Of a stretch of DNA of 64,000 bases, positions 1 to 64,000 are shown in pieces. How positions within the stretch are numbered: the stretch's first letter is position 1; each line of letters starts with the position of its first letter. The notes under the pieces were generated by a model. It was not told the DNA's origin and did no database searches. It was given only the letters and a program-made list of their open reading frames with translations. A program made the position numbers and the translations under genes. The DNA comes from Roseibium sp. MMSF_3544 (GTDB taxonomy: Bacteria; Pseudomonadota; Alphaproteobacteria; Rhizobiales; Stappiaceae). The stretch is taken from positions 186,001 through 250,000 of the forward strand of contig NZ_JASHKA010000001.1 of NCBI RefSeq assembly GCF_030732845.1, read 5' to 3'.

Positions 1-674
1 GCCTCTGCATCTTTCGACATATTCAACGTCACGTCCGCTCCAGCTTCGCGGGCCTTTGACAGCGTAAACTCGCTCAGGTCGGTTGCGACAACCAGGTCCG
101 CACCGGCTCTGCGTGCCGCCAGGATACAAAGGATACCGATCGGACCGCAGCCTGTGACCAGAACCGATTTACCCATCATTCCGCCGGCGCGACGGGTTGC
201 GTGCAGGCAGACGGCCAGCGGTTCAGCCATGGCGGCTTCGCCGGGCGTCAGCCCGTCTGCCGGTGCGCATTGTGCGGCATCGGCGACCAGAACTTGCCGG
301 AAGGCTCCCTGGATGTGCGGAAAAGGCATTGCGCTTCCGTAAAATCGCATGTTGAGGCACTGGTTGTAGCGGCCCTCATGGCAATAGCGGCAGTTCCCAC
401 AGGGCCGCGACGGTGAAACGGCAACGAGTTGGCCGATCGAGAGACCGGTTACGCCTTCGCCGAGCGCGGTGATGTGGCCGGACACTTCATGGCCCAAAAT
501 CATCGGTTCCTTGAGCCTTACCGGACCAAAGCCACCATGATTGAAATAGTGAAGGTCGGATCCGCAGATGCCGCCGGTTGCCAGTTTGATCTGAACCTCA
601 CCCGGACCCGGCTCTGCCACGTCACGGTCCTCAATGCGCAGATCCTTGGCGGCGTGAATAACGATGGACTTCAT
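1..674 (-). CDS. idnD: L-idonate 5-dehydrogenase-like zinc alcohol dehydrogenase (3' end cut off)
   Basis: Medium-chain Zn-dependent dehydrogenase, predicted to oxidise a sugar acid or polyol (L-idonate to 5-ketogluconate in the family prototype) with NAD(P). Catalytic-zinc residues are visible at Cys37 (GICGSDLH) and in the GHE motif near residue 62, the structural-zinc cysteine cluster CGNCRYC..C near 91-105, and a Rossmann glycine motif GCGPIG. About 224 residues are present; the C-terminal third lies beyond base 1. The start is the ATG at 674, 7 bases after the stop of the upstream 2-hydroxyacid dehydrogenase, so the two are probably co-transcribed. The substrate is inferred from the neighbouring idnO and gntK; other polyol dehydrogenases of this family are possible. 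Confidence 0.8.
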   Translation of the reverse strand, partial: MKSIVIHAAKDLRIEDRDVAEPGPGEVQIKLATGGICGSDLHYFNHGGFGPVRLKEPMILGHEVSGHITALGEGVTGLSIGQLVAVSPSRPCGNCRYCHEGRYNQCLNMRFYGSAMPFPHIQGAFRQVLVADAAQCAPADGLTPGEAAMAEPLAVCLHATRRAGGMMGKSVLVTGCGPIGILCILAARRAGADLVVATDLSEFTLSKAREAGADVTLNMSKDAE

Positions 675-681
675 GTTGGCC

Positions 682-1629
682 TCACAAGACGGGAGTGAGC
701 AGGTCCTTGCCTGCAAAATGGGCTGTCAGATTGTCCCGGACGAGCTTGCCCATGGCTTTTCGTGTTTCCACAGTGCCCGACGCGTGATGGGGTTGCAGCA
801 GCACGTTGTCGAGTTCAAGAAAGCGTTGGTTGAGCGCGGGCTCGCCCTCGAAGACGTCGAGGGCAGCTGATCCCAGGCGCTTGCTTTCAAGCGCGTCCAG
901 CAGAGCCTCTTCGTCAATGTTCGACGCGCGGCTGATGTTGATGATCATGCCCCCCGGGCCGACGGCCTCGATCACTTGCCTGTTGACGATATGCCGGGTG
1001 GCGGCCGAAGCCGCCAGCGTGACAAAGAGGAAATCAGACTGCCGAGCCAGTTCGACCGGATCAGCGACGTAATTCCAGTCGGGTGCGTAGTCTTTAGGCG
1101 AAACATCCGTGTAGGAGATGTCCAGGTCGAAGCCTGCAAGACGCTTGGCAACTTCAAACCCGATCCGGCCGAGGCCAAGCACGCCGGCCTTTTTGCCCCA
1201 GACCCTGCTTTTGAGGGGATAAAGGCCCTGTGCCTGCCAGCTGCCATCCCGCACCCAGCTTTCGCCGCCGATCATCCCTCGGGACTGTACCAGCATCATT
1301 GCAACGCCGAGGTCCGCCACGTCGTTTGTCAGAACGTCGGGCGTGTTTGTGACACGCACACCGTGGTCCCGGCAGGCGTCAAGATCAACCGCGTCGAAAC
1401 CGACACCGTAGACGGAGATGATCTCAAGGTTCGGACAGGCCTCGATCATCGACCTTGTGGCTCCGAGTTCGCCCCGTGTCGCGATGCCTTTGATTGTTTT
1501 TCCGACAGCGCGGAGAAATTCTGACTGATCCGGCGCCTCAAAACACTTATGCATGTGGAAGGCTTCTTCCAACGGCAGCTGATCCCAATCAGGGTAGGGA
1601 CCGACCTGGAGAATGTCGGGTTTGGTCAT
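682..1629 (-). CDS. D-isomer-specific 2-hydroxyacid dehydrogenase
   Basis: NAD(P)H-dependent reductase of the glyoxylate/hydroxypyruvate/2-ketogluconate reductase family, 315 residues, full length for the family. The Rossmann motif GLGRIG is at 152-157, and the catalytic triad is visible as Arg234 (NISRAS), a Glu in VFEGEP near 261-263 and His281 (QPHHASG). In this context a 2-keto-D-gluconate or hydroxypyruvate reductase role is likely, but the exact 2-keto acid cannot be read from sequence. It is the first gene of a minus-strand unit with the idonate dehydrogenase and is divergent from idnO. A perfect 22-bp palindrome lies 22 bases upstream of its ATG. Confidence 0.85.
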   Translation of the reverse strand: MTKPDILQVGPYPDWDQLPLEEAFHMHKCFEAPDQSEFLRAVGKTIKGIATRGELGATRSMIEACPNLEIISVYGVGFDAVDLDACRDHGVRVTNTPDVLTNDVADLGVAMMLVQSRGMIGGESWVRDGSWQAQGLYPLKSRVWGKKAGVLGLGRIGFEVAKRLAGFDLDISYTDVSPKDYAPDWNYVADPVELARQSDFLFVTLAASAATRHIVNRQVIEAVGPGGMIINISRASNIDEEALLDALESKRLGSAALDVFEGEPALNQRFLELDNVLLQPHHASGTVETRKAMGKLVRDNLTAHFAGKDLLTPVL

Positions 1630-1651
1630 TTTGGATCTCTCGGGTTGACAA

Positions 1652-1673
1652 GTTATGTTATCGATAACATAAC
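1652..1673. promoter_or_regulatory. 22-bp perfect palindrome, probable LacI/GntR-type operator
   Basis: A perfect 22-bp inverted repeat with core GTTATCGATAAC lies in the 83-bp gap between the divergent 2-hydroxyacid dehydrogenase and idnO genes. The same core recurs at 8157-8195, 10384-10395 and 18560-18573, always beside a LacI gene or a transporter. It is the longest of the set. A single central operator could repress both divergent units. Binding is inferred, not shown. Confidence 0.75.
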
Positions 1674-1712
1674 AGATGAAAGTGTCAAATGTTTCGTTGA
1701 AAAGGATTTCCG

Positions 1713-2480
1713 ATGAGCCTTGCTTTGTTCGACCTGTCCGGCAGACGGGCCCTGATCACCGGGTCTTCCCAGGGGATCGGGTTTGCACTCGCTCGCGGTT
1801 TGGCGCAGGCGGGTGCGGAGATCATTTTGAACGGCCGCGATCAGGCAAAGCTGGGCGAGGCGGCCGCCAAACTGCGCTCTGAGGGCCATAGCATTCACGA
1901 GTTGGCCTTCGACGTAACCAACCACGACGGCGCCCGGCTTGCGGTTGATGGGTTCGAGACAGAAACCGGCGCAATCGACATTCTTGTGAACAACGCCGGC
2001 ATGCAGCATCGCACGCCGCTTGAGGATTTTCCGGCAGATGCCTTCGAACGATTGCTTCAGACCAACATAGCGTCCGTGTTCCATGTCGGTCAGGCAGTGG
2101 CGCGGCATATGATCGGGCGCGGTCGTGGCAAGATCGTCAACATCTGCTCCGTTCAGACAGCGCTCGCGCGGCCAGGAATTGCGCCCTACACGATGACCAA
2201 AGGGGCCGTGGCAAACCTCACGAAAGGCATGGCGACCGACTGGGCGAAACACGGCCTTCAGTGCAACGGCCTTGCGCCGGGTTACTTCGACACGCCGCTC
2301 AATGCCGCTCTCGTCAATGATCCTGAGTTCAGCGCCTGGCTTGAAAAACGCACCCCGGCGGGCCGGTGGGGCAACGTTGAGGAACTCGTCGGAACCTGCA
2401 TTTTTCTTTCCTCCGATGCCTCGTCCTTCGTGAACGGAACCACCGTCTTTGTGGACGGCGGCATTTCGGCGTGCCTGTGA
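1713..2480 (+). CDS. idnO: Gluconate 5-dehydrogenase (SDR family)
   Basis: Short-chain dehydrogenase of 255 residues that most resembles IdnO/Gno, interconverting 5-keto-D-gluconate and D-gluconate with NAD(P)H in the cytoplasm. The cofactor motif TGSSQGIG is at 16-23, NNAG near 93-96, and the catalytic residues are Ser146, Tyr159 and Lys163. First gene of a tight plus-strand operon: its TGA overlaps the gluconokinase ATG (TGATG), which fits flow from ketogluconate to gluconate to 6-phosphogluconate. The palindrome at 1652-1673 sits about 40 bases upstream and probably controls it. KduD-like SDRs are an alternative, but linkage to gntK favours idnO. Confidence 0.85.
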   Translation: MSLALFDLSGRRALITGSSQGIGFALARGLAQAGAEIILNGRDQAKLGEAAAKLRSEGHSIHELAFDVTNHDGARLAVDGFETETGAIDILVNNAGMQHRTPLEDFPADAFERLLQTNIASVFHVGQAVARHMIGRGRGKIVNICSVQTALARPGIAPYTMTKGAVANLTKGMATDWAKHGLQCNGLAPGYFDTPLNAALVNDPEFSAWLEKRTPAGRWGNVEELVGTCIFLSSDASSFVNGTTVFVDGGISACL

Positions 2481-2980
2481 TGGTTGCCTATATCGTCATG
2501 GGGGTTTCCGGGTGCGGGAAAAGCGAGATCGGAAAAGGGTTCGCGAGGGCGATCGGGGGCCGGTTTTTTGACGGTGACGATCTGCATCCGGCTGAGAACA
2601 TTGCCAAGATGAGCCGCGGCGAACCGCTCGACGACAACGATCGTGCCCCCTGGCTCGACAAGGTCGGCAGACAGCTTGGGCAATCAGACGGTCCGACCGT
2701 GATCGCGTGTTCCGCGCTTAAGCGCGCCTACAGGCAAAAAATCACGGAAATGGCCGGGAGGCCCGTGACCTTCCTTTATCTTGAGGGAACGCGCGAGCTT
2801 TTGAGCGAACGCATGAAACATCGTGACGGACACTTCATGCCGGTCGCGCTTCTCGACAGCCAGTTGGACACGCTCGAGCCGCCCGGACCCGATGAATTGT
2901 CCGTCAAAGCCTCGATCGATCAAACACCCGACGAGGTGGTTGAAGCATTGATCGCCGGAATTCGAAGGAAGCAGCAATGA
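2480..2980 (+). CDS. gntK: Gluconokinase
   Basis: Small P-loop kinase that phosphorylates D-gluconate to 6-phosphogluconate with ATP. The Walker A motif GVSGCGKS is at residues 8-15 and is followed by the family signature FFDGDDLHP, with DRxPWL (DRAPWLDKV) further on. The 166-residue length is normal for GntK/IdnK. The ATG at 2480 overlaps the idnO stop; a GTG at 2471 would add three residues but is less consistent with translational coupling. Its own stop overlaps the next start (ATGA). Identification is firm. Confidence 0.93.
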   Translation: MVAYIVMGVSGCGKSEIGKGFARAIGGRFFDGDDLHPAENIAKMSRGEPLDDNDRAPWLDKVGRQLGQSDGPTVIACSALKRAYRQKITEMAGRPVTFLYLEGTRELLSERMKHRDGHFMPVALLDSQLDTLEPPGPDELSVKASIDQTPDEVVEALIAGIRRKQQ

Positions 2981-3864
2981 GTGAAAAAGTAGCCCTTATC
3001 GGAGCAGGGGCCATGGGCGGCGCCATCGGGACCCGCCTTGCGGAAACCGGCAATCAGCTTTGTGTGTTCGACCTGGATACCGAAAAAGTTGACGCCCTTG
3101 TCAAAAAGGGGGCGGAGGCCGCAGCTTCAGCCGCCGAAGCAGCAGGCCGATCGGACTATGTCATCACCAGCCTGAATTCACCCAGGATCGTTGAGCTTGC
3201 CGTCTTTGGGGAGAACGGGGTCGCCGCGGGAGCAAGACCTGGAACCCTGATCATCGACATGTCGTCCATCGACCCGGATGCGACCAAGGACCTTGCGAAA
3301 AAGGCAGAAGATGCCGGACTGCGCTGGGTTGATAGCCCGCTTTCAGGCGGAGCCCCCAAAGCCCTGATCGGTGAGTTGACGCTGATGGCCGGCGGTGCTG
3401 CCGGCGACGTTGCGGACGCCCACAATGTGCTGAAACACGTGAGTTCCAATTACACCCATATGGGTCCGGTGGGGGCTGGGCAGACAACAAAGCTGATCAA
3501 CCAGGTTTTGTGCGGACTTGGGTTTCTGGCGGTTGCCGAGGCGACACAGCTTGCGCTGGATGCAGGCGTCGATGCCGCCAAGATCCCAACGGCGTTGAAG
3601 GGAGGGCGTGCAGACAGTGCGCTTCTTCAGGAATACATGCCGCGCTACGTCGCGCGAGATTACCGGCGCACCGGGCGGATCGACAACATGGTGAAGGATC
3701 TCAACGGAGCCTTGGATCTGGCAAGGCGCAGTAACACCGCGATGCCGCTCACTGCGCTTTGCGCGGAGGTCCACCGCATGCTGACAGCGGCTGGACTCGG
3801 CGGCGAGGATGAAGCGGCCCTGATGGAGTTTTTCAAGGGCCCGAACAAGGAGCAATTCAAATGA
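2977..3864 (+). CDS. 3-hydroxyisobutyrate dehydrogenase-family NAD(P)-dependent reductase
   Basis: Beta-hydroxyacid dehydrogenase family, 295 residues, full length (relatives include GarR/GlxR tartronate semialdehyde reductase, LtnD L-threonate dehydrogenase and HIBADH). The N-terminal Rossmann motif is GAGAMGGAIG (9-18), the substrate-binding motif is DSPLSGG (119-125), and the catalytic lysine is Lys172 in GAGQTTKLINQ. The ATGA overlap with gntK makes it part of the gluconate operon. It probably oxidises or reduces a short beta-hydroxy acid or an aldonate; the substrate cannot be assigned from sequence. Confidence 0.85.
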   Translation: MSEKVALIGAGAMGGAIGTRLAETGNQLCVFDLDTEKVDALVKKGAEAAASAAEAAGRSDYVITSLNSPRIVELAVFGENGVAAGARPGTLIIDMSSIDPDATKDLAKKAEDAGLRWVDSPLSGGAPKALIGELTLMAGGAAGDVADAHNVLKHVSSNYTHMGPVGAGQTTKLINQVLCGLGFLAVAEATQLALDAGVDAAKIPTALKGGRADSALLQEYMPRYVARDYRRTGRIDNMVKDLNGALDLARRSNTAMPLTALCAEVHRMLTAAGLGGEDEAALMEFFKGPNKEQFK

Positions 3865-4199
3865 TCACGCGTTTCGCTCTGTTCGAAGGCAGTGTCAAAG
3901 CAGGCAAGACCGGTGCGTTTCGCGCTGCTGTTACGGAGCGGCTGGTGCCGTTGTGGCGCCAGTTTCCCGGCAACAGCGATGTCCGCGTCATGTTTGGCGA
4001 GGAACGGGACGAGGGCGCGCCGGAATACCCGCTTATTCTCGCAATCAGTTATCCCGATCGCGAAACCATGACGGGTGCGCTCAAAAGCGATGCGCGAAAC
4101 AGATCCCGGGAAGTCACCGGCGAGATCGTCACAGAGTATTTTGATGGAAAGATCCATCACCATGTGACGGAGGCGAATGCGTACGCCGGAAAGGCGTGA
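3861..4199 (+). CDS. Small dimeric alpha-beta barrel-like protein of unknown function
   Basis: Protein of 112 residues without signal peptide or membrane segment. The pattern (a beta strand at the start, the central LVPLWRQFPGNSDVRVMFGEE, ILAISYPDRETM, then EIVTEYFDGKIHHHV) is suggestive of an EthD/ABM-like ferredoxin-fold barrel, but no catalytic motif can be named. It is the fourth gene of the idnO-gntK operon and overlaps the preceding gene by four bases, so expression is coupled. Possible roles are sugar-acid mutarotation or a small accessory barrel; this is a guess. Confidence 0.6.
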   Translation: MITRFALFEGSVKAGKTGAFRAAVTERLVPLWRQFPGNSDVRVMFGEERDEGAPEYPLILAISYPDRETMTGALKSDARNRSREVTGEIVTEYFDGKIHHHVTEANAYAGKA

Positions 4200-4272
4200 T
4201 GCGGGGTTGGCTGGCCATTTTTGTTGAAACCTGTGTCTCTTTTCCCTGAGCCAGCCGATGCGATTGCAGTAA

Positions 4273-4308
4273 CGGGTTCATTTTGCCTATCAATAGGCAG
4301 GAAACCCG
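4273..4308 (+). promoter_or_regulatory. Nested inverted repeat upstream of LacI-1
   Basis: An outer repeat CGGGTT...AACCCG encloses an inner TGCCTAT-CA-ATAGGCA, just before the GGAGG of the LacI-1 gene. The inner dyad (4284-4299) could be an operator with a different core from the ATCGAT sites. The whole could also fold as a leader RNA stem with a TCAA loop next to the ribosome binding site. Only the symmetry is seen; the function is inferred. Confidence 0.5.
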
Positions 4309-4320
4309 GGCGGAGGATGA

Positions 4321-5337
4321 ATGCAGCGCACAGTGACGATGAAGGATGTTGCGCAGAAGGCGGGCGTTTCCGTCATGACCGTCAGCCGCGCGTTCAAGCA
4401 GCATGCCTCGGTCGGCGAAGAGACCAGGAAACGAATCCTGAAGATTGCCGAAGATCTCGGGTATGTTTTTGACAGCAACGCGGCAACGTTTCGGTCCCAG
4501 CGGACCGGATTCGTCGCGGTCGCCATTCCATCCCTGAACAATGCCAACTTCGCCGACACGGTTGGTGCCTTGTCGGAAGTGCTCAAGGATGCGGATCTGC
4601 AGGTCCTGCTCGGCTATAGCAACTACGACATTCATGAAGAAGAAGGCATCGTTGAGCAGTTTCTGAGGCGGCGCCCGGAAGCAATCGTCCTGACGGGGGG
4701 CCGTCATACACAAAGGACCCGGCAACTTCTGGAGCGCGCCAATATCCCGGTCGTCGAGACCTGGGATCTGCCTGAAGACCCGATTGATCATGTCGTCGGC
4801 TTTTCCAACGCCGAAACCATGCACGATCTTGTGCGCCATCTGGTGGGGTCCGGCCGAAAGCGCATTGCCTTCATTGGCGGCGACACGGATGGTGACACGC
4901 GGGGCGCGGACCGTCGCCGCGGGTTCATCCGGGCGATGGAAGAAGAGGGCCTCTCACCGGAACGCCTGATCGGTGCCGGTGAACCGCCCATTTCGATGCG
5001 CGAAGGCGCGGATGCCATGTCCCGGCTGCTGGGCGACTATCCGGACACCCAGGCCGTGATTTGTGTTTCGGACCTGTCGGCATTCGGAGCGCTCACGGAA
5101 TGCGCACGCAAAGGGGTCAAGGTTCCGGACGACATCGCCGTTGCGGGTTTCGGCGCTTATGACATTTCGTCCGTTTGCGTGCCGACGCTCACGACAATCG
5201 ATCCGCATCCAGCCGAAATCGGCCGCAAGACCGGTGAACTGATCGTTTCGCTTCTCAGGAGCGACCGGGGCAAGGAAAACGGCCCAATCCGCTTGAAGAT
5301 TGGGCCGCAACTGAGCGTTGGAGCCTCCAGTAACTAG
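4321..5337 (+). CDS. LacI-family regulator 1 (GntR/gluconate type)
   Basis: LacI/GalR-type repressor of 338 residues. The N-terminal helix-turn-helix reads TMKDVAQKAGVSVMTVSRAF (recognition helix with Met-Thr, as in E. coli GntR), followed by a hinge and a periplasmic-binding-protein-like effector domain. GGAGG lies just upstream of ATG 4321 (another ATG at 4317 is out of frame). It follows the idnO-gntK operon by 121 bases and converges on the TRAP operon, so a gluconate-type effector is plausible. Its last codons carry a hairpin that reads as a terminator on the other strand. Confidence 0.88.
   Translation: MQRTVTMKDVAQKAGVSVMTVSRAFKQHASVGEETRKRILKIAEDLGYVFDSNAATFRSQRTGFVAVAIPSLNNANFADTVGALSEVLKDADLQVLLGYSNYDIHEEEGIVEQFLRRRPEAIVLTGGRHTQRTRQLLERANIPVVETWDLPEDPIDHVVGFSNAETMHDLVRHLVGSGRKRIAFIGGDTDGDTRGADRRRGFIRAMEEEGLSPERLIGAGEPPISMREGADAMSRLLGDYPDTQAVICVSDLSAFGALTECARKGVKVPDDIAVAGFGAYDISSVCVPTLTTIDPHPAEIGRKTGELIVSLLRSDRGKENGPIRLKIGPQLSVGASSN
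5281..5306 (-). terminator. Probable terminator of the TRAP operon, inside the LacI-1 3' coding end
   Basis: GGCCCAATC and GATTGGGCC form a 9-bp stem with an 8-base loop. On the minus strand the stem is followed by GTTTTCC, 40 bases past the dctP stop at 5347. The hairpin is encoded inside the last codons of the convergent LacI-1 gene. Confidence 0.55.
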
Positions 5338-5346
5338 TGCTTTGCT

Positions 5347-6330
5347 TTAGTTTTGCGAAGCTTCAAGAATGGCTTTCACCAGGGTGTCGCCATTCTGCGC
5401 GATGAATGCCTCCCAGACTGGTTTGACCTTTTCCTGGAACGCTGCTCCGTCGACATCGCGATTGACCTTCATGCCGGACTCTTCGAGAGACGCGATCATT
5501 TCGTCTTCCTTGGCGATGCTCAACTCGCGCTGCATGGCAACCGCTTCGGCGGCGACTTCAAGCACGGTCTTTTGCTGGTCTTCTGTCAGATTATTGAATT
5601 TGTTGAGGTTCATTGCGACCGCCAGTGGCGAGTAAGCATGCTGCGTCATGCTCAGGTAATCCTGCACTTCGTAGAATTTGAAGGACAGAGTAACACCGAT
5701 CGGGTGGTCCTGGCTGTCGACGACCCCAGTTTCAAGGGCCGTATAGAGTTCTGCCACCGGGATCTGCTGCGGATTGGCATCCAGTGCGTTGAACATGTCA
5801 TTGAGGGCTTTGGAATTGTTGACGCGCATTCGCAGACCTTTGACGTCGTCCGGAGTGCGGATCGGACCGTTGTTGTTGGTCATGTTACGGTAGCCGTTTT
5901 CCGGAAAGCCGAGTCCCTTCAGACCGTGATCCTCGAATTGTGTCAGGACGCCCTGACCGACTTCCCCATCCAGAACCGAATAGGCCGTCTCGCGTGTTGG
6001 AAACATGAAGGGAAGCGTGAAGGCGGCCGATTCCGGCATCAGGCCTGAAAAGTTGTTGAGACCGACCATAACGACATCGATGATGCCGGACCGAGCGCCG
6101 TCGATCATCGTTGCATCGTTGCCAAGCTGGCCTTGCGGAAATATCTGAACCTTGACCTCGCCGTTGGTTCGCGCATCGACCTGCTCCTGGAAGAATTTCG
6201 CGAAATCCTGCTGGAGATCGGTCTCAGGCGCCGCGTGGGCGAACTTCAGCGTGACTTCCGCGATTGATGACGTCGCCATGCCCAGGGTGACAAGTGTTGC
6301 CAGACCAATCTGCTTCAATTGATATTTCAT
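5347..6330 (-). CDS. TRAP transporter substrate-binding protein (DctP family)
   Basis: Periplasmic solute receptor of 327 residues. The signal peptide spans about residues 1-24 and ends in SSIA, and the mature protein starts EVTLKFAHAAPE, typical of DctP. The ligand-carboxylate-binding arginine is probably in LRMRVNNS, followed by ELYTALETGVVDSQDHP, a DctP hallmark. The start is the ATG at 6330; an upstream open stretch belongs to the shadow of dctM. It is the last gene of the dctQ-dctM-dctP unit. Sugar acids such as gluconate are likely ligands given the idnO/gntK neighbourhood, but this is inferred. Confidence 0.9.
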   Translation of the reverse strand: MKYQLKQIGLATLVTLGMATSSIAEVTLKFAHAAPETDLQQDFAKFFQEQVDARTNGEVKVQIFPQGQLGNDATMIDGARSGIIDVVMVGLNNFSGLMPESAAFTLPFMFPTRETAYSVLDGEVGQGVLTQFEDHGLKGLGFPENGYRNMTNNNGPIRTPDDVKGLRMRVNNSKALNDMFNALDANPQQIPVAELYTALETGVVDSQDHPIGVTLSFKFYEVQDYLSMTQHAYSPLAVAMNLNKFNNLTEDQQKTVLEVAAEAVAMQRELSIAKEDEMIASLEESGMKVNRDVDGAAFQEKVKPVWEAFIAQNGDTLVKAILEASQN

Positions 6331-6347
6331 TGAGAATTCCTCCCTTC

Positions 6348-7628
6348 TCAACCGATGAACCATTTCATCGGAACTGTGATGATGCTCGGGAACGCGACGA
6401 AGAGCGCCAGAAGCACCAGGTAGGCCGCGATGAATGGCCAGGAGCCTTTCACCGCCGAAGACATGGGCACGCGGCCGACACCGCAGACGACATTCAGGAC
6501 GGTTCCAACCGGTGGGGTGATCAGCCCGATAGAGCAGTTGATGACGAACATCAGGCCGAAATAGACCGGATCGATATTCGCCAGCTTCACCACGGGCATG
6601 AGCAGGGGAACCAGGATCAGAATGGTTGGCGAGAGGTCCATCACCATGCCGACACACAGGACGAGCACCATGATCACTGCCATCAGCAAGCGCGGATTTT
6701 CCACGAGCGGTCCGAGCAGCGCGGCGAGTTGTTGCGGCAATTGAGCGACCGTGATCAGCCAGGCCGCCACCATCGCGCACCCGACCAGGAACATCACCAT
6801 TGCCGTCGAACGGCCTGCGTTGACAAGAATTTTCAGGAAACGCTGGAAGGTCATTTCCCTGTAGATGACCGTCGAGACGAAAATCGCGTAAACGGCAGCG
6901 ACAACCGCCGCCTCTGTGGGGGTAAAGACGCCAAATCTGATGCCGCCGATAATGATGACCGGCAGCAAAAGGGCCCACACGCCGTCCTTTACGGCTGCGA
7001 TGCGCTCAGCGGCCGTCGCGCGTTCGAGCGTTTCGAGGTTTTCGTTGCGCATCAGCAGGTACCAGACAAGCATCAGCGCACCGCCCATCATGAGGCCGGG
7101 AACGATACCGCCAAGGAACAGGTTCTTGATTGAGATGTTTCCGGCGACACCGATCAGGATCAGCGGCAGTGATGGCGGTATCACGGGTGCAATGATGCCG
7201 CCTGAGGCAAGGAGGCCAACGGACCGGCCGCCGGGATAACCTGCCTTTTGCATCATTGGATAAAGTATCGCGACCAGTGCGGCTGCATCGGCGACCGCCG
7301 ACCCCGAGAGGCCGGCAAGCAGGATCGCGGTCAGGATCGCGACATAGCCGAGCCCGCCCTTCTTGTGTCCGATCATGGACACCGCCATGCGCACAATGCG
7401 TTGGGACAGGCCGCCCGACGACATGACCTCTCCGGCAACCAGAAAGAAGGGAATTGCAAGCAGCGGGAAGCTGTCGACGCCGTTTATCAAGGCTTGCGCA
7501 AGGATATCGGCGCTGAACAGGTTCAGCTGCAGCATCAGTGCGATGGCTGCCAGGAGCAGGGCGAAGGCCACCGGCAGCCCAAGCAGGATCGCGCCGATCA
7601 AAACTCCGAGGAAAAGCAGGAGGGTCAC
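6348..7628 (-). CDS. TRAP transporter large permease (DctM family)
   Basis: Integral inner-membrane protein of 426 residues with about 12 hydrophobic segments, the sodium-coupled transport subunit of the TRAP system. Family motifs visible include GLPVAFALLL near the N-terminus, LSGSAVADAAALVAILYPMM, GGIIAPVIPPSLPLI and LITPPVGTVLNVVCGV. The ATG at 7628 overlaps the dctQ stop (ATGA). It works with the DctQ and DctP partners on either side. Confidence 0.93.
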   Translation of the reverse strand: MTLLLFLGVLIGAILLGLPVAFALLLAAIALMLQLNLFSADILAQALINGVDSFPLLAIPFFLVAGEVMSSGGLSQRIVRMAVSMIGHKKGGLGYVAILTAILLAGLSGSAVADAAALVAILYPMMQKAGYPGGRSVGLLASGGIIAPVIPPSLPLILIGVAGNISIKNLFLGGIVPGLMMGGALMLVWYLLMRNENLETLERATAAERIAAVKDGVWALLLPVIIIGGIRFGVFTPTEAAVVAAVYAIFVSTVIYREMTFQRFLKILVNAGRSTAMVMFLVGCAMVAAWLITVAQLPQQLAALLGPLVENPRLLMAVIMVLVLCVGMVMDLSPTILILVPLLMPVVKLANIDPVYFGLMFVINCSIGLITPPVGTVLNVVCGVGRVPMSSAVKGSWPFIAAYLVLLALFVAFPSIITVPMKWFIG

Positions 7629-8113
7629 TGGGTTTCCTCCTGTTCTTCATCAAGTTTCATTGCATCAGGCGAGACAATGCGCACGGCTGCGATGATCGTC
7701 ATTAGGACGGCGGAAACGACACCGGCCAGGTAAAAAAGCGCGGACGGCAAGCCTGTTAGCTGGGAAATATTGTTCCAGTTGGCGTTCATCTGACGAAACG
7801 CTCCCCAAAACAGCATCAGGACCGATACCAGAATGACGAGATAGGCGAGGCGGCGGAGAAACGGCACGAGCCGTGGCAGAAATGCCTCTGCAACTTCAGT
7901 CACCGCCAGATGCTCTTCGCGGCGCAGAACGACGGCGGCTCCAAGCATGACGACCCAAACCAGCCCGAGACGGGAAAGTTCAACCGAAGGCCTCAGGCCG
8001 GACGAAAATCCATAACGCAGAACCACATTGGTGAAGACCAACACGATCATCGCCAGAAGCAATGCCGCCATCGCCCAGTCAATGACGCGCCATAACCACC
8101 GCCAAAAAACCAA
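7625..8113 (-). CDS. TRAP transporter small permease (DctQ family)
   Basis: Membrane protein of 162 residues with four hydrophobic segments, typical DctQ. The start is a TTG at 8113 preceded by a strong GGGAGGA at 8117-8123, which is why this start was chosen. First gene of the TRAP operon; two ATCGAT palindromes at 8157-8195 lie immediately upstream, between it and the divergent LacI-2 gene. Confidence 0.88.
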   Translation of the reverse strand: MVFWRWLWRVIDWAMAALLLAMIVLVFTNVVLRYGFSSGLRPSVELSRLGLVWVVMLGAAVVLRREEHLAVTEVAEAFLPRLVPFLRRLAYLVILVSVLMLFWGAFRQMNANWNNISQLTGLPSALFYLAGVVSAVLMTIIAAVRIVSPDAMKLDEEQEETQ

Positions 8114-8156
8114 CGTTTCCTCCCGAAAGTTGATCGTTCAAGCACGAAAACAACAA

Positions 8157-8174
8157 AAGGTTATCGATAACCTT
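8157..8174. promoter_or_regulatory. 18-bp palindromic operator, site A
   Basis: A perfect 18-bp palindrome (AAGGTTATCGATAACCTT) in the TRAP/LacI-2 divergent promoter region. It shares the GTTATCGATAAC core with three other promoters in the window. Its centre is 23 bp from that of site B, about two helical turns, so paired binding is plausible. Confidence 0.75.
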
Positions 8175-8181
8175 GTTTATG

Positions 8182-8195
8182 TGTTATCGATAACA
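8182..8195. promoter_or_regulatory. 14-bp palindromic operator, site B
   Basis: A perfect palindrome TGTTATCGATAACA, 23 bp centre-to-centre from site A. It probably binds LacI-2 or a paralogue to control both the TRAP operon and the LacI-2 gene. Confidence 0.72.
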
Positions 8196-8268
8196 AGATA
8201 GATTGTCAACGGCGCGGCACCAGTTATTTGGAAGTCGTTTGTTTTGGGCGGGAAATGGGGGAACTGAA

Positions 8269-9261
8269 ATGGTCACGCTTGCGGACGTCGCCAGGTTAGC
8301 GAAAGTCAGCACGATGACTGTTTCGAAAGTCCTGCGCGGAACCGGCGCAATTTCCGACGAGACAAAAACACGTGTTTTCGAGGCAGCCGACCAGCTTGGC
8401 TATGTTCCGAACCGGCTTGCCGGTTCGCTCAGCACAAGAAAGAGCATGCTGGTCGCGGTTCTGATTCCTTCCATTGCAGACACGATCTATGCCGAGATCA
8501 TAAGTAGCCTGCATGGCCTCCTGGATCAGGCATCGCTTTCGATCTTCATTGCCGAAAGCCGGATGGATCCACAGATAGAGGAACGCCAGGTGCAGGAACT
8601 ACTCAGTTTGCGGCCGGCATTTCTCATTCGAAGCGGCGGTATCGATTCAACGAAACGCACACAGGCACTGCTCAAGCGATTTAAGGTGCCTCATATCCAG
8701 ATCTGGGACGGCGATGACCCGCAAGGTCAAGTGAATGTCGGTCCGTCACATATCGAGGCCGGGAAGCTTGCCGCAGCTCACTTCCTGGGGCTCGGGTTGA
8801 ACAGGGTCGCCTATGTTGGCGCGGAAACACAGCTCGATATCTGCGCCTCGCGACGGATGGAGAGTTTTATGGCGGACATGAACGCAGCAGGCGTCGAGGT
8901 GAGTGTCATTACGGAGCCGCACTTGCCGCGTCAGGCGGAGAGCGGCGAAATTCTCACGCGGCAATTGCTCGAAGGCGGACTGTCCGTCGAGGGTATCTTT
9001 TATCTCAACGATGCCATGGCGATCGGGGGGCTCAGAACACTGTTGAACGCAGGCTATCGGGTTCCGGAAGACGTCCGGGTCATGGGTTTTAACGGCACGT
9101 CGCGAGAGCAGACAATTAACACCCGTTTGACGACGATCAGCACGGACGGGCGCCGCCTCGGAGAGGCTGTCGCAAAGGCTATCTTGGAAAGTGACAATGG
9201 CGAGCTTGCGGAATTCCGCCAGCTCTGTCCCCTGACTCTCGACCTTGGCAACACGACCTAG
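8269..9261 (+). CDS. LacI-family regulator 2
   Basis: LacI/GalR repressor of 330 residues from the ATG at 8269, which follows a purine-rich GGGGGAA; an upstream in-frame start at 8203 would add an unusual non-homologous tail. The HTH is TLADVARLAKVSTMTVSKVL, again with the Met-Thr recognition pair, followed by NRLAGSLSTRKS (hinge) and the ligand domain. It is divergent from the TRAP operon with two ATCGAT operators between them, so it probably regulates that importer and itself. The effector is unknown. Confidence 0.88.
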   Translation: MVTLADVARLAKVSTMTVSKVLRGTGAISDETKTRVFEAADQLGYVPNRLAGSLSTRKSMLVAVLIPSIADTIYAEIISSLHGLLDQASLSIFIAESRMDPQIEERQVQELLSLRPAFLIRSGGIDSTKRTQALLKRFKVPHIQIWDGDDPQGQVNVGPSHIEAGKLAAAHFLGLGLNRVAYVGAETQLDICASRRMESFMADMNAAGVEVSVITEPHLPRQAESGEILTRQLLEGGLSVEGIFYLNDAMAIGGLRTLLNAGYRVPEDVRVMGFNGTSREQTINTRLTTISTDGRRLGEAVAKAILESDNGELAEFRQLCPLTLDLGNTT

Positions 9262-9350
9262 ATTTTCTGTGGTTGAACATACTGCCCGAACGACCGGCGT
9301 TTTGGAAGAAGTCAGCTATTGGATCTGGTTCCTCGCCCCACACTGATGTG

Positions 9351-10376
9351 TCAGACGGTGTCTCCTGGAACGAGATTGAAACCGACGTCGCTGACCGGGC
9401 TGGCTGTGTCGCCCGTGATCCTCAGAAGCAGGTTCTCAGCCGCGAGCTGACCGATCCGCAAATGGTTCACCTGAACCGTTGTGAGCCGGTAGGGCAGAAC
9501 AGAGGCGATCGGCAATTCGCCCCAGCCTGCAATGCCGATGTCCCCGGGGATGGAAATCTTCTGCGCTTCGCAGAACTGGACTGCACCGACGGCCATGTTG
9601 TCGTTCTGAAAAAAGATGACTTCCACGCTCGGGTCCGAGGATAGAAGCTGTTCGGTTCCATAGTAGCCAGGATAAAATCCTGGAATATCATTCAGGCAAA
9701 GCTGTTTGCTGAGCCGCCCGCCGCCATCGTCGATTGCCTTTGCGTAGCCGTTGAGACGCGAGTTTGCCGCGTTGGCGGCATCGTGCGACGTGCCGACATA
9801 GCCGAAACGCTTGTATCCCTTCGAGACCAAAAACCGGCCCATATCGTAACCGCTGTCAAAGTGATTAAGGCCGACGCACATGTCGATCGGGCTCGAGTTC
9901 AGGTCCCAGATCTCGACGAGCGGAATGTGTGCGCTCTTGAGCAGTTGAACGGCGCGCGGCGTGTGCGCGCGGCCTGTCAGGATCAGTCCTGCCGGCTTCC
10001 AGGACAGAACCGTTTCGATCCAGGTTTCTTCTTCTGTCTGTGCATGCTGGGTCATACCCAGCACTGTCTGGTGGTTGTAGCTGACGAGTTTGCGGTCGAT
10101 GCCCTCCAGCACATGCGTGAAGACCTCGTTGCCGAGATCAGGGATACTGACGCCGACAAATGTCGTGCGCTTGTCGCCGGCAAAGACCGTTGCAATCCGG
10201 TTCGGCAGATATCCAAGGCGCTCGACCTCGGCCATGACCTTGACTCGGGTCTTTTCGGAGTATCCGCCTTCGTCACGCAGAACCCGGCTCGCGGTCATTT
10301 TCGACACGCCAGCTGCCTGGGCAACCTCTGATAGGCTTATCTTGTTGTTTTTGCTAGATATTTTCTGTCTCGTCAA
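9351..10376 (-). CDS. LacI-family regulator 3
   Basis: LacI/GalR repressor of about 341 residues with HTH SLSEVAQAAGVSKMTASRVL, the NRIATVFAG hinge region and a full effector domain. No ATG lies in frame before the HTH; the only upstream start candidate is a TTG at 10376, 7 bases from the palindrome at 10384-10395, so the operator would overlap the ribosome binding region. This suggests tight autoregulation or a leaderless/weakly translated message. It is divergent from the ABC operon beginning at 10513 and convergent with LacI-2, whose gene ends 89 bases away. Confidence 0.85.
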   Translation of the reverse strand: MTRQKISSKNNKISLSEVAQAAGVSKMTASRVLRDEGGYSEKTRVKVMAEVERLGYLPNRIATVFAGDKRTTFVGVSIPDLGNEVFTHVLEGIDRKLVSYNHQTVLGMTQHAQTEEETWIETVLSWKPAGLILTGRAHTPRAVQLLKSAHIPLVEIWDLNSSPIDMCVGLNHFDSGYDMGRFLVSKGYKRFGYVGTSHDAANAANSRLNGYAKAIDDGGGRLSKQLCLNDIPGFYPGYYGTEQLLSSDPSVEVIFFQNDNMAVGAVQFCEAQKISIPGDIGIAGWGELPIASVLPYRLTTVQVNHLRIGQLAAENLLLRITGDTASPVSDVGFNLVPGDTV

Positions 10377-10383
10377 ATTTAAC

Positions 10384-10395
10384 GTTATCGATAAC
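10384..10395. promoter_or_regulatory. GTTATCGATAAC operator
   Basis: A 12-bp perfect palindrome next to the TTG start of LacI-3, on the LacI-3 side of the divergent promoter region. It is identical to the core of the sites at 1652, 8157, 8182 and 18560. Confidence 0.72.
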
Positions 10396-10439
10396 TTTTT
10401 TATTGACTTCGGAATGTGACAGGCGGATGATAAACCTAC

Positions 10440-10451
10440 GTTACCGGTAAC
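10440..10451. promoter_or_regulatory. GTTACCGGTAAC operator
   Basis: A 12-bp perfect palindrome on the ABC-operon side of the same intergenic region, 56 bp centre-to-centre from the ATCGAT site. It has the same half-site shape with a CCGG centre and resembles the TTACC/GGTAA half-sites I recall for GntR/IdnR operators. Confidence 0.68.
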
Positions 10452-10512
10452 TCAACTTCTGTCTTGAGGACGAGGCGGAAAGTCGGAGAAGGTGGCGATT
10501 GGGAGGATCATC

Positions 10513-12021
10513 GTGCCAGGCAGTTTGAAGAACCGTCTTTTCTTTGACGGCATTCAAAAACATTTCGGCGGCACTTACGCCGTGCGCGACGTCTCTCTGT
10601 CGATCGACAGGGGAGAGATCGTTGCCCTTCTGGGCGAGAACGGCGCCGGCAAATCCACCCTGATCAAGATCCTTGGTGGCATTCACAAGCCGGATGCGGG
10701 CCGTGTCCTGATCGACGGCGAACCTTATGAGCACCGGCCCGGTGGCTTCGGGCAGCGGCAGGCCGTTGCCTTCATCCACCAGGACCTGGGCATGATCGAG
10801 TGGATGACCGTTGCCGAAAACATGGCATTGGCGCTGGGCTTCTCCAAAAAGTTCGGGCTTATCAGATGGCCAGACGCCGACACGTTCGCTCTTGAGGCGC
10901 TCGCCAAGGTCGGATGCGACTTCAGCCCGTCGACAAGAGTTCAAGACCTGTCGCGGACAGAAAAATCCCTCGTTGCCATTGCGCGTGCGCTTGCCGTTGA
11001 TTGCGATTTTCTGGTGCTGGACGAGCCGACGGCTTCGCTGCCGACGGACGAAGTGTCCCGCCTGTTCGAAGCCCTCAGGCCGTTGCGTGATCGTGGTGTC
11101 GGCATGATCTATGTTTCGCACCGTCTCGATGAAATCTTTCAGATTGCCGACCGGGTCGCGGTTCTGCGGGACGGCGAACTGGTTGGTGTCCGGTCGATCC
11201 AGCACACCACCACTGAAGAGCTCGTGCACATGATCGTCGGGCGTAAGACCCGGCAAGTCAGCAAGCTGACCGAAGCGGCCGGAGAGCCGGTCCTTACCGT
11301 CACCGATCTGAAGACGAGGACGGCTGGTCCGGTCGACTTCACGCTGCGGCGGAATGAGCTGGTTGGTCTGGTCGGCCTGCGCGGGGCAGGACATGAAGAG
11401 TTGGCCAGGGCCCTTTACGGTCTTGAGCCGCATGAAGGAAAAGTCGAGCTTGCCGGTCTTGGCGAGCCGGATCTCAGATCTCCAAAAACGGCGCTCGATT
11501 CCGGCGTTGGTCTTGTGGCGCGTGACCGGACAGAAGAGTCCGTCGCATTGCCACTGACGATCCGTGAAAACACGTTTCTCAACCCCGAAGCGACAGGTCG
11601 CGGCCTGTTCTCGATCCTGTCTCCGGACGCAGAAACAAAAATGGCGGAAACGATCGGCCGCGAAGTTGCATTGAGCCCCAACGACCAGAGCATGGCAATC
11701 GAAGCGCTTTCGGGCGGCAATCAGCAGAAGGTCGTGATCGCGCGATGGCTGGCGACGAAACGGAAGCTGCTGATCTGCGAGGACCCGACCGCAGGCGTCG
11801 ATGTCGGTGCCAAGGCGGAAATCTATGCGCTCCTCAACAAGGCACTTTTGGAAGGCGTCGGCATCTTGCTGGTGTCGACGGATTTTGAGGAAGTCGCAAC
11901 CATTTGCCACCGGGCAATTGTTTTCAGCCAGGGGAAAATTGTCGGAGAATTGTCGGGAACGAAATTGTCGACCGAAAACCTGATCCAGGCCGCGTCGGCC
12001 AGCAACGTCGCGGCCGCCTGA
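10513..12021 (+). CDS. Sugar ABC transporter ATPase, duplicated RbsA/XylG type
   Basis: Cytoplasmic ATPase of 502 residues with two nucleotide-binding halves, for a ribose-type (CUT2) importer. The first half has Walker A GENGAGKST and Walker B LVLDEPTASL but a divergent signature LSRTEKSL. The second half has a degenerate P-loop (LRGAGHEELA) and the canonical signature LSGGNQQKV. The GTG at 10513 was preferred to the GTG at 10492 because GGGAGGA ends 5 bases before it. First gene of an operon with the permease and binding protein that follow; two LacI operators lie upstream. Confidence 0.92.
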   Translation: MPGSLKNRLFFDGIQKHFGGTYAVRDVSLSIDRGEIVALLGENGAGKSTLIKILGGIHKPDAGRVLIDGEPYEHRPGGFGQRQAVAFIHQDLGMIEWMTVAENMALALGFSKKFGLIRWPDADTFALEALAKVGCDFSPSTRVQDLSRTEKSLVAIARALAVDCDFLVLDEPTASLPTDEVSRLFEALRPLRDRGVGMIYVSHRLDEIFQIADRVAVLRDGELVGVRSIQHTTTEELVHMIVGRKTRQVSKLTEAAGEPVLTVTDLKTRTAGPVDFTLRRNELVGLVGLRGAGHEELARALYGLEPHEGKVELAGLGEPDLRSPKTALDSGVGLVARDRTEESVALPLTIRENTFLNPEATGRGLFSILSPDAETKMAETIGREVALSPNDQSMAIEALSGGNQQKVVIARWLATKRKLLICEDPTAGVDVGAKAEIYALLNKALLEGVGILLVSTDFEEVATICHRAIVFSQGKIVGELSGTKLSTENLIQAASASNVAAA

Positions 12022-12031
12022 GGAAACACTG

Positions 12032-13054
12032 ATGCAGTCACTTGAATCCAATGCTCTGGAGCCGACCAAGTCGGAAATGGAAGGCCTGTCGATCCGCAGT
12101 AAGCTGTTTCGGCTGCTTCCGGTCTATGGCCTTGTGATCCTGACCATTTTGCTAATCATCCTGTTTTCGGTGCTGTTGCCGACGACGTTTCCGACGCTGT
12201 TGAACCTGAGGGCGATCATTTCGGACAAGGCCATCATCGCCTTGCTGTCTCTTGGCGCAATGATCCCGATGGCGGCGGGCCGGATTGACCTGACGGTCGG
12301 CTACGGCATTGTGCTTTGGCACATCCTGGCGATCAGTCTGCAGACCTTGCTCGGCATCCCCTGGCCGATGGCGGTGATGATTGTCCTGATGCTCGGCGCC
12401 ATGACCGGCTTTTTCAACGGCCTGCTGGTGGAAGTTGCCAAGATCGACAGTTTCATTGCAACGCTCGGCACCGGCACGGTTCTTTACGCGATCGCCTTGT
12501 GGCACACAGGCGGCCGTCAGATGGTCGGTGTCTTGCCGGATGGTTTCTACGCTCTGAGCACGACTTTCGTATTCGGGCTTCCGATCACCGGTTACTACCT
12601 GATCGCGATCACGGTCTGCATGTGGCTCATTCTCGAGTACACGCCAGTGGGGCGCTATCTCTATGCGATCGGCGCCAACCAGAGGGCGGCGCAGCTCAAC
12701 GGTATTCCGACACGCAAATACGTTATCGGCGCTTTCATGGCGTCCGGGACCATGACCGCGCTCGCAGGCGTGCTGCTGGCCTCGAAACTCAGGATCGGAC
12801 AGGCAAGTGTCGGGCTGGAATTCCTGCTGCCCGCATTGGTCGGCGCGTTCCTGGGCTCCACCACAATCAAGCCCGGACGGGTCAATGTCTGGGGCACCGT
12901 CGTGGGCGTGGCCATCCTGGCAGTCGGTATCTCGGGCATTCAGCAATTCGGTGGCTCGTTCTGGGTCGAGCCGCTCTTCAACGGTGTCACGCTGCTGATT
13001 GCAATCGGCATTGCAGGCTATGCGCAACGCCGCAAAGGCGCTGCGAAAAAGTAA
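12032..13054 (+). CDS. Sugar ABC transporter permease (RbsC-like)
   Basis: Inner-membrane permease of 340 residues with about 9-10 hydrophobic segments, BPD_transp_2 family. Family features visible are GRIDLTVGYGIVLWH, the region around LGTGTVLYAIALW, GRYLYAIGANQRAAQLNGI and the C-terminal LVGAFLGSTTIKPGRVNVWGT. It starts 10 bases after the ATPase stop with a GAGGA ribosome site. It pairs with the ATPase at 10513 and the binding protein at 13078. Confidence 0.93.
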   Translation: MQSLESNALEPTKSEMEGLSIRSKLFRLLPVYGLVILTILLIILFSVLLPTTFPTLLNLRAIISDKAIIALLSLGAMIPMAAGRIDLTVGYGIVLWHILAISLQTLLGIPWPMAVMIVLMLGAMTGFFNGLLVEVAKIDSFIATLGTGTVLYAIALWHTGGRQMVGVLPDGFYALSTTFVFGLPITGYYLIAITVCMWLILEYTPVGRYLYAIGANQRAAQLNGIPTRKYVIGAFMASGTMTALAGVLLASKLRIGQASVGLEFLLPALVGAFLGSTTIKPGRVNVWGTVVGVAILAVGISGIQQFGGSFWVEPLFNGVTLLIAIGIAGYAQRRKGAAKK

Positions 13055-13077
13055 GATTTTTGCAAAGGGAGGATACT

Positions 13078-14127
13078 ATGCAAAAACGTGATTTCCTGAA
13101 GGCCGTTCTGGCCACCACGATGCTCGCAGGCATTGCTCTGCCGGCCTCTGCAGAGACCGCCTGGGATGGCCCGACGACCGGGCCCACCGCGGCGGATGGC
13201 AAGACCATCGTGGTGGTGGCCGCTGATCTGAAAAATGGTGGCATTCTCGGCGTGACCAACGGTGTCGAGGAAGCCGCCGAAAAGATCGGCTGGGAAGTGC
13301 GTGTCCTGGACGGCGCCGGCTCCATTCAGGGGCGTACGGGCGCCATCGGACAGGCGCTTGCGCTGCAGCCGGACGGGATCGTCATCAACGGCTTTGATGC
13401 CGTTGAGCAGCAGGCAGCGCTGGAAGGTGTGGTCTCTGCGAACATTCCAATGGTGGCCTGGCATTCCGGCCCGAAAATCGGATGTGATGCACCCGGCGGT
13501 ATTTTCGCAAACATCTCAACCGATGCGATGACGGTTTCCGAGGTTGCCGCCAACTGGGCGATCGAGGACGGCGGGCAGGATATCGGTGTCATCATCTTCA
13601 CCGATTCAACCTACCAGATCGCTATCGACAAAGCTGATCGGCTGAAGGAAACCGTTGAAGCTGCAGGCGGCAAGGTGCTCGAATATGTCGACACGCCGAT
13701 TGCAGACACCTCGACCCGTATGGGGCCGCTGACCACGAGTCTACTTCAGAAGTACGGCGACAGCTGGACCCACGCACTGGCGATCAACGACCTTTATTTC
13801 GACTTCATGGGACCGGCGCTGGCCTCGGCGGGCATTTCCGCGGCCGACGGCCCGCAGGCGGGCTCGGCAGGGGACGGTTCGGAAGCCGCCTTCCAGCGGA
13901 TCCGCACGGGCGGATACCAGACCATTACGGTGGCTGAGCCGCTGAACCTGCAGGGATGGCAGCTCGTTGACGAACTGAACCGGGCCGTTCAGGGCGAACC
14001 CTGCTCTGGTTACATCACGTCTCCGGCGCTGGTCACGCAGACAGGTCTTGAAAAGATGGGCGACAGCAATTCGTTCGACCCGGATACGCCTTACCGCGAA
14101 GCCTATTCCGCCATCTGGGGCAAATAG
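13078..14127 (+). CDS. Sugar ABC transporter substrate-binding protein (ribose-type)
   Basis: Periplasmic receptor of 349 residues. It has a signal peptide (MQKRDFLKAVLATTMLAG... cleaved after ASAE or close to it) and a Peripla_BP_4-like fold: TIVVVAADLKNGG, ALQPDGIVINGF, ANIPMVAWHS. A preceding GGGAGG supports the ATG at 13078. The ligand is unknown; a pentose, hexose or polyol is likely from its CUT2 partners. A GC-rich hairpin follows the stop. Confidence 0.88.
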   Translation: MQKRDFLKAVLATTMLAGIALPASAETAWDGPTTGPTAADGKTIVVVAADLKNGGILGVTNGVEEAAEKIGWEVRVLDGAGSIQGRTGAIGQALALQPDGIVINGFDAVEQQAALEGVVSANIPMVAWHSGPKIGCDAPGGIFANISTDAMTVSEVAANWAIEDGGQDIGVIIFTDSTYQIAIDKADRLKETVEAAGGKVLEYVDTPIADTSTRMGPLTTSLLQKYGDSWTHALAINDLYFDFMGPALASAGISAADGPQAGSAGDGSEAAFQRIRTGGYQTITVAEPLNLQGWQLVDELNRAVQGEPCSGYITSPALVTQTGLEKMGDSNSFDPDTPYREAYSAIWGK

Positions 14128-14141
14128 GATTGCGTAGAGCG

Positions 14142-14168
14142 GGCCGCCTGACGCAGCCGCGGGCGGCC
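14142..14168 (+). terminator. Intercistronic hairpin after the binding-protein gene
   Basis: GGCCGCC and GGCGGCC form a 7-bp stem 15 bases after the stop at 14127, without a clear U-run. A second dyad, CCGCGGC-ATC-GCCGCGG, is at 14208-14224. They could stabilise the upstream message or partly terminate before the second ABC system. Confidence 0.45.
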
Positions 14169-14259
14169 TGCTGACAGAACCAACTCAGGCAGCTGCAGAT
14201 CTTTTTGCCGCGGCATCGCCGCGGACAGGGAAGGTTTGTCCAAAATTCAGGGAAACGAC

Positions 14260-15033
14260 ATGTCTTTGGACGAGAACAAGTCCGGTCCACTGGTCACGAT
14301 GCGCAACATCTCCAAGCGTTTCGGTGGCGTCAAAGCACTTACGCAAGTGGACCTTGATGCCTATGCCGGAGAAGTGCTGGCAATCGTCGGCGACAATGGC
14401 GCGGGAAAGTCGACGCTGATCAAGATCCTGACCGGCGTTTATCAGCCGACAGAAGGCGAGATTTTCGTTGCCGGTAAAAAGCTGGTCATGAACAGCCATT
14501 CCGATGCGATCGACGAGGGCATTGATGCGGTCTACCAGACGCTTGCGCTCGCCGATCACCTCGACCCTGCATCCAACATGTTTCTCGGGAACGAGCTGAC
14601 CCGCTCTTTCCTCGGCATCACCATGCTCGACAATAAAAAGATGCGGTCGGAAACCGAGCGCGTCCTGTTTGAGCGCCTCGGTGTGCGGCTGCGTTCGCTT
14701 GATGTGCCGACCTCCAGCCTGTCGGGAGGCCAACGGCAGGCAGTGGCCATCGCGCGGGCGGTCTATCACGAGGGCCTCCGGGTCCTCGTGATGGACGAGC
14801 CGACCGCAGCGCTCGGTCCTCAGGAAACGGCACGGACCCTGAAACTCATCAAGGCACTGAAGGAGCAGGGGCTGGCGGTCATTCTGATCTCCCATTCCCT
14901 GGACGATGTGTTCGAGGTCGCCGACCGGGTTCACGTGCAGCGGCGCGGCCGGTGCGCCGGTGTGGTTCACATCTCGCAATGCACGCAGCAGGACGTTCTC
15001 GCCCTGATCGTGGGCGCGGAAGAAGCGGCATAG
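14260..15033 (+). CDS. Sugar ABC transporter ATPase, single-domain (FrcA-like)
   Basis: Single nucleotide-binding domain of 257 residues, unlike the double-domain ATPase at 10513. Walker A is GDNGAGKST, the signature is LSGGQRQAV, Walker B is LVMDEPTAAL and the H-loop is LISHS. The size and single-domain architecture match FrcA-type fructose-import ATPases of rhizobia, which suggests a dimer of this subunit. The ATG at 14260 was chosen over an upstream TTG at 14236. First gene of the second CUT2 set, 132 bases after the first. Confidence 0.88.
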   Translation: MSLDENKSGPLVTMRNISKRFGGVKALTQVDLDAYAGEVLAIVGDNGAGKSTLIKILTGVYQPTEGEIFVAGKKLVMNSHSDAIDEGIDAVYQTLALADHLDPASNMFLGNELTRSFLGITMLDNKKMRSETERVLFERLGVRLRSLDVPTSSLSGGQRQAVAIARAVYHEGLRVLVMDEPTAALGPQETARTLKLIKALKEQGLAVILISHSLDDVFEVADRVHVQRRGRCAGVVHISQCTQQDVLALIVGAEEAA

Positions 15034-15042
15034 GAGGCTGGG

Positions 15043-16170
15043 ATGGCAACGGCAACACAAACAGACGGACCAACCAAGTTTTCAGACCGGATCGAACCGT
15101 TTCTGGCGATCGTTGGCCCGATGGTCATGATCTTGGCGATCCTGCTCTTCATGGGGGTCGCCGAACCGGCACGCTATTTCCGCCTGTCGAACCTGAACCT
15201 CATTCTACTGGACGCGGCGCTCTACATGCCCATGGCCATGGCGATGACTTTCGTCATAACCCAGCGTGGCATAGACCTGTCCATCGGGTCAGTCGCAGCC
15301 CTGACTTCCATCATCATGGCTTTCCTGATCAAGCAATACGGCTTCTCGGCACCGGTCGCGATCGCGGTCGCGCTGGTTCTGGGTGCCTTGTTCGGCCTGA
15401 TCAACGGTCTGGTGATTACCAAGTTCAAGGTGCCCGACCTGATCGGAACGCTGGCCATGGACCTGGTTTACCGAGGGTTCGCCCTGGTGATTGCCAAGGG
15501 ACTCGTGCTGGCGCGCTTTCCTGAAATCATGACGGATATCGGCAGAGGCCAGATCCCCGGCTTCATCCCGGTTCCGGTGGTCATCGGTCTTCTGACGATG
15601 GCGCTCGGCTACTGGCTGTTGAAGAAGACCTATTTCGGCCGCTACACGGTCGCGATCGGCTCCAATCCGGAGGCGGCTGAAATGACCGGGATCGCGGTCG
15701 ACCGCTACAAGATCTACGCTTATGTGCTGATGGGCGCTTCGGCGGCTCTCGCGGGCATCATGCTGACGGGCAAGCTCAATGCCATTCAGGCAACGTCAGC
15801 GCCTTACTTCAATCTGCATGTGATCGCGGCTGTCGTGGTCGGTGGAACCTCGTTGTTTGGTGGACGGGCCTCGATGCTCGGGTCGCTTGCAGGCGTTTTG
15901 CTGCTGTCCATGATGATCAATGCGCTCGTGACGCTCAGGATCGAATTCTTCTGGCAGTCGGTGGCTTCCGGTGTGGTGATCGTGGCGTCAGTTGCGCTCT
16001 ACACCTGGCTGCAGAAGAAAGACCGCGACGGTGCCAAGGGCTTCCTTGCGGGCTTGAAGACACCGGAAAGCATCCGGCTGTTGCGCCTGTCAGGCGGCCT
16101 GGTCGCAGCGCTTGCACTCCTGCTTCTCATTGGAACTCTGTTTGCCGGTGCACCCGTTGCCAGCGGCTGA
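15043..16170 (+). CDS. Sugar ABC transporter permease (CUT2)
   Basis: Inner-membrane permease of 375 residues with about 10 hydrophobic segments. It carries RGIDLSIGSVAALTS, the region around IGTLAMDLVYRGFALVIAKG, GRYTVAIGSNPEAAEMTGI and VVVGGTSLFGGRASMLGS. AGGAGG precedes the ATG at 15043. The protein is slightly longer than usual at both ends. It partners the ATPase at 14260 and the receptor at 16212. Confidence 0.92.
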   Translation: MATATQTDGPTKFSDRIEPFLAIVGPMVMILAILLFMGVAEPARYFRLSNLNLILLDAALYMPMAMAMTFVITQRGIDLSIGSVAALTSIIMAFLIKQYGFSAPVAIAVALVLGALFGLINGLVITKFKVPDLIGTLAMDLVYRGFALVIAKGLVLARFPEIMTDIGRGQIPGFIPVPVVIGLLTMALGYWLLKKTYFGRYTVAIGSNPEAAEMTGIAVDRYKIYAYVLMGASAALAGIMLTGKLNAIQATSAPYFNLHVIAAVVVGGTSLFGGRASMLGSLAGVLLLSMMINALVTLRIEFFWQSVASGVVIVASVALYTWLQKKDRDGAKGFLAGLKTPESIRLLRLSGGLVAALALLLLIGTLFAGAPVASG

Positions 16171-16211
16171 GTTTCCGAACCGCGGACTTCATCTAAAGGG
16201 AGGAATTTGTG

Positions 16212-17348
16212 ATGAAACTGCTGAAATCGACGTTGTGCCTTCTACTCTTGACCGGCACCAGCGCCATGGCTCAGGGCAATCTGCCCCTGAAGGAATTGCC
16301 TGGTCATGCCGATCGCGACTACTGGGTGCCGGGCGAGGTCAATGCCGAAGGCAAGCTTGAAGCGCTTCAGGCGGTTGTCGGTGCGGAAGGCGTGCCGTTC
16401 TCCGGAAGCCAGGAGAAACCGGTGGAGATCGCACTGATCTATCCTTCGGCTGACACCTCTGACTTCTGGGCGCGCAACTATCTGGCTATGACCAAGCGTC
16501 TTGAGGAACTCGGGATCAAGTACAACACGACCGAGTTCGCCAGCCGGCAGATCGAGCATTCGCTGCAATCGACCTATGCCAACCAGGTTCTGCAGGACGG
16601 CGACATCTATGACTACGTCATTTTTGGACCCTCCGAGCTCGCCATTCAGGCCGACAACATCGACAAGCTGGCCGGCAATGACGAATTCAAGACTTACGTC
16701 TGGGCCTTCCATACGCCGCTCAAGGATCTGGAAAACCAGCCGGATGTCTGGTTCGACTTTTCGTCTGCGGCAGGCGCATTGGTGATGTGCGACTACATGC
16801 TGGAGCGGCTCGGCAATGATGTCACCATGGCGATGAACCGGGGTATTCCGGGCATCACCGACAATCAACGATCCGGCGACTTCAAGGACTGCGTCATGGA
16901 AAAGGGCAACTGGAAAGTTGCTTACGAGCACTATGGCGAATACCAGCGTGAAGGCGGATACGAAGGCACCAGTCTGATCCTGCAGGCCTATCCGGAAGCG
17001 ACGATCATTCACAACGCCAACACCGCCATGGCCATGGGCAGCGTGGAAGCACAGGTCGCCGTAGGTAAGGAAAAGGACGTCTTTTCGACCGGCTGGGGTG
17101 GCACGGGGCTGGAACTCGACGCCATCCGCCGTGGCGAGCTTAACGCCACGCCGATGCGCATGGGCGATGACGTCGGAGCGGCGACCGCTGAAGCGATCAA
17201 GGCGGATCTGGAAAACAGGGGCGATGAGCTGCCGCTGGTCTTCCTGGGCCGGATCACGGTTGCCCATGATCAACTGAGCGCTGAAGACCTTGATGCCTTG
17301 CAGACGGAAGCTTTCCGTTTCTCCGGCGTTGGTGCCCTTGAGCGGTAA
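16212..17348 (+). CDS. Sugar ABC transporter substrate-binding protein
   Basis: Periplasmic receptor of 378 residues with a short signal peptide (MKLLKSTLCLLLLTGTSAMA). It is not close to the receptor at 13078. It has a long N-terminal extension (ADRDYWVPGEVNAEGKLEALQAVVGAEGVPF) before the first strand EIALIYPSADTSDFW. GGGAGGA at 16198-16204 fits the ATG at 16212 (a GTG at 16209 is also possible). The ligand is unknown. It completes the second CUT2 importer and precedes LacI-4. Confidence 0.85.
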   Translation: MKLLKSTLCLLLLTGTSAMAQGNLPLKELPGHADRDYWVPGEVNAEGKLEALQAVVGAEGVPFSGSQEKPVEIALIYPSADTSDFWARNYLAMTKRLEELGIKYNTTEFASRQIEHSLQSTYANQVLQDGDIYDYVIFGPSELAIQADNIDKLAGNDEFKTYVWAFHTPLKDLENQPDVWFDFSSAAGALVMCDYMLERLGNDVTMAMNRGIPGITDNQRSGDFKDCVMEKGNWKVAYEHYGEYQREGGYEGTSLILQAYPEATIIHNANTAMAMGSVEAQVAVGKEKDVFSTGWGGTGLELDAIRRGELNATPMRMGDDVGAATAEAIKADLENRGDELPLVFLGRITVAHDQLSAEDLDALQTEAFRFSGVGALER

Positions 17349-17479
17349 GGACGCCGGGGTGGATCGCAGAAATTGTCTGGTGATCCGACCCTAGCGTGCA
17401 AAAGGAGGCGCTGCCGGTATACTCCTCGCCGGTGGCGCTTTCGCCATTTTACACGGGCTGTCGAGCAAAGGGTTCGGAA

Positions 17480-18511
17480 TTGACCAAGAGCGGTGCAAAA
17501 CGGGGACCGGTTACCATGCGGGATGTCGCCAGGGCAGCCGGCGTTTCCCGAATGACCGTTTCAAGGGCCCTGCGAAAGGACAGTCCGGTTTCGCTGAAAA
17601 CCCGGGAACATATTCTCCGGGTCGTTCGCGAGATGAACTACGTTCCGGACCAGATGGCGGGCAGTCTGACAACCCGCAAATCCGGCTTCGTGGCAACACT
17701 GCTTCCGTCTCTCAACAATCTTCACTTTGCGCTGACAGTTCAGGCGCTTACCGAGGAACTCGAAGAAATAGGATTGCAAATTCTTCTTGGTCACACCGAT
17801 TATTCGGCAGAGCGCGAAGAGGAGATCCTGGAAACGATGCTGCGGCGCCGTCCCGAGGCGATCGTGCTCTCCTATGACGGCCACACCGATCGCACGGTTC
17901 GGCTTATGCGGGAGGCAAATGTGCCAGTCATCGAGATCTGGGAAACACCCGAAAACCCGATCGAACACACGGTGGGTTTCTCGAATTTCGATGCGGCGCG
18001 TCGCATGACGGAGCAGCTCGTTGCGAAAGGGTACAGCCGGATTGCCTTTCTTGGGGAAGGGCAGGACGACTGGACACGTGGCGCTTCGCGGCGCAACGGG
18101 TTCCTGCAGGCAATGCGCGACGCGGGACTGTCCGCTCACCGCATGATCCGCTACGGCATCCCGCCATTGACCATCGACAACGGCTCGGAAGCGGTCACAC
18201 AGCTTCTGTCTGACTTTCCGGACACGGATTGTGTCTTTTGTGTTTCCGACGTGGCTGCATTCGGTGTTCAAAGCCGGTTGATTTCGGAAGGGTACAATGT
18301 TCCCGGCGACATCGCCGTCGCCGGTTTTGGTAATTTTGAAGTGTCGCGTTATGCAGTGCCGAAGCTCTCAACGGTGGTCGTCGATCCCATCCGTATCGGA
18401 TGCGAAACCGGCAAGCTGCTGAAACAACTGTTTCTTTCCGGAGCATCCAACTCCGATCAGCCCCAGCATATTCACGTTCCCTCTGAAGTCGAATTCCGTC
18501 AGAGCACCTGA
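17480..18511 (+). CDS. LacI-family regulator 4
   Basis: LacI/GalR repressor with HTH TMRDVARAAGVSRMTVSRAL (Met-Thr type) and a full effector domain, about 343 residues from TTG 17480 (AAAGGG 7 bases upstream). GTG 17396 or ATG 17516 are alternative starts. It is close in sequence to LacI-1 (shared stretches such as PEAIVL, IEIWETPENPI and FSN), so the two probably arose by duplication. It lies between the second CUT2 importer and the MalK-type operon, whose promoter holds three operators. Confidence 0.85.
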   Translation: MTKSGAKRGPVTMRDVARAAGVSRMTVSRALRKDSPVSLKTREHILRVVREMNYVPDQMAGSLTTRKSGFVATLLPSLNNLHFALTVQALTEELEEIGLQILLGHTDYSAEREEEILETMLRRRPEAIVLSYDGHTDRTVRLMREANVPVIEIWETPENPIEHTVGFSNFDAARRMTEQLVAKGYSRIAFLGEGQDDWTRGASRRNGFLQAMRDAGLSAHRMIRYGIPPLTIDNGSEAVTQLLSDFPDTDCVFCVSDVAAFGVQSRLISEGYNVPGDIAVAGFGNFEVSRYAVPKLSTVVVDPIRIGCETGKLLKQLFLSGASNSDQPQHIHVPSEVEFRQST

Positions 18512-18559
18512 CAAACCCACCCAAAAATATCCAAGTCGATTAATCCGGGATTTAAGACT

Positions 18560-18618
18560 TGTTATCGATAACACTTGTGCTATTGTGACCGGTAACATAT
18601 AAACTGTGACCGGTCACA
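18560..18618. promoter_or_regulatory. Three tandem LacI-type operators
   Basis: TGTTATCGATAACA (18560-18573), GTGACCGGTAAC (18585-18596, one mismatch from symmetry) and TGTGACCGGTCACA (18605-18618) are spaced 24 and 21 bp centre-to-centre, roughly two helical turns. The last ends about 30 bases before the ATG of the ABC ATPase. ATCGAT- and CCGG-centred versions occur in the same array. Confidence 0.72.
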
Positions 18619-18647
18619 TATGAAGTTTTGACGGCCCGGGGGGAACT

Positions 18648-19739
18648 ATGCCGCGTATCCGACTTGAAAATCTGGTGAAGCGATACGGTGACTTTGAAGT
18701 CCTGCACGGCATCAATCTGGAAATGGAAGAGAACGAGTTTACGGTTCTCGTCGGGCCATCCGGCTGCGGCAAATCCACGACGCTGCGCATGATCGCCGGT
18801 CTGGAGTCGGTCAGCGACGGAGAGATCTTCATTGATGACCGGCCCGTGAGCAATCTGGAACCGAAGGCCAGGGACCTGGCGATGGTGTTCCAGGACTATG
18901 CGCTTTATCCGCATATGAACGTTGCCCGAAACATGTCGTTTGCGCTGCGCCTGCAGCGCCGGCCGAAAAAGGAAATCGACGAGAAGGTCGGCAAGGTTGC
19001 CGACATGCTCGGCCTCACGAACTTTCTGCACCGGAAGCCAGGCGAGCTTTCCGGCGGTCAGCGGCAACGTGTTGCCATGGGCCGTGCCCTGACGCGGGAC
19101 GCGGGCACGTTTTTGTTCGATGAACCCCTGTCCAACCTTGACGCCAAGCTCCGAGGTCAGATGCGCGCCGAACTCGCGCTGATGCGCCAGAAAGTGCGCA
19201 AGAACATGATCTACGTCACCCACGACCAGATCGAGGCGATGACGCTTGGGGACCGGATCGTGGTCATGCATGGCGGCTATATCCAGCAGCAGGGCACACC
19301 CGAAGAGCTGTTCAAGCGTCCGGCCAACAAGTTCGTTGCCGGATTTCTGGGATCTCCGCCCATGAATTTTCTGGAAGCCGAGGTGCAGGATCTTTCCGGC
19401 AGGGCGTTCGTGAGCGGCAACGGCTTCGAACTGGTGTTGCCCGATGAAAAGGCCGCGGCGGTTTCGTCTGCGTCCTCGAAAGGGGTGACGCTCGGGATCC
19501 GCCCGTCGGATCTCCATTACAGCCCGGATGCGCCTGAGCATGAGTCGATCGATCTCCAGGTGATCGTCTCTGAATACATCGGTGCGCAGTCGGTACTGCT
19601 GTGCGACTGCGGCGGCCAGAAGGTCGAGGTCGAACTGAAGTCTGAAACGCCCATCGCGTTGGGCGAAACACTGAGATTTGCGGTCAACAGGGAGGGCATT
19701 CACATGTTCGACCGTGAAACAGAGGTTGCCATCAGGTGA
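18648..19739 (+). CDS. Sugar ABC transporter ATPase (MalK/UgpC family)
   Basis: ATPase of 363 residues for a CUT1 importer. It has Walker A GPSGCGKST, Q-loop VFQDYALYP, signature LSGGQRQRV, Walker B FLFDEPLSNLD, H-loop THD and a C-terminal MalK-type OB (TOBE) domain from about residue 240. A purine-rich GGGGGGAA precedes the ATG at 18648. First gene of a six-gene plus-strand operon ending at 24625. The three LacI operators upstream make it a likely LacI-4 target. Confidence 0.93.
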   Translation: MPRIRLENLVKRYGDFEVLHGINLEMEENEFTVLVGPSGCGKSTTLRMIAGLESVSDGEIFIDDRPVSNLEPKARDLAMVFQDYALYPHMNVARNMSFALRLQRRPKKEIDEKVGKVADMLGLTNFLHRKPGELSGGQRQRVAMGRALTRDAGTFLFDEPLSNLDAKLRGQMRAELALMRQKVRKNMIYVTHDQIEAMTLGDRIVVMHGGYIQQQGTPEELFKRPANKFVAGFLGSPPMNFLEAEVQDLSGRAFVSGNGFELVLPDEKAAAVSSASSKGVTLGIRPSDLHYSPDAPEHESIDLQVIVSEYIGAQSVLLCDCGGQKVEVELKSETPIALGETLRFAVNREGIHMFDRETEVAIR

Positions 19740-19768
19740 TCTGAACCTTGCTGTTAAGGGAGGAATGA

Positions 19769-21100
19769 ATGCTGAACTATCTGAAATCGACGGTGTGTGC
19801 TGTCGCAGGTCTCGCGCTTGGCGCCACGGCTGCGCTTGCCAATCCGTACGAAGAATTCGCGGGCGAGACGCTGGTCGTCAATTTCCCGGCGCATCCGCAC
19901 TTTGATGCGGTGATGAAAGTGCTGCCGGAATTCACCAAGGAAACCGGTATCAACGTTGAGGTTGACCAGCTTCAGTATCTCAAGATGCGCGAACGCCAGA
20001 CCCTTGAACTGACCAAGAACCGTGGCGACTATGATCTGATCGCCTATGTGGTCTTCTCCAAGGCCGACTATGTTTATGCGGACCAGCTTGAAAACCTGGC
20101 CCGGTTCTTCATGAACCCGAAACTGGCGGATCCCAATTACGATGCTGAGGATCTGATTGACGGATATGTTGCAAATATCGGCGTTGCCGGTGGCAAAAAG
20201 GGCTATCTGCCGGGCCCGACCGGCTCGCTCTTCGGATTGCCGTTCGGCTCCGAGACCTCCATCCTCGGCTATCGGAAAGATATTTTCGACAAGCACGGAT
20301 TGAAGGTGCCGGAGTCCTATGACGAGCTCCTTGAACTCGCATGTCAGATTCCTGAACTGGAACCCGGCATGGGTGGTCTGGCGTCACGGGCGGCCTCCGG
20401 TCACCACGCCAGCCATGCGTTCCTTTTGCATCTTGCGCCGCTCGGCGGCCGCATCTTTGACGACGAATGGAAACCGATCGTCAACAACGCAGAAGGTGTG
20501 CAGGCCGCAGAGGCGCTGAAGAAAATCGTCAATTGCGGCGCGGAAGGCTCCAAGACCTTCGGTTTCGCGGAAGCAGGGGCTTCTTTCCTGCAGGGCAACT
20601 CCGCCATGTTCCTCGATTCCACCGTCTTTGCCGGTCAGGTCAACAATCCTGACAAGTCCAAAGTGGTCGGACTTGTTGAATGGGCACCCCATCCGGTTGG
20701 CGTCAGAGCCGGTTCCCAAACCGGCGGCTTCGGGATCGGCATTCCGAAAAACGCCCAGAACAAGGATGCTGCGTTCCTGTTGATGCAGTGGCTGACGTCG
20801 AAAAAGGCCGACAAGCTGATCGCCATGGCGGGCGGCAATCCGTCCCGTTATTCGACCCATGCCGATGAGGACGTGAACGAGAAGTTCCCGCATATGGCGA
20901 CCTTCGGTGAAGCACTCAAGAATGCTGACCCGGACTGGCGTCCGATCATCCCGGTCTGGGGCAAGATCAATGCGGATCTCGGCACAACCTTGTCCAAGAT
21001 CATCACCGAGGACGCTCCTGTTCAGGAGTCGCTGGACGGTGTTGCCGAGCGCACCCAGGCGCTCATGGATGAGGCCGGGTACTACACCTGGACCCAGTAA
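19769..21100 (+). CDS. ABC transporter sugar-binding protein (family 1)
   Basis: Periplasmic receptor of 443 residues with a signal peptide ending TAALA before NPYEEF. The mature protein shows the family-1 fold (TLVVNFPAHPHF, VLPEFTKETGINVEVDQL, NSAMFLDSTVF). The ATG at 19769 follows AAGGGAGG; an out-of-frame ATG sits at 19765. It serves the MalF/MalG-like permeases that follow. The ligand is unknown: an oligosaccharide, a sugar alcohol or glycerol-type compound is possible. Confidence 0.9.
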   Translation: MLNYLKSTVCAVAGLALGATAALANPYEEFAGETLVVNFPAHPHFDAVMKVLPEFTKETGINVEVDQLQYLKMRERQTLELTKNRGDYDLIAYVVFSKADYVYADQLENLARFFMNPKLADPNYDAEDLIDGYVANIGVAGGKKGYLPGPTGSLFGLPFGSETSILGYRKDIFDKHGLKVPESYDELLELACQIPELEPGMGGLASRAASGHHASHAFLLHLAPLGGRIFDDEWKPIVNNAEGVQAAEALKKIVNCGAEGSKTFGFAEAGASFLQGNSAMFLDSTVFAGQVNNPDKSKVVGLVEWAPHPVGVRAGSQTGGFGIGIPKNAQNKDAAFLLMQWLTSKKADKLIAMAGGNPSRYSTHADEDVNEKFPHMATFGEALKNADPDWRPIIPVWGKINADLGTTLSKIITEDAPVQESLDGVAERTQALMDEAGYYTWTQ

Positions 21101-21110
21101 GCCTGACTTT

Positions 21111-21140
21111 GCCCCGCGGCACGACCGCTGCGGGGCTCTT
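21111..21140 (+). terminator. Attenuator-like hairpin between receptor and permease genes
   Basis: GCCCCGC and GCGGGGC pair 10 bases after the receptor stop and are followed by TCTTTCC. This placement is common between a binding-protein gene and its permease genes, where partial termination keeps receptor mRNA in excess. Confidence 0.6.
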
Positions 21141-21166
21141 TCCAACACGACCGAAAGCGATCTGCA

Positions 21167-22090
21167 ATGAGTGTTGCGATCAAGGCCAACCGGCTGACCC
21201 CATACATGTTTCTGGCACCGGCCGGAATTATCCTGATCTTCGCGTTGCTCTATCCGATCGGATACATGATTTACGCGAGTTTTCTGGACTGGAGCCCGAG
21301 CCAGCGGATCGGTCAGGCCGAGTTCATCGGCTTTCGGAACTATGTAAATCTGTGGGGTGACGAAGCCTTCCGCGAAAGCTTCTGGGTCACCATCCGCTTT
21401 GCCGCAATCGTGGTGACGCTGGAAATGTTCCTGGGTGTCGGTCTGGCGCTGCTGCTTGACCGGAACATCAAGGGTATGGCGGTGCTGCGGACGGTGTTCA
21501 TCCTGCCGATGATGATTGCACCCATCGTGGTCGGTCTGATGTGGCGCTACATGTATCACCCGACCGTCGGCATCTTTAACCGCACGCTCAAAAGCTTCGG
21601 GTTCGAGGGCATTCCCTGGCTTTCCGACAGCACCTGGTCGTTCATCGCGATTGTGATTGCCGATGTCTGGCAGTGGACGCCGTTCATTTTCATTCTTGCG
21701 CTTGCCGCCATGCAGTCCCTGCCGCGTTCGGCACTGGAAGCTGCTGAAATCGACGGGGCGAGTGAATGGCAGAAAATCATCCTGATCAAACTGCCGCTGA
21801 TGATGCCGGTTTTGATCGTGACGCTTCTGCTTCGGCTGATCGACGCCTTCAAGGTGCTTGAGGTGATCCTGGTGCTCACCAATGGCGGCCCCGGCCTCTC
21901 CACGGAAATCCTGGCACTGCGCATCTTCCGTACGGCGCAGGAATTCCAGGAACTTGGCGAGGCGGCTGCCATGTCCAACCTTCTCCTGATGATGCTGATG
22001 GCCATTACCATCGGAATGTTTGCCTATAGCCGCGTGCAGGAAGCACGCGTCGCCCGGCAACGCGCAGCCGCCGAAAAGGACGACGACTGA
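21167..22090 (+). CDS. ABC transporter permease (MalF-like)
   Basis: Inner-membrane permease of 307 residues with six hydrophobic segments and the cytoplasmic EAA loop EAAEIDGASEWQKIILIKLP that contacts the ATPase. Its stop overlaps the next start (TGATG). Standard CUT1 subunit. Confidence 0.92.
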   Translation: MSVAIKANRLTPYMFLAPAGIILIFALLYPIGYMIYASFLDWSPSQRIGQAEFIGFRNYVNLWGDEAFRESFWVTIRFAAIVVTLEMFLGVGLALLLDRNIKGMAVLRTVFILPMMIAPIVVGLMWRYMYHPTVGIFNRTLKSFGFEGIPWLSDSTWSFIAIVIADVWQWTPFIFILALAAMQSLPRSALEAAEIDGASEWQKIILIKLPLMMPVLIVTLLLRLIDAFKVLEVILVLTNGGPGLSTEILALRIFRTAQEFQELGEAAAMSNLLLMMLMAITIGMFAYSRVQEARVARQRAAAEKDDD

Positions 22091-22962
22091 TGGCCACACA
22101 AACCGAAAAACAGAACCCGGCCTTCTACGCCCTGATTGCCGCGCTGGTGGTGATGAGCGTCGGACCGATCGCCCTGATGCTGGCAACGTCCTTCAAGACC
22201 AATGTCGACGTCTACGATGCGTCCGTGCCGGCGTTCTTCTTCTCGCCGACCATCAAGAACTACGAGACGGTTCTGTGTAATTTCCTCTGGTACGAGGCCG
22301 ACCACGTCGATTATTGCGACCCGACCTTCGGCCGCGCGCTTATCAACTCCCTGATCGTCGGTCTCGTCTCAACCGGGCTGACGCTGACAATCGGCTGCAT
22401 GGCTGCCTATGCCCTTGTCCGCTTCAAATTCATGGGCCGGGGTACCGTTTCCATGACGACGCTGTTGATGCGCATGGTTCCGCCGGCGGTTCTTCTGGTG
22501 CCTGTCTTCGGGATCTGGACCTTCCAATACGGCCTCGACCAGACCTACGCCGGGATCATCCTGATCTACACGGCGATGAACCTGCCCTTTGTGATCTGGA
22601 TCCTTCAAAGTTTCATCGTGCAGGTGCCGATACAGCTGGAGGAAGCTGCGCGCATGGACGGTGCAAATCCGTTTCAGGTCTTCTTTCTCGTCGTCTTGCC
22701 GATTATCCAGCCGGGCCTTGCCGCCGCTGCGATTTTCACCTTCCGCATCGCCTGGAACGAGTTTCTCCTGGCGAATGCCCTATCTGGCCGGTCAACACGA
22801 ACTGTGCCCGTCACCATCGTCAACTCGATCACGGAATATGACATCAACTGGGGTGTCATCATGGCGACGGGCATGCTTCTGGCGATCCCGCCGATCCTGT
22901 TCACCTTTGTCGCGTCGAAGCAGATCATCACCGGCATGACGGCGGGGGCCGTCAAGGGATGA
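22090..22962 (+). CDS. ABC transporter permease (MalG-like)
   Basis: Inner-membrane permease of 290 residues with six hydrophobic segments and the EAA loop EEAARMDGANPFQVFFLVVLP. A short insert after the first periplasmic stretch contains two cysteines (CNFLWYEADHVDYCD). Translationally coupled to the MalF-like gene and overlapping the cytochrome b561-like gene by four bases. Confidence 0.92.
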   Translation: MATQTEKQNPAFYALIAALVVMSVGPIALMLATSFKTNVDVYDASVPAFFFSPTIKNYETVLCNFLWYEADHVDYCDPTFGRALINSLIVGLVSTGLTLTIGCMAAYALVRFKFMGRGTVSMTTLLMRMVPPAVLLVPVFGIWTFQYGLDQTYAGIILIYTAMNLPFVIWILQSFIVQVPIQLEEAARMDGANPFQVFFLVVLPIIQPGLAAAAIFTFRIAWNEFLLANALSGRSTRTVPVTIVNSITEYDINWGVIMATGMLLAIPPILFTFVASKQIITGMTAGAVKG

Positions 22963-23702
22963 TCCTGGAGTGGCTGATAGCGCCGCTCGATCCGGCCAGG
23001 CCACATGAGGTGGGTATTGCGCTGTCATGGCACGCCCGCTTCATGGTGCTCGGTTGGGGTATTCTCACGCCACTTGCCATCATCATTGCACGGTACTTCA
23101 AGGTGCTTCCCGGACAGGACTGGCCGCGGGAGCTAGACAACAAATTCTGGTGGCGAAGCCACTGGATGACGCAGACACTGGTTCTTTTTCTAACGGCCAT
23201 AGGACTCGCCCTGATCCTGGCATCGCCTCAAAACACCGGCGAAGCAATCGTGCACCGGATGCTCGGATACGCCATCCTAGTCCTGGCCGCCGTCCAGGCG
23301 CTGTCGGGTCTATTCAGAGGGTCGAAAGGTGGTCCGACCGACCCGCGTGCAGACGGCTCACTGCGTGGCGATCACTATGACATGACACCTCACAGACTGC
23401 TTTTCGAACGGGTGCACAAAGGCTGTGGTTATCTGGCCCTTGCACTTATGGTCGGTGCCATCACAACGGGGATCTGGACGGCGAATGCACCCAACTGGAT
23501 GTGGCTCATGCTGCTTGCGTGGTGGGCCGTTCTGGCGGCAATATCGGTCTATCTCCAACGGCAGGGGCGGGCAGTGGACACTTACCAGGCGATCTGGGGT
23601 CCGGATCCGGCCCATCCGGGCAACAGGATGGAACAGCAGGGCTGGGGCATGAAGCGGCCTGAGTTCCATGGTCGATCTTACGAAAAACAGCGGGAATTGT
23701 GA
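22959..23702 (+). CDS. Cytochrome b561-domain membrane protein
   Basis: Membrane protein of 247 residues with about five to six hydrophobic helices and histidines placed as in the eukaryotic/DOMON-linked b561 domain: His25 (SWHAR), His68 (RSHWM), His99 (VHRMLGY) and His153 (VHKGCGY), expected to hold two haems. It would pass electrons across the inner membrane. It overlaps the MalG-like gene and its stop overlaps the SMP-30 ATG, so it is fully embedded in the sugar operon, which is unusual. A coupling to periplasmic sugar oxidation is a hypothesis. Confidence 0.75.
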   Translation: MILEWLIAPLDPARPHEVGIALSWHARFMVLGWGILTPLAIIIARYFKVLPGQDWPRELDNKFWWRSHWMTQTLVLFLTAIGLALILASPQNTGEAIVHRMLGYAILVLAAVQALSGLFRGSKGGPTDPRADGSLRGDHYDMTPHRLLFERVHKGCGYLALALMVGAITTGIWTANAPNWMWLMLLAWWAVLAAISVYLQRQGRAVDTYQAIWGPDPAHPGNRMEQQGWGMKRPEFHGRSYEKQREL

Positions 23703-24625
23703 TGTTTGGCGTTTTGGAAGGAACCGGGTTCGAAGTTATTGAACCGGAGTTTGAAGCCTGTTTTGTCGGCCATGCACGCGTCGAACGGCTGTGGACGGGC
23801 GCGCGCTGGTCTGAAGGACCGGCCTGGTTCCCTGCGGGCCGCTATCTCGTGTGGTCGGATATTCCCAACAATCGCATGATGCGCTGGGACGAGACGGACG
23901 GGTCCGTGTCGGAGTTTCGTGTGGGATCGAACAACGCCAATGGCAACACGGTCGACAACCAGGGTCGTCTCGTCACCTGCGAGCATCTCGCCCGCCGCGT
24001 CACAAGAACAGAGCATGACGGGTCGGTTTCCGTCATTGCGTCCCACTGGAACGGCAAGCGGTTGAATTCTCCGAACGATGTGGTAGTGAAATCGGACGGA
24101 TCCGTGTGGTTTACCGATCCCTCTTACGGCATCCTGATGGACTACGAGGGCGACCGCGCTGAAAGCGAAATCGGGGCGTGCCATGTCTACCGCGCCGATC
24201 CCGAAACCGGCGCCGTAGAGATGGTTGCCAGTGACTTCTACAAGCCCAACGGGCTGGCGTTTTCAGAGGACGAGGAGTGGCTCTTCGTTTCCGATACCGG
24301 CATCACCCATCATGAAGACGGACCCGCGCATATCGAAAAGTTCAAGGTCGGAAGCGACGGCAAAACGCTGGAAGACCGGGGTATCTTTGCGGTCTGCACA
24401 AATGGACTTTTCGACGGCTTCCGCCTTGACCGGGACGGCCGCATCTGGAGTTCGGCCGCCGACGGCGTGCACTGCCTCAACCGGCACGGTGCGTTGATCG
24501 GCAAGGTCCGTATTCCGGAATTTGTCGGCAATGTCTGCTTCGGCGGTCCGAAACTCAATCGCCTTTTCATCGCAGGCACGAGTTCGCTTTATTCGGTGTT
24601 CTTGAACGTGAATGGGGTCAAGTGA
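23702..24625 (+). CDS. SMP-30/gluconolactonase-family protein 1
   Basis: Six-bladed beta-propeller lactonase of 307 residues without signal peptide. Family motifs are EGPAWFPAGRYLVWSDIP (metal-ligand Glu), NGNTVDNQGRLVTCEH, LNSPNDVVVKSDGSVWFTDP (metal-ligand Asn) and FSDTGI-like VSDTGITHH. It would hydrolyse an aldonolactone to the aldonate. Last gene of the CUT1 operon, overlapping the b561-like gene, so lactone formation by some sugar dehydrogenase is implied, although none lies in the operon. Confidence 0.88.
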   Translation: MFGVLEGTGFEVIEPEFEACFVGHARVERLWTGARWSEGPAWFPAGRYLVWSDIPNNRMMRWDETDGSVSEFRVGSNNANGNTVDNQGRLVTCEHLARRVTRTEHDGSVSVIASHWNGKRLNSPNDVVVKSDGSVWFTDPSYGILMDYEGDRAESEIGACHVYRADPETGAVEMVASDFYKPNGLAFSEDEEWLFVSDTGITHHEDGPAHIEKFKVGSDGKTLEDRGIFAVCTNGLFDGFRLDRDGRIWSSAADGVHCLNRHGALIGKVRIPEFVGNVCFGGPKLNRLFIAGTSSLYSVFLNVNGVK

Positions 24626-24687
24626 GCGGACAGCGTCCGGCTTCCTGGTTGAAACGCGGCGCGCAGACCTTCAAAACAAAACTGGAG

Positions 24688-25458
24688 CTATCGTCCCATC
24701 CAGCCGCCGTCGACCGTCACTATGGAGCCATTCATATAGTCCGAGGCAGCTGAGGCAAGGAAAACGACCGGGCCTGCGAAATCCTCGGCTTTTCCCCAGC
24801 GCGCGGCCGGAATGCGTTCAAGAATTGCCTTGGAGCGCACCGGATCGTTCCGCAGCGCCTCTGTGTTGTCGGTCGCAATGTAACCTGGCGCGATCGCATT
24901 GACGTTGATGCCTTTGGCCGCCCATTCGTTCGCAAACGCCTTCGTCAGCTGGCCAATTGCTCCCTTGGATGCGGCGTAGCCGGGGACCGTTATTCCGCCC
25001 TGGAACGTAAGCAGCGACGCGGTGAAGATGATTTTGCCGGAGCCGTTCTCCGCCATGCGGGCGCCGATTTCGCGGGTCAGGACGAATTGAGAAGACAGAT
25101 TGACCTCAATGACCTCGTCCCAGATATCGTCGCCATGTTCCGGTATCGGCGCGCGTTTGATGGTGCCGGCATTGTTGACCAGGATGTCAATGACGGGGTG
25201 ATTGTCCTTCACGGTGTTGACGAAGGTCGTCAATGCGGCTCGGTCGGCGAAATCGCAGCGGTAGGCATGGAAATTCCGTCCAAGCGCCGTCACCTCTCTT
25301 TCGACGTCGCTGCCGGAGGCCTCCAAACTTGCGCTGACTGCAATGATATCGGCCCCGGCTTCGGCGAGCGCTACGGCCATGGCCTTGCCGATACCGCGTT
25401 TTGCGCCGGTGACAAGAGCCGATTTTCCCACAAGGCTGAAGCTGTCCAAAACGCTCAT
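24688..25458 (-). CDS. Short-chain dehydrogenase (KduD-like)
   Basis: SDR of 256 residues: TGAKRGIG cofactor motif (18-25), NNAGT, catalytic Ser in ASLLTF, and YAASK (Tyr and Lys). It most resembles 2-deoxy-D-gluconate 3-dehydrogenase/KduD and related keto-sugar-acid dehydrogenases. Last gene of the long minus-strand operon starting at 33662 and overlapping the Zn-ADH stop. It converges on the SMP-30 gene with a 62-base gap. The likely role is oxidation or reduction of a keto-deoxy sugar acid; the substrate is not certain. Confidence 0.82.
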   Translation of the reverse strand: MSVLDSFSLVGKSALVTGAKRGIGKAMAVALAEAGADIIAVSASLEASGSDVEREVTALGRNFHAYRCDFADRAALTTFVNTVKDNHPVIDILVNNAGTIKRAPIPEHGDDIWDEVIEVNLSSQFVLTREIGARMAENGSGKIIFTASLLTFQGGITVPGYAASKGAIGQLTKAFANEWAAKGINVNAIAPGYIATDNTEALRNDPVRSKAILERIPAARWGKAEDFAGPVVFLASAASDYMNGSIVTVDGGWMGR

Positions 25459-26489
25459 TCTTCGTTCCCGGCTATCTTGATCATCGATTTGATTGCGCTC
25501 GGATTTTGCGTCAGTGCCTCGAACGCCGACTGAATGTCGCTGAGCGGTTGTACGTCTGTGATGAAGGAACCGCAGTCAACGACGCCTTCGGCAAGCAGAC
25601 GCATGGCCTGATCGTAGTCTTCAGGGCGATAGACCCGTGCGCCGAAGAGTTCCAGTTCGCGCCAGAAGAACTGGAACATGTCCACATTCGGTTTGCTTGC
25701 ATGGATTGCCACCATGACGATGCGTCCCCGCGTCGCCGCAGCTGCGGTCATCAGATCGACGCCGGGCTGACTGCCGGAGACTTCGAAGACAACGTCAGCA
25801 CCCTTGGACCCGGTCAGGTGATTGACCCGCGCGACAGCGTCAGACGTTTTCGGATTGATTGTTGAAAAGCCGAGACGTTCGGCATAGGCGAGGCGGTTTT
25901 CACTGATCTCGCTGATCGTGACATTGCCGCCTGCATAACGTGCGACGAGGGCCACAAGCAGGCCAATCGGCCCACCGCCAATGACGAGCACGTCTTCGCC
26001 CGGTGCGACCTTGGCGCGTTCGACGTCGTGGCAGGCGACGGCAAGCGGTTCGATCAGTGCTGCATGCGCAAGATCCAGCTCCTCGGGCAGCACGTGAACC
26101 GTATGAGCCGGAACATTCCAGTATTCCTGAAACGCACCTTCTGAATCGATGCCGATGAATGTCAGGTTGTGACAGATGTGCTCGTGGCCCGCGCGGCAGG
26201 CAGGGCACACGCCACAATGGTCGAGCGGGCGAACAACGATCCGCTGACCGACCGCCAGAGCGTCCACGCCGCTTCCGAGGGCAGAAATCGTTCCCGACAT
26301 TTCGTGCCCGATGGTGCGCTCGAAGCCGACCCGCTTGTCCATATGCCCAAGGTAGATATGCAGATCAGTGCCGCATATGCCGCAATAGGCGACCTTTATC
26401 TGCACTTCGCCGGGTCCGGGGTCCGGCACGTCCTTTTGCTCAAGGGTAAAGGTTTTGTCGCCGCGATAGACGGCTGCCTGGCTGATCAT
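25455..26489 (-). CDS. Zinc-dependent alcohol/polyol dehydrogenase
   Basis: Medium-chain dehydrogenase of 344 residues: catalytic-zinc motif GICGTDLH, GHE, structural-zinc cluster CGVCPACRAGHEHIC, and Rossmann motif VIGGGPIGLL. Start ATG 26489; in-frame codons upstream run into the dehydratase gene and were not used. Its relatives are threonine, sorbitol and galactitol dehydrogenases. In this operon it may oxidise a sugar or sugar acid between import and dehydration. Confidence 0.88.
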   Translation of the reverse strand: MISQAAVYRGDKTFTLEQKDVPDPGPGEVQIKVAYCGICGTDLHIYLGHMDKRVGFERTIGHEMSGTISALGSGVDALAVGQRIVVRPLDHCGVCPACRAGHEHICHNLTFIGIDSEGAFQEYWNVPAHTVHVLPEELDLAHAALIEPLAVACHDVERAKVAPGEDVLVIGGGPIGLLVALVARYAGGNVTISEISENRLAYAERLGFSTINPKTSDAVARVNHLTGSKGADVVFEVSGSQPGVDLMTAAAATRGRIVMVAIHASKPNVDMFQFFWRELELFGARVYRPEDYDQAMRLLAEGVVDCGSFITDVQPLSDIQSAFEALTQNPSAIKSMIKIAGNEE

Positions 26490-26497
26490 CTGCGCCT

Positions 26498-27595
26498 CTA
26501 GTATGTCAGGATTTTGTGGGGCTCGAGCCGTGCCCAGTCGAAGGCAACGCCTGTGCCCGGCGTGTCCGGTGCCACGGCCAGGTGGTCCTCCACCTGCAAT
26601 GGCCTTTGTGTGTACTGGTCGATCGGGAAGGAATGAACCTCGATCCAGCCAGCATTCTCCTGTGCGGAAACAAGGCTGACGTGGAGTTCCTGCATCCCGT
26701 GGCTGCAAATCGGGATGCCGTGTTGCCGCGACAGTTCCGCCACTTGCAGAAAGCCGGTTATCCCGCCGCAATTGGACGAGTCCGGCTGAATGAAGCTGAG
26801 CTTGGCCTGGTCCAGTGCATATTCGAATTCGTGGATCGTGTGCAGGTTTTCGCCCATCGCAAGCGGAAAACCGGTCGCATCGGCAATTTCGCCATAGCCT
26901 TTGTAATTGTCCGGGATCGTCGGCTCCTCGAACCAGGTAAGATTGAAGGGTTCGAACGCCTTTGCCGCAGTGATCGCCTCGTCAACGGACAGGGAATAGT
27001 TGGCGTCGACCATGAATGTGACGTCAGGTCCGATGAGTTCCCTGACGGCCGCGACCCGGGAGATGTCTTCATTGAGCGTCGGCTGGCCGATCTTGATCTT
27101 CACGGCGTTGTAGCCGCGATCGAGGTATCCCTGAACGCTGTCCAGAAGCTTCGGCAGCGGAAAATTCAGATCGATACCGCCGCAATAGGCCTTGCATCGG
27201 TTGTCCGCACCACCGGCCAGTTTCCAGAGCGGCCATCCGCGCGTCTTGCAGCGGATATCCCACAGCGCGATGTCCAGTGCTGAAATTGCGAAGGAGGCGA
27301 TGCCGCCGCGGCCTACATAGTGGATATGCCACTGCATGCCTTCGTAGAGGTTCTCGACCGGACCTGCGTCCTGGCCCAGCAGAAACGGCGCAAGGTCGTG
27401 GTGGATCATGGCGGCAATCGCGTGGCCGCCTTTCCCTCCGGTGTAGGTGTAGCCCGTTCCCTGCGTTCCGTCGCTCAGGATAATAGTCGCGGTAACGAGT
27501 TCAAACTGGGTGTGATCGCCGTGCTTCGCGTCCACCAGCACCTCGGCAAGGGGAACTTGAAACAACTGCGTTCGGATCTCCCGGATTGCGGTCAT
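26498..27595 (-). CDS. Mandelate racemase/muconate lactonizing-type sugar-acid dehydratase
   Basis: Enolase-superfamily enzyme of 365 residues. The magnesium ligands are Asp197 (MVDANY), Glu223 (FEEP) and Glu249 (MGEN). The acid/base residues are the KxK pair Lys166/Lys168 (VKIKIG) and His299 (CSHGMQE), the arrangement of the mandelate racemase subgroup. It probably dehydrates an aldonate to a 2-keto-3-deoxy acid. The substrate is not assignable by eye: galactonate, arabinonate, fuconate and others are candidates. Coupled by ATGA overlap to the upstream permease gene. Confidence 0.85.
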
Positions 27596-28593
27596 TTGGC
27601 AAACTCCACCGTGGACCGGCGGTTCATGACGCGCGTCTGGAAGAGGATCACAGCAAAGAGGAAGGCCCCACGGATGACCATTTGCCAGTAGGCGCTGAAG
27701 CTGATCCAGCCCTTGCCGTTTTCGAAATTGAGGATGTTGAAGACGAGCCCGAGCAGCAGGGCTCCGGCAACGGTGGCGGGGATTGATCCCATTCCGCCGG
27801 TCAGAAGCGTCCCGCCGACAACCACCGAGGCAATTGCTGACAATTCCCAGCCAACGCCTTCCAGCGGCTGACCAGCGCCGAAGCCGGATGCCAGGAAGAC
27901 GCCTGCAAGACCTGCACAGCCGCCCGATAGTGCGTAGACGAAGATCTTCGCCCGATTGACCTTCAGTCCCATCATGACGGAAGCGTCTTCACCGCCACCC
28001 ACCGCCAGGATCGTCCGGCCAAGGCTGGTCATTTCCAGAACGATCCATAGGCCGACGATCAGGATGCCGACAATCACGATGGTCCACGGAACGACACCGA
28101 ATGCCTTTTCCATGCCGAGCTGAGTGAAGTTGGAGCCCCAGTCGACTGCGATTGTCTGGGCACCGGAAATCACCAGCGAGCCGCCCTTGGCGCCGAGCAT
28201 CGTGGCCAGCGTTGTGATGAAAGGCGGGATCCGGCCGTAAACAATGCAGATCGCATTGAAAAGCCCGAAGCCGACGCCGGACAGGATGGCGAGCGGCATT
28301 GCCACCTCGATGCCGTAAGGGCTGAGATAGGCCGCGACGACAGACGTGAAGGCCGCGACAGAGCCGACAGAAAGGTCGATCCCACCAGTCAGGATGACAA
28401 AGCACATGCCGACCGAAATCGCGATGAACATGGCGTTGTAATTCAGGAACGAGGTGATGTTGTAGGCGCTGCCGAAATTGTCGTAACGCAGCAGACCGAA
28501 ACCGATCAGCACGAACAGGGCAATCCACACCGCAACGGATTGCGGATTGCGCGAGATGTATTTGCGAAGGTCAAAGGCGTTCTGGTCAAGCAC
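27592..28593 (-). CDS. yjfF: Sugar ABC transporter permease (YjfF-like)
   Basis: CUT2 permease of 333 residues with about 9-10 hydrophobic segments and [34 protein letters not shown] and [15 protein letters not shown]. The start is a GTG at 28593, 4 bases after the preceding stop and behind AAAGGA; longer readings extend into the upstream permease gene. With the second permease, ATPase and YtfQ-like receptor it gives the two-permease layout of the E. coli galactofuranose importer. Confidence 0.8.
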
Positions 28594-28597
28594 GTCG

Positions 28598-29581
28598 TTA
28601 TTCCTTTCGCGCCTGCTGGATGTAAACGGCAGCCAGGATGATTGCGGCCTTGGCAATGAGGGCGACTTCGTCCTCGACCCCGTTTGCAAGCAGCGTGTAC
28701 TTCACGAGCTGAATGATGACCGCACCGAGAATGGCGCCGAATATTGGAGCCTTGCCGCCTTGCAGGAGAGCGCCCCCGACGACAGCGGCGGCGATCGCGT
28801 CAAGCTCCATCAGGTTGCCGTTGCGGGCAGCGTCCGATGCCGAGTTGATGGCGACGACGATCAAGCCAGCCAGTCCGGACAGGACAGAACAGATCACATA
28901 AGCGCCGATCTTGACGCTGCGAACCGGGCCGCCGGCGAGTTTGGCTGCCCTTTCGTTACCGCCGATCGCAAGCAGGTACCTGCCGAAAACCGTTCTGTTG
29001 ACAAGCCAGAACAGGAGGCAGGCGATGGCAATCGCCAGCCAGCCCTGGAAGGGGAATCCAAGGATCTTGCCCGTGCCGAGGTAGCTGAACTCGGGGTTTG
29101 AAAAGGTCTGCAGATTTCCGTTGGTCAGAACCTGCGCAATACCGCGTCCGGAAATGAACAGGATGAGCGTCGCGATAATGGGCTGCACTCTCAAAACCGC
29201 GACGATCACCCCGTTGAAGAGCCCACAGACAAGCGCTGCCACGAGAGGAAACAAGAGCGCGGCGATCAGACCGAGCGCCGGGTAGGCGGTGCCGAAATCC
29301 GATAGGAAGATTAGGGGTGCGAGCGCCCCTGAAAGCGCCATGACTGCGCCGACGGACAGATCGATGCCCCCGGTTGCGATCACAAGTGTCATGCCCATTG
29401 CGACGATTGCGATTGTGGCAACTTGTGAAATGTTCACCGCAAGCGTCTGAGCCTGCAGGAAATTCGGTGTCACAACGATGTTGAAGAGGAGGATAATCGC
29501 CAGCGCGACAAGACCCCCGTGGTGCTTCAGGCGTGTGGTGATGTCAGTGCGCATGGGCCCTTCTGATGTGAGGCTGGTCAT
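28598..29581 (-). CDS. ytfT: Sugar ABC transporter permease (YtfT-like)
   Basis: CUT2 permease of 327 residues: [15 protein letters not shown], the region around IATLILFISGRGIAQVLT, GRYLLAIGGNERAAKLAGG and AAVVGGALLQGGKAP. The ATG at 29581 overlaps the ATPase stop (ATGA); an internal ATG at 29554 has an AAGGG in front and could be the true start. Heterodimer partner of the YjfF-like permease. Confidence 0.8.
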   Translation of the reverse strand: MTSLTSEGPMRTDITTRLKHHGGLVALAIILLFNIVVTPNFLQAQTLAVNISQVATIAIVAMGMTLVIATGGIDLSVGAVMALSGALAPLIFLSDFGTAYPALGLIAALLFPLVAALVCGLFNGVIVAVLRVQPIIATLILFISGRGIAQVLTNGNLQTFSNPEFSYLGTGKILGFPFQGWLAIAIACLLFWLVNRTVFGRYLLAIGGNERAAKLAGGPVRSVKIGAYVICSVLSGLAGLIVVAINSASDAARNGNLMELDAIAAAVVGGALLQGGKAPIFGAILGAVIIQLVKYTLLANGVEDEVALIAKAAIILAAVYIQQARKE

Positions 29582-31098
29582 GTCGCGGCGTCCTCATGGT
29601 GAGCAAGCGCCTTGACCAGGGCGTTTTCGGTAATTCCCGGGTTTGTCAGTTCTGAAACCGCTTTGCCTTCGTGCATCACGACGATGCGGTTGGCACCTTC
29701 CACGAGCTCCTCGAATTCGGAGCTGATCAGGATGACGGCATGGCCCTCGTCGACGAAGTTCCGGATGATCGCCTGGATTTCGCGTTTCGCGCCGACGTCG
29801 ACCCCGCGCGTCGGTTCGTCCAGAATCAGGATATCCGGCCTGGTCGCCAACCAGCGCGCAAGCAGGACTTTCTGCTGGTTTCCCCCGGAAAGCTCGCGGA
29901 TCGGTTGGTCCATGTGGGATGTCTTGATGCCGAGTTTTTGGATGAATTCCGAAACGAGTTTCTTTTCACGCTCAAGGTCGATCTGGCCATTCTTGCGAAG
30001 ACTGGGCAGCAGGGCGAGGGTCAGGTTCTCCCGCACAGACATGTGTGGGACGATGCCTTCGGCCTTTCTGTCTTCGGTCAGGAAACCGATCCTTGCGCGG
30101 ATCGCTTCGGAAGGTTCAGACGGCTTGAATGCCTTGCCGTTGAGATGCATCGAGCCGGTGGTCGTGTGATCGAGCCCGAAAATGCTGCGGGCAGCTTCCG
30201 TCCGGCCGGAGCCGAGCAACCCGCCAAGCCCGACGATTTCGCCCCTGTGAAGGGTCATTGAAAAATCCGTCAGACGCGGGCCGGTTGCCACCTTGTCGAC
30301 ATCGAGAACAATCTCGTCGTATGCCTTCTTGCCACCGGCAAGCTCGGTGAGACCCTCCGCGGCAATTTCATCGGCATCGCGGCCGAGCATGGCGGCGATC
30401 AGATCGAGTTTCGACGTATCGGCGATCTCGCGGCAGCCAACTGTCTGGCCGTCTCGCATGATCGTGACCCGGTCGCAGATCTGAAACAGTTCGTCGAGGA
30501 AATGAGAGACATAAAGAACGGAGACGCCGGAGGATTTCAGTTCCCGGACAACCCCGAACAGGATTTCGACTTCAGAGCTGTCCAGCGACGAAGTCGGCTC
30601 GTCCATGATGACGAGTTTGGCGTCCATGGACACAGCGCGTGCGATTGCGACCAGCTGCTGGATGGCTGTCGAGTAGCTGCCGAGAGGGGCAGTCACATCA
30701 ATCTCGATGCCGAAGCGGGACAGGATGTCGCGGGTGCGTTTGTGCGCTTCCGGCCAGTTGATCATGAAGCCGAACGACCTCGGTTCCTGGCCCATGACGA
30801 CGTTTTCGCTGACCGATCGAAGTGGAACCAGGTTCAGCTCCTGGTAGATCGTGGCGATCCCGGCGCTCTGGGCCTCACCGGGTGAGGACAGGAAGCTCGG
30901 TTGACCGGCGAATTGAATGTCGCCCTCGTCCCTTCGGTAGAGACCGGTCAGGATCTTGATGAGGGTCGATTTCCCCGCACCGTTCTGGCCGATCAGCGCG
31001 TGAACTTCTCCGGGGGCAACCTCAAGGGAGGCACTTCGCAAGGCAGGGACGCCACCGAAGTGTTTCTTGATTCCAGACATGGCGAGCAACGGTGCCAT
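29578..31098 (-). CDS. ytfR: Sugar ABC transporter ATPase, duplicated (YtfR-like)
   Basis: Double nucleotide-binding-domain ATPase of 506 residues: Walker A GQNGAGKST, Walker B VIMDEPTSSLD, a divergent first-half signature (YSTAIQQLVAIARA), a second-half degenerate P-loop (LLGSGRTEAA) and the signature LSGGNQQKV. ATG 31098 was chosen because AGGAG is 5 bases upstream; the GTG at 31104 would abut it. It energises the YtfT/YjfF-like permease pair. Confidence 0.88.
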   Translation of the reverse strand: MAPLLAMSGIKKHFGGVPALRSASLEVAPGEVHALIGQNGAGKSTLIKILTGLYRRDEGDIQFAGQPSFLSSPGEAQSAGIATIYQELNLVPLRSVSENVVMGQEPRSFGFMINWPEAHKRTRDILSRFGIEIDVTAPLGSYSTAIQQLVAIARAVSMDAKLVIMDEPTSSLDSSEVEILFGVVRELKSSGVSVLYVSHFLDELFQICDRVTIMRDGQTVGCREIADTSKLDLIAAMLGRDADEIAAEGLTELAGGKKAYDEIVLDVDKVATGPRLTDFSMTLHRGEIVGLGGLLGSGRTEAARSIFGLDHTTTGSMHLNGKAFKPSEPSEAIRARIGFLTEDRKAEGIVPHMSVRENLTLALLPSLRKNGQIDLEREKKLVSEFIQKLGIKTSHMDQPIRELSGGNQQKVLLARWLATRPDILILDEPTRGVDVGAKREIQAIIRNFVDEGHAVILISSEFEELVEGANRIVVMHEGKAVSELTNPGITENALVKALAHHEDAAT

Positions 31099-31127
31099 AT
31101 CCACTCCTGTCGAACGGGTTGGGAAAG

Positions 31128-31158
31128 TGCCGGAAGGGTAGGGAGATCCCTTCCGGCA
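31128..31158 (-). promoter_or_regulatory. Intercistronic hairpin downstream of the receptor gene
   Basis: TGCCGGAAGGG and CCCTTCCGGCA form an 11-bp perfect stem with a 9-base loop, 9 bases after the receptor stop and 30 bases before the ATPase start. There is no U-run, so it is more likely an mRNA-stabilising element that raises receptor levels than a full terminator. Confidence 0.65.
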
Positions 31159-31166
31159 GTCGGGGT

Positions 31167-32138
31167 TCAGTAGGCTTCGTCCACATGCGCCGCAGCATTG
31201 TCGGCGGTGAAAATACGGTCCTTGACCTGAACCCAGGGTTCGATGGTTTCACCGGCTGCGTACCGCTTCATGGTTTCGCAGGCGAGGGGACCGAAGAACG
31301 GAGAACTTTCCACGGTCACGCCCATCTTGCCGTCGATGATGGCCTGAAGCGCATCGCGCGTACCGTCGATCGAGACGACGAGCACGTCATCACCAGGTTT
31401 GCGGCCGGCCAGCTCGAGGGCCTGGATGGCGCCAATGGCCATTTCGTCATTGTGGGCGTAGACGATATTGACGTCAGGATGGGCCTGCAGGAGCGTTTCC
31501 ATGACCTGGCGGCCAAGGTCGCGGGCGAAGTCGCCGGACTGTGAGGCGACGATTTCAAAACGGCCGTCCTCAGCAATGCGGTCGTCAAAGCCTTTCTTGC
31601 GGTCGTTGGCCGGAGACGAGCCGGTTGTCCCTTCCAGTTGAACGATGACGCCCTTGTCACCCTTGAAGTTTTCGATTGTCCACTCGGCAACGCGCTTGCC
31701 CTGGTCAATGAAGTCGGAGCCAAGGAAGGCCACGAAGTCTTCACCGGCCTTCGCCGCATTGGGATCGACCGAACGGTCGACAAGGAATGTCGGGATGCCG
31801 GCCGCCTTTGCTTTCTTCACTGCCGGAATAAGAGGCTTTTCCTCGCGCGGGGGCAGGAACAGAACGTCAATTCCCTGGGCGATCATGCTGTCGACATCGG
31901 CGACCTGCTTGGCAGCGGAGCCAGCGGCGTCAGTTGCAATCAGATCCCAGCCACAGCTTTCCGCCGTGTCATGGAAAGACTTGGTTTCCGCGATCCGCCA
32001 GGGGTTGTTGGATTCCATCTGGGCAAAGCCGACCTTGTAGCGGTCCTTCTGCTCCAGTGGCGGCAAACCTGCGGCCGTCGCAGCTGTTGCCATTGCGCCG
32101 ATTGCAATTGCGGTTGCCAGCAAGAGAGTGCGTTTCAT
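31167..32138 (-). CDS. ytfQ: Galactofuranose-type ABC substrate-binding protein (YtfQ-like)
   Basis: Periplasmic receptor of 323 residues with a signal peptide (MKRTLLLATAIAIGAMATAATA). Its sequence resembles E. coli YtfQ over long stretches: VGFAQMESNNPWRIAETKS, FLVDRSVD, QLEGTTGSSPANDRKKGF, SQSGDFARDLG and YAHNDEMAIGAIQALELAG. YtfQ binds galactofuranose, so a furanose sugar (galactose or arabinose) is the best guess. GGAGGA precedes the ATG at 32138. Second gene of the minus-strand operon. Confidence 0.85.
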   Translation of the reverse strand: MKRTLLLATAIAIGAMATAATAAGLPPLEQKDRYKVGFAQMESNNPWRIAETKSFHDTAESCGWDLIATDAAGSAAKQVADVDSMIAQGIDVLFLPPREEKPLIPAVKKAKAAGIPTFLVDRSVDPNAAKAGEDFVAFLGSDFIDQGKRVAEWTIENFKGDKGVIVQLEGTTGSSPANDRKKGFDDRIAEDGRFEIVASQSGDFARDLGRQVMETLLQAHPDVNIVYAHNDEMAIGAIQALELAGRKPGDDVLVVSIDGTRDALQAIIDGKMGVTVESSPFFGPLACETMKRYAAGETIEPWVQVKDRIFTADNAAAHVDEAY

Positions 32139-32192
32139 GTCTTCCTCCACTTTGGTGCGGCCAAACTCCTCCAGACCGCGGATTATGAGGTC

Positions 32193-33662
32193 CTAACCCC
32201 AGTTCAGGTAACTTGTTTGTTTGCGTAGGTAGCCGTCGAAGCCGTAGCGGCCGTCTTCACCGCCAAGGCCGGACAGTCCCCAACCGGTGTGAAAGCCCTG
32301 AACCGCTTCGCCGTTCGACCGGTTCAGATAAAGTTCACCGAATTTCAAGAGATAAGGTGCCTGCGCCAAGCGTTTGTAATTCTTGGTAAAAAGATACGCC
32401 GACAGGCCGTAGGAAGTGTCGTTTGCGTGGGCTGCCGCCATTTCGAAACTGTCGACGCGCATGGCTGCTGCGACCGGTCCGAAAATTTCTTCCTGTATGA
32501 CAGGATTGGCGTTGTCAGACACTTCCAGGACAGTTGGAGCGAGCCAGTGTCCCTTGCTGTAAGGCCCGTCTTCCATGATGCCGCCCTTCAACAGCACGTC
32601 TGCACCGGCATCAACGCTGCGGCTGATGGCGCCTGCAACTTTGTCCCGTTCAATGCGGCTGACCTTCGGGCCCATGTCCACGTCGCGCAGCGGGTCACCG
32701 ATTGTCAGAGAAGAGGACGCCTCCACAAACTTCTCCAGAAACTCGTCAGCGATTGCCCGATGCAGATACATGCGCTCGTTACAGGTGCAGATCTGACCGC
32801 AATTTGTGTAGCGAGCCGCAACCGCTGCCTTGACCGCTGTTCCAATGTCTGCGTCATCCATCACGATGAAGGGCGCCTTGCCGCCGAGCTCCAGACGCAC
32901 GACCTTGATGTGTTCGGCTGCGGACGCATAGATCTCGCGACCTGCCCGGGTGCTTCCGGTCATGGTCACAAGCTGCGAAAGAGGGCTCTTCACCAATGCC
33001 TCTCCAACGATGCGCCCGCGACCCGTCAGAACGTTGAAAACACCTGCCGGGAACCCGGCCCGCTGGCTAAGCGCGGCGATGGCCAGTCCTGAGAGCGGCG
33101 TTGCTTCGTGCGACAGAAGTACAAAGACGTTGCCGGCGACAAGGGCAGGGCCGAGCTTTCTGGCGGCAAGGGCAAATGGGTAATTCCATGCGGTCAGCCC
33201 GACCACGACACCATAGGGATGCCGCCTGATATGGATTTCCTCCGAGGGATTGTCGGACGCGACGATATCGCCTTCGATCCGCCGCGCATTTTCAGCGGCA
33301 TAATTCAAAAACGTGATGCTGGCTTCGATCTCGTCGGCTGCGTGGCTGACAGGTTTGCCCTGTTCCAGTGTGATCAGGCGTGCAAGTTGCTGTTTGTTCG
33401 CCGCGATTTCACTTGCGAGCCTCGAGACCAGATTACCGCGCTGGATTGCCGGCAGTTCTGCCCAGGCAGATTGGGCTTTTGACGCGACGGCGAGCGCCTC
33501 GAGCGCATCGTCTGCAGTTCCGTCCACGATTTCAGCTATCACGTCCTCGTTCGCCGGGTTCTCGACCTGAATCGTCGCACCGGTCTCACGCATGACCCAT
33601 TGGCCGTTGATGAACATCCCGGCCTTGACAGGCTTGCCGTCGGAGAGAGTGAAATCAAACAC
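32193..33662 (-). CDS. Aldehyde dehydrogenase (AldA-like) with altered cofactor motif
   Basis: NAD(P)-dependent aldehyde dehydrogenase of up to 489 residues, resembling lactaldehyde/glycolaldehyde dehydrogenase AldA. The catalytic Cys292 (NCGQICTCNERM) and Glu258 (LELGGK) are present. The usual KPSE cofactor motif is replaced by LLSHE at 182-186, so the lysine that normally contacts the NAD(P) ribose is lost. The start is a GTG at 33662 with a weak ribosome site; ATG 33617 is an alternative. First gene of the operon, with a FadR-type operator 15 bases upstream. Confidence 0.88.
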   Translation of the reverse strand: MFDFTLSDGKPVKAGMFINGQWVMRETGATIQVENPANEDVIAEIVDGTADDALEALAVASKAQSAWAELPAIQRGNLVSRLASEIAANKQQLARLITLEQGKPVSHAADEIEASITFLNYAAENARRIEGDIVASDNPSEEIHIRRHPYGVVVGLTAWNYPFALAARKLGPALVAGNVFVLLSHEATPLSGLAIAALSQRAGFPAGVFNVLTGRGRIVGEALVKSPLSQLVTMTGSTRAGREIYASAAEHIKVVRLELGGKAPFIVMDDADIGTAVKAAVAARYTNCGQICTCNERMYLHRAIADEFLEKFVEASSSLTIGDPLRDVDMGPKVSRIERDKVAGAISRSVDAGADVLLKGGIMEDGPYSKGHWLAPTVLEVSDNANPVIQEEIFGPVAAAMRVDSFEMAAAHANDTSYGLSAYLFTKNYKRLAQAPYLLKFGELYLNRSNGEAVQGFHTGWGLSGLGGEDGRYGFDGYLRKQTSYLNWG

Positions 33663-33676
33663 GAATGAAAGCGCCT

Positions 33677-33691
33677 TTTGGTATGACCAAA
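33677..33691. promoter_or_regulatory. FadR-subfamily GntR operator 1
   Basis: TTTGGTATGACCAAA, a perfect dyad matching the TGGTNNNACCA-type consensus of FadR-subfamily regulators. It lies 15 bases upstream of the aldehyde dehydrogenase start in an AT-rich 210-base divergent region. Confidence 0.72.
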
Positions 33692-33837
33692 CTTTGATGT
33701 ATGAAGATGCGAATGACGCGCAAAGTCAATAGGAATCTGACTTGATGTAGCAAGAAGATGGATAAATTATTGAAAAATATCAGAAAAAATTCTTTCGAAA
33801 AAATTTAGGTGAAAATTTTGCTTTACCAAGTATCTAT

Positions 33838-33852
33838 TTATGTCGTACCAAA
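33838..33852. promoter_or_regulatory. FadR-subfamily GntR operator 2
   Basis: TTATGTCGTACCAAA matches 12 of 15 bases of operator 1 read on the opposite strand. It lies 20 bases upstream of the GntR regulator ATG, suggesting autoregulation. Confidence 0.55.
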
Positions 33853-33872
33853 TAATGAAACTGTGAACGCTG

Positions 33873-34604
33873 ATGGAGAACGCACCTTCCATGGAAATCG
33901 GCAATGAAACGGGGCGGGCGGCAGACAATGTCGTCGCCGCACTGGAAGCAAAGATCGTCTCGGGCGAGCTGGAGAATGAGTCTCCGCTTCCCGCCGAGCG
34001 TGAGTTGATGGAACAGTTTGGGACCAGCCGGACTGTTATCCGGGAAGCGATCTCAAAGCTGTCAAGCCGGGGGCTTGTTGAGACGCGGCCCCGGTTTCGT
34101 CCCATCGTGCGCAAGCCGGACTATGCGACCGTCCTGCACGCCTGCGGGAATGTCGTGCAGCATCTGCTGACGGAAAAGTCCGGTATCAAGAACCTCTATG
34201 ACAGCCGCGTTTTCATCGAGCGCGCGCTGGTTCGCGAAGCAGCGTCGTCTGCACGCAAGGACGACATTGTCGACCTCAAGTCAGCGCTGGAGGAAAACCG
34301 GAAGGCGATCCCGGATTCGTTGGAATTCTATCGCACGGATGTCGCCTTCCATGGAGTGCTTTACCGCATTCCGAAAAACCCGATTTTCCCTGCGATACAC
34401 GAAGGTTACACATCCTGGCTGGCCCCGCAGTGGGACCGCATGTTGCGCTCGCCGGAACGGAACGAGGTGAACTATATCGCTCACAAGGCCATTTTGGATG
34501 CCATCTTGGAACGGGATCCGGGCGCTGCGGAGGAGGCGCTCACAAATCACCTGAAAGCAGCTTGGGAATTCGTCCGGGTCACATTCGACTGGGGCGACGA
34601 ATGA
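33873..34604 (+). CDS. GntR-family regulator (FadR subfamily)
   Basis: Regulator of 243 residues with an N-terminal winged HTH (LPAERELMEQFGTSRTVIREAISKLSSRGLVETRP) and a C-terminal all-helical FCD effector domain (DSRVFIERALVREAA; metal-ligand histidines plausible in DVAFHGVLY and LTNHLKAAW). It is divergent from the aldehyde dehydrogenase/YtfQRT operon and its stop overlaps the GMC oxidoreductase start. It probably represses both transcripts through the two TGGTNNNACCA sites, with a sugar-acid effector. Confidence 0.88.
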   Translation: MENAPSMEIGNETGRAADNVVAALEAKIVSGELENESPLPAERELMEQFGTSRTVIREAISKLSSRGLVETRPRFRPIVRKPDYATVLHACGNVVQHLLTEKSGIKNLYDSRVFIERALVREAASSARKDDIVDLKSALEENRKAIPDSLEFYRTDVAFHGVLYRIPKNPIFPAIHEGYTSWLAPQWDRMLRSPERNEVNYIAHKAILDAILERDPGAAEEALTNHLKAAWEFVRVTFDWGDE

Positions 34605-36223
34605 CCACCGAATTCGACTATATCGTCGTCGGCGGCGGATCCGGCGGCGCTGTTGCAGCCTCACGGCTGGTTTCGCAAGGCGGCGCGCGCGTCCTTCTCC
34701 TTGAAGCGGGGTACTCGCACCGGCATCCGTTGCTCGACATGCCGCCAGGCATTTTCAAGATGATCAACGGGTCGAAATACATGCGCTATCACAAGACGAC
34801 CCCCCAGCCGCATCTGGATGGCCGCGTGCACGATATTCCGCAGGGCAATGTTCTGGGCGGTGGGTCTTCCGTCAATGCGCAGGTCTATATGCGCGGGCGA
34901 CCCGACGACTACGATGCCTGGAACCAAATTCTCTCCGGAAACAACGACAACCCCGGTTGGGGCTGGTCGGATGTTCTGCCGCATTTTACGGGCATGGAGG
35001 CAAACAACCGCCTGGCCGGTGAGCTGCACGGCACGCATGGTGAAGTCAAGGTCTCCGACCCCGGCTACATCGACACAATGTCCCGCTGGTTCGTGCAGTC
35101 CGTTCAGGCGCTTGGCGAACCTTACAACGCAGATTTCAACGGACCGTCGCAGCGCGGCGTCGGGTTTTACCAGTTCACCAACAGGAATGGGCGTCGAAGC
35201 TCGACGGCCTATGCCTTCCTGGAGCCGCTCAAGGATGATCCGCGCCTGACCATCAAGCTTGAAGCTTCGGTTGACAAGGTAGTCATCGAGAACGGTCACG
35301 CGGTTGGCGTCCGTTATACGGATCGCGAGGGAACACACGAAGCCCGAGCCAGCGGTGAGGTCATTCTCGCCGCCGGGGCTCTGGTTACGCCGAAGATCCT
35401 GATGCTGTCCGGTGTCGGGCCGGCAAAGCATCTGGGCGAGTTCGACATCAAGGTCGAAAACGACCTTCCCGGTGTCGGACAGAACCTGATCGATCACCCG
35501 GAAGTTCCGATCACCGCCTATGCAAACGGTGCGCACGGGTATTACCGGCAGGGCGAGGGTTGGCGCATGATCTGGAACGGCATCCAGTTCAAGATCTTCG
35601 GCAGTGGCCGCGTTACATCTGCAGGCGTGGAAGCAGGGGCATTCGTCAACCCGAGCAATCGCAATGCAGCGCCGACGATCCAGGCCTTTTGTGTTCCGAT
35701 CGTTTATCTCGACAGGGACGCACAGACAGAATTGAAGGACGGGTACGGGGTCACAGTCACGACCGTCGTGGTGAAGCCAAAGTCCCGTGGCGAAGTCAGG
35801 CTTGCCTCCGCAGACCCGTCAAGCATGCCGATTGTCTGCCCGAACCTCCTGAAGGAAGAGGAGGACATGAACGAAATGATTGCGGGTCAGCGTTTCTTTC
35901 TTGACGCCTTCCACTCCGACCCGCTCGCCTCGAATCTCAAGACCGTTGCGATACCCGATCCGGGGGACACTTCGGACGACGCACTCCGCAGTCATTGCAA
36001 ACGGTTCGTGAAGACCAACTACCATCCGGCAGGAACTGCCCGCATGGGCGCTGATGGTGACAAGATGGCAGTCCTCGACGGAAGACTGCGTGTCCGCGGG
36101 ATCGAAGGTCTTCGCGTGTGCGACATGTCTGCCGTTCCCGACATCAACGCCGGAAACACCAACGCGCCGGCCATGATGCTTGGGTCTCGCTGCGCCGAGT
36201 TCGTGCTTCAGGCCAATCTTTGA
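34601..36223 (+). CDS. GMC-family FAD oxidoreductase
   Basis: Choline dehydrogenase-like flavoenzyme of 540 residues. The dinucleotide-binding motif is VVGGGSGGAVAA (9-20), the GMC signature 1 region is QGNVLGGGSSVNAQVYMRGR, and the active-site region is NYHPAGTARMG followed by NTNAPAMMLGSRCAEF. It oxidises an alcohol or sugar to an aldehyde or lactone. The ATG at 34601 overlaps the GntR stop. Co-expression with the regulator of the sugar operon suggests the same pathway, perhaps at an early oxidation step; the substrate is unknown. Confidence 0.9.
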   Translation: MTTEFDYIVVGGGSGGAVAASRLVSQGGARVLLLEAGYSHRHPLLDMPPGIFKMINGSKYMRYHKTTPQPHLDGRVHDIPQGNVLGGGSSVNAQVYMRGRPDDYDAWNQILSGNNDNPGWGWSDVLPHFTGMEANNRLAGELHGTHGEVKVSDPGYIDTMSRWFVQSVQALGEPYNADFNGPSQRGVGFYQFTNRNGRRSSTAYAFLEPLKDDPRLTIKLEASVDKVVIENGHAVGVRYTDREGTHEARASGEVILAAGALVTPKILMLSGVGPAKHLGEFDIKVENDLPGVGQNLIDHPEVPITAYANGAHGYYRQGEGWRMIWNGIQFKIFGSGRVTSAGVEAGAFVNPSNRNAAPTIQAFCVPIVYLDRDAQTELKDGYGVTVTTVVVKPKSRGEVRLASADPSSMPIVCPNLLKEEEDMNEMIAGQRFFLDAFHSDPLASNLKTVAIPDPGDTSDDALRSHCKRFVKTNYHPAGTARMGADGDKMAVLDGRLRVRGIEGLRVCDMSAVPDINAGNTNAPAMMLGSRCAEFVLQANL

Positions 36224-36265
36224 ACTTTGCGTGCCTGTTTCTCGAACGTAAGGCAGTGCACCTCC

Positions 36266-37162
36266 CTAAGTGAGGTTAAAGCCCTTTGCGCGGATGAAGG
36301 CGCCGAATTGGTCGCGTTCGGGCACGGAATATTGGCGGCACTTGTCTTCTGACCAGCCGTAGAAGTCCGCTTTCCCGTATCGGTCTGTTGCGCGTTGCGT
36401 GGAATAAGGCTGCTGCGCTTGCCTGCGTTTGTCGTAAGCGGAAATCGTGCCGGAGGGCTCTCCTTCAGAATAAGTGTCTTCATGGACGGTCACCGAAAGG
36501 GGCAAGCGCATGCTGATGGTCGGCGCTTCGGCGACCGGGTAGCCGAATGCCAGCGCCGCAACAGGAAACACATGGTCCGGCAAGTCCAGAAGATCACTGA
36601 CGAGGGTTGCTTCATTGCGGATGGAGCTTATCGGACAGCAGCCGAGACCAATCGCTTCGGCAGCGGTGACGAATGCGGACAAGGCAATCGCCGCATCGAC
36701 GGCTGCGTTGAAGAAAGCATCGAGGTGATCGTTGGCAAAAGGCAATCCACGAAGCTCGTGCAGTTGTCTCTGACGACGATTGTTTCCGCAGAAAACGGCG
36801 ATGTTCGGAGCGTTACGAACCCACGGCAGGGGACCTGCCAATTCGAGTAACCTCGCTTTTTTGGCGTTGTTCCGGACGATTATGATGTCCCTTTGTTGAA
36901 GGTCACTCTTGGTTGGTGAGGCCAGGGCGGCGGCGCACAGCAGTCTGCAGAGCTGAGGGTCGACTTGTTCACTTGTGAACGACCGGCAGGAACCGCGCGA
37001 GATAAAGGAAGCCAGGAATTCTGAAGCGTTTTCAACGCCGGTCGTGTCCACGTCTTCGCCGTATCTGAACCTCAGTTGCTCTGACAGTGTCTTCATGGAA
37101 CGGTCCATTCTTTCTTTGCCAACGCCAAATCGCCTCGTCAGGTGGTGTTCTAACTCGTTCAT
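36266..37162 (-). CDS. Nitroreductase-family protein
   Basis: FMN-dependent nitroreductase-like protein of about 298 residues. FMN-contact regions are SRGSCRSFTSEQVDP (N-terminal Arg-Ser pattern) and LSAFVTAAEAIGLGCCPISSIRN. There is a C-terminal extension after FGYPVAEA carrying DKRRQAQ..YG-type residues. The ATG at 37162 was preferred to the GTG at 37174. Monocistronic and convergent with the GMC gene; the substrate is unknown. Confidence 0.82.
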   Translation of the reverse strand: MNELEHHLTRRFGVGKERMDRSMKTLSEQLRFRYGEDVDTTGVENASEFLASFISRGSCRSFTSEQVDPQLCRLLCAAALASPTKSDLQQRDIIIVRNNAKKARLLELAGPLPWVRNAPNIAVFCGNNRRQRQLHELRGLPFANDHLDAFFNAAVDAAIALSAFVTAAEAIGLGCCPISSIRNEATLVSDLLDLPDHVFPVAALAFGYPVAEAPTISMRLPLSVTVHEDTYSEGEPSGTISAYDKRRQAQQPYSTQRATDRYGKADFYGWSEDKCRQYSVPERDQFGAFIRAKGFNLT

Positions 37163-37350
37163 TTTCGCAAACACCTGGCAAGACTAATTTCATGGATTGG
37201 TGTCGGCGGGCGATTTTCTTTCAGAATTTGCAATTTCGATCAAAAATCCTGTTTAACGTCGTGCAGGGTGCGTCAAATACCGGTCCGACTCTGATAACAT
37301 TTTCAATCATTTCTGCAACTTATGCGATTGCATTGGTTGTTGGGTGATGC

Positions 37351-37365
37351 GCAATTCGAAATTGC
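37351..37365. promoter_or_regulatory. Short dyad upstream of the GNAT-like gene
   Basis: GCAATT-CGA-AATTGC, a perfect inverted repeat 28 bases before the ATG at 37393. It could be an operator; no regulator can be assigned. The rest of the 230-base gap 37163-37392 holds nothing recognisable. Confidence 0.4.
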
Positions 37366-37392
37366 GGCTGGTGTAATCGGGCTGGATGATCC

Positions 37393-38151
37393 ATGCAGAG
37401 ACTGGATTTTGAGTTGGACAAGGCGCAGGTCAAGCGTGCCTGGGGCGTGATCGACCGCGAATTCCAAAACCTTGATCTCGTCTTGCGCCGCGGTTCCGAT
37501 TTCGATGTCGTGGAGAAAATGGCAGCGGAAAGCGGATTCCCGCCGCTGGAAGGGCATTTCACACCGACGCTCAACACCTACACCCCGTCACAGGCCTTTT
37601 GGCTGGCGCTCACCGATAGCGACGGCAAGATGGCGGGGCGGGTATGTGCCCGCTTCGACAAAATGGAATACCCGATGACCCTGACGGATTTCTGGCGGAA
37701 ATACTTTCACCGCTGTTATCCGAATGCCGAGGGAGGGCAGGTGCGGCTGGCAGCGGAGCAACCGCGCGTCGGCCGCCGGATTACCGGAGACGTAGTCTAT
37801 CTTGGCGGAACATATGTCGCGCGCCCGTGGCGCAGGCACAAGCTCGGCGGGCTCTTGAACCAGCTTGCACAGATCGAGGCTCTCCATGACTGGGGAGCCG
37901 GATTTTATTACGGCTGGATTCAAGGGCACACGTTTCTGGACGGGTTCTGGCGGGAGTGCGGTTTTACCCGCTGCAGCCATAATGCTCTTGCCTGGGAAGA
38001 GCCGTTGCCTGGTACGCTGGATGCCAATCTGATTTTTGCGGGCAATAGTGTGGATGACGTGTGTGATCTGATAGATCGCGTTGCTCGTGAATCTCGAGCA
38101 ATTCCATCAGACAGAAAATCCGTACAATGCCCGCCCGGGTCTCGAACCTGA
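37393..38151 (+). CDS. GNAT-like acyltransferase, hypothetical
   Basis: Protein of 252 residues. A GNAT-like core is suggested by FWLALTDSDGKMAGRVCARF, DVVYLGGTYVARPWRRHKLGGLLNQLAQIEAL (possible acetyl-CoA binding loop RRHKLGGLL) and FWRECGFTRCS near the C-terminal strand. The last part (after VARES) looks non-homologous and is antisense to the PAS-like gene; the two reading frames overlap convergently by 188 bases. Function not assigned. Confidence 0.65.
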   Translation: MQRLDFELDKAQVKRAWGVIDREFQNLDLVLRRGSDFDVVEKMAAESGFPPLEGHFTPTLNTYTPSQAFWLALTDSDGKMAGRVCARFDKMEYPMTLTDFWRKYFHRCYPNAEGGQVRLAAEQPRVGRRITGDVVYLGGTYVARPWRRHKLGGLLNQLAQIEALHDWGAGFYYGWIQGHTFLDGFWRECGFTRCSHNALAWEEPLPGTLDANLIFAGNSVDDVCDLIDRVARESRAIPSDRKSVQCPPGSRT

Positions 38152-38569
38152 CCAGAAGCCGCTGAAGGGTCATGTCGGGAACGCCGGCTCCTAAACGGTT
38201 GCCGGTGCGCTGGATGTCGAGCCAGGGTTCACCCTTGAAAACGGAATGATAGCCGTCGGCAACGCCGGTACGGTACGCCTCAGGTAAAAAGCTTGTGGCC
38301 GGCTTCGGTGCATCCGGATCGAGAGCATGGGGGAAGAAGCGACGGAACGTGGTCTGGTTACCGGCGAAGGTGATCTTGGGCACGTCTCCGGGCTCAGCAT
38401 CCGGCAGCGTCAGCAGCAGCCAGGGGCTGAGCTTGGTCATGCGGCTGTCCCGGATCATGACGCCGCGATTTTCCTTCCAGGTATCGAGCAAAAACTGTGC
38501 TCGTTCCCCGGCCAGCCCGCTCTCTACATTTGAGATCGGAAGCGGCTCAACAAAGGTATTCTTGCTCAT
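37964..38569 (-). CDS. PAS-like domain protein
   Basis: Protein of 201 residues from ATG 38569. The central part (MTKLSPWLLLTLPDAEPGDVPKITFAG, YHSVFKGEPWLDIQRT, LVRFETRAGIVRIFCLMELLEI) resembles the PAS_5-like domain of small alphaproteobacterial proteins; no effector domain follows. The last 40 residues, rich in His and Pro, overlap the GNAT-like gene and may be read-through past a lost stop. Its start overlaps the small gene at 38547, making a three-gene unit with the XRE regulator. Confidence 0.62.
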   Translation of the reverse strand: MSKNTFVEPLPISNVESGLAGERAQFLLDTWKENRGVMIRDSRMTKLSPWLLLTLPDAEPGDVPKITFAGNQTTFRRFFPHALDPDAPKPATSFLPEAYRTGVADGYHSVFKGEPWLDIQRTGNRLGAGVPDMTLQRLLVRFETRAGIVRIFCLMELLEIHEQRDLSDHTRHPHYCPQKSDWHPAYQATALPRQEHYGCSG

Positions 38570-38810
38570 CAATCCGTCCAAACGGTCCCGGGTTCGGCAC
38601 AAATCCGCGTTGGATCGCTTCAGCGAATATGTCGCTGCGCGCTTCCGCGGCAAGTTGAGCTCTTTCCGCGTCGGTCAGAAGACTTGTCTGATCGTGGTTG
38701 AACATGTTGAAGCAGTGAAAATCGAGCAGATACAGGCAGTCATACCTTGCAGCGATTTCAAACAGCTCAAGAAACTCAAGTTGTATCTTCGTAAAGTCCT
38801 GCACACTCAT
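38547..38810 (-). CDS. Small hypothetical protein
   Basis: Soluble protein of about 87 residues from ATG 38810 (GTG 38822 is also possible). No known motif: LEFLELFEIAARYDCLYLLDF is a likely helical hairpin, followed by LLTDAERAQLAAEARSDIFAEAIQRG. It lies between the XRE regulator (7-19 bases upstream) and the PAS-like gene (23-base overlap), so it is probably made with them. Confidence 0.6.
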   Translation of the reverse strand: MSVQDFTKIQLEFLELFEIAARYDCLYLLDFHCFNMFNHDQTSLLTDAERAQLAAEARSDIFAEAIQRGFVPNPGPFGRIDEQEYLC

Positions 38811-38828
38811 GTTTTTTGCCACTTGCTG

Positions 38829-39215
38829 TTACTTTTTCAGTTTGACGAGAGCTTCATAGACGAAGAACACACTGTCCAGGATTTCGAACTGGTTCATGCG
38901 CTCGTTTTCCGGCTTGCGCTCATTTTGTTCCACGACGCTTTCCAGCGCCTTCAAGTAAAGGTCCTTGTCCAGGCTCCTGCGGTCTCGCTTTGCGCTTTCC
39001 TGCAACTCGCCGGGAAGCGGTGTCTTAAGTTCCCGGGACAAAAGCAGCATGTGTTCAGCGCTGAGCGACTGTTTTCCTTTTCGGATCCTTGACACGGAGG
39101 CCGGCGTCAAACTCAGGAGGTCGGCGACCTCCGTGTTTTTCATGCCGCTGGCTTCAATCGCGCTGTTTGCCCAAGTTGCGACGTCGAAGCTCGTTTCACC
39201 CGCAGGTGCTCCCAT
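38829..39215 (-). CDS. XRE-family HTH regulator
   Basis: Protein of 128 residues with a helix-turn-helix at about 19-58 (SGMKNTEVADLLSLTPASVSRIRKGKQSLSA) and a basic, helical C-terminal half (KRDRRSLDKDLYLKALESVVEQNERK). No effector or peptidase domain. First gene of a small operon with a hypothetical and a PAS-like protein; it may regulate its own operon. AT-rich sequence at 39216-39260 is the likely promoter. Confidence 0.8.
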   Translation of the reverse strand: MGAPAGETSFDVATWANSAIEASGMKNTEVADLLSLTPASVSRIRKGKQSLSAEHMLLLSRELKTPLPGELQESAKRDRRSLDKDLYLKALESVVEQNERKPENERMNQFEILDSVFFVYEALVKLKK

Positions 39216-39377
39216 GTTGCGTAATCCGTAATTTTTATTCTCAATTTAATAAATTTAGTTACGCGATGTGCCACGGAATTGCAACCTGAGAGTCCTGAAG
39301 GAGCGGCTGGAACCACCGGATTCTGGAAACTTCCTTAACGGAGCCCCACCGCAAAACTACAATCTGGGTAAACGAAA

Positions 39378-39400
39378 ACGCCCCCGGAGTCCGGGGGCGT
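39378..39400 (-). terminator. Rho-independent terminator of the ABC operon
   Basis: ACGCCCCCGG and CCGGGGGCGT form a 10-bp stem with a 3-base loop, 27 bases after the receptor stop, followed on the minus strand by TTTTCGTTT. Confidence 0.88.
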
Positions 39401-39426
39401 CCAACGATGACTTGAAAGTCATTGAA

Positions 39427-40677
39427 TTACTTCATGCCGAGCTGCAAACGCAGTGTCTCGGCAAGGTCCTTGACCGTGGCGTCAGTGTCGGCGCCTTCGG
39501 CGATTTCGACCATTGCTGCAGCGATCAGGTCGGTGACCGCGACGCCTTCAGCGCCCGGATAGGCGAACCAGGGACCAGCGTGATTGGCAACCTGTGTATG
39601 CGCAACCAGCGAGTTTGGATTGGCGTCATAGAAGGCACCGAGATAGGCCTTGTCCTCGATCACCTTGGCATTGGCGGGTGCATAGCCGGTGTTCTCGACG
39701 ATGATTTTCTGACCGTCCGGACCGGTGACGAAGGCGATGTATTCCCAGGCGGCCTTCTGCTTCGCTTCGTCGTCTGTCATCAGGACGATGGCGGAGCCGC
39801 CGGTTGGAAAGTAGACGGTTTCCTTGTCTTCCGCGACGATCGGGGTTGGCTTGACCGTCAGCTCAAACGCATCGCCGGCACCTTCCTCGAAACGCTTCTG
39901 CAGGGAAGAGCTCTCAAACATGATGCCGAGCGTTCCGGCCGGAAGCGCCTGGCGTGCTTCGTTCTGGCCATAGGGCTTCATACCGGCTTCCTTGACGAAG
40001 CGCTGGTAGAGGCCGGCAGCCTTCAGACCTGCTTCGCTGTCGAATGTGATGTCACTTTCGTCTTCGGTCATCGGGCGGCCGCCGTGAGCGCCGAGGAGGG
40101 ACTGGAACCGCCAGTCATGACGACCGATCCACACACCGTCGATGTTGTCACCGAGGGCATTGATCTTGGCCGCCAGCTCGATAATTCCGTCATATGTGGT
40201 GGGGAAGTCGTCCATGGAGCCGCCGGCCTGCTCGACCAGGGTCGGGTTAACGTACATGACCAGTGTCGAGGCCGATGTGCCGAGTGCGTGCTGTTTGCCT
40301 TCGTAAGAGCCGAGCGACAGGAGTGCCGGCGTGTATCCCATCTCACCCGCCTTGTCGCCGATGAAATCGTCAACCGGCTTGGTCAGGCCGCGGTCTTCCA
40401 GGATACGCCAGCGATTGAGGCCGACATAAGCGACATCCGGGGCTGTGCCGGCGACTGCTTCGCGCAGCAGGCGCTGAACACCGTCAGCGTAGCCCTCGGC
40501 GGGGCCGTCGATGACGATCTTGATGTCCGGATGCTTCTCCATGAACGCTGCGGCCAGCTTGTCCTGGGTTTCCGCCCAGATGGTTGGAATGGCATAGTGG
40601 ACGCGGATTTCGGTTTGCTCGGCACTTGCGGCAGTCGCTGCAAGGCCGAAGGCTGCTGCTATAAACAATGTCTTCAT
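39427..40677 (-). CDS. ABC transporter substrate-binding protein (family 1)
   Basis: Periplasmic receptor of 416 residues with signal peptide MKTLFIAAAFGLAATAASA, then EQTEIRVHYAIPTIWAE. Family-1 features are AFMEKHPDIKIVIDGPAEG, GTAPDVAYVGLNRW and ALPAGTLGIMFESSSL. The ATG at 40677 is preceded by GGAGG. Last gene of the operon from 43572 and followed by a strong terminator. The ligand is unknown; UgpB-like receptors of this class bind glycerol phosphodiesters or sugars. Confidence 0.9.
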   Translation of the reverse strand: MKTLFIAAAFGLAATAASAEQTEIRVHYAIPTIWAETQDKLAAAFMEKHPDIKIVIDGPAEGYADGVQRLLREAVAGTAPDVAYVGLNRWRILEDRGLTKPVDDFIGDKAGEMGYTPALLSLGSYEGKQHALGTSASTLVMYVNPTLVEQAGGSMDDFPTTYDGIIELAAKINALGDNIDGVWIGRHDWRFQSLLGAHGGRPMTEDESDITFDSEAGLKAAGLYQRFVKEAGMKPYGQNEARQALPAGTLGIMFESSSLQKRFEEGAGDAFELTVKPTPIVAEDKETVYFPTGGSAIVLMTDDEAKQKAAWEYIAFVTGPDGQKIIVENTGYAPANAKVIEDKAYLGAFYDANPNSLVAHTQVANHAGPWFAYPGAEGVAVTDLIAAAMVEIAEGADTDATVKDLAETLRLQLGMK

Positions 40678-40748
40678 AGTCTCAATGCCTCCTAATGGAT
40701 CGAACTCGGCACGGTTGGATCCGCGCTCCTCAAGGTGCGTTATGACGG

Positions 40749-41579
40749 TCATCCCTTCAGGCCTCCGGCTGCGAGACCTCGGGTGAATTTGCGTTGCGCG
40801 AGCAAAAAGGCGATTACCAGCGGGGCCGTGATCAGGGCGGCCGCGGCCATGAGTGGCCCGACATCGTCGCCCGACTCCTCGTCCCGGAAAAACAGGATGC
40901 CGCGCGGCGGCGTTGCCAGATCTGAATCCGTCGTGGCGATCAAAGGCCAGAACAGGTCGTTCCAGTGCGCCGTAATTGAGAAGATGGCGAAGGCGGTCGC
41001 TGCCGGCATTGCCAGCGGAAAGGCGATGCGCCAGACAATTGCGGTTTCGCTGAGCCCGTCGACTCGGGCCGCATCGAAGAGTTCGGAAGGCACCTGCGCG
41101 AGGAACTGACGGAACAGGAAAATTCCGAAGGCTGTCGGCACAAAGGGCAGAATGAGAGCCCAGTAGGTATTGAGGATACCGATCTGCGCAAAACCGAGGA
41201 AAATCGGAATGGCGGTGACGTGGAACGGCACGAGCAGAGCCGCAAGGACCAGACCAAAAATCAGTGTCCGGCCCGCGAAACGGCGATGCGCGAGGGCAAA
41301 GGCGCATGGAACGGCGAACAGGATCTGAAACGCAAGAATGCCAACAACGACGATGACGCCGTTCAGGAGGTATCTGGGGACGTCCGTTTCGGTCAGCGCC
41401 TTGGTGAAATTGCTCCATTCAATGCGCGAGGGCAGCAGCTGGATCGTTGCGGTGAAGATCTCGTCCTGCGGCTTGAAGGCGAGGGACACCATCCAGATGA
41501 AGGGCAACAGAATGGCGAGCGCGCCAATGAGAAGCAACGCAAGCGAGAGTGATCTGCCGAACAGTCGTCCCGGGGTCAT
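40749..41579 (-). CDS. ABC transporter permease (MalG/UgpE-like)
   Basis: Inner-membrane permease of 276 residues with six hydrophobic segments and EAA-type loop FDAARVDGLSETAIVWRIAFPLAMP, where the usual first Glu is Asp-Ala shifted. The ATG overlaps the stop of the partner permease. Confidence 0.92.
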   Translation of the reverse strand: MTPGRLFGRSLSLALLLIGALAILLPFIWMVSLAFKPQDEIFTATIQLLPSRIEWSNFTKALTETDVPRYLLNGVIVVVGILAFQILFAVPCAFALAHRRFAGRTLIFGLVLAALLVPFHVTAIPIFLGFAQIGILNTYWALILPFVPTAFGIFLFRQFLAQVPSELFDAARVDGLSETAIVWRIAFPLAMPAATAFAIFSITAHWNDLFWPLIATTDSDLATPPRGILFFRDEESGDDVGPLMAAAALITAPLVIAFLLAQRKFTRGLAAGGLKG

Positions 41580-42478
41580 CGGTAATGCACCCTCCGCTCG
41601 ACAATCCGGAACTGCATCAGGGTCAGCGTCAGCAGGACGGCAAAGAACACCATGGTGATCGCGCTGGCATATCCTGCCTTGAAATAGACGAAGCCCTCGC
41701 GATAGAGCGCATAGACCAGCGTATCCGACGCAAAAGCCGGACCGCCCTGGGTCAGCGTTGCGACTGTCTCGAACACCCGAAAAGCGTTGGTGGCCGTGAT
41801 CACGAGAACAAAAAGCGTGGTCGGGCCAAGCATCGGCCAGGTCACGGTCCAGAAGCGCGACCAGTTTCCACCGGCACCGTCAACTTCTGCGGCGTCGTAA
41901 AGTTCCGGCGGAATGGCAACGAGGCCTGCCAGAAACAGCACCATGTTGTAACCGACGGTCTGCCAGATGCCGATCACGGCGAGCGTATAAAGCACGATGC
42001 TGCGATCGCTGAGCCAGTTTCTCGGCTCGCCGCCAAGGCCGACCAGCGTCTGATTGACCACACCGAGGGAAGGGTGCAGCACCATCTGCCAGGCAACGGA
42101 CATGGCGACCAATGTGGCAGCGACCGGCAGGAAATAGACCGAGCGAAGCACGTTCGACAGCTGCGGCGCCCAGTCCATCATCCTGTGCAGACCGAGAGCG
42201 ACCAAAAGGCCCAGGCCAACGGCGGCAGGAATGACAATGGCGACATAAAGCAGTGTGTTAGTTATGGCCCGCCGGCCCAATGCGGATCCAAAAAGCTTTT
42301 CGTAGTTTTCCAGGCCGATCCAGCCAAAGCTTCGCGCGCCGAACTGGTAGTCGGTAAAGGACAGGACCGCGACAATCAGAACCGGCAGGAAAATGAACAT
42401 CAGCATGGCGAGCGTTGCCGGTCCAACCAGCCAGGTATTCGTTAGGGCATCACGGGCGGCGAGGGGCAGGCGTCTCAT
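41576..42478 (-). CDS. ABC transporter permease (MalF/UgpA-like)
   Basis: Inner-membrane permease of 300 residues with six hydrophobic segments and loop YDAAEVDGAGGNWSRFWTVTWPMLGP. The ATG at 42478 overlaps the ATPase stop. It forms the channel with the MalG-like subunit. Confidence 0.92.
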   Translation of the reverse strand: MRRLPLAARDALTNTWLVGPATLAMLMFIFLPVLIVAVLSFTDYQFGARSFGWIGLENYEKLFGSALGRRAITNTLLYVAIVIPAAVGLGLLVALGLHRMMDWAPQLSNVLRSVYFLPVAATLVAMSVAWQMVLHPSLGVVNQTLVGLGGEPRNWLSDRSIVLYTLAVIGIWQTVGYNMVLFLAGLVAIPPELYDAAEVDGAGGNWSRFWTVTWPMLGPTTLFVLVITATNAFRVFETVATLTQGGPAFASDTLVYALYREGFVYFKAGYASAITMVFFAVLLTLTLMQFRIVERRVHYR

Positions 42479-43572
42479 CGCGCATGCTCCGCATTAAGGC
42501 GTTTGCCCGATTGCCTGTCGAAGAGATGCAGGCGCTCCGGTGAAACACCAAGGCGGACTTCGCTTCCGGGTGCCGGCACCGGATAATCGCCCGGCGCAAT
42601 CGCCAGGATTTCTTTTCCGCGCTCGGTGCGCAGGCCGAGCACCGTTTCGGAGCCGAGAAATTCCGCAGTTTCCAGGCGTGCGCCAAAATGACCGCCTGCG
42701 GCAGGTGCAAGGTGCTCCGGACGAATGCCGATCAGGGCATTGACGGGATACCCGTTCATCTGGCCCAGGCCGTCATCCGGCTCGAAAAAGTTTATCGAAT
42801 TGGTGCCGATGAAGGCGGCAACTTCCTTGTCTGCGGGCCGGTCATAAAGGTCGCGCGGAGACCCTGCCTGGGCCACCTTGCCCTTGATCATCACAATGAT
42901 CTGGTCTGCCATGGCCATCGCCTCGACCTGGTCGTGGGTTACATAGACGAACGGGCGATCCGTGCGTTTGTGAAGGGAAACCAGTTCGGAGCGCATCTTC
43001 ACCCGCAACCTCGCGTCGAGGTTGGAAAGCGGCTCATCCAGCAGAAACATCACCGGGTCCCGCACCAGAGCGCGGCCCAGGGCGACGCGCTGTTTCTGAC
43101 CACCAGACAGGCTGTTGGGTTTGCGGTGAAGCAGATCGGCAAGGCTCAGTATGTCAGCTGTTTCCGTGACCTTCTTCGTGATCAATTCGCGTGCGGTAGC
43201 GCTGCCGGGCGCCAGACGGCCCAGTCCCGGTACGCGGCTGAAGGCATTCAGGTGGCGCATGGTCAGTGGCAGGGCGATGTTCTGGAAAACAGTCAGATGC
43301 GGATAAAGCGCGTAGGACTGGAACACCATGGCGATGTTCCGCTCATAAGCGGTTTTATCGGCAACATTTTCGCCGCTCAGGAGAACCTCGCCTTCCGTCG
43401 GCCGGTCCAGTCCGGCCATGATCCTGAGCGTCGTCGACTTGCCGCATCCGGAGGCGCCTAGAAGTGCAGTAAAGCTGCCGTCGCGAACCGTCACGTTGAC
43501 CGCGTCGAGCACGGTTGATGCACCGAACCGCCTCGTCACGTCCCGCAATTCCAGTACGGCCTGTGAAGTCAT
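42475..43572 (-). CDS. ABC transporter ATPase (MalK/UgpC family)
   Basis: ATPase of 365 residues: Walker A GASGCGKST, Q-loop VFQSYALYP, signature LSGGQKQRV, Walker B FLLDEPLSNLD, H-loop THD and a C-terminal TOBE domain. An insertion of about 20 residues (NAFSRVPGLGRLAPGSATARELITKK) follows the Q-loop region. ATG 43572 was used; GTG 43578 is possible. First gene of the importer; a DeoR-type operator lies 19 bases upstream. Confidence 0.9.
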   Translation of the reverse strand: MTSQAVLELRDVTRRFGASTVLDAVNVTVRDGSFTALLGASGCGKSTTLRIMAGLDRPTEGEVLLSGENVADKTAYERNIAMVFQSYALYPHLTVFQNIALPLTMRHLNAFSRVPGLGRLAPGSATARELITKKVTETADILSLADLLHRKPNSLSGGQKQRVALGRALVRDPVMFLLDEPLSNLDARLRVKMRSELVSLHKRTDRPFVYVTHDQVEAMAMADQIIVMIKGKVAQAGSPRDLYDRPADKEVAAFIGTNSINFFEPDDGLGQMNGYPVNALIGIRPEHLAPAAGGHFGARLETAEFLGSETVLGLRTERGKEILAIAPGDYPVPAPGSEVRLGVSPERLHLFDRQSGKRLNAEHAR

Positions 43573-43590
43573 GCTCACGTTACCAGTTGA

Positions 43591-43606
43591 TGTAAGTTTT
43601 CTTACA
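43591..43606. promoter_or_regulatory. DeoR-type operator 1
   Basis: TGTAAGTTTTCTTACA, 6-bp arms with a 4-base centre. It shares the TGTAA-N6-TTACA frame with the site at 44283 and sits between the LOG-like gene and the ABC ATPase gene. Confidence 0.72.
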
Positions 43607-43629
43607 TTTAGGGCTAGGTGATGTAGCTA

Positions 43630-44262
43630 TTATGACAGTTCGATGCGCGCCATAAGATGTTTGGCCATCCGCTTGACTGCATCGTCCGGCCCGTCCGCTG
43701 CCTCAAGACCTTCCACATGAGGTGCACCGAGCAGACCGATCACAGGCTTTGAGAAGTGCAGGCCATAAGCGATTTCGCTGAGCGTGCCGTAGGATCCGCC
43801 GACCGCAATCAGAACCTCGCAGGACTTGGCGATGATCATGTTGCGGGCTTCGCTCAGGCCCGTTGCGATCGGAAGGGCAATATAAGGGTTGGCCAAACGC
43901 CAGTCGTGATCCGGGACGAGGCCTACCGAAAGTCCGCCAGATTCATGGCAGCCCTTGGCTGCCGCGTACATGACGCCACTTTTTCCGCCACAGATCACCG
44001 TCAAACCCATTCGCCCGAGATCGGCGCCGATCGCTTCGGCAGCCTCCATTTGCGCATCGGTTGCATCGCGCGGCCCAATCATGCCGATCGGGATGCGCCG
44101 CGCCTTGCCGGTTGCCTGAATTTTTTGCACTGCGTCGAGCGCCGATACTTCAGTTGCGCCATTCGGAACGTCCGCGCTTTCCCACCTCCAGGTCCAGGGA
44201 TCGAGCCTGCCGTGTTCACTGTAGATATTGGCGTCATGTAAAAAATAGTGAGTCTGGACCAT
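43630..44262 (-). CDS. LOG/TIGR00725-like Rossmann-fold protein
   Basis: Protein of 210 residues from ATG 44262 (upstream in-frame codons lie under the DeoR gene). The SLOG/LOG-type fold is shown by IGMIGPRD, TVICGGKSGVMYAAAKGCHESGG, GLSEARNMIIAKSCEVLIAVGGSYGTLSEI (GGSYGT at 155-160, Glu163) and KPVIGL. Relatives are cytokinin-activating phosphoribohydrolases and TIGR00725 nucleotide-binding proteins. It is bracketed by the two DeoR-type sites and lies upstream of the ABC operon; nucleotide or nucleoside turnover is a reasonable inference. Confidence 0.8.
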   Translation of the reverse strand: MVQTHYFLHDANIYSEHGRLDPWTWRWESADVPNGATEVSALDAVQKIQATGKARRIPIGMIGPRDATDAQMEAAEAIGADLGRMGLTVICGGKSGVMYAAAKGCHESGGLSVGLVPDHDWRLANPYIALPIATGLSEARNMIIAKSCEVLIAVGGSYGTLSEIAYGLHFSKPVIGLLGAPHVEGLEAADGPDDAVKRMAKHLMARIELS

Positions 44263-44282
44263 TGGCGTCTTTCGCAATTCCC

Positions 44283-44298
44283 TGTAAGATATTTTACA
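44283..44298. promoter_or_regulatory. DeoR-type operator 2
   Basis: TGTAAGATATTTTACA between the LOG-like gene and the divergent DeoR gene, matching the site at 43591 in the TGTAA...TTACA arms and their 6-base spacing. Confidence 0.72.
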
Positions 44299-44325
44299 TA
44301 TCTTGCATGGGAACCTGACAGTTTC

Positions 44326-45075
44326 ATGAACCGATTTATCCCGACAGCTACGTTCAGCGACCGGCAACACCGGATCATTGCACTTGCGGAACAGCAGGGC
44401 TTTGTCACGATCGAGAAGCTTGCAGAAGAATTCAGCGTGTCGGCGCAGACTGTGCGGCGCGACATAATTGCTTTGGCCGAAGCCGGGCAGCTGCAACGCT
44501 TTCACGGCGGCGCGGGGGCAATCGGCGACATGGAGACGATCCGTCTCGATCACGGTCACAAGGAGCGGCTCGGTGTCGAGGGAAAACTGGCCGTTGCCTC
44601 TCAGGCAAGCGCGCTGATCCCCGATGGTGCGAGCCTTTATCTCGATGTTGGTACAACGATCGAATATACAGCCGGTCAGCTTAATCGGCTGAATGGCCTG
44701 AAAGTGTTCACCAACAGCATGCGAACAGCGCTCACCTTCGATCCAAAGCGGCACGAGGTCACCGTGCTGGGGGGACGTATGGCCGGCAACGACGGCTCGC
44801 TGGTGGGGGAAGATATCGTAATGATGCTCAACGGCCTCCGGGTCGACTATGCGCTGATCGCCTGCTCGGCGATAGACGACCGTGGCCGCGTGATGGATTT
44901 CGACATGTCGAAAATTGCCGTGAAGAAGGCTGCCATGGCTGCTGCAGCTCGCTGCGTACTTCTGGCGACGCCGTCAAAATTCGGACGGACGGCTCTGTCA
45001 ACGCTTGCCACACTTGAAGCATTCGACGTTGTCGTTACAGGTGAGCAGACCGGGGCCTCGCAAAACCAGCCCTGA
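44326..45075 (+). CDS. DeoR-family transcriptional regulator
   Basis: Regulator of 249 residues with an N-terminal winged HTH (RQHRIIALAEQQGFVTIEKLAEEFSVSAQTVRRDI) and a C-terminal DeoR sensor domain (LYLDVGTTIEYTAGQL, VTVLGGRMAGNDGSLVGEDI, FDMSKIAVKKAAM) expected to bind a phosphorylated sugar. The ATG at 44326 was chosen because it directly precedes the HTH. It probably controls the LOG-ABC unit and itself via the two TGTAA-N6-TTACA sites. Confidence 0.9.
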   Translation: MNRFIPTATFSDRQHRIIALAEQQGFVTIEKLAEEFSVSAQTVRRDIIALAEAGQLQRFHGGAGAIGDMETIRLDHGHKERLGVEGKLAVASQASALIPDGASLYLDVGTTIEYTAGQLNRLNGLKVFTNSMRTALTFDPKRHEVTVLGGRMAGNDGSLVGEDIVMMLNGLRVDYALIACSAIDDRGRVMDFDMSKIAVKKAAMAAAARCVLLATPSKFGRTALSTLATLEAFDVVVTGEQTGASQNQP

Positions 45076-45183
45076 CGTCCAGTTTCCTTTCCTGCTTGAC
45101 GCAGCGTGGCTGTGTGCGACTGTGTCTTATCGAAGGCTTGCCGAGAGCCAAGAGCGTTCCGCGTCAAGGAGTTGCCGACAGTC

Positions 45184-46197
45184 GTGCAGGAATTGAATCA
45201 GGTGGACATCCCTGTTGTTGATCTGAAACCGCTCTCGGCCGGGACGGAGGGTGGCCTTCAAGAGGTTGCTGACGCAATTGGCAGAGCAGCGCGCGATATC
45301 GGTTTCTTCTATGTCAAAAATCACGGCATCGACGCGGCGCTCATCGAACGCACCTTTTCTGCCTCACATGCCCTTTTTGCGCTGCCGCTGGACGCCAAGA
45401 TGGCGCTCACCAAGGATTTCTTCAAAACCAATCGCGGTTACGTGCCGCAAGAAGGTGAAAACCTGAACCCGGGTACGCCGCCTGACCTCAAGGAAGCCTT
45501 CAATATTGGTCTGGACCTTTCGGCAGATGACCCGAGAATAACCGGAGGCGAGCCCTTCCGGGCCATGAATCAGTGGCCTGATATCCCGGGCTGGCGGGAC
45601 ACGCTGCTCGCCTATTTCGAGGCTGTCTGGGCGCTCGGGCGGGAGATGCATAGGGCGATCGCCGTCGATCTCGGCGCCGCGCCGGATTTCTTCGAGGACA
45701 AACTTGATGCGCCGCTCGCAACGTTGCGCCTGTTGCACTACCCGCCGCATCCGGAAAGTGCGATGGACGGACAGATTGGCGCCGGTGTTCATACGGACTA
45801 TGGCAACGTTACCTTTCTCCTACCGGACGCGGTTGGCGGTCTTGAGGTGCAAAGGCGTGACGGTGCCTGGCTGAAGGCACCCAGGATCGACGGGACGTTC
45901 ATCTGCAATATTGGCGACTGCCTGATGCGCTGGTCGAATGACACCTACGTGTCGACGCCGCACCGCGTCATCAATTCCGGCGAAAGGGACCGCTATTCGA
46001 TCGCCTTTTTCCTGGATCCCAATCCGGATGCGATCGTGTCCTGTTTGCCTGGATGCATGTCTGAAGACAATCCGGCCAGATATCCGGCAATATCAGGTGC
46101 GGACTACCTGCGCTCCAGGCTGGACGCGACCTATGATCATGCCCGGACGAAACGTGCCGACGATCGGTTTGCATCCACAGGAGGAGCTGATGCGTAG
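45184..46197 (+). CDS. 2-oxoglutarate/Fe(II)-dependent oxygenase (isopenicillin N synthase family)
   Basis: Non-haem iron oxygenase of about 337 residues with N-terminal DIPVVDL, RDIGFFYVKNHGI (DIOX_N) and the iron triad His203-Asp205 (GVHTDYGNVTFLL) and His260 (STPHRVIN), with Arg270/Ser272 (RYSIAFF) for the 2-oxoglutarate carboxylate. The start is uncertain: GTG 45184 was used because no ATG lies nearby and the IPNS-like homology begins there; GTG 45106 would add 26 residues. Same strand as DeoR, 108 bases downstream; the substrate is unknown. Confidence 0.85.
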   Translation: MQELNQVDIPVVDLKPLSAGTEGGLQEVADAIGRAARDIGFFYVKNHGIDAALIERTFSASHALFALPLDAKMALTKDFFKTNRGYVPQEGENLNPGTPPDLKEAFNIGLDLSADDPRITGGEPFRAMNQWPDIPGWRDTLLAYFEAVWALGREMHRAIAVDLGAAPDFFEDKLDAPLATLRLLHYPPHPESAMDGQIGAGVHTDYGNVTFLLPDAVGGLEVQRRDGAWLKAPRIDGTFICNIGDCLMRWSNDTYVSTPHRVINSGERDRYSIAFFLDPNPDAIVSCLPGCMSEDNPARYPAISGADYLRSRLDATYDHARTKRADDRFASTGGADA

Positions 46198-46211
46198 GGT
46201 TTTGTGGGCGA

Positions 46212-46475
46212 GAGTGCGGACTCATAAATGAAGGCGATTTGGCGGCAGAAATGGCGAAATCTCGCGAGGAAGCGTGTGAAGAGCGGGCTTTACGCCCGGC
46301 CAAGCACGGTGACGCTGCGAGGTCCGGCCATTTTGCCGTCCTTCGGATTTGTCCTTTTTGGCCATCTGCTTCGTCGCGAAAGGATTGAAAATGAACCACA
46401 TTTTCTGCACTTTCGCTCCTTGCTGCTGGTCAAAACGATCCAAACCAAATCGAATTCATTTATGAGTCCGTACCC
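46212..46475. mobile_element. 264-bp MITE-like element with 31-bp terminal inverted repeats
   Basis: The left arm 46212-46242 and right arm 46445-46475 match at 27 of 31 positions when one is reversed, sharing CGGACTCATAAATGAA and CGATTTGG. The interior has no transposase; a short open frame inside does not look coding. The size and ends suggest a non-autonomous element mobilised by an IS5-type transposase (inferred). No clear target duplication was found. It fills the gap between the oxygenase gene and the L,D-transpeptidase-like gene. Confidence 0.75.
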
Positions 46476-46525
46476 TAGTGCTGGCGGTAATTGGTGAAAG
46501 AACTGATCAAAAGGCAGATTGCGGC

Positions 46526-48160
46526 ATGAAAGCAGACAGGGTGTTGAGGCGTATTGCCGGACTTTCGACCGTATTTCTATTCGCATTCCTCGTTGAAACG
46601 GTGTCCGCACGGGCAAACGAGATCCTGGAAAATGTCCGCTGGCTGCTGTCGAACCCGGATCGCCTGCCGCTGATTGTCGAGAAACGGCGAAACGAGATCG
46701 CTGCCTTCTACGGCTCCGACCGGGGCGAGGTGCTCTGGCTGGACCAGCCGCGTAGTCTGGAACTCATTCAGAGCATGGAAAGTGCCGACCGGAACGGATT
46801 GCGGCCGGAAGACTATCCCGCCGGCGTGCTGACGCAGGCAACAGCCTCGCTCAGCAGCCTGTCATCTGAGTCCGAGATTGCCTGGGTCGAGTTGCTCTAC
46901 ACCGGCCATTTTCTCGACTACGCCCACGACATTCGGGCCGGGCGGGTTTCGCCGAGGATCCTTTATCCCGATGCCTACATGCCGTCTAACTCGATCGACA
47001 CGGTCGATGCGCTGACAAGACTGGCGACGTCGGACGATCTCGAAGCCTTCCTCACGGTTTGGCAACCACAGGACGACACTTACCGGCGTCTGCAAGGGCA
47101 TTTGCGGCATCTCCAGGACGTTCGGGAAAACGGCGGCTTTACCTATCTGGACCCGGGCGAAACGCTGGATGCCGGAACGAACGACGTGCGTGTGCCGGCG
47201 CTACGGCAGCGGCTTTTGGAAGATGCCCTTCTTGCAGAAGCTTCTGAAGACACGCTTTTCGACAAACGGCTTGCCTTTGCCGTTGGACAGGCACGGCAAC
47301 GATACGGGCTTGAAGTCTCCGGGCAGGTGACACCGGCACTCATACGTGCGCTCAACATACCTGTTGAACGGCGGATCGAGCAGCTTTCCAGCGCGCTGGA
47401 AAGAATCCGCTGGCTGCCAAACGAATATTCCCGGTTGCAGCTCTTCATCAACAAGGGCGAGAACTCCTTCGTGTTTCTGGAAAATGGCCGTGTTGCGGAC
47501 GAGGGCAGGGCGTATGCCAATTGTCCTGACCGGAACCACACGACGATGGCGACAACAATCGAGGCAGTCACGTTTCATCCGACCTGGCAGGTGCCCTGGG
47601 AGTTTTTCGGCAAGGAACTGCTGCCGAGGTTGCGGCAGGACCCCGGGCAGGTCGAAGCGGCGGGATATTATCTGAAGCGCAGCGGGGCGGATGTTCCACT
47701 TGACGCGTTGCCCTGGAAGGAAGCCTCTCTGCGCGACATAGAGCGGGCCAGTAACCGGGAACAGTTCGAATTGTTTTTGCCGGCCTCGAGCGAAAACCCG
47801 CTTGGTCAATACGCTTACCGGCTTCGGCAAGAAAACAGACTGCAGCTTTTCGACCTGGCGGCTGCGCCAGAGGATGAAGTCTTCTGCAATCCGTATTTGC
47901 CGAAGACGGCGTTCGGCATCGTCAACGGGCTGGACATCCTCGACCAGATCATCGAGCCACGCGTCTTGCCGGCAGATGGCATCGAGGATCGGATTTCCAG
48001 GCAGGATACCGTGACCTTTCCCGCGCGAGGCGGGCTGATGGCGGTGGTGTCGCACCAGTCCGTGTGGGTGCAGCGCCAGGGCCTGATCCGCTTCGGCAAT
48101 GATCCTTATCTCGAAGATGCTCGCCTGACGGCAGCACTTGCCGGCCGGCCCAAGCCGTAA
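46526..48160 (+). CDS. L,D-transpeptidase-like protein (YcbB type), catalytic motif lost
   Basis: Secreted protein of 544 residues with signal peptide to about SARA-NE. Domain order follows YcbB: an N-terminal scaffold domain (RRNEIAAFYGSDRGEVLWLD), a peptidoglycan-binding region (LRQRLLEDALLAEAS...YGLEVSGQVTPALIRALNI) and a YkuD-like domain (RLQLFINKGENSFVFLENGR, AVTFHPTWQVPWEFFGKELLPRLRQDPG). Where YkuD enzymes have SHGCIR, this protein has KTAFGI, so the catalytic His and Cys are missing. The C-terminal VWVQRQGLIRFGNDPYLEDARL aligns with the family end, so it is not truncated. Probably a non-catalytic relative. Confidence 0.8.
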   Translation: MKADRVLRRIAGLSTVFLFAFLVETVSARANEILENVRWLLSNPDRLPLIVEKRRNEIAAFYGSDRGEVLWLDQPRSLELIQSMESADRNGLRPEDYPAGVLTQATASLSSLSSESEIAWVELLYTGHFLDYAHDIRAGRVSPRILYPDAYMPSNSIDTVDALTRLATSDDLEAFLTVWQPQDDTYRRLQGHLRHLQDVRENGGFTYLDPGETLDAGTNDVRVPALRQRLLEDALLAEASEDTLFDKRLAFAVGQARQRYGLEVSGQVTPALIRALNIPVERRIEQLSSALERIRWLPNEYSRLQLFINKGENSFVFLENGRVADEGRAYANCPDRNHTTMATTIEAVTFHPTWQVPWEFFGKELLPRLRQDPGQVEAAGYYLKRSGADVPLDALPWKEASLRDIERASNREQFELFLPASSENPLGQYAYRLRQENRLQLFDLAAAPEDEVFCNPYLPKTAFGIVNGLDILDQIIEPRVLPADGIEDRISRQDTVTFPARGGLMAVVSHQSVWVQRQGLIRFGNDPYLEDARLTAALAGRPKP

Positions 48161-48194
48161 GCTCTAAATCAAGCTTTTGTGCCAAATGTAATTC

Positions 48195-48267
48195 GCCGCC
48201 CCGGCCTCGAGCCGGGGCCAGGCTTGAACGCACGATGGCTGAGGTCCCGGATCAAGTCCGGGACGGC
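48195..48267. repeat. REP-like palindromic repeat, copy 1
   Basis: A 73-bp unit with two stems: CCCCGGC...GCCGGGG and GTCCCGGA-TCAAG-TCCGGGAC. It lies between two convergent genes and may also act as a bidirectional terminator or mRNA stabiliser. Copy 2 starts 131 bases later. Confidence 0.75.
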
Positions 48268-48325
48268 ACTGTTTTTCAACATCAAGGTTTCGAAATCGAG
48301 TGCTGCGGCTCCAACCGTGGCTTTT

Positions 48326-48397
48326 GCCGCCCCGGCCTTGAGCCGGGGCCAGGCCTGAACGCACGACGCCATGGTCCCGGATCAAGTCCGGGAGGGC
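48326..48397. repeat. REP-like palindromic repeat, copy 2
   Basis: A 72-bp near-copy of the unit at 48195 with the same two stems. It ends 9 bases from the stop of the AspT-like gene. The 245-base gap 48161-48405 is almost filled by the two copies. Confidence 0.75.
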
Positions 48398-48405
48398 AAA
48401 GGGGT

Positions 48406-50094
48406 TCAAAGAAGCATGATTATCGTGCCGGCGAGCGTCAAAAGGACATTGGCGAGCGCGTATGTGCCGGCATAGCCGAGCGCCGGCACAGTGCTTTTTG
48501 CCGCCTGCTGGACAATCCCGAGGGCAGGTGTACTGGTCATCGCACCTGTCAGCGCCCCAAGAAGCAGGGCAGGGTTCATGCCAAGGGCCAGGCGGCCGAA
48601 GAAGTACCCGCACAGCAGCGGCAGACAGGTCACCACGACGCCGGACAGGAACAACACCGGACCGACAGACCCGATTGCTTCCGCAATGCCGCCGCCGGCG
48701 TTCAGCCCCACGCCGACCATGAACAAAAGCAATCCGAGTTCCATCAGGATGAAGCGTGCCGCCGCCGGCATGCGGCCGAAAGTCGGCCGGTTGGCGCGCA
48801 GGAAGCCGACGCAGATGCCTGCCACAAGCAGACCGCCCGCGGTGCCGATGCCGACATTGATGTCGCCGATCTTGACCGTGATCTGGCCGAGCAGGAGACC
48901 GAACACAATGCCTGCGGCGAATGTCAGGAGGTCCGTCTCCACCGCCTTGCGGTCTTCTGCACCGAGTTCGGCAATCGCCCGGTCGAGCGCACGCCGCTCT
49001 CCGGTCAGGATCATGACGTCACCGCGCTGTACCACAGTGCCGGGTGACAGCGGCAACTGGATCTGCGAACGGGTGATGCGGGTGAGGTAGCAGCCGTGGC
49101 GCTCGTAGATGCCGAGCTGTTCAAGGGATTTTCCAACCGCGTTCGGGTTGGTGACAACAACCTCGGCGACGTCGACAACCGCGTCGATCAGGTCCCTGTC
49201 CAGGACTTCCGCGCCAAGGCCGTAAAGGTCCCGCGCCTTGGCATGTTCTTCCGGTGTGGCGAAGACAGCGACCTTGTCACCCGTTTCAATCACCGTGTCA
49301 TGGTTGGGATCGATCAGGTCCGAGCCGCGCTTCAGCCGGTAAAGTGACCTGATGCTGATGTCTTTTGCCGTTCGTGCAGCAAGCGCCTGTGCAATCGTGA
49401 GGCCATTCAGCTCCGGATCGTCAAGCTGGTAGGCCCGCAAAATGGGTCGTTCGATCTTGTCCTCGACGTTTTCCGTCTTGAATCCACGTTCCTGGGCGAA
49501 GGTTTCGGCAGCCGCAACCAGGTCGACGCGCAAGAGGTTCGGCAGGAGCTTCACGATTAGGAGCAGGCCGACTGTTCCGAAAATATAGGTGATTGCGTAG
49601 GCAACGCTGATGCTTTCGATCAGGCTGTTGGCTGTTTCACCTGCCGGAGCTGCGACAAGGCCTGACGAAACCGCGTTCTGGGCACCAACGAGCGTCGGCG
49701 TGCTTGTCAGGCTGCCGGCCATCAGGCCGGCGGAGAAGGCATTGGACAAGCCGGTGGCCCAGGCGATTGCGAGTACCAGGAGAAACGATCCGCCCGCCAT
49801 GAAAATCGTCAGAACCAGATATTTCGGGCCGTCCTGGCGCAGGACGTTCAGGATTTGCGGCCCAGCCTGCCAGCCGACCGAGTAAATGAACAGGGTGAAG
49901 CCGATCGACTGAACGATTGGATCGATGGTGTAGCCGTAATGGCCGAACAAAAGCGCACACAGGAGGACACCACCGGTGACGCCGATCTCGAACCGGGCAA
50001 TTCGGATGTTTCCGATCAGGTAGCCGATCGCGATGATCGTAAAGATCACGAGGACGGAGTCCTGATGGAAGATCTGGGTGAAATCGATGGTCAT
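48406..50094 (-). CDS. AspT/YidE-family transporter
   Basis: Inner-membrane protein of 562 residues with two blocks of about five to six hydrophobic segments flanking two cytoplasmic TrkA-C (RCK_C) domains (PNHDTVIETGDKVAVFATPEEH; QRGDVMILTGERRALDRA). The duplicated motifs GSLTSTPTLVGAQNA and GAMTSTPALGIVQQA mark the AspT-type aspartate:alanine exchanger family. The ATG at 50094 was chosen at the first conserved hydrophobic helix. The real substrate is unknown; a dicarboxylate/monocarboxylate exchange is typical. Confidence 0.85.
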   Translation of the reverse strand: MTIDFTQIFHQDSVLVIFTIIAIGYLIGNIRIARFEIGVTGGVLLCALLFGHYGYTIDPIVQSIGFTLFIYSVGWQAGPQILNVLRQDGPKYLVLTIFMAGGSFLLVLAIAWATGLSNAFSAGLMAGSLTSTPTLVGAQNAVSSGLVAAPAGETANSLIESISVAYAITYIFGTVGLLLIVKLLPNLLRVDLVAAAETFAQERGFKTENVEDKIERPILRAYQLDDPELNGLTIAQALAARTAKDISIRSLYRLKRGSDLIDPNHDTVIETGDKVAVFATPEEHAKARDLYGLGAEVLDRDLIDAVVDVAEVVVTNPNAVGKSLEQLGIYERHGCYLTRITRSQIQLPLSPGTVVQRGDVMILTGERRALDRAIAELGAEDRKAVETDLLTFAAGIVFGLLLGQITVKIGDINVGIGTAGGLLVAGICVGFLRANRPTFGRMPAAARFILMELGLLLFMVGVGLNAGGGIAEAIGSVGPVLFLSGVVVTCLPLLCGYFFGRLALGMNPALLLGALTGAMTSTPALGIVQQAAKSTVPALGYAGTYALANVLLTLAGTIIMLL

Positions 50095-50259
50095 GAATAG
50101 CGTGCGGTTTTGTCTCGCGTGTCGACCCGTGCTTTCAGCTTGGCACGAAAGGCATCGTCCGGATCGTTGAAAGTGGAGACACCCCCTGCGCGCCAGTTGC
50201 GTCAAAAAGATGACCGCATTGGAGAATTTGGCGAGACAGCGCCGTGACAAGACAAAAAA

Positions 50260-50282
50260 GCCCAGGTCATGTGGACCTGGGC
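50260..50282 (-). terminator. Rho-independent terminator after malonyl-CoA decarboxylase
   Basis: GCCCAGGTC-ATGTG-GACCTGGGC, a 9-bp stem, followed on the minus strand by TTTTTTGTC, 25 bases after the stop at 50307. It separates the decarboxylase from the AspT-like gene. Confidence 0.88.
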
Positions 50283-50306
50283 GGGCAAAAAGCCTTGGGG
50301 CGGAAC

Positions 50307-51590
50307 CTAGCCCTGAACGGCTTCCTCTTCGTTCTCCGGCCGCTTGAGCTCCTGCTTCTTGGCGGCCGCGTCCAGGTTCCTGATCTCGGCTGACGCCGTG
50401 ATTTCCTTCGCCGTGGCAAACCGCTCGTGGTTCTGCGCGACCTTGTTGAGGTCATAAAGGTAGTTGACCATGGTTCCTGCCGACTGCGCGATGCCCTTTT
50501 CCGAAGTGTCCGCGTCGGCATGAACCGCGTGGATCTGTGCGCCATTGCCCAGGTGGAAGCGGGCAACCGGGTCGAGCGGCATGTCGTCCGACCGCTTTGC
50601 CGACATCAAGTAGTGGGCCGCGAGCGTGCGCAGCTGCTTGGCATCGGCGTCGTGATAGGGGATGTCCTCCAACTGAAGCCACTTCGTGAAACCGGGAATG
50701 GGCGACAGGGTGACGAAGGTCTTCAATCCCGGCAATTCTGCCGAAAGGTCGGCAACGACCTGCTTGATCAGTGAATTGCCGAACGAAATGCCGGCAAGCC
50801 CGTCCTGGCAGTTGGAAATGGAGTAAAAGACAGCGGTCCTGGCCTTGTCTGTCGTGATTGCTTCCCGGTCCTCGATCAAAAGGCCCTGGATGGAACCAGG
50901 AATGTCGCCGGTGAGGGCGACTTCGACGAAAATCAGTGGTTCGTCCGGCATGGTCGGGTGAAAAAACGCAAAGCAACGCCGGTCGCCGGGGACAAGCCTG
51001 CTGCGCAGGTCTTCCCAGCTGGCAATTTCATGAACCGACTCATAGGCGATGATTTTTTCCAGAATATGGGCCGGACTTTCCCAGCTGATCGGGCGCAGAA
51101 CCAGGAAGCCTCGATTGAACCAGGACATGAACAAATGCCGGAAGTCCTGGTCGAGCGCCTGCAGGCGCGGATCGTTCCTGCCGAGCCGCAACAGATCCGC
51201 CCGCATCTTCACAAGCGTTTCGGTTGCGCCGGGTATCTGGTTGAGCCTGCGGATCAATTCCTGACGGTTCGGTTCGACCGCTGACATGAACGCGCGGTAG
51301 GTTTGTTTGCTGGGATCAGCTTCATAAGCTTCCAGAGCCGAACGCACTTCCTCCGGATCGATGTTCATATCGCTTGCCAGATGATGGAAAAACGCGAGCT
51401 TTTCGTCATCTTCCATATTTTGGTAGCGCCTGAGGATATGTGTTGCAGCCGACAGGCCGGTTACTTCGCCGGTGGCGCCGACAAGGGCGCTGGTCAGTTC
51501 TTCCATCGAACGCGAGTCTTGCCGGTCCGGCGCGAAAGCCAGGTACCTGCGTTCAAAGATTGTCGACAGCAAATCACCAAGAATCGTCAT
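50307..51590 (-). CDS. Malonyl-CoA decarboxylase
   Basis: MCD-family protein of 427 residues: an N-terminal helical domain (LSAATHILRRYQNMEDDEKLAFFHHLA) and a C-terminal GNAT-like catalytic domain with FAFFHPTMPDEPLIFVEVAL, FYSISNCQDGLAGISFGN, FVTLSPIPGF and DPVARFHLGNGA (catalytic Ser and His regions). It converts malonyl-CoA to acetyl-CoA and CO2 in the cytoplasm. The ATG at 51590 is the first conserved start. Monocistronic with its own terminator; no malonyl-CoA synthetase is visible here. Confidence 0.92.
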   Translation of the reverse strand: MTILGDLLSTIFERRYLAFAPDRQDSRSMEELTSALVGATGEVTGLSAATHILRRYQNMEDDEKLAFFHHLASDMNIDPEEVRSALEAYEADPSKQTYRAFMSAVEPNRQELIRRLNQIPGATETLVKMRADLLRLGRNDPRLQALDQDFRHLFMSWFNRGFLVLRPISWESPAHILEKIIAYESVHEIASWEDLRSRLVPGDRRCFAFFHPTMPDEPLIFVEVALTGDIPGSIQGLLIEDREAITTDKARTAVFYSISNCQDGLAGISFGNSLIKQVVADLSAELPGLKTFVTLSPIPGFTKWLQLEDIPYHDADAKQLRTLAAHYLMSAKRSDDMPLDPVARFHLGNGAQIHAVHADADTSEKGIAQSAGTMVNYLYDLNKVAQNHERFATAKEITASAEIRNLDAAAKKQELKRPENEEEAVQG

Positions 51591-51683
51591 GCGTATCTCC
51601 AGCGGGCAGCGACAGGATAGGTCCGTTTCTTCGGCAGGCCAGTTGCCAATTTGGCGTAGCAAGCCGCCAGTTCAGAGACCGGT

Positions 51684-52070
51684 CTACGAGAAAGTCGCTT
51701 TCTTTGCCGAAAGCTCCACGGAAAGCGAGAAACTGCCCTCATTAATGAGCCAGCGGCGGATCGTGAATGTCCGGACGCCCCTTTTGTGCATCGGGTCTTC
51801 TTCTGCGAGCTGTCGCGCATCCTCAAGCGAAGCTGCCCGGTAGATTATCATGCCTTCACCGTGCAGTTCTTCGCCGGTCTCATCCGAGACGGGGCCGGCG
51901 AAGGCCAACTTGCCTTCTTCTTCCAGCTTTGCCTGATAGGCAAGATGATCCGGCAATGTCCCGGGCAGATCCACGTCCGGTCCGGCAGGTGTTGTGTTCA
52001 CAACATAAAGCTCCAGCGCGAGGGCTCCGCGCTCCTTTGCGATGCGTTTATAGTCAGACCATTTCGGCAT
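51684..52070 (-). CDS. YciI-family protein
   Basis: Small barrel protein of 128 residues (LALELYVVNTTPAGP, HLAYQAKLEEEGKLAFAGPVSDE, YRAASLEDARQLAEEDPMHKRG, FTIRRWLINEGSF), typical YciI-like with the conserved His and Asp-Pro. The function is uncertain; some relatives are dehydrochlorinase-like or muconolactone isomerase-like. GGAGG is 8 bases before the ATG. It is divergent from the FAH/dioxygenase operon, with a shared AT-rich promoter region. Confidence 0.85.
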   Translation of the reverse strand: MPKWSDYKRIAKERGALALELYVVNTTPAGPDVDLPGTLPDHLAYQAKLEEEGKLAFAGPVSDETGEELHGEGMIIYRAASLEDARQLAEEDPMHKRGVRTFTIRRWLINEGSFSLSVELSAKKATFS

Positions 52071-52099
52071 GATTTACCTCCATTTTTTGCTAGAATAAA

Positions 52100-52114
52100 A
52101 AAATCGATATTATT
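52100..52114. promoter_or_regulatory. Shared 15-bp motif upstream of the FAH operon
   Basis: AAAATCGATATTATT in the 102-base AT-rich divergent region. The same 15 bases occur inverted at 58952-58966 beside the GntR gene at the other end of the cluster, so it is a candidate GntR operator. A TTTGAC...GTCAAA dyad (52113-52140) follows it. Confidence 0.6.
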
Positions 52115-52172
52115 TGACAATCTAAAAAATAGTCGTCAAAGTAACAAAAAATGTGGAAACACCGAGGCTAGT

Positions 52173-53054
52173 ATGCGATTCTTAGTTGGAACAGGAATGT
52201 CAGGTCATGGTGTCTATCTCGTCGAGGGCGAGTGGGCATGGAACCTGACGGCGGGCGACAGCAACGTCGGGACGGATTTGAGCGCTCTGATCGAGGGTCG
52301 CGTCGACCTTCAGGATGCGGTCGCGCAAAAGAACAACGTCGATGCTGAGCCTTTGTCTTCTGTGGTTCCTGGACTTCCGGTGGAACGTCCGGGCAAGATC
52401 ATGTGCCTTGGCCTCAACTACGTCGATCACATCAAGGAAGGCGGCTATGACGTGCCGACCTATCCGGCCCTGTTCATGCGCTGCACCACGTCGATGATCC
52501 CGGCCGGAGCGCCGATGATCCGTCCGAGCATCTCCGAGCAACTCGATTACGAGGCCGAGCTTATGGTGATCATCGGCAAGGGCGGCAAGCATATCAGCGA
52601 AAAGGATGCTCTGAGCCACGTGTTTGGCTACACGATCTTCAACGACGGATCCGTGCGCGAATATCAGCGCAAGACCCACCAGTGGACTCCAGGCAAGAAT
52701 TTCGACGGAACCGGCCCGATCGGCCCGGTTGTCGTTACCCCGGACGAATTGCCGGAAGGGGCGGATGGCCTAAAGATCGAGTCGCGCGTCGGATCGGAGA
52801 TCCTGCAAAGTGCGACGACGTCCGACATGCTCTGGAGCGTTGCACGAACAATCGCAACGGTCTCGGAATTCACGACGTTCCAGCCCGGCGACATGCTGGC
52901 CATGGGGACGCCGCCAGGTGTCGGTCATGCCAAGACGCCGCAACGCTGGCTGCGGCCAGGGGAAACGGTGGAAGTTGAAATCGAAGGCATCGGGATTTGC
53001 GCCAACCCCATCGTTGCCGAAGAAGACATTGTTGCGACGGAGGCGGCGGAATGA
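52173..53054 (+). CDS. Fumarylacetoacetate hydrolase-family protein
   Basis: FAH-superfamily enzyme of 293 residues. The C-terminal core has GLNYVDHIKEGG, the metal-binding LDYEAELMVIIGKGGK (Glu-x-Glu) and GYTIFNDGSVREYQRK (Asp), then FDGTGPIGPVVV and GDMLAMGTPPGVG. It would hydrolyse or decarboxylate a ring-cleavage product such as an acylpyruvate. The ATG at 52173 follows GAGG. First gene of a seven-gene plus-strand operon ending with an intradiol dioxygenase. Confidence 0.88.
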   Translation: MRFLVGTGMSGHGVYLVEGEWAWNLTAGDSNVGTDLSALIEGRVDLQDAVAQKNNVDAEPLSSVVPGLPVERPGKIMCLGLNYVDHIKEGGYDVPTYPALFMRCTTSMIPAGAPMIRPSISEQLDYEAELMVIIGKGGKHISEKDALSHVFGYTIFNDGSVREYQRKTHQWTPGKNFDGTGPIGPVVVTPDELPEGADGLKIESRVGSEILQSATTSDMLWSVARTIATVSEFTTFQPGDMLAMGTPPGVGHAKTPQRWLRPGETVEVEIEGIGICANPIVAEEDIVATEAAE

Positions 53055-53731
53055 CGATGGCTGCGTCCAAGGCTCCAACAGGTGAGGCCCTAGCCAAGCT
53101 GCGTGCGGAGGCGCACGCGACCATACGCGGCCTGCGTGAGCGGATCGGCAAGCTGAACGACGATGGCATCGATCTGATTTTGCGCGGCGCGCGCTCGCAC
53201 TATGCCTGGCAGGACAAGTCGGTTCCGCGCGACGTTCTGGAGACGATCTACGACATAACGGCAGCCGGTCCGACCAGCATGAACACCTGTCCGGCGCGCT
53301 TCTTCTTCATTGAGACGATCGAGGCCAAGAAACGCCTGGCAAAGTCGCTGAAGGACAAGAACGTCGACAAAATGATGTCTGCGCCGGTCACGGTGATCGT
53401 CGCGCATGATCTGGAGTTCTGGAAGGAGCTTCCATACCTGTTTCCGCACGAAGACAGGCGGCCGCATTTTGAAGGCAAGCTGGAGCATTCCGAGGTCACT
53501 GCATTCCGAAACGGTACCCTGCAGGGAGCCTATTTCATGATTGCTGCGCGGGCCCTCGGCCTCGACGTGGGTGCCATGTCCGGATTTTCCAACCAGATCG
53601 TCGACGAGGAGTTCTTCGCCGGCACAACGTTGAAGTCCAATTTCCTGTGCAACATGGGCTACGCAGACGAAACTGCGCTGTTCCAGAAGTTGCCGCGCTT
53701 GCCCTTCGACAAAGCGTGCAAGTTCCTGTGA
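53051..53731 (+). CDS. Nitroreductase-family protein, RutE (malonic semialdehyde reductase)-like
   Basis: FMN-dependent reductase-like protein of 226 residues: ARSHYAWQDKSVPRDVLETIYDITAAGPTSMNTCPARFFFIE, APVTVIVAHDLEFW, ALGLDVGAMSGFSNQIVDEEFFAGTTLKSNF. These resemble RutE closely, down to the GPTSxNxxPARF motif. The ATG overlaps the FAH stop. In this operon it may reduce a semialdehyde or an enone produced downstream of ring cleavage; a maleylacetate reductase-like role is conceivable but unproven. Confidence 0.82.
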   Translation: MTMAASKAPTGEALAKLRAEAHATIRGLRERIGKLNDDGIDLILRGARSHYAWQDKSVPRDVLETIYDITAAGPTSMNTCPARFFFIETIEAKKRLAKSLKDKNVDKMMSAPVTVIVAHDLEFWKELPYLFPHEDRRPHFEGKLEHSEVTAFRNGTLQGAYFMIAARALGLDVGAMSGFSNQIVDEEFFAGTTLKSNFLCNMGYADETALFQKLPRLPFDKACKFL

Positions 53732-53741
53732 GGTCCTAAGG

Positions 53742-54197
53742 ATGGCCTTGAGACAAAAAACGGTCGTAAAGCTTCGGTCAACGGGCAGGGGAGTCAGTCA
53801 TTCCAGGACGGACGTAGACATCCGCGATCTGACCTTTTCGATTGACGAACCGGAAGCTCGTGGCGGTACAAATCTTGGACCCGCACCAACCGAGGCAGCG
53901 CTGGCTGCGCTTGCAGGCTGTACCAATGTCATCGGCAACAAATGCGCCGACAAGCTCGGCGTCGATGTCGGACATCTCACAATTGAAATTACCTGCGAGT
54001 TCGATCGCCGGGGCGTCACACTCGAGGAGGAAATTGACGTTCCCTTTGTCGCGCTGCGTCAGGTGGTAACCAGCGACGGGACCGCATCGGAGAGCGATCT
54101 CCAGCGTGTCGCGTCGGACGTTGCCAAATACTGTCCCTTGTCCAAGCTGTTTGAACAATCCGGGACCGCACTCGAAACGATCTGGCAGCAAGCCTGA
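53742..54197 (+). CDS. OsmC-family protein
   Basis: OsmC/Ohr-type protein of 151 residues. The two cysteines of the family are present: Cys60 in ALAGCTNV and Cys131 in AKYCPLSKLF. An extra Cys68 is nearby. Ohr members reduce organic peroxides; here it may protect against reactive ring-cleavage or quinone by-products. It starts 10 bases after the RutE-like gene. Confidence 0.85.
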   Translation: MALRQKTVVKLRSTGRGVSHSRTDVDIRDLTFSIDEPEARGGTNLGPAPTEAALAALAGCTNVIGNKCADKLGVDVGHLTIEITCEFDRRGVTLEEEIDVPFVALRQVVTSDGTASESDLQRVASDVAKYCPLSKLFEQSGTALETIWQQA

Positions 54198-54226
54198 TCG
54201 TCTGTTTCTACTTGGGAGGAAATGCC

Positions 54227-55312
54227 ATGATTGGAAAACTAACAAGACGGGGTGCACTTGCACTGGCGCTCCTGAGCGCGACTTCTATGCCGGCCTTTGC
54301 GACGGAAACCATCAAGGCTGTCGTGATCGACGGCTATCCGGCGCGTGCTCTTTGGGTCAAGGAATTCACCAACTTCTTCATTCCTGAAGTCGACAAGCGG
54401 CTGGCTGAAACCGGCAACTACAAGATGGACTGGCAGGAAAGCTACGGCGGCTCGATCGTCAAGCCGAAGGGTGTTCTGGAAGGGATCAAGCTGGGTCTGG
54501 GCGACATCGGCATCGTGACAACGATCTTCCATTCGTCCAAGCTGCCGAGCCAGGCGATTTCCGCGGTGACACCTTTCGTGGCCCCGGATTCGCGCGCGGT
54601 CGCAAAGGCGGTTGACGAGATCGCCAAAGAATACCCGACCATGCAGAACGAGTTCGAAAAGCAGAACCAGGTCTACCTGGCAACCGGTGTGGTGCTCGAT
54701 ACCTACCAGGTGTTCTCCAAAGAGCCGATCGACAGCATCAAGGCGCTTGAGGGCAGCAAGGTAGCCGGTGCCGGCATGAACCTTCGCTACCTGGAAGGCA
54801 TCGACGGTGCGGCAGGTGTGCGTGGCGGACTGACCGACTTCTACAACATGTTGCAGACAGGTCTCGTCGACAACGCGATGCTGTGGCCGGAAGCTGCCAG
54901 CACGTTCAAGATTGCGGAAGTCGCCCCTTACATGCTCAAGGCCGACCTCGGGGCTGTGAACTCAAAGACCATCACCGTCAACAAGGACTACTGGGACGGT
55001 CTTCCGGACGAAGTCAAAAACGTCTTGCAGGAAGTTGCGGTTGAGTATCGTGACCACGTCGCCGGGATTGCCATGGACCGCGCACAGGCCAGCCGTGACA
55101 AGTATGTCGAGGCAGGTGGCACCATTGTCGAAATGGATCCCGCCGAGCGCGAAGAGTGGGCGAATGCCATGCCCAACCTTGCGGTTGAATGGGCCGCTCA
55201 GCTTGACTCGAAAGGTGAGCCGGGCAGCGACATGCTGAAATCCTACATGACCAAGCTCAAGGATGCGGGCCACACCCCGACACGCGACTGGACGGCTGAC
55301 CTGTCTCAGTAG
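54227..55312 (+). CDS. TRAP transporter substrate-binding protein (DctP family)
   Basis: Periplasmic receptor of 361 residues with a signal peptide ending SMPAFA before TETIKAVVIDGY. It has DctP-type elements (GVLEGIKLGLGDIGIVTT; IDSIKALEGSKVAGAGMNLRYLEGI; TDFYNMLQTGLVDNAMLWPEA) but diverges from the usual LRMR motif, suggesting an unusual ligand. The ATG at 54227 follows GGGAGG. It is the first of the three TRAP genes in the aromatic operon; an aromatic or dicarboxylic acid substrate is likely. Confidence 0.88.
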   Translation: MIGKLTRRGALALALLSATSMPAFATETIKAVVIDGYPARALWVKEFTNFFIPEVDKRLAETGNYKMDWQESYGGSIVKPKGVLEGIKLGLGDIGIVTTIFHSSKLPSQAISAVTPFVAPDSRAVAKAVDEIAKEYPTMQNEFEKQNQVYLATGVVLDTYQVFSKEPIDSIKALEGSKVAGAGMNLRYLEGIDGAAGVRGGLTDFYNMLQTGLVDNAMLWPEAASTFKIAEVAPYMLKADLGAVNSKTITVNKDYWDGLPDEVKNVLQEVAVEYRDHVAGIAMDRAQASRDKYVEAGGTIVEMDPAEREEWANAMPNLAVEWAAQLDSKGEPGSDMLKSYMTKLKDAGHTPTRDWTADLSQ

Positions 55313-55341
55313 CAGCAGCGAACGATAAGCGGGGCGCCAGA

Positions 55342-55902
55342 ATGCTGTCTCAAAACATCCCTGGCGTTCGCGCCTTATCCCAACTGGCCAGCTGGATCGC
55401 GATCGGAGCCAACGCAGTTGGCACACTCATAGTTCTCTCGCTGGTTTTGATCGTGAACTATGACGTTGTGGCCCGAAACTTCTTCAACGCCCCCTTCCGG
55501 GGGGCGTACGAAGTGGTTCAGTTTTCCATGGTGCTGATCGTCTTTATGCAATTGCCGGATGTCGTGCGCATGAACCGGCTCACGCGCTCCGACGGCTTTC
55601 TGACCATTCTCTCCACAACCAGGCCCGGCGCCGCGAGCTCCATCAGGCGGACGATCAACTTCGTCTCTGCCGTCTTCATGGGGCTGGTGGCTTATGCCAT
55701 CTGGCCGGAATTCCTGGAAATGTATGAAACCAAGGACTTTTTCGGTGTTCCGGGTGTCTTCACAGCCCCCTGGTGGCCGATCAAGCTCGTCATCTTCCTA
55801 AGCTCGATTTTGTGCACGCTCGTGTTCTTCATCAAAGTCCTGATGCCAGACGCCGAGGTTGAGGCGGTCCGTCTCGACGAACACCCAGAGGAAAACTCGT
55901 GA
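55342..55902 (+). CDS. TRAP transporter small permease (DctQ family)
   Basis: Membrane protein of 186 residues with four hydrophobic segments (VLSLVLIVNYDVVARNFFN, AYEVVQFSMVLIVFMQLPDVV and two C-terminal). Overlaps the DctM start. Standard small subunit of the TRAP importer. Confidence 0.88.
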   Translation: MLSQNIPGVRALSQLASWIAIGANAVGTLIVLSLVLIVNYDVVARNFFNAPFRGAYEVVQFSMVLIVFMQLPDVVRMNRLTRSDGFLTILSTTRPGAASSIRRTINFVSAVFMGLVAYAIWPEFLEMYETKDFFGVPGVFTAPWWPIKLVIFLSSILCTLVFFIKVLMPDAEVEAVRLDEHPEENS

Positions 55903-57206
55903 CACCTTTTGAAATTGGCATCCTGTCGGTCGTCGCGATTGTCGTTCTGGTCTATCTCGGCGTCTACATTCCGATTGCGCTCGGTCTCGTGTCCTTCGTC
56001 TCGATCATATTGATGCGGGACAATTTCGACCTGGCCATCAATCTTCTGAAAATCGCCATTGGCGACAGCGTCATGGAGTACACGTTCGCGACCGTGCCGC
56101 TGTTCACCTTCATGGGGCTGATCGTCTCCAAGGCAGGGCTCGGCTCGGACATCTATACCGTGATGAATTCCGGGTTCAAGCGCGTCAAGGGCGGGATCGG
56201 TATGGCAACCGTTGGCGCAAATGCCGTCTTTGCCGCCGTGACCGGTTCGTCGATCGCGTCTGCTTCCGTGTTCTCGAAAGTGTCCGTGCCACAGATGCTG
56301 GCATTCGACTACAATCCCCGCTTTGCCGTGGGCGTCGTTGCCGGTTCGTCGGTCCTGGGCATGATCATTCCACCCTCCGCGATGCTGATCATCTATTCCT
56401 TTGTTGCCGAACAAAGCGTCGGCGACATGTTCCTGGCCGGGGTCGTCCCGGGTATTCTGCTCGCGATCGCTTACGTGATCGCGATCTTCCTCATGGGCCG
56501 TCTGACGCCGAAATATGTCGGTGGCCGGCCTGCGGAGGAAGTGGAGTGGATGTCGCCGCTTGAGATTGCCGACAAGACGCTGCCAACGCTTGTCCTCATT
56601 GTTGCCGTGCTCGGCGGAATCTATACGGGCTGGCTGACGCCGGTGGAGGCGGGCGCAACCGGCTCGCTGCTCGGTCTTCTCATTGCAGCTTTCCGCAAGA
56701 AGCTGACCCTGAAAACGCTCTGGCAAGCGCTTCTGGAGACCGGTCACATCACCGCTTCGATCCTGTTCCTGATCACGGCGGCGTCGATCTACAGCCGCAT
56801 GCTCGGGCTTGCCGGGCTGCCGAACGAGCTTGGCGACCTTCTGAACGATACACAGCTGACCTTCTTCTGGATCATGGTCTTCTATGTCCTGTTGATGATC
56901 TTCCTGGGAACGATCCTCGACACGGCGTCGATCATCCTGATTGTCGTGCCGCTGTTCTTGCCGCTCGTCGAGCCGATGGGTCTCTCGCTCGTCTGGTTCG
57001 GTATCATCACGGTTGTCGGAGCAGAGATCGGCTTGCTCACGCCACCGCTCGGCATATCCTGTTTCGTTATCAAAGCCACGTTGAACGATCCGCGAATTTC
57101 GCTGAAGGACGTTTTCATTGGCGCGTTCCCCTTCGCGCTGGTGATGTTGGTCGTCCTCATTGCGCTGATCCGCTGGCCGTCGCTCAGCCTGGCGATCTTG
57201 AACTAA
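55899..57206 (+). CDS. TRAP transporter large permease (DctM family)
   Basis: Membrane protein of 435 residues with about 12 hydrophobic segments and DctM motifs: VTGSSIASASVFSKV, GSSVLGMIIPPSAMLIIYS and IGLLTPPLGISCFVIKA. The start at 55899 overlaps the DctQ stop by four bases. It transports the ligand of the DctP receptor with sodium. Confidence 0.93.
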   Translation: MTPFEIGILSVVAIVVLVYLGVYIPIALGLVSFVSIILMRDNFDLAINLLKIAIGDSVMEYTFATVPLFTFMGLIVSKAGLGSDIYTVMNSGFKRVKGGIGMATVGANAVFAAVTGSSIASASVFSKVSVPQMLAFDYNPRFAVGVVAGSSVLGMIIPPSAMLIIYSFVAEQSVGDMFLAGVVPGILLAIAYVIAIFLMGRLTPKYVGGRPAEEVEWMSPLEIADKTLPTLVLIVAVLGGIYTGWLTPVEAGATGSLLGLLIAAFRKKLTLKTLWQALLETGHITASILFLITAASIYSRMLGLAGLPNELGDLLNDTQLTFFWIMVFYVLLMIFLGTILDTASIILIVVPLFLPLVEPMGLSLVWFGIITVVGAEIGLLTPPLGISCFVIKATLNDPRISLKDVFIGAFPFALVMLVVLIALIRWPSLSLAILN

Positions 57207-57216
57207 GAGAGGTTCC

Positions 57217-58092
57217 ATGCGTCACGTCACGAAAGACAACATAACAGACGTCTTCATGGGGTATTTCGGTCCGGACACGGATCCGCGCCTGAAAGAAGTT
57301 CTGAAGAGTCTGGTCACGCACCTGCATGATTTTGCCCGGGAAACCAACCTTACCCATGACGAATGGCGCAAGGGCATCGAGTTCCTGGAATGGGCCGGCA
57401 ATATCTCCGATGCCGAGCGCCACGAATTCGTGCTTTTGTCCGATGTGCTCGGGCTGTCGTCTCTTGTCGACATGCTGCATTCGAGCCCGAAAGGCACGTC
57501 GTCCAGCGTCCTTGGCCCGTTCCATATAACCGGCGCGCCACCGCTTGCAATTGGCGGCGACATGCGCCGTGACTATGACGGTCAGGTGCTTCTGGCGAAG
57601 GGGACGATCCGGGACGAAGACGGCAATCCGATCGAAGGCGCGGAGCTGGACATCTGGCAGACGGCACCCAACGGGATGTATTCCAGCCAGGATCCCGAGC
57701 AGGACACGTATTCCTTCCACGGCATTCAAACGACGGGCAAGGACGGGCACTACGGGTTCACCACGGTCAAGCCCGTCAGTTATACCGTGCCGAGCGACGG
57801 CCCGGTTGGCGACATTCTAAACGCCAGCGGGCGTCATCCCTGGCGGCCGTCCCACCTGCACTATATCGTCAAGGCTCCCGGCTTCAGGACGCTTGTGACG
57901 GAGATCTTCCCCGATGACGATCCTTATCTCGATGAGGACACGGTCTTTGGTGTGCGCGAGGATCTGGTGATGACCTACATCGAACAGCCGGCGGGATCTT
58001 TCCCGTCCGACGGATACGTGCTCTCCGGAAAGGTCGACGAGCCGTATCTTTTGGCTGATTTCGACCTGGTGCTTGTTCGGGACAACGTTTGA
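57217..58092 (+). CDS. Intradiol ring-cleavage dioxygenase, hydroxyquinol 1,2-dioxygenase-like
   Basis: Non-haem Fe(III) dioxygenase of 291 residues with an N-terminal helical domain and C-terminal beta-sandwich. The four iron ligands are Tyr155 (NGMYSSQ), Tyr189 (VSYTVPSDGPVG), His213 and His215 (RPSHLHY). The sequence pattern fits hydroxyquinol 1,2-dioxygenase, which would form maleylacetate. Last gene of the operon, 10 bases after dctM. The substrate is inferred; catechol or another dihydroxy aromatic is possible. Confidence 0.85.
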   Translation: MRHVTKDNITDVFMGYFGPDTDPRLKEVLKSLVTHLHDFARETNLTHDEWRKGIEFLEWAGNISDAERHEFVLLSDVLGLSSLVDMLHSSPKGTSSSVLGPFHITGAPPLAIGGDMRRDYDGQVLLAKGTIRDEDGNPIEGAELDIWQTAPNGMYSSQDPEQDTYSFHGIQTTGKDGHYGFTTVKPVSYTVPSDGPVGDILNASGRHPWRPSHLHYIVKAPGFRTLVTEIFPDDDPYLDEDTVFGVREDLVMTYIEQPAGSFPSDGYVLSGKVDEPYLLADFDLVLVRDNV

Positions 58093-58121
58093 CGCAGGTG
58101 CAGGCAACTGCCACCTGAGCT

Positions 58122-58142
58122 GTCCCGGACAAGATCCGGGAC
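58122..58142. repeat. REP-like hairpin, single stem
   Basis: GTCCCGGA-CAAGA-TCCGGGAC, 8-bp stem, 30 bases after the dioxygenase stop. It matches the second stem of the REP units at 48195 and 48326, with the same arm sequence. Confidence 0.6.
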
Positions 58143-58215
58143 CACCTCCTTTGCAGTGAGTTTATGGCGAGCTGTGGCACAACAGAGGGCAATTCAGCCC
58201 CTTCTGCAAAATGCA

Positions 58216-58247
58216 AACGGGCCGGAACAATCCGGCCCGTTGTTTTT
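58216..58247 (+). terminator. Rho-independent terminator of the dioxygenase operon
   Basis: AACGGGCCGGA-ACAA-TCCGGCCCGTT, an 11-bp stem followed by GTTTTT, 124 bases after the dioxygenase stop. The stem could also act for the GntR gene approaching from the other side. Confidence 0.88.
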
Positions 58248-58266
58248 CCTGTTCTGACGGTGCCGT

Positions 58267-58947
58267 CTATTCGGCGGCTTCCGACGAAAAGTGCTTTTCC
58301 AGAAACGCGCCGGTGTTGCGATAGTGATCAAGCAGCAGCCGGCAGGCGGTGTCCGCATCGCGATCAACGGCGGCGTTCATGATATCGGTGTGTTCCTTGC
58401 TGATATCGCGCTTGGAATAATTCAGCGCCTGGCCCGCCAGGTAGCGGTAGCGGATGTTCAGGTCGTAAAGCTGATTGCAGAACTTCAACAGCACCAGGGA
58501 ATGGCAGGCGCTGAGCAGGTTCATGTGGAACGCTTTGTGCAATTCCTCGAACCGTTCCACGTTGGCGCGTGGTTCGCGCATCATCCGGTGATGCGAAATG
58601 ACGAGCTTATCCTCCCAGGCATGGTCGGCGGCCGCCAGGCTCTCCCTGAGCGCCATCTCCTCAAGGTGACAGCGCAGGTTGAGGATTTCGGCAAAATTGG
58701 ACGGGCTGATATCCGCCGTTCTGAATCCGCGCTGGTCCAGCCGTTCCACGAGCAGGTCTGAAACGAGCAGCGTCAAGGCTTCACGGATCGGAGAACCGCC
58801 CATACTCAGGATCGTACGGAGTTTCTCGATCTTCAGTTTTTCGCCCGGCGGCAATTCGCCGATCAGTATCATTCGCCTGATTGCAAGATACGCACGCTGG
58901 GTTGCCGATGGTTCTTGCGCGGGGTCTATGTGCATTTGTATGGCCAT
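58267..58947 (-). CDS. GntR-family regulator (FCD type)
   Basis: Regulator of 226 residues: winged HTH (ATQRAYLAIRRMILIGELPPGEKLKIEKLRTILSMGGSPIREALTLLVSDLLVERLDQRG) and FCD effector domain (LRCHLEEMALRESLAA, FHMNLLSACHSLVLLKF, EHTDIMNAAVDRDAD). The ATG at 58947 was used; an in-frame GTG at 58974 would add nine residues. It faces the dioxygenase operon and probably controls it; the shared 15-bp motif lies 5 bases upstream of its ATG. Confidence 0.85.
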   Translation of the reverse strand: MAIQMHIDPAQEPSATQRAYLAIRRMILIGELPPGEKLKIEKLRTILSMGGSPIREALTLLVSDLLVERLDQRGFRTADISPSNFAEILNLRCHLEEMALRESLAAADHAWEDKLVISHHRMMREPRANVERFEELHKAFHMNLLSACHSLVLLKFCNQLYDLNIRYRYLAGQALNYSKRDISKEHTDIMNAAVDRDADTACRLLLDHYRNTGAFLEKHFSSEAAE

Positions 58948-59293
58948 GGCTAATAATATCGATTTTCTGACCAATTATCCAGTTTTAACTGCGACTTTTC
59001 AGAATCTGGTCGATTCACGCAATTATGTGAGAATTCGAATATATAAAAGTTCTGATCAGAAAAGAAATATCCCGAAACCAAAAGAAACCATTCGCAACGT
59101 TGAATAGACGGGCAGGGACCAGACGCCCCGATCCGGTAGAGCAAGGAAAGTCATCAGATAAACTGCGGACTTTTCAGCGCTGGAGCTCTGGGTTATGAGG
59201 GTGCAACTTGGGTATGGACGACACCAAATGATATGCCCGGCGAGCCGCTACCTGTGCGAGCGGAGCGCTTTCAGAAGAAAAAGAACAATTCCG
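58948..59293. other. 346-base intergenic region between GntR and trhO
   Basis: The left half is AT-rich and holds the 15-bp motif (58952-58966) and a perfect palindrome TTCTGATCAGAA (59050-59061). The right half is GC-balanced with no clear hairpin or gene. It contains the promoters for the divergent GntR and trhO genes; nothing else is recognised. Confidence 0.5.
58952..58966. promoter_or_regulatory. Shared 15-bp motif at the GntR start (inverted copy)
   Basis: AATAATATCGATTTT, exact reverse complement of 52100-52114. It overlaps the expected ribosome binding region of the GntR gene, suggesting autorepression. Confidence 0.6.
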
Positions 59294-60124
59294 ATGAACG
59301 ATTTTCTTGTTGCTGCCCTTTATCAGTTCACGCCGCTGAACGACCATGAAGCGATGCGCGACGACCTCAAGGCCTATTGCGTTGCGCATGATGTGCGCGG
59401 CAGCCTGCTGCTCGCTTCAGAAGGCATCAATGGCACCATCTGCGGGCCGGAAGCAGGTGTGCGATCGGTGCTTGCGCATCTGCGCGCCGATCCGCGTATG
59501 AAAGATCTGACCCACAAGGAAGCGTGGACCCACCGTCATGTGTTCAAGCGCATGAAGGTGCGCCTGAAGCAGGAGATTGTTCGTTTAGCGGTGGACGGCA
59601 TCGATCCCAACGAGATTGTCGGCGAATACGTCAAGCCAGAGGATTGGAACGAGCTGATCAAGGATCCAGACGTTATCGTGATCGACACCCGGAACGACTA
59701 CGAATACGCCTTTGGAACATTCGAAAAGGCGCTCAATCCGGAAACGCAGTCTTTTCGGGAGTTTCCGGACTGGGTGAATGCCCAGGACGACCTCAAGAAA
59801 AAGCCGAAGGTCGCCATGTTCTGCACCGGCGGCATCCGTTGCGAGAAGGCAACCGCATGGATGCTGAAAAACGGGTTTGACGAGGTCTATCACCTGGAAG
59901 GCGGCATTCTGAACTATCTGGAGAAAGTTCCCGAAGACCAGAGCCTCTGGAAAGGGGAGTGCTTCGTGTTCGACGACCGTGTTTCTGTCGACCATCAGTT
60001 GCAGCCTCGTTGGGGAGAATGGGTGCCTGAAGAGGCCCGTCACATCATCAACGAGGATACGGATTACGAGTTGGGTGCCAGGGACACGGCCGACAGCAAG
60101 ACGGCACAAGCGTCAAATTCTTAA
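59294..60124 (+). CDS. trhO: tRNA uridine 5-hydroxylase TrhO (rhodanese-type)
   Basis: YceA/TrhO protein of 276 residues. It has an N-terminal acylphosphatase-like domain (VAALYQFTPLNDHEAMRDDLKAYC, GSLLLASEGINGTICG) and a rhodanese domain with catalytic Cys177 in the loop CTGGIRCEKA. In bacteria it makes 5-hydroxyuridine at tRNA position 34 using oxygen, the first step to cmo5U-type wobble bases. The ATG at 59294 begins the conserved region. Confidence 0.93.
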   Translation: MNDFLVAALYQFTPLNDHEAMRDDLKAYCVAHDVRGSLLLASEGINGTICGPEAGVRSVLAHLRADPRMKDLTHKEAWTHRHVFKRMKVRLKQEIVRLAVDGIDPNEIVGEYVKPEDWNELIKDPDVIVIDTRNDYEYAFGTFEKALNPETQSFREFPDWVNAQDDLKKKPKVAMFCTGGIRCEKATAWMLKNGFDEVYHLEGGILNYLEKVPEDQSLWKGECFVFDDRVSVDHQLQPRWGEWVPEEARHIINEDTDYELGARDTADSKTAQASNS

Positions 60125-60215
60125 CGACTATTAACTTTTTGCTTTAACGCATTGGTAAAATTCCCTAAAGTCAGGTTGCAGGTCATTTTCCTGCACCAGA
60201 CTGGGGGATGAGTTT

Positions 60216-60803
60216 ATGCGTCGCAGTTCCTGGAGCGCGGTGTTCGCGCTGGCAATTAGTCCATTTTTTGCAACTTCCGCATTTGCAGGCGGTCAGCCGC
60301 TTCAATGCTACCAGCAAGCAACCGTTCCAGCGGTCTACAAGACCGTGCAGGAGCGTGTTCTGGTCAAGGCGGCCAGCAGCCACGTGGTCAAGAAAGCGGC
60401 TGTTTACGGCTATCAGACCCGGAAGGTTCTGGTTCAGCCTGAAAGGGTTTCCTATAGAACGACGCCCGCCGTTTACCAGACCCGTCAGCGACACGTCCTG
60501 GTGCAAAAGGCGAGCGTTGGCTGGGAGTACCGGATGATCAAGGGCGTCAAGACGCTGTGCAAGGTTCAGCACCCGGCCGTTTACAAAACGGTCAGCGAAC
60601 GGGTGATGGTCCAGCCGGCGTCCAAGGTGGCAGTGCGTCATCCGGCCATCTACAGCACGCAGAAGGAAAAGGTTCTGGTGCAGCCGGCTTCAAGTCACGT
60701 CGTCAAGCAGCCTGCGGTCTACAAGACCGTCAACCGGCAGGTCCTGGTGCAACCGGCTCGCACGGTCTGGCAACCAGTGAAGGTCAAGGGTTGCCGCTGG
60801 TAA
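60216..60803 (+). CDS. Secreted protein made of about six 23-residue repeats
   Basis: Protein of 195 residues with signal peptide (ending ATSAFA) and about six repeats of the form PAVYKTVxERVLVxPAS, with few acidic residues and three cysteines. Repeats begin near residues 37, 60, 84, 120, 143 and 166, with a longer insert after the third. The pattern alternates hydrophobic and polar residues, fitting extended beta strands. A hairpin TGCAGG...CCTGCA is 20 bases before the ATG. No function is recognised. Confidence 0.75.
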   Translation: MRRSSWSAVFALAISPFFATSAFAGGQPLQCYQQATVPAVYKTVQERVLVKAASSHVVKKAAVYGYQTRKVLVQPERVSYRTTPAVYQTRQRHVLVQKASVGWEYRMIKGVKTLCKVQHPAVYKTVSERVMVQPASKVAVRHPAIYSTQKEKVLVQPASSHVVKQPAVYKTVNRQVLVQPARTVWQPVKVKGCRW

Positions 60804-60815
60804 GGGGAGGAAGCT

Positions 60816-61334
60816 GTGACGCGCAATGCGCTGGCTGGGTGTTTGCTGCTGGTGTTGTCCGTTGCAACAGCTCGTGCAGAAGCGACGTTCTCCTGGACCG
60901 GTAGCTACGAAGGCTACGTTGTCTGCGACCGTGTGATGGATGGGGTGCCGTCAACGTTCGGCAGAGCACTTGAACTTCATTTCGTGCAGGACGGCAACGT
61001 CATCAACATCGCCACGGGGATCGACGATCCGGCGCTCGGCACCCAGCCGTCGCTTTATCATGGCCTTGTGATGACAAGCCCTTCCGGTGAGTTCGAAAGT
61101 GGCTTCATCGAAGCCTGCAAGTCGCGCTTCCCCTACAAGGAACTGATCCGGCTTTTCCCGGCCAGCACGCAGAGCAAGCCTTTCGGCTTTTCCGCCAGCA
61201 CGGTTTTTGTCAGCGACAGCCTGCCGGGTTCAGAAGGCGACTTTCTGGTTGAAAGCTGCCGGTGGTCGGCAACCCGCGTTTCGACAGCTGAGCCCAAAAT
61301 CCAAAAGTGCGAGACGTTGCCTTCCGCCGACTAG
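60816..61334 (+). CDS. Hypothetical secreted protein
   Basis: Protein of 172 residues with a signal peptide (ALAGCLLLVLSVATARA), then a mature domain with four cysteines (VCDRVMDG, EACKSRF, ESCRWS, QKCETL) that could form two disulfides. The start is a GTG at 60816 behind GGGGAGG. It lies 12 bases after the repeat-protein gene, so the two are probably co-transcribed. No domain is recognised. Confidence 0.7.
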   Translation: MTRNALAGCLLLVLSVATARAEATFSWTGSYEGYVVCDRVMDGVPSTFGRALELHFVQDGNVINIATGIDDPALGTQPSLYHGLVMTSPSGEFESGFIEACKSRFPYKELIRLFPASTQSKPFGFSASTVFVSDSLPGSEGDFLVESCRWSATRVSTAEPKIQKCETLPSAD

Positions 61335-61400
61335 CAGCGTGGGCGCGCTTTTGAGGATTTGATTCCGCAAACGCCGGCAAGTTCCTGATGAAAAAGGGCC

Positions 61401-62282
61401 CTATGTCCTGAAGCGCTCGGCTTTCAATCCGCGTTTGCCGTGACCTTCCACGAGAAACAGGCCGCCCGACAGGGTGTCCGGCTCGATTGCCGTCGGATCG
61501 GACGGCTGCTTGATGGTCGTGACGATCAGCTGGTCAAGGTCAGGGCCGCAGAAGCAGGGCATGGTCGGTTTTGGCACCGGCATCTTGATCGCTTCCAGCA
61601 GATTGCCGTCCGGCGCAAAGCAATTGAGCAAACCGGCGGAAACGCCCGCACTCCAGTAGTTGCCGTCTGCATCGACAGTCGCGCCGTCCGGGCGGCCTGT
61701 CTCGTTGGTCTGTTGTGCAAACAGCATTTTCGAGCCGAGTGCGCCGGTTGCCGGATCAAAGGCATAGCATTCGATCCAGCCGGGGGTTGAATCGGCATGG
61801 TACATGTACGCGCCGTCAGCGCTCCAGGCGAGGCCGTTGGAACAGAGCAATTCGTCTCGGATTTCCTCGACATTGCCGCCGGCATCGACCCGGTAAAGAC
61901 CGGCAATTGGCTCTCGGGGTGAGGCGGTGTCCATCGTGCCGACCCAGTAGGCGCCGTCCGGTCCGATCTTGCCGTCATTGAGGCGCGTTCCCGGCTGGTC
62001 GGCCTGGACTTCCGCAAGAACTTCGCTTTTCTCAGTCTTCGGATCGAACAGCAGAACCTTGTCCCAGACGCCGACGATCAGCCGGTCGTCATCGGTCAAT
62101 CCAAACGACCCGACTTCATTGTCGAAATACCAGGTGGTGACATCGCGGCTTTCCCAGTCCATCGACTGGATCGTGCGGCCCTGAATATCGGCCCAAAGCA
62201 ACCGATTGTGTCTGTCATCCCAGGTCGGGCATTCGCCAAGTTGATACGTTGTGTCGAGAAATCGGGTGATCGTGTGGGACAC
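61401..62282 (-). CDS. SMP-30/gluconolactonase-family protein 2
   Basis: Six-bladed propeller protein of 293 residues: metal-ligand Glu in LGECPTWDD, RLNDGKIGPDGAYWVGTMD (Asn and Asp), CSNGLAWSADGAYMYHADS and GRPDGATVDADGNYWSAG. No signal peptide. It hydrolyses aldonolactones in the family; relatives include gluconolactonase and L-arabinono-lactonase. Not part of an obvious operon. Confidence 0.9.
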   Translation of the reverse strand: MSHTITRFLDTTYQLGECPTWDDRHNRLLWADIQGRTIQSMDWESRDVTTWYFDNEVGSFGLTDDDRLIVGVWDKVLLFDPKTEKSEVLAEVQADQPGTRLNDGKIGPDGAYWVGTMDTASPREPIAGLYRVDAGGNVEEIRDELLCSNGLAWSADGAYMYHADSTPGWIECYAFDPATGALGSKMLFAQQTNETGRPDGATVDADGNYWSAGVSAGLLNCFAPDGNLLEAIKMPVPKPTMPCFCGPDLDQLIVTTIKQPSDPTAIEPDTLSGGLFLVEGHGKRGLKAERFRT

Positions 62283-62405
62283 CGAGGCAGGTTCCTTGAA
62301 ACGCCAAGCAAAAGATCGGAAGCGGACTATATATCCGACCGCATCCGGCGTCGAGACTGCAATAAGCCATCCCTGCAGGTGTGTCTATCAGTGCAAAAGC
62401 CTGGT

Positions 62406-62876
62406 TCAATTGCCCGTTTCAAGCGGGATCGCCGTGCGTTTGACGATCGGGCGGATCGCGAAGGACGACTTCATTTTGAGCACGCCCGGAAGCTGTGACA
62501 GGTGGTCCCTGTGAATGCGCTCGAAATCGACCGGATCGGCGGCGGTCAGGCGAAGAATGTAGTCCGCATCGCCTGCCATCAGAAAACACTCCATGATCTC
62601 TTCTGAGCGGGCAACGGCCCGTTCGAAGCTCTCAAGTGTTTCCTTGGATTGGCCGGTCAGCGAGATCTCGACAAAGATATCCATGCGCCGGCCCAGTTTG
62701 CGCTGATCGAGCAGAGCGACGTAATTTTCAATCACACCGGCTTCTTCCAGCGCCCTGACGCGGCGCAGACATGCAGAAGCCGACAGGCCAACAATCCCGG
62801 CCAGGTCCGCATTTGCAATCCGTCCATCCTTCTGCAGGGCGTCGAGGATCCGTTTGTCGAGACGATCGAGTTTCAT
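62406..62876 (-). CDS. Lrp/AsnC-family regulator
   Basis: Protein of 156 residues with an N-terminal HTH (LDKRILDALQKDGRIANADLAGIVGLSASACLRRVRALEEAG) and C-terminal RAM domain (FVEISLTGQSKETLESFERAV, CFLMAGDADYILRLTAADP). ATG 62876. Divergent from ald, the usual arrangement for AldR/Lrp-type regulators of alanine dehydrogenase; likely effector L-alanine or another amino acid. Confidence 0.9.
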   Translation of the reverse strand: MKLDRLDKRILDALQKDGRIANADLAGIVGLSASACLRRVRALEEAGVIENYVALLDQRKLGRRMDIFVEISLTGQSKETLESFERAVARSEEIMECFLMAGDADYILRLTAADPVDFERIHRDHLSQLPGVLKMKSSFAIRPIVKRTAIPLETGN

Positions 62877-62923
62877 TTTGTTGCACCGCACATACTGCTG
62901 CTTTGGAAAGCACTTACGGCATG

Positions 62924-62937
62924 ATATTTGAAAATAT
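62924..62937. promoter_or_regulatory. Lrp-type box between lrp and ald
   Basis: ATATTT-GA-AAATAT, a perfect AT-rich dyad in the 183-base divergent region. Size and composition fit an Lrp/AsnC binding box. Confidence 0.5.
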
Positions 62938-63059
62938 TCTAGTTTGACGCAAGAAAATTGTCTCAATTGCGCAAACGCACCCGTGGAACGCAAGCACATT
63001 CGACCCCATCAGGCGTACACTTGAAATTAATCGAGATTGCTTCCAGAGGAGACGAAGTG

Positions 63060-64000
63060 ATGCGCATTGGTGTGCCCAAGGAAATCAAGAACCATGAATA
63101 TCGTGTCGGCCTGACGCCTGACAGTGTTCATGAAATGGTCGCTCACGGACATGACGTTGTCGTTGAGACCAACGCCGGAGCTGGTATCGGTGCGAGCGAT
63201 GCGGATTATGAAGCCGCTGGTGCGAAAATCCTGGCAACCGCCAAGGAAGTCTTCGACGCGGCACAGATGATCGTGAAAGTGAAGGAACCACAGGCCGTCG
63301 AGCGCGCCATGCTGCGCCCGGACCATGTCCTCTTCACATATCTGCACCTGGCACCCGATGCAGATCAGACCGCTGATCTTGTGAAGTCCGGTGCCACCTG
63401 CATTGCCTATGAAACCGTTGTCGACGCCAAGGGCGGCCTGCCGCTTCTGGTTCCGATGTCCCAGGTTGCCGGCCGCCTGTCGGTGATTGCCGGTTCAAAG
63501 GCGCTGGAGAAGGCCCATGGCGGCTCCGGTACGCTGGTCGGCGGTGTTCCGGGTGTCGAGCCGGCCAAAGTCGTCGTGATCGGCGGCGGCGTTGTCGGAT
63601 CTCATGCAATCACCATGGCAATCGGCCTTGGCGCGGATGTCACGGTTCTGGACCGGAACACGGCTGTGCTTGGTCACTTGGCCCAGACTTTCGGTCCGGC
63701 CCTGAAAACGGTCTATTCGACAAGATCTGCGCTCGAAAAACATGTCCTTGAAGCTGACATGGTGGTCGGTGCCGTTCTCGTTGCGGGTGCTGCTGCGCCG
63801 AAGCTGGTGTCCAAGGATCTTGTCAGCCGGATGAAGCCGGGCTCGGTTCTGGTTGACGTTGCCATCGATCAGGGCGGCTGCTTCGAGACCTCCCGCGCAA
63901 CCACCCATTCCGACCCGACCTACATCGTCGACGAAGTCGTACACTATTGTGTTGCCAACATGCCGGGTGCTGTTCCGAAGACGTCCACTTACGCGCTCAA
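63060..64000 (+). CDS. ald: Alanine dehydrogenase (3' end cut off)
   Basis: L-alanine dehydrogenase, which interconverts alanine and pyruvate plus ammonia with NAD. The first about 313 residues are present: MRIGVPKEIKNHEYRVGLTP with the family Arg, KVKEP (substrate Lys), TYLHLAPD (catalytic His), NAD motif VVIGGGVVGSHAITMAIGLG, and VDVAIDQGG with the catalytic Asp. GGAGA is upstream of the ATG at 63060. Probably controlled by the divergent Lrp-type regulator. Confidence 0.95.
   Translation, partial: MRIGVPKEIKNHEYRVGLTPDSVHEMVAHGHDVVVETNAGAGIGASDADYEAAGAKILATAKEVFDAAQMIVKVKEPQAVERAMLRPDHVLFTYLHLAPDADQTADLVKSGATCIAYETVVDAKGGLPLLVPMSQVAGRLSVIAGSKALEKAHGGSGTLVGGVPGVEPAKVVVIGGGVVGSHAITMAIGLGADVTVLDRNTAVLGHLAQTFGPALKTVYSTRSALEKHVLEADMVVGAVLVAGAAAPKLVSKDLVSRMKPGSVLVDVAIDQGGCFETSRATTHSDPTYIVDEVVHYCVANMPGAVPKTSTYAL

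Follow-up and report, generated by a model that had tools for sequence, protein, structure and literature searches.

We propose that a gene of Roseibium sp. MMSF_3544, at positions 60216-60803 (plus strand, ATG start) of the 64,000-nucleotide stretch of DNA analysed here (the window), encodes an exported 195-residue protein folded as a two-armed antiparallel β-ribbon hairpin, probably a rod or spacer of the cell envelope. This explanation as a whole is judged probable. The two-armed hairpin architecture is its firmest part and very likely correct, and the envelope-rod role is put forward tentatively, as slightly more apt to be wrong than right. Comparison of sequences and a structural model support the hairpin, its register to within one residue, the charge pairing and the equality of the arms; coiling and function are inferred. 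Judged by its sequence, the protein is exported, conserved in its genus and built to a design shared with proteins that carry a PG_binding_1 domain. It is the equal arms and the charge code that carry the hairpin; the arguments from cysteines and from structural matches are somewhat weaker.

In the proposed structure, arm 1 (three units) would run out to a tight turn at about residues 109-110, and arm 2 (three units) would return, so that the mate of unit i in arm 1 is unit n+1-i in arm 2. Every unit would supply one 12-residue and one 7-residue strand, and halfway along the former a residue would be salt bridged to its counterpart in the other arm (E46-R174, R69-E151, and R92-E128 in the window protein). 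The first cysteine (C1) would be tied to the third (C3) where the two chain ends meet. The hydrophobic face would be buried, either by coiling of the ribbon into an open double-stranded β-helix or by pairing with a second copy. Such a protein could provide the cell envelope with a rod, spacer, or scaffold, its length changed by matched pairs of units, and some relatives may be fixed to peptidoglycan via a C-terminal PG_binding_1 domain.

The 6.9-Mb genome that carries the window has one match only to the repeat gene. An initial sequence-only reading had described an exported, basic protein with a period of about 23 residues, and these features were borne out. Read by eye, the N terminus is a probable Sec signal peptide (residues 1-24, ending in SAFA ahead of GG; 60216-60287, plus strand), and A24, G25, and G26 are invariant across 20 aligned Roseibium proteins. 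The mature chain has a pI of 10.4, with 29 K/R residues versus 5 D/E residues, three of these five acidic residues being salt-bridge (mate) residues. Self-comparison of the mature part gave lag peaks at 82 residues (mean BLOSUM62 score, 1.74), 105 residues (1.34), and 23 residues (0.65); in 1000 shuffles the best-lag score peaked at 0.71, with its 99th percentile at 0.49, so that lags 82 and 105 exceed every shuffle and lag 23 exceeds 99% of them. The strongest period is thus a half of 82 residues (three units plus turn), with the 23-residue unit nested inside it, from which it follows that the protein consists of two halves of three units each. The six repeats counted in the sequence-only reading are present, starting at residues 37, 60, 83, 119, 142, and 165, but they are arranged 3+3 around a turn, and six equal repeats in one consecutive row can be ruled out.

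Each half has a cysteine shortly ahead of its first unit and a tryptophan near its end (C31 and W103; C115 and W185), and a third cysteine, C193, lies near the chain end. On the plus strand, C1 (Cys31, 60306-60308) lies six residues ahead of unit 1 of arm 1 (60324-60392), whose central residue is E46 (60351-60353; mate, R174). Unit 2 of arm 1 (60393-60461) is centred on R69 (60420-60422; mate, E151) and unit 3 (60462-60530), which holds W103, on R92 (60489-60491; mate, E128). The predicted tip (60513-60572) comprises strands 100-108 and 111-119 with a two-residue turn between them (strands 72-80 and 83-91 of the AlphaFold2 model in mature numbering). C2 (Cys115, 60558-60560) stands four residues ahead of arm 2, in which unit 1 (60570-60638) has E128 (60597-60599) at its centre, unit 2 (60639-60707) has E151 (60666-60668), and unit 3 (60708-60776), which holds W185, has R174 (60735-60737). 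C3 (Cys193), the putative disulfide partner of C1, is at 60792-60794.

A position-specific unit model trained on relatives was run across all loci. Unit spacing inside an arm was almost always exactly 23 residues, and the single longer break marked the middle. Both arms had the same number of units in 119 of 123 complete multi-arm proteins, with 1 to 11 units per arm in the layouts 1+1, 2+2, 3+3, 4+4, 5+5, 6+6, 7+7, 9+9, 11+11, and 3+3+3+3; these are homologues with different repeat numbers, for which the sequence-only reading had suggested a search. Hand assignment, mostly via cysteine spacing, was used for 17 of the 123, and among the automatically assigned proteins alone the arms were equal in 103 of 106 and unequal in 3. 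From 148 distinct repeat open reading frames (ORFs), 18 that look single armed, 6 cut by the end of a contig or locus, and 1 ambiguous case (L071) had been left out, as had L031-L041, which were duplicates. When arm 2 lengths were shuffled among the 36 two-arm lineages defined by family and configuration, with kinship of families uncorrected, 9.6 equal lineages were expected and the maximum in 100,000 shuffles was 21, versus 32 observed.

The four proteins with unequal arms are 12+9 (L069), 10+6 (L086), 9+11 (L164), and 4+3 (L168). The first three hold runs of near-identical units, as would be expected shortly after expansion of one arm. All 35 complete own-genus orthologues that were parsed are 3+3, and unit number varies in other genera: genus g12 has 9+9 and 11+11 proteins (all three hand assigned), and genus g486 has 7+7 and 9+9 proteins (one of four hand assigned) plus the one 9+11 protein. 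The very long basic members (L068, L069, L151, L152, L158, L159, and L164) have 9 to 12 units per arm.

The 18 short proteins that look single armed also fit the hairpin design. Eleven belong to family f27 (L163, L170, L171, and L173-L180) and are 140 to 194 residues long, with three units and a near-palindromic middle (TVMVPxTVMV); all 11 have E in unit 1 and R in unit 3. The middle unit would be the hairpin tip, and f27 would be a minimal form of the design. The other seven, of family f49 (L089, L091-L093, L096, L098, and L107), consist of C, two units with a short turn between them, W, and C and look like 1+1 proteins, with 2 opposite, 0 alike, and 5 neutral mate pairs. They are possibly the smallest wall-binding members, with PG_binding_1 in L089, the one protein scanned.

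Charges indicate which units are mates. Charge products were compared between the units of the two arms in 44 proteins below 70% identity, and position 9 of unit i against position 9 of unit n+1-i gave a t of -7.0; at the six other antiparallel shifts tested at this position, t was positive in all. A parallel arrangement of the arms was ruled out, with t = 1.2 for the unshifted parallel alignment and no stronger value than -2.1 (shift -2). Position 9 had been chosen after a scan of 23 by 23 positions in three registers over 44 proteins. There, the runner-up in the mirror register had a t of -3.4, the short-strand register next to it peaked at -4.0, and positive values reached 3.8. Values of 3 to 4 of either sign thus appear near noise elsewhere, and on these sequences the 9-9 pair alone can be considered safe. 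Hydropathy covariation gave nothing clear.

The charge patterns in mirror order include ERR/REE (the window protein), EEE/RRR, RERE/ERKR, RRE/EER, and REER/ERRH. In a set of 56 proteins from 25 families, mates were opposite in 109 cases, the same in 4, and neutral in 106, and non-mates within those proteins were opposite in 192, the same in 147, and neutral in 461; none of 20,000 within-protein shuffles was as extreme as the observed mates, and with one protein per family the values were -47.9 versus -21.8 (standard deviation, 5.2). The 35 Roseibium orthologues had 77 opposite, 0 same, and 28 neutral among 105 mate cells, and both partners of one pair are swapped in the orthologues at L072 and L030.

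Because position 9 was picked after a scan, a new set was fetched with the test fixed beforehand: the charge prediction was put in writing before the new relatives were obtained, and parsing was done by the frozen model. The genomes around G472 (1 of 48 with a match) made too small a set for validation, and a second class of the phylum was used instead. Of the 52 new ORFs, 41 parsed with equal arms, 23 as 4+4 and 18 as twelve units. Of the 11 ORFs left unused, 5 lay at the end of a contig, 2 had no C1 where it was expected (L208, which is 4+4 by eye, and L245, which is degenerate), and 4 were assigned another layout by the frozen rule (L229, which by eye is 3+3+3+3 with one unit overlooked; L236, whose frame ends early; and the degenerate L239 and L246). 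In 17 non-redundant 4+4 proteins, mates were opposite in 43 cases, the same in none, and neutral in 25 (p = 0.00015), and non-mates were opposite in 105, the same in 20, and neutral in 79. In 11 non-redundant twelve-unit proteins (nine 3+3+3+3 and two 6+6), nested pairing gave 31 opposite, 0 alike, and 35 neutral pairs, versus 3 opposite, 34 alike, and 29 neutral for tandem pairing, which rules out two tandem short hairpins. Other cross-half pairs in this set were opposite in 145 cases, alike in 7, and neutral in 178; the first half of these proteins is acidic and the second basic, so that the set separates nested from tandem pairing and not the mirror order itself. Where one arm is acidic and the other basic, opposite charges prevail among non-mates too.

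AlphaFold2 run on 46 diverse 3+3 sequences gave a model with a pLDDT of 91, a pTM of 0.34, and 14 strands of alternating length; the alignment contained the covarying sequences, and the model is not independent of the covariation. It replaced an earlier run on 20 Roseibium sequences, also all β (pLDDT, 67; pTM, 0.32). In mature numbering (from residue 29), arm 1 is predicted to hold strands 3-9, 12-23, 26-32, 35-46, 49-55, 58-69, and 72-80 and arm 2 strands 83-91, 94-105, 108-114, 117-128, 131-137, 140-151, and 154-160. All seven mirror strand pairs are in register and obey i+j=163, the common sum expected of a single hairpin that turns at 81-82. Relative to the register of AlphaFold2 and of the family f264 cysteines (d = 0, t = 0.6), the best one for charges (9 with 9; d = +1, t = 6.4) is one residue off, which calls for either a bulge at every corner or a slight error in the model. 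At a pTM of 0.34 the model does not fix the overall shape, straight or coiled. One face of the long strand, flanking the position-9 pair, is largely Val (positions 3, 7, 11, and 13), and a lone ribbon would therefore expose a hydrophobic stripe.

Structure searches gave no Foldseek match at E ≤ 0.001, and the best Z score was 3.4, which is no proof that the fold is new; a sequence search of structure chains gave two at E ≤ 10, both antibody chains, with E of 0.3 or more. Twenty-two weak VIA-align rows, mostly long hairpins, covered model ranges centred at 77.5 to 84, close to the tip at 81-82. This centring is in keeping with a hairpin but weak as evidence, as the tip nearly coincides with the middle of the model (84).

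C1 lies six residues ahead of unit 1 in nearly all relatives. Among 111 equal two-arm proteins, 75 have C3 and no extra N-terminal cysteine (one of the 75 being without C1), 30 have the extra cysteine and no C3, and 6, all of f264, have neither. Within the limits used (C3 at +23 to +33 past the last unit start and the extra cysteine at -14 to -8), none of the 111 has both, a statement limited by the cysteine-rich long proteins L068, L070, L151, and L152, which have more C-terminal cysteines beyond these limits. Since C3 and the extra cysteine exclude each other in this way, C1 seems to need one partner, usually C3, and a C1-C3 disulfide probably forms where the ends meet; C3 lies two to eight residues (five in the window protein) farther on than a strict partner of C1 would. 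For C2, the window protein offers no obvious partner. Pairing of C2 with C1, considered because some proteins are without C3, was rejected: most such proteins have a second N-terminal cysteine, and proteins lacking C2 keep C1 and C3. Family f264 has two further cysteines, at position 18 of arm 1 unit 1 and position 22 of arm 2 unit n-1, which are partner positions in 7 of 7 3+3 and 2 of 2 5+5 proteins. In 3+3 numbering these are residues 27 and 136, which sum to 163, and the 5+5 proteins, absent from the AlphaFold2 alignment, follow this sum rule as well; the pair was spotted by eye rather than predicted and belongs to one lineage.

A more specific form of the hairpin, in which the ribbon is zipped by salt bridges and coiled into an open rod, an extensible double-stranded β-helix that in many relatives is a peptidoglycan-tied envelope spacer or ruler, is possible but rather doubtful. 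Among the alternatives, the one that fares best concerns mainly function: the protein could be a basic, mostly extended binder of a polymer (DNA, lipopolysaccharide, or matrix polysaccharide) whose repeats are separate beads. The pI of 10.4 and the very Arg-rich sequences of the longest relatives (L068 and L069) suit such a binder, but the 4+4 relatives with Glu-rich first arms and the tight limits on unit length (in most cases exactly 23 residues) and on pairing do not, and we consider it unlikely; polymer binding could still be the function of a folded ribbon. An ordinary β-solenoid, or a row of β-hairpins, in which units pack on neighbours of the same arm and the arms are independent domains, is less likely again. 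Units of 23 residues are within the usual size range of a solenoid coil, and the all-β prediction agrees; yet independent arms need not match, and 119 of 123 do. Charge complementarity between the arms in mirror order exceeds that of non-mates, the twelve-unit proteins suit nested rather than tandem pairing, and a compact solenoid predicted at a pLDDT of 91 should show a high pTM. Assembly of ribbon copies into a β-barrel or tube, in the manner of the stem hairpins of pore-forming toxins, is brought to mind by the many weak structural matches to such stems, but none of these is significant, any long hairpin would draw them, and the Pro-Ala pair of most units and the central salt bridge appear unlike membrane-spanning stems, so that this reading is highly improbable. 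The least credible of all is that equal arms are a relic of one ancient whole-arm duplication, inherited with no physical pairing, since this accounts for the similarity of the halves of the window protein at lag 82 but not for unit numbers that differ in both arms together within g12 and g486 (g486 also having 9+11), nor for the opposite charges in mirror order or the f264 cysteine pair, which descent leaves unexplained.

The hairpin resembles several known structures in part. A jelly roll, or double-stranded β-helix, is closed and has about eight strands, of which the first pairs with the last and the second with the last but one; the mirror order proposed for the repeat hairpin is the same, but its paired strands increase with unit number. 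Mirror pairing along one ribbon is what the predicted register and the charge mates indicate, in a prediction rather than a solved structure. Antiparallel coiled-coil hairpins, such as the arms of SMC proteins, are α-helical structures whose equal arms run back on each other with matched charges. The repeat hairpin would likewise have two equal antiparallel arms with matched charges, in β rather than α structure. The model also has the long two-stranded hairpin shape of pore-forming toxin stems (lysenin and anthrax protective antigen), although the structural matches to them are not significant. As PMC9704523 describes them, Periscope Proteins (SasG, Aap, and Rib) have highly identical, individually folding domains in a single row; they too are exported, with repeat numbers that vary among relatives, and are proposed to be rods. 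The units of the window protein differ in being diverged, with covariation that points to mirror pairing, and we propose that none is complete without its mirror unit from the opposite arm. Repeat number is constant between close relatives (3+3 in 35 own-genus orthologues).

No Pfam or NCBIfam model matched the repeats of the window protein or its relatives above the curated cut-off. The window protein had no Pfam match above the cut-off (DUF1651 and KH_PARP14_4 fell below it), and the matches of relatives sit in a C-terminal domain or below the cut-off. The absence of a recognised domain, proposed in the sequence-only reading, was thus confirmed, and neither a curated model covering the repeats nor a significant structural match, either of which would have told against that reading, was found. 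The suggestion of a matrix or wall-binding protein is supported in part, by relatives and not by the protein itself; an adhesin, also offered in that reading, is neither favoured nor disfavoured by these results. PG_binding_1 (PF01471) ends 14 of 19 relatives scanned (13 long proteins and one short f49 protein) and was not found in L067, L068, L069, L070, and the 5+5 protein of L130; these 14 share the domain with the PG_binding_1 envelope proteins, but the window protein has no PF01471 match above the gathering score, and for the repeat part neither Pfam nor NCBIfam has a model that matches above its cut-off.

In the usual view of repeat proteins, every unit is packed against the next one along. 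Here, units seem to be paired with a distant mirror unit, by a one-position charge code that can be read from the sequence. What is new is the architecture, as predicted and not as a solved structure, and it looks like a little-noticed way to build a rod of adjustable length. If correct, it would be the β equivalent of an antiparallel coiled coil, with its own rule for length, and of use both in design and in tests of the coordinated evolution of repeat arrays. A further gain is a fold, a register, and testable residue pairs for exported proteins that had no repeat model in the libraries searched and that span many families, at least two classes of one phylum, and one Saprospiraceae assembly. 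No paper with the repeat motif, and none that looked to be about this protein, turned up in the open-licence PMC literature.

The design common to the relatives is a cysteine, n units, a turn, n units, and often a cysteine, in some with a terminal peptidoglycan-binding domain. Of 37 own-genus genomes, 36 had a match to the repeat protein (E ≤ 0.001), G019 by a remnant only, and G016 had none; the named relatives found by search were from Roseibium and Labrenzia; the 12 listed genomes from other genera of the same family gave no match. Of 397 genomes searched, 87 matched, 80 of them from other families of the order. Relatives are also present elsewhere in the same class, in 41 of 321 genomes of the second class, and in named assemblies of Granulosicoccaceae and Saprospiraceae. 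The idea of a phage or plasmid gene was rejected (no phage match and one plasmid record).

The gene for TrhO (oxygen-dependent tRNA uridine hydroxylase; 59294-60124, plus strand) is the conserved upstream neighbour, found in 36 of 36 own-genus loci examined (L001-L030, L072-L075, L077, and L112). At many own-genus loci the downstream gene encodes what we take to be an SMP-30-like protein, and in G019 (L076) the repeat gene has been lost between these two neighbours, leaving a 32-residue remnant with a stop. In the window, a secreted protein with four cysteines in its mature part is encoded immediately downstream (60816-61334, plus strand). Its ORF starts 12 bases past the stop of the repeat gene, a gap that makes co-transcription, as the sequence-only reading assumed, plausible. 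The protein has a mature pI of about 4.7, a 40% identical relative elsewhere in its own genome, and no family match above the cut-off. A role as a conserved partner is not supported: the gene was matched in only 4 of 41 genomes, in one of them with stops, and adjoins the repeat gene in its own genome, G020, G031, and apparently G023 (contig C278), and at five Roseibium loci a 1+1 relative of the repeat gene occupies its place. This relative, 111 residues long, lies directly downstream at L010:970-1302, L019:733-1065, L020:2319-2651, L021:2319-2651, and L022:932-1264. Farther along the window, a minus-strand ORF at 62406-62999, presumably Lrp/AsnC-like by its look, faces a plus-strand ORF that runs from 62958 onwards (to 64000) and that we assume to be alanine-dehydrogenase-like.
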